Below are positions 1 through 20,199 of a stretch of DNA of 20,199 bases, piece by piece; the stretch's first letter is position 1; every line of letters starts with the position of its first letter. The DNA is from Ruminococcaceae bacterium UBA4306 (GTDB lineage: Bacteria; Bacillota; Clostridia; Oscillospirales; Acutalibacteraceae), in assembly GCA_002394725.1 (NCBI GenBank), contig DGUQ01000022.1:2161-22359 (forward strand), given 5' to 3'. The notes under the pieces were generated by a model, which saw only the letters and a program-made list of their open reading frames with translations, was not told where the DNA came from and searched no databases. Position numbers and translations under genes: made by a program.

Positions 1-882
1 GGCGAGGGCTCGACCTTCACGGTAACGGTCACGCTCAAAAATTGTGAGAACGGCAGCCGCGAACCCTCCACCTTTGACTTCTCGATGATCAAAGCGCTGG
101 TCGTCGATGACGATGAGATCGCTCTGGAACACGCCGGCATTGTCCTCGATGACATCGGCGTATCGGCAGATACCGCCTCCTCGGCGGACGAGGCTCTCTC
201 GGCGATCAAGATCCACTATGCCAAGCAGGAACCGTATAATCTGGTGCTGGTGGACTGGCGAATGCCCGAACGCGGCGGCGCGGATGTAACGCGAGAGATC
301 CGCAGCCGCTACGGAAATGATATCCGCGTGATCGCGCTGACCGCATACGACAGTGATGACGTGATGGAGGAGGCACAGGCGGCAGGGGTCGACGACTTTA
401 TCCCGAAATCCGAATTCCCCACAGTCGTCCGCCGAGAGCTCGAGCGCGTGATGCGCCACGCTGTGAAAGATACCAAGCACGAGATCAGTCTCCAAGGAAA
501 ACGGATCCTGCTCGCGGAGGATATGCCGATCAACGCGGAGATCATGATCCAGCTGTTGTCGATGGAAGGGATGACGACCGACCATGCCGAAAACGGCGAA
601 GAGGCGCTCAAGCTCTTTCAAAAGAGTGAGCTCGATTATTACGACGCTGTGCTGATGGACGTGCGTATGCCTGTCATGGACGGACTGGAGACGGCTGAGG
701 CGATCCGATCGCTGCCCCGTGAGGACGCGCGTACGATCCCGATCATCGCGCTGACGGCAAACGCCTTTGACGAAGATGTACAGCGCTCCTTACAGGCAGG
801 GATGAACGCCCATCTGTCAAAGCCCGTCGAGCCCGATCAGCTGCGCAATACGCTGATGGAGCTGATCGGCGCCAACCGGTAG
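1..882 (+). CDS. Hybrid histidine kinase, C-terminal part with two receiver domains (5' truncated)
   Basis: The frame is already open at base 1, so the gene begins outside the window. The first codons read GEGSTFTVTVTL, the last glycine box and strand of a histidine-kinase ATPase domain, so the ATG at 85 is internal and not the start. Two receiver domains follow. In the first, the phospho-acceptor Asp is the codon at 253-255 (LVLVDWRMP), with ALTAYD and IPKSEF supplying the conserved Thr and Lys. In the second, Asp is at 658-660 (VLMDVRMP) and Lys at 820-822 (HLSKPVEP). Both look competent. The protein ends after the second receiver, with no DNA-binding or enzymatic output domain. Known of the family: such proteins pass phosphate His-Asp-His-Asp through an HPt protein, and one is encoded at 4252. 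Whether the missing N-terminus carries a permease like the kinase at 1309 cannot be seen. Confidence 0.93.
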   Translation, partial: GEGSTFTVTVTLKNCENGSREPSTFDFSMIKALVVDDDEIALEHAGIVLDDIGVSADTASSADEALSAIKIHYAKQEPYNLVLVDWRMPERGGADVTREIRSRYGNDIRVIALTAYDSDDVMEEAQAAGVDDFIPKSEFPTVVRRELERVMRHAVKDTKHEISLQGKRILLAEDMPINAEIMIQLLSMEGMTTDHAENGEEALKLFQKSELDYYDAVLMDVRMPVMDGLETAEAIRSLPREDARTIPIIALTANAFDEDVQRSLQAGMNAHLSKPVEPDQLRNTLMELIGANR

Positions 883-950
883 GGTGACAGGAATAATCCG
901 AACCGTGGTTTTGACGGGCATATTTTCGCCTGCCCATTGTTAAAATCCTC

Positions 951-970
951 GCGAACCCGTCAGGGTTCGC
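951..970 (+). terminator. Possible weak terminator after the truncated kinase gene
   Basis: GCGAACCC and GGGTTCGC form a perfect 8-bp stem with a 4-base loop, 69 bases after the kinase stop. The following bases, TGTGGTTTTG, are only a poor T-run, so this may instead be the first of the series of inverted repeats in this spacer. Confidence 0.3.
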
Positions 971-1282
971 TGTGGTTTTGCCGCGGTCAGACAAAAATCT
1001 GCACCGTCAAAACTCCGAAGGACTGAAAATGAGTAAGATTTCGTGCAAGTTTCGGTGCAGAAAGTTGATCGGGGTCCCCAAAAAGCCTGCTTTTTGGGGA
1101 AAGGACGAGCGGCGAAGCGATACGGTAACGGTCATACCTGACCGTTACCAATAAGCGCAGCCCGCGAGGACGCGCTGGCGCCTGCCAAGATTGATAAGCC
1201 GAAAATTGCCGAAATATTGCCATTTTCGGCAGATTCGGATTATTGCAGTCACCCTAAACAAGCGTCAAGAAGGTTTTTTATC

Positions 1283-1291
1283 TGTTATACT
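1283..1291 (+). promoter_or_regulatory. Extended -10 element upstream of the permease-kinase gene
   Basis: TGT followed by TATACT (1286-1291) matches an extended -10 element (TGnTATAAT). No convincing -35 lies 17 bases upstream. The predicted start of transcription, near 1298, would leave only about 11 leader bases, so that the GAAGG ribosome site (1298-1302) would sit at the very 5' end. This makes the call tentative. Confidence 0.35.
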
Positions 1292-1308
1292 AAAACTGAA
1301 GGTTCACC

Positions 1309-4233
1309 ATGATTCGTATCCAAAATACAAAACAGAATAACAGCGGTCTGACACGATATCTGTCACCCCTCCCGGTATGGGCGCTGGCGTTTGGCTGCGC
1401 TGTCGGATGGGGCGCGTTTGTCATGCCGGGTACCACCTTCCTGCCCATCGCGGGACCGTGGGGCGCGGTGATCGGACTGCTGATCGGCGCGGTGATCATG
1501 CTGATCATCGGGCTGAGCTACCACGTGCTGACAAAGCGCTATCCCAACGCCGGCGGCTCCTATACCTTTGCCGCCAAGATACTCGGCAGTGACCATGGCT
1601 TTTTGTGCGCGTGGATGCTGCTGCTTACCTATGCGGCGATCATCTGGGCAAACAGCACGGCGCTGTCGCTGATCGTACGTTTTTTGTTCGGCAATATCTT
1701 CTGCTTCGGCTTTTCCTATCAAATCGCCGGCTATACCGTTTACATGGGCGAGGTGCTGCTGTCCGTCGCGATCATCACCGTAGCCTGCCTGGTCTGTGTC
1801 ATAAGCAAACACCTTGCGGCATGGGTACAGACGGTCTGCGCGCTGTTACTCTTTCTGGGGATCACGGTATGCTTCCTGACGATCGTGATCCGCCGCGGAG
1901 GACTGAGCGGCATCACGCCTGCCTTTTCCTCACAGGGCAAGCCCTTCGATCAGATCATGACGATCGTGATCCTCGCGCCGTGGGCATTCATCGGCTTTGA
2001 GTCGATCTCCCACTCCGCGGAGGAATTCAAATTCAAGCCGAATAAGACCCTGCCGATCCTGATCGGCGCGCTCGCCGCAGGCGCTCTCGCCTATACGATG
2101 CTGACGCTGTGCGCGTCTGTCGCGATCCCCGACGGATTTAACAGCTGGACCGACTATATCACCGCGCTTCCCGACGTGAGCGGTATTCGCGGACTGCCGA
2201 CCTTCCATGCCGCGCAAAAAACAATGGGGACGGCAGGAACGGTCATCATGGGCGTCGCTTCCTTCTGCGGCATCTTCACCGGCTTGATCGGCAACATGAT
2301 CGCGCTCAGCCGGCTGATCTATCGGATGTCCGCCGACAATATGCTGCCCAAACGCATCGGAGCGCTTAACAAAAAGGGGATCCCCACCAAGGCGCTTTGG
2401 ACAGTGGCGCTGATCTCCATGATCATCCCGTTCTTCGGCAGAACCGCGATCGGCTGGATCGTCGACGTCACCACCATCGGCGCGACGATCGTATATATCT
2501 ATGTTTCTGTGTGCGCCGCCGTCATCAGTAAAAGAGAAAAAAAGATGATCCCGATGGTCATCGGCATCATCGGCGCTTTGATCTCCGTCACCTTCGCGAT
2601 ATTCTATCTGCTGCCGCATATTCGATCACAAAGCGAGCTGGCGGCGGAATCCTATATGATCCTGATTATCTGGAGCCTGCTCGGTATGATCGTGTTCCGC
2701 GTACTGATGCAGCGCGATAAATCGCGGCTGATCGGCAAGAGCACCGTCGTCTGGATCATCCTGTTCTGCCTGATCCTGCTGGTCTCGGTCTCATGGGTCA
2801 ACCGTACGACGGTAGATCACGCAAAACAAACAACGGTACAAATGCAGACCACTCACACCAAGCTCGCCGGACAGGCAGGGCTGGAGCCGGACAACGACAG
2901 CGTAAGAGAGACAAACGAGCTGTTGGAAAAACGCTTTACCGCCCTTGCCGAAACGGTACGCAGAAATGTCCTGATCCTGGGCTCTCTGCTGCTCGGCTCT
3001 CTGCTGCTGATATTCAGTATCTTCTCCATTATCCGAAAGCGTGAGCAGCTCATCGAGGCGGAACGGCTGGTCGCGGAGGAAAGCAGCCGCGCCAAGAGCG
3101 CCTTCCTGTCCAATATGAGCCACGATATCCGCACGCCGATGAACGCGATCACCGGCTATACCGCCCTCGCGCTCAAGGAAGAGGGAATCCCTGACTCGAC
3201 CCGAACCTATCTGGAAAAGATCGATACCTCAAGCAAGCATCTCCTGTCCCTGATCAACGATATACTCGACATGAGCCGCATCGAATCGGGCAAGATGGAG
3301 CTCGATCTCGCGCCTGCCGATCTGATCGAGATTTTTGACGAAACGTGCCACATCTTTGATCTGCAAATGCAGGCAAAGCCGCTTACATATACCGTAGACC
3401 ACAGCAGGGTCGACCACCGCTATGTCAAATGTGACAAAAACCGCGTCAACCGCATCCTGCTCAACCTGATCTCCAACGCTTACAAATATACGCCTGCCGG
3501 AGGAAGTGTCACGGCACAGCTCAGCGAGATCGAGATCGCAGGCTCAGAGAGGGTCTACGAGATCAGCGTCAAGGACACGGGCATCGGCATGAGCCCCGAG
3601 TTCGCAGAGCATATCTTTGACTCCTTTGAGCGTGAACGCAGCCGCACCGTTGACGCGATCCAGGGAACGGGTCTGGGGATGGCAATCACTAAGAATCTTG
3701 TCGACATCATGGGCGGTTCGATATTGGTACAGACCGAACAGGACAAGGGCACGACCTTTACGATCCGTCTGAGCTTCCCGATCGTCAAAAAAGAGGACGT
3801 CCATCCACCCACGGAGACTGCCGAGGAGGAAAAAGCGGCGCTCACGGGCGCTCATATCCTTTTGGCGGAGGATAATCCGATCAACAGCGAGATCGCCACG
3901 ATGATCCTCACACAGGAGGGCTTCACCGTAGATCATGCCGAAAACGGACAGATCGCCGTCGAGATGATGGAGCAAGCTGATGACAGCCGCTATCAGGCGA
4001 TCCTGATGGATATCCAGATGCCCGTGATGAACGGCTATGACGCGACGCGCAAGATCCGCGCGTTGTCGGGTGAAAAAGCCAACATTCCCATCATCGCCGT
4101 TACGGCGAATACCTTTGTAACCGACCGGCAAGAGGCCTTTGACGCAGGGATAAACGCGCATATCGCCAAGCCCTTCAACCCCGACGAGCTGGTTCAAACA
4201 CTCGTCGAGCAAATTAACAACGACAAAACCTGA
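1309..4233 (+). CDS. APC-family permease fused to a hybrid histidine kinase
   Basis: This is a single uninterrupted 974-residue protein. Residues ~18-470 are a polytopic membrane module resembling the amino acid-polyamine-organocation (APC) superfamily. The first helix has the glycine-rich GWGAFVMPG (33-41) and the sixth has FIGFES (GFE at 229-231), the two substrate-contact regions of these transporters. A further helix (~478-497), a 56-residue external loop and a last helix (~554-575) lead into a short coiled coil. The kinase core has its phospho-acceptor His605 in SNMSHDIRTP, Asn723 in the N box and Asp756 in the DTGIG box, so it looks active. A receiver domain follows, with Asp901 (ILMDIQMP) and Lys954. 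There is no PAS domain and no DNA-binding domain. Inference: the permease part senses or transports an amino acid-like ligand and controls the kinase, by analogy with the SSS-family transporter-kinase CbrA. The start has GAAGG 6 bases upstream. The HPt gene follows after 18 bases. Confidence 0.9.
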   Translation: MIRIQNTKQNNSGLTRYLSPLPVWALAFGCAVGWGAFVMPGTTFLPIAGPWGAVIGLLIGAVIMLIIGLSYHVLTKRYPNAGGSYTFAAKILGSDHGFLCAWMLLLTYAAIIWANSTALSLIVRFLFGNIFCFGFSYQIAGYTVYMGEVLLSVAIITVACLVCVISKHLAAWVQTVCALLLFLGITVCFLTIVIRRGGLSGITPAFSSQGKPFDQIMTIVILAPWAFIGFESISHSAEEFKFKPNKTLPILIGALAAGALAYTMLTLCASVAIPDGFNSWTDYITALPDVSGIRGLPTFHAAQKTMGTAGTVIMGVASFCGIFTGLIGNMIALSRLIYRMSADNMLPKRIGALNKKGIPTKALWTVALISMIIPFFGRTAIGWIVDVTTIGATIVYIYVSVCAAVISKREKKMIPMVIGIIGALISVTFAIFYLLPHIRSQSELAAESYMILIIWSLLGMIVFRVLMQRDKSRLIGKSTVVWIILFCLILLVSVSWVNRTTVDHAKQTTVQMQTTHTKLAGQAGLEPDNDSVRETNELLEKRFTALAETVRRNVLILGSLLLGSLLLIFSIFSIIRKREQLIEAERLVAEESSRAKSAFLSNMSHDIRTPMNAITGYTALALKEEGIPDSTRTYLEKIDTSSKHLLSLINDILDMSRIESGKMELDLAPADLIEIFDETCHIFDLQMQAKPLTYTVDHSRVDHRYVKCDKNRVNRILLNLISNAYKYTPAGGSVTAQLSEIEIAGSERVYEISVKDTGIGMSPEFAEHIFDSFERERSRTVDAIQGTGLGMAITKNLVDIMGGSILVQTEQDKGTTFTIRLSFPIVKKEDVHPPTETAEEEKAALTGAHILLAEDNPINSEIATMILTQEGFTVDHAENGQIAVEMMEQADDSRYQAILMDIQMPVMNGYDATRKIRALSGEKANIPIIAVTANTFVTDRQEAFDAGINAHIAKPFNPDELVQTLVEQINNDKT

Positions 4234-4251
4234 TCAGAAAGGAAGAACCAT

Positions 4252-4596
4252 ATGATAACGATGGAAAAGCTCAAGGAATTCGGCGCCGATACCGAAGAGG
4301 GACTCGGTCGCTGCTACGGCAACGAGGCGCTGTACCTGCGTCTGGTCGGCATGATCCCCGATGAAGCGAATTTTGACAAGCTGAAAGGCTCGCTGGAGCA
4401 GAATGATCTCGACAGCGCGTTTGAGGCGGCTCACGCACTCAAGGGCGTACTCGGCAACCTTTCGCTCACCCCGATGTTCGAGCAATGCTCCGAGATCACG
4501 GAGCTACTGCGCGCGCGCACCGAGATGGATTATACGCCGCTTTTGGAAAAGCTGATGGATCAGAGAAATACCCTCAGCGCTTTGTGCGCGGAGTAA
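4252..4596 (+). CDS. HPt histidine phosphotransfer protein
   Basis: This is a small, all-helical protein of 114 residues. AAHALKGVLGNL is the hallmark of HPt domains, and His61 is the expected phosphorylated residue. Such proteins carry phosphate between the receiver of a hybrid kinase and the receiver of another protein in the cytoplasm. The gene lies 18 bases behind the permease-kinase, with AGGAAG at 4240-4245 six bases before the ATG, so the two are almost certainly co-transcribed. A second ATG at 4261 has a poorer ribosome site. The length is that of a stand-alone HPt module, with no extra domain. The final receiver partner is not encoded in the window. The two receivers of the kinase at the left edge and the one at 1309 are the only visible candidates. 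Confidence 0.88.
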   Translation: MITMEKLKEFGADTEEGLGRCYGNEALYLRLVGMIPDEANFDKLKGSLEQNDLDSAFEAAHALKGVLGNLSLTPMFEQCSEITELLRARTEMDYTPLLEKLMDQRNTLSALCAE

Positions 4597-4612
4597 CATA
4601 ATACTAAGTAGC

Positions 4613-4656
4613 AAAGAAGGGGCTATCGCAATTCTTCGTGCGACAGCCCCTTCTTT
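4613..4656. terminator. Bidirectional terminator between convergent genes
   Basis: AAAGAAGGGGCT (4613-4624) pairs with AGCCCCTTCTTT (4645-4656). The stem continues through TCGCA/TGCGA after one mismatch, with an 8-base loop. T-rich sequence follows on the plus strand, and the A-rich 5' arm gives Ts on the minus strand. It serves the HPt gene and the convergent phosphatase gene. Confidence 0.85.
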
Positions 4657-4669
4657 ATTTCCTTTATCT

Positions 4670-6118
4670 TTACTCTCCGTTATAGCGCAGGCAGAGCATG
4701 GTCAGATCATCGAACTGGACAGCGTCGCCGACAAACTTGTTGACCTCATGATGAATGTTCTCGAGGACCTCCTCCGGCGAGCCGTCGGACTTGATGTTCA
4801 GCGCCGCGATCATCCTGTCGGTGCCGAACTGCTCGTTGTCAGCGTTGGTCGCTTCGGGAATACCGTCGGTGTAGAGGAAGATGGAATCACCCTTATTCAG
4901 CGTGAGCTCATAGTCCTTGTACCGTACGCCCTCCATACCGCCGACGACAAAGCCATGCTTATCCTTGAACAGCTCATACTCTCCGCCGCTCCTGCGGATC
5001 ACAGGATACTCGTGTCCGGCGTTGGCGGCGATCATATGACCTGTTTCGATATTGAGGATACCCAGCCATACGGTGACGAACATCTCCGCCTGGTTATTGC
5101 TGCAGATACGGTTGTTGACAAATTCGAGGATCTCGGCAGGGGTGCCGCCCATGAGCGCCCTGTCGTTGATCAGGATCTTGGACGCCATCATGAACAGCGC
5201 CGCAGGTACGCCCTTGCCCGACACATCCGCCATCACCATCGCGAGGTGCTTGTCATCGATCAGGAAAAAGTCATAGAAGTCGCCGCCGACCTCCTTGGCG
5301 GTATACATACCGGCATAAACGTCAAATTGTTTTTGCTCGGGGAAGGCAGGGAAGATATTGGGCACCATGCCGTTCTGGATCTGAGTGGCGGTATTCAGCT
5401 CCGCCTTGACATTGGCGGACATACGCGCGATCTTATCCTGCCTGAGCACCATATCATGACCGTTCTTGGCGATAAATACAGCGATGAAGCCGATGACAGC
5501 GAACACCAGCAGTCGCGGCAAAAAGCCGTTGACCATCATGCTGACCACCGCTTTTGAGGGATCGATACCGAGCGCCATGACCGCGTCACGCAGCTTTTTC
5601 TCGATCATCATGACCGTACCGCTTGCAGGCGAGGGATAGAAGTTGAGATCGATGATACCGTACAGCACGCTCAGCACGCTGCCGGCTGCCGCACACAATA
5701 CCGTCAGGATCGAGATCATCACAGTGAAGCCCTTGGAAAAATAGCGGCTCGACAGCAGCACGGGCAGGATCATGATCAGGATAACGTTGTGATTGAGGAT
5801 GCTGAACAGCTGGGTGCAGACAAACGACAGCACGATAACCATCACATATTTGAGCCAGCGTCGTTTTCCCTTGAATTTAAGGTACAGCACGATCGGCACG
5901 GCGAATTCGACCAGCCCCGCTATCGTCAGGATGTTCATCCTGCTCTTGGCGACAGTGAAAATCCCTGCCATATTCAGCACCCATGACACGATCAGGATCA
6001 CCGCGCAGGTAAGAATGACATAAAAGGAAAGGCGGTTCGCCGCATAATCGTTTTCTTCAAAAACCGCCTTGGTGTCCTCCGATTCGTATATTTTAAAATA
6101 TTCTTTGATTTTTCCCAT
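4670..6118 (-). CDS. Membrane-anchored SpoIIE/RsbU-type PP2C serine phosphatase
   Basis: The 482-residue protein has about six hydrophobic segments in its first ~225 residues (for example ~31-52, 63-80, 129-152, 205-225) and then a cytoplasmic PP2C-like domain. The domain shows the metal-binding motifs in order: GGDFYD (Asp280), ADVSGKG, NAGH, YTDG and DDLTML (Asp470/471). Known of the family: these enzymes remove phosphate from anti-sigma-factor antagonists (SpoIIAA/RsbV type) and so release an alternative sigma factor. The membrane part presumably senses a signal. The start at 6118 is chosen because AAAGGTGATC lies directly before it. An upstream in-frame ATG at 6157 would add 13 residues without a comparable ribosome site. 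The gene faces the kinase-HPt pair and shares its terminator. No antagonist or sigma gene is in view, so the target is unknown. Confidence 0.88.
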   Translation of the reverse strand: MGKIKEYFKIYESEDTKAVFEENDYAANRLSFYVILTCAVILIVSWVLNMAGIFTVAKSRMNILTIAGLVEFAVPIVLYLKFKGKRRWLKYVMVIVLSFVCTQLFSILNHNVILIMILPVLLSSRYFSKGFTVMISILTVLCAAAGSVLSVLYGIIDLNFYPSPASGTVMMIEKKLRDAVMALGIDPSKAVVSMMVNGFLPRLLVFAVIGFIAVFIAKNGHDMVLRQDKIARMSANVKAELNTATQIQNGMVPNIFPAFPEQKQFDVYAGMYTAKEVGGDFYDFFLIDDKHLAMVMADVSGKGVPAALFMMASKILINDRALMGGTPAEILEFVNNRICSNNQAEMFVTVWLGILNIETGHMIAANAGHEYPVIRRSGGEYELFKDKHGFVVGGMEGVRYKDYELTLNKGDSIFLYTDGIPEATNADNEQFGTDRMIAALNIKSDGSPEEVLENIHHEVNKFVGDAVQFDDLTMLCLRYNGE

Positions 6119-6195
6119 TTGATCACCTTTGTTTTTCATCTTTCCGACCGCTCTCAAGGCGGTATTTCGGCTGATTGTCAGCCCCGATATTTATG

Positions 6196-6224
6196 AGTAT
6201 AACATATGTTTATGCCGCTGACAA
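6196..6224 (-). promoter_or_regulatory. Sigma-A-type promoter of the phosphatase gene
   Basis: On the minus strand, TTGTCA (6224-6219), a 17-base spacer and TATACT (6201-6196) form a near-consensus promoter. The start of transcription would be near 6189, giving a leader of about 70 bases. The leader contains two small hairpins: GGCTGA/TCAGCC (6183-6169) and ACCGC/GCGGT (6163-6147). Confidence 0.75.
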
Positions 6225-6410
6225 GTTTTTCTCCATGTCGGAACACGGATAAAAAGAGCATAATGTCACGGCAAAATAAGTCGTTTTCAGATTTTCTCTT
6301 TTTTAGGAATCTTTACTTTTTGCCTGCGACATCTGCGACAAAGGCAGAGCGTGTCATATCAAGCAGTCATATTCCCTACGAAGGTTTTGTAAAATTTTCT
6401 ATTTTATGGG
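6225..6410. other. AT-rich spacer between divergent promoters
   Basis: I see no credible gene, RNA or repeat here. The plus-strand open frame across 6206-6445 has no ribosome site, overlaps both promoters and has no recognisable protein features. Confidence 0.5.
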
Positions 6411-6439
6411 TTTTCAAGCCGCTTTTTTTATGCTATAAT
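6411..6439 (+). promoter_or_regulatory. Promoter of the CPA1 antiporter gene
   Basis: TTTTCA (6411-6416), a 17-base spacer and TATAAT (6434-6439) preceded by TGC give a strong extended -10 promoter. Transcription would begin near 6446, about 74 bases ahead of the antiporter start codon. Confidence 0.75.
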
Positions 6440-6519
6440 GTATAAAAATCGGCGTGGACGGAGCTCAACTTCGGTCAGCGCTATCAAATAATAAGGGTAA
6501 AAAGGAGGAAAAGAAATAC

Positions 6520-7788
6520 ATGGAAACTATGTATATTTTTGTCGCGATCATCGCTCTGGTCTGTCTGCTGGGGTTCTTTAACGAAAAGGTCACCAAGATG
6601 ACCTACGAGATCGGACTCATGCTGTTTTCGACCATTCTCGGTATCGTTCTGCTGATCGGCATCGCCATCTTCAACGATACCAGCGTCGGAAATGTACTCA
6701 AGGAAATACAGGGCTTCGATATCCACGACTTTTTGATGCACGGCGTACTGTGCTTCATGCTGTTCGCAGGCTCCTGCCATATGAAGCTATCCGACTTCAA
6801 GCGTATGGCAAGACAGATCACCGTGCTCTCGCTGGTATGCACCTTGCTCGGCGCGGTATTTTACGGCCTGCTGATCTACGGCGCGAGCTACGCCTTCGGG
6901 CTCAAGCTCTCTCTTCCCGTATGCCTGATGTTCGGCAGTATCATCGCCCCCACCGATCCGATCGCCGCGACCGGTATCCTCAGCAAGTTCGGTCTGCCGA
7001 AGGATACCTCTTTCCTGATCCAGGGTGAATCGCTGTTCAACGACGGTATCGGCGTAGCGCTGTTCGTCTGCTTCTCCGGTATGGTAAAGGTGACCGGCGG
7101 CTCTTCCGATCAGGGCTTCCTCAGCGTGATGCTGCGCGAGGTGCTCGGCGCGGTTGCCATCGGCATCGTGGTCACGCTGGTATGCTTCTTGTTGTTCCGC
7201 TTCTCAAAGCATCCGCAGCTCAAGATCTTCATCAGCCTGCTGACCGTTTCACTGGCATATTCTCTGTGCGAGGTGTTCCACTGCTCCGGCGCGATCGCGT
7301 CTGTCATCTGCGGTATCCTGTTCTCTCACCTGCGCTCCAAATACGCGGAGAATGAGGAGAAGGAGCACGCGGAGTTGTTCGACTCCTTCTGGGAGACGCT
7401 CGACGTCTTCTTCAACTCACTGCTGTATGTCCTGTTGGGTCTGTCGTTCGTGAGCGTTCTCAAGATGGAGAGCGTGTTGCTGCTCTCGCTCACCGCGATC
7501 GCTGCGAACCTGATCGCGCGCGTCGGCAGTCTGTCGATCTCCTCGCTGTTCATGGGCAAGATCCCCGACGGTTTCTCTAAGTCCGGCTTTGTCACCCTGT
7601 TCACATGGGGCGGACTGCGTGGCGGCTTATCCGTCGCCCTCGCAATGAGCACCAAGGATATGGTGCCCGAAAAGACCTACTACATCATCCTCGGCTGTAC
7701 CTACGCCGTCGTATTCTTCACCACGGTCATCCAAGGTCTGACGATGAAGCCTGTTTACAAGGCGATCACCAAAAAACAGACGACATGA
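6520..7788 (+). CDS. CPA1 (NhaP-type) Na+/H+ antiporter
   Basis: The 422-residue protein is hydrophobic throughout, with about 12 predicted membrane helices. Two signatures of the monovalent cation:proton antiporter-1 family are present: APTDPIA around Asp146, and GESLFNDG with Asn174-Asp175, the ion-binding Asn-Asp pair of electroneutral CPA1 exchangers. TWGGLRGGLSVALA near the C-terminus is also typical. It should exchange Na+ (or K+/Li+) for protons across the cytoplasmic membrane. The start at 6520 is preferred over an in-frame ATG at 6454 because AGGAGG (6503-6508) precedes it and the first helix begins at once. Spacing to the ATG is a slightly long 11 bases, and an ATG at 6529 is possible. 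It has its own promoter and terminator. It differs in family from the second antiporter at 10320. Confidence 0.9.
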   Translation: METMYIFVAIIALVCLLGFFNEKVTKMTYEIGLMLFSTILGIVLLIGIAIFNDTSVGNVLKEIQGFDIHDFLMHGVLCFMLFAGSCHMKLSDFKRMARQITVLSLVCTLLGAVFYGLLIYGASYAFGLKLSLPVCLMFGSIIAPTDPIAATGILSKFGLPKDTSFLIQGESLFNDGIGVALFVCFSGMVKVTGGSSDQGFLSVMLREVLGAVAIGIVVTLVCFLLFRFSKHPQLKIFISLLTVSLAYSLCEVFHCSGAIASVICGILFSHLRSKYAENEEKEHAELFDSFWETLDVFFNSLLYVLLGLSFVSVLKMESVLLLSLTAIAANLIARVGSLSISSLFMGKIPDGFSKSGFVTLFTWGGLRGGLSVALAMSTKDMVPEKTYYIILGCTYAVVFFTTVIQGLTMKPVYKAITKKQTT

Positions 7789-7822
7789 TCGCTCGCAACA
7801 TCTAAACCAAAATCAAGCATCC

Positions 7823-7860
7823 AATCGGTAACCGGCACTATGTCGGTTACCGATTTTTGT
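7823..7860 (+). terminator. Rho-independent terminator of the CPA1 antiporter gene
   Basis: AATCGGTAACCG (7823-7834) pairs perfectly with CGGTTACCGATT (7844-7855). The loop is 9 bases and the stem is followed by a T-rich tail. The core CGGTAACCG recurs in the terminator at 17523-17555. Confidence 0.88.
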
Positions 7861-7896
7861 TGTGTCAGAATACGGTAGCTGAGTAAAAACCACTCA

Positions 7897-7914
7897 CTCC
7901 TGTTTAAACAGGAG
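7897..7914. promoter_or_regulatory. 18-bp perfect palindrome, possible operator
   Basis: CTCCTGTTTAAACAGGAG reads the same on both strands with no central spacer. It lies about 110 bases upstream of the predicted promoter of the dockerin gene and after the preceding terminator, with no T-run, so it is not itself a terminator. A dimeric regulator could bind here. Nothing identifies which one. Confidence 0.4.
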
Positions 7915-8009
7915 GATAATTAGAAAAAGCCGCTATGAATGAATACAGTTAGGCTATCACACGCTTTTTCCCTGTACAGATTGCCTAAATATGAGTGGCG
8001 GATTTTGGA

Positions 8010-8038
8010 TTGCATGACACTTGGGGATATGGTAAAAT
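8010..8038 (+). promoter_or_regulatory. Likely promoter of the dockerin gene
   Basis: TTGCAT (8010-8015), a 17-base spacer and TGG-TAAAAT (-10 at 8033-8038, extended form). The -35 is only half matched. Transcription would begin near 8045, about 33 bases before the start codon. Confidence 0.5.
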
Positions 8039-8077
8039 AACAACAGATGATAAAGTTTTTTCGAGGAGGTATTTATC

Positions 8078-10261
8078 ATGTTCAAGAAGTTTTTATCACT
8101 TCTGTTAGCGGTGATAATGGTCGTTTCCGTGATGGCAGTCGGTGTTGTGTCTTCCACTGCGGCACCTTTCGGCGGATTCTCTCCAACAGAAGCGCCGTGG
8201 TATCCTACTGAAGAGCCAATCCCGACGGAGCCGGATCTTCCTCACGATCCTTCCAACTATATCTTTCTTAACGTTGATGGTGCTCTCTATGAGGTTGAAG
8301 CAGGAAGCAACCATACATACGCGTATTACCTCAACGTCTATAACTGTATATGCGGTGTAGACGCAAAAACCACATGGGATGCTCCGTGTATCGAAATAGT
8401 TAGCGATCCCACCTTTCCCGTATTTGGAAACAAACGCGGTGATATTGATGACGAAGATACCGCAGGTGATGTAGTCTACCAGTACCTCAGCGACACCGAT
8501 GGTAATATCGATGAGATCAGATTCAATTGGACACAGGCTGAGGGTGTCACGTTTGACAGTTCTGATTCGATGCTGATTACCTTCAAGATACATATAGCGG
8601 AAGACGCTCCTGCCGGAATATACAATATCCATACGGATATCAAGGTGCTGGAGGGCGAACATGAAGAGAAGCTGATTTTTGAAGGAGTTGACTGTAATCC
8701 CGGACGCATCTACGGAAGAATGGGCATGCTGGACGGTGCTCCGGGTGTTTTGGAAACCACCAACTATACTGTCGATGAACAAGCCTTTACAACCTATTCA
8801 TACGAGGATAAAACCTTTACCGTCAATGCTGATCATAATGACGATCTGACGTACAGCAAGTTCAGAGCGCTGTATATTGACGGTATGCCGGTGAGCTATA
8901 ATAATTTTACAAAGGAAAGCGGTTCGTTAAAACTCACCCTAAAAGCGGATTACATGCAACGCATGGAATGCGGCGACCATGATGTGCGGTTTGTTTTCTC
9001 TGACGGTGATGCGAATAGCGTACTACATATTCTGCAGGGAAGTCCGACGCCCCCCGAAGAACCTGATGACATTCCCAGTGTAGGTGGAAAAACAATCAAC
9101 TTCTATTTGTACTCTACCGGATGGTCTTCGAACAGTGAGGTGCTATTTTACGTCTACGAAGTGTCGACCGGAGAGGGATTGATTCCATGGGGATCTAAAA
9201 AACTGATCGGTACTAACAGAGGCGATGGGATATGCTCTTATGATCCTTCATTGATGAACCTTGTACCCGGAATACAATATGCAATTATTTTTTATGACAG
9301 AAAGTCAGGAGACCAAACCTACGATCTACTCTTTGATACATCTTGTCTGGGTGATATCGCCTATTGCACCGGTAATAGGTTAGAGAATCCGGTCGATTGC
9401 AATAAAACATGTAAGGAAGCAAAATGGAAGAATTCTTCCTTAGGCTCCCGACTTCAAATCACCTCGATTGGTAACGTAATTGGTGAGACCTGCCCGAGAC
9501 ATACGTCACCATATGCGATGTTTGTGCAGTTCCTGAAATACACACTGAATAACGCGCGAGATTACTCCGGCAAAACCGATCAGCAGCTATTGGATCATAT
9601 CGCGAGCCGGTTGAATCTGTCCAATGATGACGTCAGCAAGGCGATTGCGGAAGCCGGAGTGTGGGTCAATTGGACGCCGCCATATGTTCCTCCTACTGAA
9701 CCGCCAATCGACAGCTATGGTTATATTCCGGGTGAATACTACCTTACCGGTTCCATCAACGGCGATAACAGTGGAACAACTAATGTCCACAAGGGGTTAC
9801 GCTTTACGGACTATTCTGCTGACTCCATGATTCTGGAAAGCGTCAGACTGACACAGGGTGATGTTGTGAGGGTGGCACGGTATAACGGCAACAACACCTT
9901 TACCGTCTATCCCGACGGCATCGGCAGAGAAGTCGCGATCACACAGTCCGGTCGATATGATTTCTACTTTAAGCCGTATGAACTCGGCAACGGAAACTAC
10001 TGGTACATCACGCCGTCCTATCGCGGAGAGGTCGAAGCCTATCTCCTCGGTGACGCGGACGGTAACGGCAAGGTCGATGCCGCGGATGTGACCCATATCC
10101 TGCGCTATCTCACTCAAACCGATACGCCTTTTACCAAGAGCGAGCTGATGCGCGGTGATGTTGACGGCAGCGGCGATTTGGAGGTGACCGACGTCACCGC
10201 GATCCAATATTATCTTGCTCGTATCAATACGCCGTATCCGATCGGCTTGAAAACAGATTAA
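8078..10261 (+). CDS. Secreted modular protein with C-terminal type I dockerin
   Basis: The 727-residue protein begins with a lysine-led hydrophobic signal peptide, with likely cleavage near residue 29. A Pro/Thr/Glu linker (~36-58) follows, then a beta-sandwich resembling cohesin-like folds (~60-215, with ITFKIHIAEDAPAG). Next is an Ig-like, X2-type segment (~235-322), a second Pro linker, a Cys-rich segment of unknown function (~336-530), a third linker (~533-545) and a small beta domain resembling carbohydrate-binding modules (~548-650). The dockerin (655-727) has two calcium loops: DADGNGKVDAAD (659-670) and DVDGSGDLEVTD (694-705). Dockerins plug into cohesins of cellulosome- or amylosome-like scaffolds outside the cell. 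No glycosidase, peptidase or esterase domain is recognisable, so it may be structural or bind a substrate. AGGAGG (8064-8069) sits 8 bases before the ATG. Much of the gene is visibly more AT-rich than its neighbours, while the dockerin end is GC-rich like them. Confidence 0.88.
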   Translation: MFKKFLSLLLAVIMVVSVMAVGVVSSTAAPFGGFSPTEAPWYPTEEPIPTEPDLPHDPSNYIFLNVDGALYEVEAGSNHTYAYYLNVYNCICGVDAKTTWDAPCIEIVSDPTFPVFGNKRGDIDDEDTAGDVVYQYLSDTDGNIDEIRFNWTQAEGVTFDSSDSMLITFKIHIAEDAPAGIYNIHTDIKVLEGEHEEKLIFEGVDCNPGRIYGRMGMLDGAPGVLETTNYTVDEQAFTTYSYEDKTFTVNADHNDDLTYSKFRALYIDGMPVSYNNFTKESGSLKLTLKADYMQRMECGDHDVRFVFSDGDANSVLHILQGSPTPPEEPDDIPSVGGKTINFYLYSTGWSSNSEVLFYVYEVSTGEGLIPWGSKKLIGTNRGDGICSYDPSLMNLVPGIQYAIIFYDRKSGDQTYDLLFDTSCLGDIAYCTGNRLENPVDCNKTCKEAKWKNSSLGSRLQITSIGNVIGETCPRHTSPYAMFVQFLKYTLNNARDYSGKTDQQLLDHIASRLNLSNDDVSKAIAEAGVWVNWTPPYVPPTEPPIDSYGYIPGEYYLTGSINGDNSGTTNVHKGLRFTDYSADSMILESVRLTQGDVVRVARYNGNNTFTVYPDGIGREVAITQSGRYDFYFKPYELGNGNYWYITPSYRGEVEAYLLGDADGNGKVDAADVTHILRYLTQTDTPFTKSELMRGDVDGSGDLEVTDVTAIQYYLARINTPYPIGLKTD

Positions 10262-10274
10262 TATACTGTAAAAA

Positions 10275-10306
10275 TCCACCGACTCATCCAAGTCGGTGGA
10301 TAACTT
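10275..10306. terminator. Bidirectional terminator, dockerin gene and frd-nhaC operon
   Basis: TCCACCGACT (10275-10284) pairs perfectly with AGTCGGTGGA (10291-10300) around a 6-base loop. A CTTTTT run follows on the plus strand, and the preceding AAAAAT gives a T-run on the minus strand. It can end both convergent transcripts. Confidence 0.88.
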
Positions 10307-10319
10307 TTTCTATATTCCG

Positions 10320-11816
10320 TTACGCTTCCTTGGGCTTAGCGAACTTGTGCAGAATCAGCATCGCGCCGATCAAGAGCACCGCGCTCACGGCAAGTCCGAT
10401 CCACGGCATGTTGGTAAAGCCGATGATCAAATAGCCGACCGCGCAGACGACAGCCGTCAGGGTCGCGTAGGGGATCTGGGTCTCCACATGGCGGATATGC
10501 TCGCACTGCGCGCCGGTCGAGGCGAGGATCGTGGTATCGGAGATCGGTGAGCAGTGGTCACCGTAGACGGAGCCTGCCAATGTCGCGCCGAGGGTGGGAA
10601 CCAACAGCTCCGCGCCGGCAGTCGCCGAACAGATCATGGTCACGATGGGAATCAGCAAGCCGAAGGTACCCCACGATGTGCCCATCGAGAAGGACATCAG
10701 CGCCGCGATCACGAATACCACGAAGGGCAGGAGCTGTAACGGCACGTTCGATGACGCGATAAAGCCGGAGATGAACTCGCCGGTGCCGATCAGCTCACGG
10801 CAGACGCCGCCGAGCGTCCACGAGAGGATCAGGATCAGCATGGGCGGTACGATACTGCCGATACCGCTGACGATATTTCCGGCAAACGCCTTGGGCTTCA
10901 TGATCTTGCGCGGAATATAGAGGAGGAACGCGGTCACCAGACCGGCAAACGCGCCGAGGGAGAGTCCGGCGGTGGGATTGGCGCCGATCGCCTCGGAGAA
11001 GGGCGTACCGCTGAAAAAGCCGCCGACATACGCCATGCCCAAAATTGCGCAGACGATGAGCACAAGGATGGGCAGAACGAGGTCGATGACGCGACCCTTG
11101 CTCTCCTTTTCGTCATCCATTTCCTCTGTCAAGGTGTCGCTGTAGCCCTCGCGCTGTGTTCTTTCCTCCGCCTTGCGCATCTTGCCGAAGTCGAGCCCCG
11201 TGATACACACGAACGCGACCATCAGAATGGTAAGCAGCGCGTACAAATTGTATGGTACGGTGGATAAAAATGTCTGAAAGCCGTTGGTGTCGCTGACCTC
11301 CGACGCTACCGCTACCGCCCATGAGGACACCGGCGCGATGATGCAGATCGGCGCCGCGGTCGCGTCGATGATGTAGGCGAGCTTTTCACGCGAGATACGC
11401 TGACGGTCATAGATGGGGCGCATGACTGTGCCGATCGTCAGGCAGTTGAAGCCGTCGTCGATGAAGATCAAAATACCCAGCAGCGCGGTCGTGAGCAAGG
11501 TCGCGCGCTTATTCTTGAGCCGTTTTTCTGCCCATCTGCCGTATGCCGCCGTGCCGCCGGACTTGCCGACCAGCGTGATCACCGCCCACAGCAGCGCCAA
11601 AAAGATGATCATGTAGGCATTGTCCGCGATCTTCTGCGCCATCATGTCGAACATGCGCGAGAACACCGCCATGAACGGCTCCTGCGCCGACACGACGTAG
11701 ATCACCATTCCGGACAGTACGCCCAAAAACAGTGACGAATACACCTCTTTGGTCACCAGTGCGAGCACGATCGCGATCAATGGCGGCAGGATCGATACCC
11801 AACCTGTTTCTATCAT
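10320..11816 (-). CDS. nhaC: NhaC-family Na+/H+ (or organic acid) antiporter
   Basis: The 498-residue, strongly hydrophobic protein has about 11-12 helices. Conserved stretches of the NhaC family include LIFIDDGFNCLTIG, APVSSWAV, FSMGTSWGTFG and SVYGDHCSPISDTT. Relatives either exchange Na+ for H+ or, as in Bacillus MleN, couple Na+/H+ exchange to malate/lactate exchange. The start at 11816 has AGGAGG seven bases upstream and overlaps the stop of the preceding acetyltransferase gene as ATGA, so translation is coupled. An upstream ATG at 11849 would read through that overlap and is less likely. It is the last gene of the frd operon. That position suggests a role in ion balance or dicarboxylate exchange during fumarate respiration, but the substrate cannot be told from sequence. 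Confidence 0.85.
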   Translation of the reverse strand: MIETGWVSILPPLIAIVLALVTKEVYSSLFLGVLSGMVIYVVSAQEPFMAVFSRMFDMMAQKIADNAYMIIFLALLWAVITLVGKSGGTAAYGRWAEKRLKNKRATLLTTALLGILIFIDDGFNCLTIGTVMRPIYDRQRISREKLAYIIDATAAPICIIAPVSSWAVAVASEVSDTNGFQTFLSTVPYNLYALLTILMVAFVCITGLDFGKMRKAEERTQREGYSDTLTEEMDDEKESKGRVIDLVLPILVLIVCAILGMAYVGGFFSGTPFSEAIGANPTAGLSLGAFAGLVTAFLLYIPRKIMKPKAFAGNIVSGIGSIVPPMLILILSWTLGGVCRELIGTGEFISGFIASSNVPLQLLPFVVFVIAALMSFSMGTSWGTFGLLIPIVTMICSATAGAELLVPTLGATLAGSVYGDHCSPISDTTILASTGAQCEHIRHVETQIPYATLTAVVCAVGYLIIGFTNMPWIGLAVSAVLLIGAMLILHKFAKPKEA

Positions 11817-12277
11817 ATGTTTTCCTCCTCTTTTTTTAGCTTTTTCCACATTCTTGTTTCGTCATCCGAAGTCGGGTGCATCCCGAAGCGCAGATATAAG
11901 CCGTCCGCCGTGCTGTCACAGCAGAGATAATCCGCGCCGAACGCCTCAGCGTCCGCCTCTATCGCCGTCAAAAGCACGGTCGCGTAACGGCGGTGCCGAT
12001 AAGAGGGCAGCGTATACGCGCCGCTGATATGCGCGATCCTGCCGCTCGGCGAATCCTCGCACGGAAACACCAAGCAAAAGGTGGCGGTCATCACGCTGAC
12101 AAGCTTGTCATCTTCAAAAACGCCGTAGGTCTGCACGCCTGTATCAGACGCATCCCTGTTTTGGCAATAGACCCGGGCGGCGTCCTCCGTGATCGGATAC
12201 GGGAAACCCTCCTCTTTGGAGATCACCGCAAGGTCGTGTATATGATGATGGTTCAATTTTTGACAATTACTTTTCAT
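11813..12277 (-). CDS. GNAT-family N-acetyltransferase
   Basis: The 154-residue protein has the GNAT layout. A variable N-terminal half is followed by ISGAYTLPSYRHRRYA, which is the acetyl-CoA pyrophosphate-binding motif A (usual form Q/R-x-x-G-x-G/A, here RHRRYA). Then come a helix and the C-terminal DGLYLRFGM, typical of motif B. The acceptor substrate is unknown. The start at 12277 is chosen because GGGTGGAG lies just ahead and the frdB gene ends only 11 bases upstream. A longer frame to 12373 would run far into frdB and lacks a ribosome site. It overlaps the following antiporter gene by 4 bases. An acetyltransferase is not a usual member of an frd operon. Confidence 0.75.
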   Translation of the reverse strand: MKSNCQKLNHHHIHDLAVISKEEGFPYPITEDAARVYCQNRDASDTGVQTYGVFEDDKLVSVMTATFCLVFPCEDSPSGRIAHISGAYTLPSYRHRRYATVLLTAIEADAEAFGADYLCCDSTADGLYLRFGMHPTSDDETRMWKKLKKEEENI

Positions 12278-12288
12278 TTCTCCACCCT

Positions 12289-12963
12289 TTATCTGCGGTT
12301 CATCTTCGCGATCGACGCGAGGGTCGGGATCTGCATCGGGCAGACGTCCACACAGGACAGCGCCTTGGAGCATCCCTGCTCAAAGTTCTTTTGATACGAC
12401 TTTGTGATCGCTTTCTTACGTGAGCCGCTGCGTGACGCGATCAGGTAGCAATCGTTGGCGAATGCCGCGCCGTAAAAGGTACTGCCGTCGAGATAGTTGG
12501 GACAGACCTCCAGACACAAGCCGCATTTGAGGCACTTACCTGCCGCGTACATATGGTCATATTCCTTGGGATCGGCTCCCTCGTACTCTCCGATATACGC
12601 GTTCGCCTTTTTCAAATTCTCCTGAATGACGCCGCGGTCGATCACCAGATCGGCAATGGTCGCAAACTTTTTCAGCGGCTCGATGACCACCGTATCGCCC
12701 TTACTATCGCGCAAAAAGGTCTCGCACGCGAGGGCAGGTCTGCCGTTGATGACCATGGCGCACGCGCCGCACATTCCCTGCAGGCACGAGCACTCCCACT
12801 GGATCCTCGGCGCAGGATCGCCGTTGACGTCGATCAGATCATCCTTGTAGTTCAGCTCGTCGAGCATGCCCGCGACAGTCTGATTCTCTGAAAAGTCGCC
12901 CTCAAATTCCTGCCAGTACGGCTCTGAGACAGGGGACTTCTGCCGTAATATCTTAACTCTCAT
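12289..12963 (-). CDS. frdB: Fumarate reductase/succinate dehydrogenase iron-sulfur subunit
   Basis: The 224-residue subunit carries electrons between the quinone site in the membrane and the flavin. The [2Fe-2S] ligands are Cys60, Cys65, Cys68 and Cys80 (CLQGMCGAC, then ALAC). Two further clusters follow: CLKCGLCLEVCP (Cys144, 147, 150, 154), and the later set Cys198, Cys204 and Cys208 (CSKALSCVDVCP). All expected cluster cysteines are present. The length is slightly short for the family, mostly at the C-terminus. The ATG at 12963 has GGAGGG ahead of it and overlaps the end of frdA by 11 bases, so the two are translated together. The longer open frame upstream is only frdA read out of frame. 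Confidence 0.93.
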   Translation of the reverse strand: MRVKILRQKSPVSEPYWQEFEGDFSENQTVAGMLDELNYKDDLIDVNGDPAPRIQWECSCLQGMCGACAMVINGRPALACETFLRDSKGDTVVIEPLKKFATIADLVIDRGVIQENLKKANAYIGEYEGADPKEYDHMYAAGKCLKCGLCLEVCPNYLDGSTFYGAAFANDCYLIASRSGSRKKAITKSYQKNFEQGCSKALSCVDVCPMQIPTLASIAKMNRR

Positions 12964-14587
12964 ACTTGCCCTCCGTATCGAGGTAGGTGGTGAATTCTCC
13001 TTCATCATAACGGATGATGGTGGCGGCTTTGTAGGTCTCCGACGAGGTCGGGTAGTCGCTTCTGTAATGCGCGCCGCGGCTTTCCTGTCGACTCTGCGCA
13101 CAGAGCAGGGTCGCCTTGGCGAGCGTCAAAATCCCCTTGAGGCTGTAGCCGAAGTACGCCATCTCGGAGTTATCAAAACGGATCTTGTCCGCAACGGACA
13201 GATAGAACGATACGTCGTCGATCCCCTGCCGCAGCTTGTCGGCATTGCGGACGATCCCGAGGTTTTCGCGCATGGTCTCGGCGAGCATATCGCGGAGATA
13301 CTTGACGGGATAGGGGCTTTGGGAGCCTTGGAGAGAGAGCAGTTTTTCCTTTGCCTCATTCAGCTCAGCCGACCAATCGTTATGTGTATCATTTGCTTCT
13401 GCCTGTTCGATGGAAGCGGACGCCACCCTGCCGCCGTAGATCGCCGCGAGCAGTGAATTACCACCCAAGCGATTAGCGCCGTGATAGATGGAAGCACATT
13501 CTCCGATCGCGTACAGATTTTTGATATTAGTCTCATGATTGTTCTTCACCGCGATACCGCCCATGAAAAAGTGTACCGACGGCTTGACGGGGATACTCTC
13601 CTTGGTGATATCGATCCCACGGTATTTTTTACACAACTCATACACCTCGGACAGCCTTTGCATGATTTTCTCCTTCCCGAGGAAGGTGATATCCAGATAA
13701 ACCTGCTTTCCGGTTGCCTCGATACAGCGCGACACGATATCACGGGGCATAAGGTTGCCGTGCTCGCCGTATTTGTCTTCCATAAAATAGACGCGGCTGC
13801 CGTTTTCTTCTACATACAGCCTGCCGCCCTCTCCCCTGACCGCCTCGGAGATCAGCATCATCTTCTGCGCGGTCTCGATGGTGGTGGGGTGGTACTGGAT
13901 AAACTCGAGGTTCTTGAGCTCTACACCCTGCATCAAGAGCTTGCCGGCGACATAACCGTCGCACTGAGTGGAGCCGGTGGTCTTGCCGAACAGCGCGTTC
14001 TGTCCGCCGGTCGCGATAACGACGCTGTCCGCTGTGATCGCCTCTGGCTGTCTTGTCGCTTCGTTATATAAAACCGCGCCGTAACATGTGCCGTCTTTGA
14101 TCAAAGAGCCGTAAAAATCTGCCCAGAGTCGGCGCTTGATCCTGCCCATGCCCTCATAGCTCCTTGCCTCCATCACGAGCGCGGTCACGATCTGCTTGCC
14201 CGTAGCAGCGCCGCAAAAGCAGGTGCGCCGATGGGACTGTCCGCCGAACGCGCGTTTGCTGATACTGCCGCCCGACTCGGTCGTAAAGACTGTGCCGAGC
14301 TTTTCGAGCCAATTGATGATATCCGGCGCGCTCTCGCACAGACCCCTGACCGCCTCTTTGCCGGCGATCTCACAGCCACCCTTGAGGGTATCCTCGATAT
14401 GGCTGTCGATACTGTCGCCTGCTTCATGCGAAGGAGTTACGGCGTTGATGCCGCCTGCCGCCAAGACAGACTGGGAGCGTTCCGAGGGGAACGGCGAAAC
14501 CATCGTGACCTGCATGCCCTTTTGGGCGCAGCTGACGGCGCAGCTCAGTCCGGCGATACCGCTTCCGATCACTAGTACATGTTTCAT
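12953..14587 (-). CDS. frdA: Fumarate reductase/succinate dehydrogenase flavoprotein subunit
   Basis: This 544-residue catalytic subunit interconverts fumarate and succinate. The N-terminal FAD-binding fold is seen in VLVIGSGIAGLSCA. Active-site regions follow the Bacillus SdhA pattern: EFIQYHPT, EAVRGEGGRLY, NLMPRDIVSR, VHFFMGGIAV and HGANRLGGNSLLAAIYGG. One key residue differs. The motif that normally reads RSHSV or RSHTV, whose His binds FAD covalently, reads RSQSV here (Gln39, codon 14473-14471). FAD is therefore probably bound non-covalently, which in E. coli FrdA mutants favours fumarate reduction over succinate oxidation. The ATG at 14587 is preferred because AGGCGGTG lies six bases upstream; an in-frame GTG at 14596 is an alternative. 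It lies 12 bases behind frdC and overlaps frdB. Confidence 0.93.
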   Translation of the reverse strand: MKHVLVIGSGIAGLSCAVSCAQKGMQVTMVSPFPSERSQSVLAAGGINAVTPSHEAGDSIDSHIEDTLKGGCEIAGKEAVRGLCESAPDIINWLEKLGTVFTTESGGSISKRAFGGQSHRRTCFCGAATGKQIVTALVMEARSYEGMGRIKRRLWADFYGSLIKDGTCYGAVLYNEATRQPEAITADSVVIATGGQNALFGKTTGSTQCDGYVAGKLLMQGVELKNLEFIQYHPTTIETAQKMMLISEAVRGEGGRLYVEENGSRVYFMEDKYGEHGNLMPRDIVSRCIEATGKQVYLDITFLGKEKIMQRLSEVYELCKKYRGIDITKESIPVKPSVHFFMGGIAVKNNHETNIKNLYAIGECASIYHGANRLGGNSLLAAIYGGRVASASIEQAEANDTHNDWSAELNEAKEKLLSLQGSQSPYPVKYLRDMLAETMRENLGIVRNADKLRQGIDDVSFYLSVADKIRFDNSEMAYFGYSLKGILTLAKATLLCAQSRQESRGAHYRSDYPTSSETYKAATIIRYDEGEFTTYLDTEGKYES

Positions 14588-14599
14588 TCTCTGCACCGC

Positions 14600-15148
14600 C
14601 TAACCGATAAAAATTTTGGTATGCACCAACGTGATGATGACGCTTGCCGCAAGGAAGAGGATCGCGCAAATGACAGCGGCCACGATATCGATGATCCGCT
14701 TTCGGCGCATCTCCGTAAGATAGCCGAGGGTGATGAGCGCGTTGGAAAAGGATAACGCGATATGACAGCAAAGCGCCGCGTAGAACAGGATCTGGGCGAT
14801 CTCCGTCAGGATGTAACCGATACCGCCGACGCTGCTTTGCAGTAAGCCGAATGAGAGAATATGGATCGGGAGCAGCAGCACGATCAGCACCGCGCTGACA
14901 CGCTGTATCACGGTTTTGATATTCAGCTTTTTGTAGGTGACCTTTTTTGCGTCATGCAGGACAAAAACGCTGATGATCGACAGGATCACGTGTAATCCCA
15001 ACGCACCGGCAAGCGCGTAGCCTGTGACCTTTGACAGAATCGGATTGTAATACATGGTGGTGTAGGCATACAAGTGATACCCCTCATGTATCAAAAACAA
15101 CACGACCGTTAACAGCGACAGCCGCGCGTTCCATTTTTTGATGTTCAT
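14600..15148 (-). CDS. frdC: Fumarate reductase cytochrome b membrane subunit
   Basis: The 182-residue protein has five hydrophobic helices (~8-28, 40-64, 80-105, 112-140, 152-178). Histidines lie in four of them: His21/His25, His53, His96 and His129. This is the layout of the diheme, five-helix cytochrome b558 of Bacillus-type (type B) succinate:quinone reductases. It anchors FrdAB and exchanges electrons with menaquinone. Sequence alone identifies it only weakly. Its place directly before the flavoprotein and iron-sulfur genes, in the order C-A-B, decides the call. GAGGTGG precedes the ATG. It is the first gene of the five-gene minus-strand operon. Confidence 0.85.
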   Translation of the reverse strand: MNIKKWNARLSLLTVVLFLIHEGYHLYAYTTMYYNPILSKVTGYALAGALGLHVILSIISVFVLHDAKKVTYKKLNIKTVIQRVSAVLIVLLLPIHILSFGLLQSSVGGIGYILTEIAQILFYAALCCHIALSFSNALITLGYLTEMRRKRIIDIVAAVICAILFLAASVIITLVHTKIFIG

Positions 15149-15192
15149 TATACCACCTCAAATGGGGAAACCCCCGATGATCAGATAGGTCA

Positions 15193-15221
15193 ATTCTATA
15201 TGATTCCATTCACAAAGTCAA
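15193..15221 (-). promoter_or_regulatory. Promoter of the frd operon
   Basis: On the minus strand, TTGACT (15221-15216), a 17-base spacer and TAGAAT (15198-15193) give one mismatch in each hexamer. Transcription would start near 15186. The leader contains a small GGGG/CCCC hairpin just before the frdC ribosome site. Confidence 0.65.
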
Positions 15222-15298
15222 TCAATATGAATAACCTGCAACATTCCGTTATAAATCGTGCAAAAATCTCTTGCGCGGAGGACGGATTCTTGTTATCA

Positions 15299-15304
15299 TA
15301 TAAT
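15299..15304 (+). promoter_or_regulatory. -10 hexamer upstream of the ECF S-component gene
   Basis: A perfect TATAAT lies 35 bases before the start codon. A usable -35 at the right distance is not seen; TTGCGC at 15271-15276 is 22 bases away. No riboswitch-like structure fits in the short leader. Confidence 0.4.
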
Positions 15305-15338
15305 CAATATTTGCATAATTACCGAGAGGAGAATGATT

Positions 15339-15917
15339 ATGTTAGAAAATGTATTGACCAAACAAAATGCGACCACTCAAAAAAGGATCACCCTGAACGC
15401 GGTTTTATCCGTCGGGCTGATCGCGCTGGCGGTCGTCCTGCCGCAGATCGTCCATATCGCGCTCGGGCAACCCGGCGGCGTTCAGCTCCTGCCGATGTAC
15501 CTGCCGGTGCTGATCGGCGGCTGTCTGCTGGGCTCAAAATGGGCGCTCGCAGTCGGCGTGCTCTCCCCTGCCGTCAGCTTTGCGATCACCTCGCTGATGG
15601 GCAGCGCAATGCCTGCCCTGCCGCGACTGCCGTTCATGATGGCGGAGCTTGCGGTATTCGCGCTGGTGTCGGGACTGTTCTCGAAGAAGATTTATGAAAA
15701 CGGCTTGTGGGCATTCCCTGCCGTGATCCTCGCTCAGCTTGCCGGTCGCGCCGTGTTCCTCGGATTGGTCGCGATCTTCCAAGGCGTCGCTCCGTTCTCC
15801 GTCGAGATGATCTGGGGACAGATCGTCGCAGGATGGCTCGGACTGCTGATCCAGGCGATCGCGGTACCGCTGCTGATTATCGCCCTGCGCGCGATCTTAG
15901 TAAAGAACGATGACTGA
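15339..15917 (+). CDS. ECF transporter substrate-binding S component
   Basis: The 192-residue membrane protein has about six helices. PMYLPVLIGGCLLG followed by GVLSPAVSF matches the pattern of energy-coupling factor S components, which bind vitamins or related small molecules and use a shared ATPase/T-component module encoded elsewhere. The substrate is not evident. No vitamin riboswitch or biosynthetic neighbour hints at it. The start at 15339 has AGGAG (15327-15331) seven bases upstream; an ATG at 15333 and a longer frame to 15258 are less likely. The next gene overlaps its end by 8 bases. Confidence 0.8.
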   Translation: MLENVLTKQNATTQKRITLNAVLSVGLIALAVVLPQIVHIALGQPGGVQLLPMYLPVLIGGCLLGSKWALAVGVLSPAVSFAITSLMGSAMPALPRLPFMMAELAVFALVSGLFSKKIYENGLWAFPAVILAQLAGRAVFLGLVAIFQGVAPFSVEMIWGQIVAGWLGLLIQAIAVPLLIIALRAILVKNDD

Positions 15918-16338
15918 TATCGAGCTCGCGAAAGCGCACCTTGACGGCCACAGCATTTGCCTGTGCAGGGACGGTGAATATTTTACCGATGACGGTCGGG
16001 GGATTTCTCCGATGATCCGCTTGATCGAAGAGGGTCGTGATCTGCACGGTTACGCAGTCGCCGATATCATCGTCGGTAAAGCGGCGGCGATGCTGTTCAT
16101 CAAGGCCGGTATCCACGAGGTATACGGCGAGGTGATGTCGAGGGCAGGCTATGACTGTCTGCAACAACATGATATCCCCTGCGCTTACGGTAAATTGACG
16201 GAAAAGATCATCAACCGCAAGGGTGACGGTATCTGTCCGATGGAACAGACGGTCGCCCTGATCGACGACCCCGAAGAGGGAACTATCGCGCTCCAACAGC
16301 GCATGATGGAATTACGGAAAGGAGCAGAACATGTCTGA
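15910..16338 (+). CDS. DUF1893 family protein (deaminase-like fold)
   Basis: The 142-residue protein matches the DUF1893 (TM1506-like) family. Conserved runs are GRGISPMIRLIEEG, ADIIVGKAAAMLFI and GICPMEQTV. The family has a cytidine-deaminase-like fold, but as far as I know no established reaction. GICPME, which holds a Cys near the C-terminus, resembles the PCxxC region of deaminases, yet the full zinc set is not obvious. The ATG lies inside the end of the ECF gene (8-base overlap) and has only a weak ribosome site, so translation is probably coupled. The aldo/keto reductase gene overlaps its 3' end by 8 bases. Confidence 0.82.
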   Translation: MTDIELAKAHLDGHSICLCRDGEYFTDDGRGISPMIRLIEEGRDLHGYAVADIIVGKAAAMLFIKAGIHEVYGEVMSRAGYDCLQQHDIPCAYGKLTEKIINRKGDGICPMEQTVALIDDPEEGTIALQQRMMELRKGAEHV

Positions 16339-17446
16339 TTGGTTCGGAAAAGATGTATTCAAGCTCGGCTTTGGGCTGATGCGCCTGCCAAAGCGCGAGG
16401 ACGGCTCGAACGATACCGAGAGGGTATCGCGGATGGTCGACCGATTCATTGAAGCAGGCGGCACTTATTTTGACACCGCCTTTGTCTATGATGACGGCGA
16501 CAGTGAGCGTGTGACAAAGGAGGCGCTGATCGACCGCCATCCGCGCGCGAGCTTCACCCTGTGTACCAAGCTCAACGCGTCGCTGTCGGGATTGACGGAG
16601 GAAACCGCGAAGCAGCAGTTCTTCACCAGCCTCAAGCGCACCGGCGCCGGCTACTTTGACTACTATCTTCTGCACGCGCTGGACAGGAATAATTATAAAA
16701 AATATGAGGACTTCCACATCTGGGATTTCGTCCGTGAGAAAAAGGCGGAGGGACTCATCCGCTACTACGGCTTTTCGTTCCACGGCGATCCTGCACTGCT
16801 CGATGAGCTGTTGACGGAACATCCCGACGTAGACTATATCCAATTGCAGATTAACTACGCCGACTGGGACAACCCCGGCGTCGCGTCCAAGGAATGTTAC
16901 GAGATTGCACGTAGGCACAATGTATCCATAACGATCATGGAGCCCTTGAAGGGTGGGGCGCTCGCGAATCCGAACGACGATATCAAGCGCCTGTTCAAGG
17001 AGGCGCGTCCCGAGCTGTCGTTCGCGTCATGGGGCATCCGCTATGCCGCGTCGCTCGAGGGTGTGATCGCAGTGCTCTCGGGTATGTCCAACGAGGAGCA
17101 AATGGAGGACAACCTCTCGTATATGAAGAACTTTCAGCCGCTCAGCGACGAGGAATACAAGGTCATCGCCGCCGCGCAAAAGGAGTTGCAAAAGGACAAT
17201 TCCATCGGCTGTACCGCCTGCAAATACTGCGTGTCGGGCTGTCCGATGAACATCGCCATCCCGGGGATCTTTGCCGTCAAGAATAAGGAGACAGGCAACT
17301 GGGACGGCGGCAGAGGCGCCTATCAGATCGCCACCGAGGGAAAGGGAAAGGCAAGCGACTGCATCGAATGCGGTCAGTGCGAGGACGCGTGTCCCCAGCA
17401 TTTGCCGATCATCTCCCTGCTCAAGGAATGTCGAGGCTTGGAATAA
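16331..17446 (+). CDS. Aldo/keto reductase with C-terminal 2x[4Fe-4S] ferredoxin domain
   Basis: The 371-residue cytoplasmic oxidoreductase has an N-terminal TIM barrel carrying the aldo/keto reductase tetrad Asp48 (YFDTA), Tyr53, Lys80 (CTKL) and His115 (LLHAL). The C-terminal domain has two cluster motifs: CTACKYCVSGCP (Cys294, 297, 300, 304) and CIECGQCEDACP (Cys344, 347, 350, 354). Such fusions are common in anaerobic Firmicutes and probably take electrons from ferredoxin-like donors rather than, or as well as, NADPH. The substrate is unknown. AAAGGAG stands six bases before the ATG. It is the last gene of the overlapping ECF-DUF1893-AKR operon. Confidence 0.9.
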   Translation: MSDWFGKDVFKLGFGLMRLPKREDGSNDTERVSRMVDRFIEAGGTYFDTAFVYDDGDSERVTKEALIDRHPRASFTLCTKLNASLSGLTEETAKQQFFTSLKRTGAGYFDYYLLHALDRNNYKKYEDFHIWDFVREKKAEGLIRYYGFSFHGDPALLDELLTEHPDVDYIQLQINYADWDNPGVASKECYEIARRHNVSITIMEPLKGGALANPNDDIKRLFKEARPELSFASWGIRYAASLEGVIAVLSGMSNEEQMEDNLSYMKNFQPLSDEEYKVIAAAQKELQKDNSIGCTACKYCVSGCPMNIAIPGIFAVKNKETGNWDGGRGAYQIATEGKGKASDCIECGQCEDACPQHLPIISLLKECRGLE

Positions 17447-17522
17447 TCAGCTTTATCTCGGTCTTGAAATACTACTGATCCACGGGAAGAGCCCCTCCCC
17501 TATCTAATATATTGATACACGA

Positions 17523-17562
17523 AAACCGGTAACCGATTAGGTCAGTTACCGGTTTGTTTTAT
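17523..17562. terminator. Terminator between the AKR and flavodoxin genes
   Basis: AAACCGGTAAC (17523-17533) pairs perfectly with GTTACCGGTTT (17545-17555), with an 11-base loop and then GTTTTATTTTA. The minus strand also has a short T-run, so it probably serves both convergent operons. Confidence 0.85.
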
Positions 17563-17969
17563 TTTATGATCTTTCTCGCGAACGCCGCGGCTTTCTTCAA
17601 ATCGCTTTCGTTCGGTCTGCCCTTGTGGAGTCCCTTGAACTCACCCTTACAGTGGAATTCACGGTCATCCATCTTGATACCGACCTGATCCGCCTCCGCC
17701 TTCACCTTTTTCCATGTGGAGTTGAGCATGGCGGCGGAGCCGAAGTTGACGATGCGCTTCACCTTGTCGCTGTCCAGCGAGTGGATATAACGCTTGACCT
17801 CGGGATCGATGCTGAACGCATAGTAGGAGTTACCGAGGAATAGAACATCGACAGGCTCGGTGATGGGTTCACTGATCGGCAGCGCCTTAACGCCGACCGC
17901 TTCGGCGACCGCGTTGGCGAGCTTTTCGGTATTACCTGTTTTGGTATAATATCTGACTGCGACCTTCAT
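17559..17969 (-). CDS. Flavodoxin-like protein
   Basis: The 136-residue protein starts with VRYYTKTGNTEKLA, the T-x-T-G-N-T loop that holds the FMN phosphate in flavodoxins. FLGNSYYAF and VNFGSAA correspond to the two later flavin-contacting loops. It is therefore an electron carrier or small flavin-dependent reductase of the flavodoxin family. The length is typical. GAGGTGAT precedes the ATG, and the peroxidase stop is 11 bases upstream, so it is co-transcribed with the peroxidase and ohrR. Inference: it may supply electrons for peroxide reduction. The stop codon lies within the shared terminator tail. Confidence 0.85.
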   Translation of the reverse strand: MKVAVRYYTKTGNTEKLANAVAEAVGVKALPISEPITEPVDVLFLGNSYYAFSIDPEVKRYIHSLDSDKVKRIVNFGSAAMLNSTWKKVKAEADQVGIKMDDREFHCKGEFKGLHKGRPNESDLKKAAAFARKIIK

Positions 17970-17980
17970 ATAATATCACC

Positions 17981-18526
17981 TCAGAGCGCTTCTTCGACCG
18001 CTTTTCTGACGTCCTTCATATCAACGGTCGGCTCAAAACGCGCGATAACGTTACCCTCGCGGTCAACGAGGAACTTGGTGAAGTTCCATTTGATATACGC
18101 TTTGTCGCCAAACGCCTTGTTGTTCATGTCGGCGAACTTGTTCAGCGCCTTGTTCTTGATCCCTTTGCCGAAGCCCTCAAACGGCTTTTCTGTCGCAAGG
18201 AACGCGAACAGCGGATCGGCATTGTCGCCGTTGACGTCGATCTTCTTGAACTGGGGGAAGTCGGTTCCGAATTTCAGCGTGCAGAAGTTGTGGATCTCTT
18301 CCTCATCTCCGGGCGCCTGATTCGCGAACTGGTTGCACGGGAAGTCGAGAATCTCAAGACCTTTATCACGCAGGTCGCGGTACATTGCTTCAAGCGGCTC
18401 ATAGTGCGGTGTAAAGCCGCAGCCTGTCGCCGTGTTAACGATCAGCAACAGCTTGCCCTTATATTCGGCAAGGCTGACGTCGTTCCCTTTTCTGTCTTTT
18501 ACCGTAAAATCGTATACTGTTTTCAT
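17981..18526 (-). CDS. gpx: Glutathione peroxidase-family (thiol) peroxidase
   Basis: The 181-residue enzyme reduces hydrogen or organic peroxides. The peroxidatic Cys36 lies in NTATGCGFTPHYEPLE, and the rest of the catalytic set is Gln66-Phe (FPCNQFANQ), Trp147 and Asn148 (KWNFTKFL). Cys replaces the selenocysteine of animal enzymes. Cys82 (FCTLKFG) falls where thioredoxin-dependent members carry the resolving cysteine, so reduction by thioredoxin is more likely than by glutathione. AAAGGAG lies eight bases before the ATG. The gene begins 25 bases after ohrR and is followed after 11 bases by the flavodoxin gene, which places it under peroxide control. Confidence 0.93.
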   Translation of the reverse strand: MKTVYDFTVKDRKGNDVSLAEYKGKLLLIVNTATGCGFTPHYEPLEAMYRDLRDKGLEILDFPCNQFANQAPGDEEEIHNFCTLKFGTDFPQFKKIDVNGDNADPLFAFLATEKPFEGFGKGIKNKALNKFADMNNKAFGDKAYIKWNFTKFLVDREGNVIARFEPTVDMKDVRKAVEEAL

Positions 18527-18551
18527 GGTGATTCTCCTTTCGGTTCATTGA

Positions 18552-18992
18552 TTATGATGGTTCTTTTCCCAGAAGCTCATACAACAGCTGATATAATTGC
18601 GCGGCTTTTTCCGGACTGAGCGCCATACAGCCGCCGACCTTGCGCGGAATGTCACTCGCCTGTTCCTGCAAAGCTCTGCCCTTATCGGTCAGAGTAATCA
18701 AAAAGGATCGTTCATCCTCCGCATTCTGCCGCTTTTCGATATAGCCTGCCAGCCGCATCTTTTTGAGAAGCGGTGAGAGCGTGCCGCTGTCGAGCATCAG
18801 CCGCTTGCCGAGCTCGCCCACGGGGATGCCGTCCTTTTCCCACAGCACCAAAAATACGATGTACTGGGTGTAGGTCAGCCCCAGCGGCTTGAGATACGGC
18901 GTATACAGCGCCGTCACGCTCCGCGCCGCCGCATACAGCGGAAAGCACAGCTGATTTTCGAGCTTCATTTCTTCTTTATAGCTCATTACCAT
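18552..18992 (-). CDS. ohrR: OhrR, MarR-family organic peroxide sensor-repressor
   Basis: The 146-residue winged-helix regulator has the OhrR signature LENQLCFPLYAAAR, with Cys16 at the place of the peroxide-reactive Cys15 of Bacillus OhrR. LTYTQYIVFLVLWE holds a Tyr pair equivalent to those that contact the oxidised Cys, and LDSGTLSPLLKKM is the recognition helix. DERSFLITLTDKG is the wing. Oxidation of Cys16 should release it from DNA. AGAGGTG stands seven bases before the ATG at 18992. The usual partner gene ohr is absent. The repressor instead heads an operon with a glutathione peroxidase and a flavodoxin-like protein, and an OhrR-like operator sits on the promoter. Confidence 0.93.
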   Translation of the reverse strand: MVMSYKEEMKLENQLCFPLYAAARSVTALYTPYLKPLGLTYTQYIVFLVLWEKDGIPVGELGKRLMLDSGTLSPLLKKMRLAGYIEKRQNAEDERSFLITLTDKGRALQEQASDIPRKVGGCMALSPEKAAQLYQLLYELLGKEPS

Positions 18993-19017
18993 TCTGTTGC
19001 ACCTCTTTTATCTCTTG

Positions 19018-19042
19018 TGCAATTATATTGTATCAAATACAA
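19018..19042. promoter_or_regulatory. OhrR-type operator on the ohrR promoter
   Basis: TGCAATTATATTGTA (19018-19032) is an imperfect palindrome that closely resembles the TACAATT-AATTGTA operator known for Bacillus OhrR. A second inverted repeat, TTGTAT-CAA-ATACAA (19028-19042), overlaps it. Together they cover the -10 element, as expected for autorepression. Confidence 0.65.
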
Positions 19043-19055
19043 ATGAGTTTGTCAA
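19027..19055 (-). promoter_or_regulatory. Consensus promoter of the ohrR-gpx-flavodoxin operon
   Basis: On the minus strand, TTGACA (19055-19050) is a perfect -35. It is followed by exactly 17 bases and TACAAT (19032-19027). It is the best-matched promoter in the window. Transcription would begin near 19020, giving a leader of about 28 bases. Confidence 0.88.
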
Positions 19056-19114
19056 GGGGAATTTATGCGTTATTTCAATATTTTTTCATTGTTTATCAAA
19101 TGGAACCGGTCTTT

Positions 19115-19450
19115 CCGTAGGGTACGGCGCTTGCGACGTACCGATACTTTTCCACTAAATCTCATCAATACGCGAAGCAAATCGCACCCTCCGTAGGGAT
19201 GGTCATTGACCATCCGCAGAATGACGGGCGTTTCTGTTATCGAAAACGTGTGATAGAAAATATACTCTCCTGCCATTCGGTACGTCGACAAGCAGTGGCG
19301 CTTAGCCAATCACAGACTGAGTCTGTTCTTGGAGCGCTGTTGCATGGGAGTTGTAAGCCAAATCACAGATTTGGACAACTCCTCAAGCGCCGTACCCTAC
19401 AGCTCTCTGTGACGTTGCGCTTTCGGGACGAGCATGTCCCTCCCCTACGG
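19115..19450. repeat. Cluster of inverted repeats; foldable element in a gene-free spacer
   Basis: The 18993-19525 spacer has no credible gene. Its core is a 284-base element closed by a perfect 17-bp inverted repeat: GTAGGGTACGGCGCTTG (19117-19133) against 19384-19400. A second perfect repeat, 19134-19143/19278-19287, abuts it. Inside are hairpins at 19197-19215 (9 bp), 19292-19343 (10-bp stem with three G-U pairs, then CCAA/TTGG and ACAGACT/AGTCTGT) and 19347-19382 (8 bp, a 3-base bulge, 7 bp). CCGTAGGG occurs at 19115 and 19191, and its complement at 19443-19450. No flanking target-site duplication is obvious. It could be a miniature mobile or palindromic intergenic repeat, or a structured RNA. 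Confidence 0.65.
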
Positions 19451-19480
19451 GTGAAATTTGCTTCTCAAACAATGTCATTT

Positions 19481-19516
19481 AACAAAAAGTACCGAGCGCT
19501 TTGGGCACTCGGTACT
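19481..19516 (-). terminator. Terminator of the feo operon
   Basis: AGTACCGAG (19488-19496) pairs perfectly with CTCGGTACT (19508-19516). On the minus strand the stem is followed by TTTTTGTT. It lies 10 bases past the stop of the small Cys-rich gene. Confidence 0.85.
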
Positions 19517-19525
19517 CGGAAACAA

Positions 19526-19702
19526 CTATTGCTTATGACAGGAGCCGGACATCGCGCAGTGCTTGCAGTTGCCGCAGCTGCATACCACCGACTTACCCTG
19601 CTTTTTCTTTTTGATCATGCTGACGATGATCGCCGTGACGATCGCGATCAGCACCGCACAAATAATGATCGTGCCGATGTTATTCGATATCCATGTGAAC
19701 AT
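19526..19702 (-). CDS. FeoB-associated Cys-rich membrane protein
   Basis: The 58-residue protein has one N-terminal membrane helix (about residues 5-28), a run of lysines and a tail with CSCGNCKHC and SGSC, ending in CHKQ. Small proteins of this form, with one helix and a cysteine cluster, are regularly encoded next to feoB in Firmicutes. They are thought to assist ferrous iron uptake, but their exact role is unknown. The start at 19702 has AAGGAG upstream and puts the helix at the very N-terminus, the usual length for this family. An open frame to 19747 adds 15 residues without a ribosome site. It lies 78 bases behind the feoB stop and just before the terminator. Confidence 0.88.
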   Translation of the reverse strand: MFTWISNNIGTIIICAVLIAIVTAIIVSMIKKKKQGKSVVCSCGNCKHCAMSGSCHKQ

Positions 19703-19724
19703 ACATTTCACTCCTTCATATCGA

Positions 19725-19767
19725 ATTGTCATTGCAAGATTGAGCAATGCTGTTCAATCGTGACAAT
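19725..19767 (-). other. Hairpin-forming spacer between feoB and the small gene
   Basis: ATTGTCA (19725-19731) pairs with TGACAAT (19761-19767), and inside it GATTGA (19738-19743) pairs with TCAATC (19754-19759). No T-run follows, so it is more likely to protect or process the feoB transcript than to end it. Confidence 0.4.
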
Positions 19768-19780
19768 CTCCACTTATGAC

Positions 19781-20199
19781 TTACTTGATCTTTACATCCT
19801 TGGTCAGCTTGTCGGCTTCCTTATAGGGTCTGAAGAGCATATAGAGCATGAACGCGATCAGCAGGATCGCAACGATCAGACCGAATACATTCAGGTTGCC
19901 GGTGAAGGCGCCGCCGATCTGGTTGATACACAGCGCGATCACATACGCGAAGATACACTGATAGGCGATCGCGAATGCCGTCCACTTGGCGGAGTTCATC
20001 TCACGTCTGATGGCGCCCATCGCCGCAAAGCACGGTGCGCACAGCAGGTTGAACACGAGGAACGAGAAGCCGGTCACGCCGGTGAATACGCTCGCCAGCG
20101 TCGCCCATGTGGACATTTCTCCGCCGCCGTAGAGGACGCCCATCGTACCGACGATGTTCTCCTTGGCGATCAGACCGGTGATGGAGGCGACAGCCGCCT
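19781..20199 (-). CDS. feoB: FeoB ferrous iron transporter, C-terminal part
   Basis: The frame runs off the right edge, leaving about 139 C-terminal residues. It reads through SITGLIAKENIVGTMGVLYGGG, so the ATG at 20143 is internal. This is the FeoB signature that usually reads TGLxAKExVVxTLGVLYG, in the second Gate region of the membrane domain. LVFNLLCAPCFAAMGAIRRE follows, with the conserved Cys-Ala-Pro-Cys of the core Fe(II) pathway, and then the last two helices. FeoB imports Fe(II) across the cytoplasmic membrane using an N-terminal G domain, which lies outside this window. The Cys-rich partner gene follows downstream. Confidence 0.93.
   Translation of the reverse strand, partial: AAVASITGLIAKENIVGTMGVLYGGGEMSTWATLASVFTGVTGFSFLVFNLLCAPCFAAMGAIRREMNSAKWTAFAIAYQCIFAYVIALCINQIGGAFTGNLNVFGLIVAILLIAFMLYMLFRPYKEADKLTKDVKIK

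Follow-up and report, generated by a model that had tools for sequence, protein, structure and literature searches.

One gene in the window (the whole stretch of 20,199 nucleotides of DNA that was analysed, from a gut- or rumen-type bacterium) encodes both an APC-type transporter core and a complete hybrid histidine kinase, and this protein, here called the APC-kinase, belongs to an APC-type sensor family that has apparently gone undescribed so far. Our preferred reading, to which we give a probability of about 0.6, is that it is a transporter-derived sensor kinase, in which an amino-acid-like ligand in the APC pocket would act on the kinase and, by way of an HPt protein, on c-di-GMP hydrolysis. 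The computational analysis shows the architecture, its conservation, a single nested clade, fusions of the core to histidine kinase, GGDEF and HD-GYP outputs, and an association with HPt and a c-di-GMP regulator. The features concerned are as follows.

85..882, + strand: two receivers (PF00072, two stretches) that comparison assigns to the C-terminal end of a PAS hybrid kinase encoded upstream
1309..4233, + strand: APC-type transporter core plus hybrid histidine kinase, 974 aa (single open frame; Pfam; at least 120 full-length relatives)
1348..2718, + strand: APC core, residues ~14-470, LeuT-type fold
1405..1431, + strand: GWGAFVMPG, TM1 segment, residues 33-41 (motif reading and conservation in fused rows)
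1978..2016, + strand: PWAFIGFESISHS, TM6 segment, residues 224-236 (conservation of W225 and G229)
2743..3033, + strand: connector, made up of TM13 (479-497), an outer loop of ~56 residues (498-553) and TM14 (554-575) (hydropathy, AlphaFold2)
3091..3291, + strand: HisKA, with phospho-acceptor H605 at 3121-3123 (PF00512, 73.4 bits)
3433..3777, + strand: HATPase_c (PF02518, 89 bits; N723, D756, G786)
3856..4203, + strand: receiver domain, D901 (PF00072, 91.8 bits)
4252..4596, + strand: stand-alone HPt phosphotransfer protein, 114 aa, with a HALKG motif seen by eye (PF01627, 41.9 bits)

The sequence-only reading had proposed an APC core and a full hybrid kinase in one unbroken frame, with the GWGAFVMPG and GFE regions intact, all kinase boxes and a receiver, and an extra helix pair with a 56-residue external loop between the halves; each of these points is borne out. 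Using Pfam, AA_permease_2 (PF13520) was matched at residues 19-436 with 107.1 bits against a cut-off of 27 (model positions 2-407 of 427), and HisKA (595-661), HATPase_c (709-823) and Response_reg (850-965) also exceed their cut-offs; AA_permease is assigned to the N-terminal core as well, which has the LeuT-type fold of the APC family. GFES lies at residues 229-232. All of the kinase residues sought (H605, N-box N723, G1 D756 and G2 G786) were found, as were the receiver catalytic residues D901 and K954; among 99 kinase rows the phospho-accepting position is H in 96, with a gap in 3, and the receiver position D in 97, with a gap in 2. At E <= 0.001, the 974-aa protein has no Pfam match to SSS or Amt models, and none to STAC, for which the library may hold no model; the region in question is a modelled helical hairpin. 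In the AlphaFold2 model this TM13/TM14 hairpin, with helices at 480-522 and 530-623, lies between the transporter and kinase halves, and its last helix runs unbroken into the first kinase helix. The APC-GGDEF protein P0123 has a matching hairpin. A DUF3290 match at residues 432-534 was dropped, having 20.2 bits against a cut-off of 31.3.

A protein database search gave 2914 matches, of which the best 120, with identities of 49-99% and a query coverage of 77-100%, are all full fusions sharing the five Pfam matches of the window protein; P0002, the one at 99%, probably corresponds to the window protein itself. That a sequencing error joined two genes here is thus hardly credible: the same joined architecture recurs in at least 120 database clusters, and the artefact or split-gene reading is rejected for the family as a whole. 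Nothing favours it for the window gene, though some short matches may be truly truncated, such as P0129 (511 aa, 5 contigs). The 46 matches under 600 aa stop inside the core or the hairpin (last 45 residues, by eye) and look cut or frameshifted; they have been counted neither as fusions nor as stand-alones. Where organism names are given among the relatives listed, they are Ruminococcus, Ruminococcus difficilis (P0014, 78% identical) and Clostridia bacterium. Sources that name these proteins use "amino acid permease" or, in a single case, "Circadian input-output histidine kinase", labels that conceal the family.

Of 59 genomes searched, which comprise that of the window together with relatives and are in many cases incomplete, 9 contain the membrane part (E <= 1e-40; frame lengths 974-1012 aa): 8 of 36 within the genus and 1 of 23 from other families of the order. 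The gene is therefore patchy but real. Matches at E <= 1e-60 occur in 9 of 391 genomes of a class-wide sample (7 fused, the window's own included, and 2 stand-alone), and at E <= 1e-45 in 11 of 398 genomes of a phylum-wide sample (5 fused, and 6 with stand-alone proteins only).

Conservation was determined from an alignment of 120 rows, P0002 being omitted. Mean entropy is 1.28 bits at residues 18-436 and 2.70 in the outer loop, and 67 of 419 core positions are conserved at >=98%. In each of the TM1 (29-41) and TM6 (224-236) segments, which are the substrate-holding parts of APC transporters, the entropy is 0.30, while over residues 18-470 it is 1.30; just 2.0% and 2.3% of 13-residue stretches, respectively, are equally conserved. 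G33 and G35 are present in 49/49 fused rows and W34 in 48/49, W225 and G229 likewise in 49/49, while stand-alone rows have W or F at position 34 in 12/12 and at position 225 in 11/12. The two sets differ at S234 (40/49 fused rows) and H235 (42/49), where stand-alone rows have P and Q in 12/12; at I327 (38/49), against N in 11/12; and at N329 (37/49), against F in 11/12. These comparisons suggest that the APC core has changed in the fused proteins and, because the differences fall at 234-235, 327 and 329, the pocket may have changed with it. In ApcT-like transporters a TM5 lysine serves proton coupling. At the corresponding position, 181, three of the four outgroup rows have Lys, Leu or Phe predominates in the fused rows, and the stand-alone rows are hydrophobic too, so that it cannot separate sensor from transporter; loss of this lysine as sensor-specific proof of lost transport was rejected, since the stand-alone rows are also without it.

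The identical core and hairpin architecture was found, by a search with the membrane part, to precede GGDEF domains as well. Three protein searches retrieved 243 proteins in total, query included, with a kinase motif in 137, GGDEF in 47 and a length under 600 aa in 46; 13 further proteins of >=600 aa lack the kinase motif pattern yet have HisKA among their Pfam matches. (One comparison took in 111 of the 243.) Under a stricter pattern there are 33 GGDEF proteins, 26 with RIGGDEF and 7 with RVGGDEF. Kinases with two receivers are also present in the family: P0108 (by Pfam), and P0113 and P0119 (from sequence). An HD-GYP output is seen in L057 (Pfam HD_5 plus AA_permease_2) and in L061 (matched by phmmer with the HD domain of L031, and with HD-GYP-type motifs). 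One transporter core is thus joined to several outputs that appear tied to c-di-GMP. Tandem pairs of APC-kinases without receivers occur in L099 (393-5382) and L100 (6504-11406), from two genomes that share a family and lie outside the class; the L099 pair adjoins a CheB methylesterase-domain protein, and such pairs may be a sensor in two parts with a chemotaxis-like protein as its output.

A tree of APC cores was made with IQ-TREE from 65 rows chosen by hand rather than as a full census (49 fused, 12 stand-alone and 4 outgroup permeases as root, with one of the three L094 transporters omitted). All 49 fused proteins lie on one side of a 100/100 branch, and in the rooted tree their clade nests inside a paraphyletic set of the 12 stand-alone transporters. 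The order of the stand-alone rows nearest to it is weakly supported (90/40), and SA_L064 has a long branch and odd composition. Since the fused rows form this one clade among stand-alone transporters, and since the seven labels need at least 10 changes on the tree against a minimum of 6, the tree points to a single recruitment of a transporter followed by several exchanges of output.

The HPt gene, 4252-4596 (+), starts 18 bp past the APC-kinase stop; it was absent from the earlier account of this DNA. Sixteen APC-hybrid-kinase loci with flanks were compared (the window, L030-L035, L048-L053, L059, L060 and L102), which are not independent, as at least 8 belong to a single genus; L029, whose contig ends near the gene, and the receiver-less L099 and L100 lie outside this set. 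HPt is present in the fetched stretch of 12/16 (tblastn, one query), with a weak match in L053 (E 9e-5) and a position in L059 distant from the kinase and adjoining the regulator. A REC-GGDEF-EAL gene is found in the fetched stretch of 10/16, adjoining the kinase or one gene off in 9 and 5.6 kb off in L059; the stretches in which it was not found are those of the window, L032 (short flank), L035, L052, L060 and L102. The L099 and L100 stretches have neither an HPt match nor REC-GGDEF-EAL. In L031 the genes run from a two-receiver PAS hybrid kinase through APC-kinase, REC-GGDEF-EAL, HPt and TM-HD-GYP to TM-GGDEF, and another contig of the window genome carries REC-GGDEF-EAL (76% identical to its L031 counterpart), HD-GYP and TM-GGDEF in that same order. 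The upstream PAS hybrid kinase is intact as a 942-aa gene in L031, L032 and L035; in the window its receiver part, 85-882, appears as a separate frame because the kinase gene contains runs of N. (The region of this kinase is L009 1-2185, with runs of N in this contig.)

At E <= 1e-100, REC-GGDEF-EAL was found in 9/9 genomes with the APC-kinase and in 3/50 without it (Fisher p 1.8e-8, or 1.5e-6 within the genus, both values ignoring relatedness). In the five REC-GGDEF-EAL regulators tested, EAL and DDF motifs were found but no GGDEF-type motif, and they are therefore read, from these motifs, as putative phosphodiesterases with a degenerate GGDEF and a retained EAL domain; the full set of EAL catalytic residues was checked by eye in one of them. 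Five APC-GGDEF loci were compared: REC-GGDEF-EAL is a neighbour in L055 and L058, L056 has a partial GGDEF-EAL match, and none was found in L054 (short contig) or L101. From their position only, we infer that the HPt and REC-GGDEF-EAL proteins are the partners of the APC-kinase.

In the preferred reading, a small amino-acid-like ligand would enter the APC core and bind at the unwound TM1/TM6 site; the resulting movement of the core would pass through the TM13/TM14 hairpin into the kinase and alter autophosphorylation of H605. Phosphate would then be relayed from H605 to D901, to the histidine of the adjoining HPt and to the receiver of the REC-GGDEF-EAL protein, whose EAL domain would degrade c-di-GMP. 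The relay part is proposed because of gene order, co-occurrence and motifs. Against the reading stand six of the 16 loci (the window's is one) where the regulator was not found in the fetched stretch, the lack of both regulator and HPt matches in L099 and L100, the weight of a single genus among the loci, the three genomes that have the regulator without the APC-kinase, and the core differences of the fused rows, with which the pocket may have changed. The sequence-only reading, which had suggested that the protein may sense an amino acid by transporting or binding it, is as a whole partly supported.

A working transporter that also signals, with a kinase that reads the transport cycle of an imported ligand as a CbrA-like sensor of flux or occupancy, is possible though rather unlikely. 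It would fit with a core that is complete and as strongly conserved as described above, with the APC-kinase being the sole PF13520 protein found (E <= 1e-15) in the window's 79%-complete genome, and with CbrA, which is described as a histidine transporter that also has kinase activity (PMC7096432); it fits less well with the mostly Leu/Phe TM5 site of the fused rows, though the stand-alones lack Lys too, or with Ks-Amt5, a kinase-fused transporter that lost transport (PMC5764959). The core could also be a mere membrane anchor, the signal being sensed elsewhere, such as in the outer hairpin or the membrane: that hairpin would protrude from the membrane, and CbrA still activates its target when its SLC5 domain is removed (PMC7096432). 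With the outer loop among the least conserved parts and the TM1/TM6 segments among the most, and with the core retained ahead of every output type seen, we consider this improbable. That the flow is reversed, the kinase controlling the permease and phosphorylation gating uptake, is allowed by the physical fusion, with no other support seen; the replacement of the kinase by GGDEF or HD-GYP elsewhere and the HPt and receiver genes nearby point to signal output and make it very improbable.

As to the ligand of this transporter-derived sensor, leads come from the stand-alone cousins, which have 30-39% identity to the window protein. Their neighbour genes were picked by eye and then tested against model cut-offs. 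Above cut-off, L093 has a sulfoacetaldehyde acetyltransferase, L096 has D-cysteate sulfo-lyase along with cysteate racemase, L098 has a class III aminotransferase and a CoA-acylating methylmalonate-semialdehyde dehydrogenase, and both L095 and L064 have alanine dehydrogenase; the dehydrogenase beside L094 falls just under its cut-off and an alanyl-tRNA-editing-like protein beside L062 also falls under, and by eye L097 has no telling neighbour. With enzymes of the taurine, cysteate, beta-alanine and alanine type adjoining them, 5 of the 8 stand-alone loci suggest small amino acids of the alpha-, beta- or sulfonated kind. Those five (L093, L095, L096, L098 and L064) encode stand-alone APC transporters of the G[WF]G type, with tandem copies in L093-L095; this type is a candidate importer of amino-sulfonates or beta-amino acids. 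Taurine as ligand of the APC-kinase has been demoted to a lead, because the enzymes adjoin cousins of only 30-39% identity and SA_L062, the stand-alone row nearest the fused clade (90/40), has no tested catabolic neighbour above cut-off. No NCBIfam transporter model exceeded its cut-off with P0123 or with any of four stand-alone transporters, and the best 25 NCBIfam rows for P0001 all describe kinases or regulators and do not reach their cut-offs. Tentatively, and with more doubt than confidence, a clade of stand-alone transporters for small beta- or omega-amino acids and amino-sulfonates (taurine, cysteate, beta-alanine, alanine) may have become a membrane sensor once and then served repeatedly as input to hybrid kinases, diguanylate cyclases and HD-GYP phosphodiesterases in gut and rumen Clostridia. 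It would then be a dedicated nutrient-to-c-di-GMP input for these anaerobes and an APC-family counterpart to SLC5-STAC, with a coupling hairpin of its own.

The sequence-only reading knew of no characterised APC transporter-kinase. In titles and abstract openings, mostly open-access, no APC-family fusion to a kinase, GGDEF or HD-GYP was found, though an earlier mention is possible. The usual TM1 form of APC transporters is G[ST]G; the window protein has GWG, as compared with AdiC, GkApcT, ApcT and CAT1, which, unlike it, are without a signalling domain. Yeast transceptors such as Gap1 are eukaryotic and are not known to have a fused kinase. They are alike in being signalling amino acid permeases, by titles in the reference list of PMC11109136. 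No APC-kinase is named in passages of PMC11109136, PMC7918813, PMC11237719 and PMC1183210. The SLC5-STAC kinases (CbrA, CrbS/MxtR) likewise have a LeuT-fold transporter N-terminal to a histidine kinase, with HisKA and HATPase_c C-terminal as in the window protein; however, their transporter is SLC5/SSS instead of APC PF13520, their connector STAC plus PAS instead of a TM hairpin leading straight into the kinase, and their neighbour the CbrB regulator instead of HPt and REC-GGDEF-EAL. CbrA is described as a rare transceptor of SLC5-STAC-PAS-kinase build (PMC13022988) whose kinase activity is unaffected by histidine, and SLC5-STAC is fused to diguanylate cyclases as well (PMC7096432). Ks-Amt5 binds ammonium, has lost transport and signals (PMC5764959; PMC8534201); it too uses a transporter fold as ligand sensor of a histidine kinase, with no HAMP, but the domain is Amt and the functional unit a trimer, and neither a TM hairpin nor a receiver is described in passages of PMC5764959. 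APC-kinases should therefore resemble the transporter-kinases in how they work, yet they lie outside both described families (SLC5-STAC and Amt). Few bacterial transceptors are known, and for the question of how alternating access turns into a signal the APC family offers natural test pairs, in the form of stand-alone transporters and fused sensors on neighbouring branches, along with a single sensor core, several outputs and one kind of connector. The APC-kinase itself is a candidate input to c-di-GMP control in gut Clostridia.

Several other features of the window have been noted. A MITE-like element (880-1256) with 23-nt inverted ends (91% complementary) separates the receiver gene from the APC-kinase gene; counting its own site, 33 pieces of the genome match it. 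These two genes lie 426 bp apart in the window, compared with 18-88 bp in three relatives. Downstream of the HPt gene a terminator-like repeat, 4614-4624/4645-4655, was seen by eye, the scanner having missed it because loops there were limited to at most 8. No Rfam element was found near the gene at gathering threshold (window, L063, L009), and a promoter scan gave 6 observed against 2.5 expected, from which no conclusion is drawn. A SpoIIE-type phosphatase (PF07228) is encoded at 4670-6157 (-), and a relative of it shares the fetched stretch with the APC-kinase in L030, L031, L032 and L034. Type I dockerins are typical of cellulosome-type fibre degraders; one ends the 727-aa protein encoded at 8078-10261 (PF00404, 29.1 bits).
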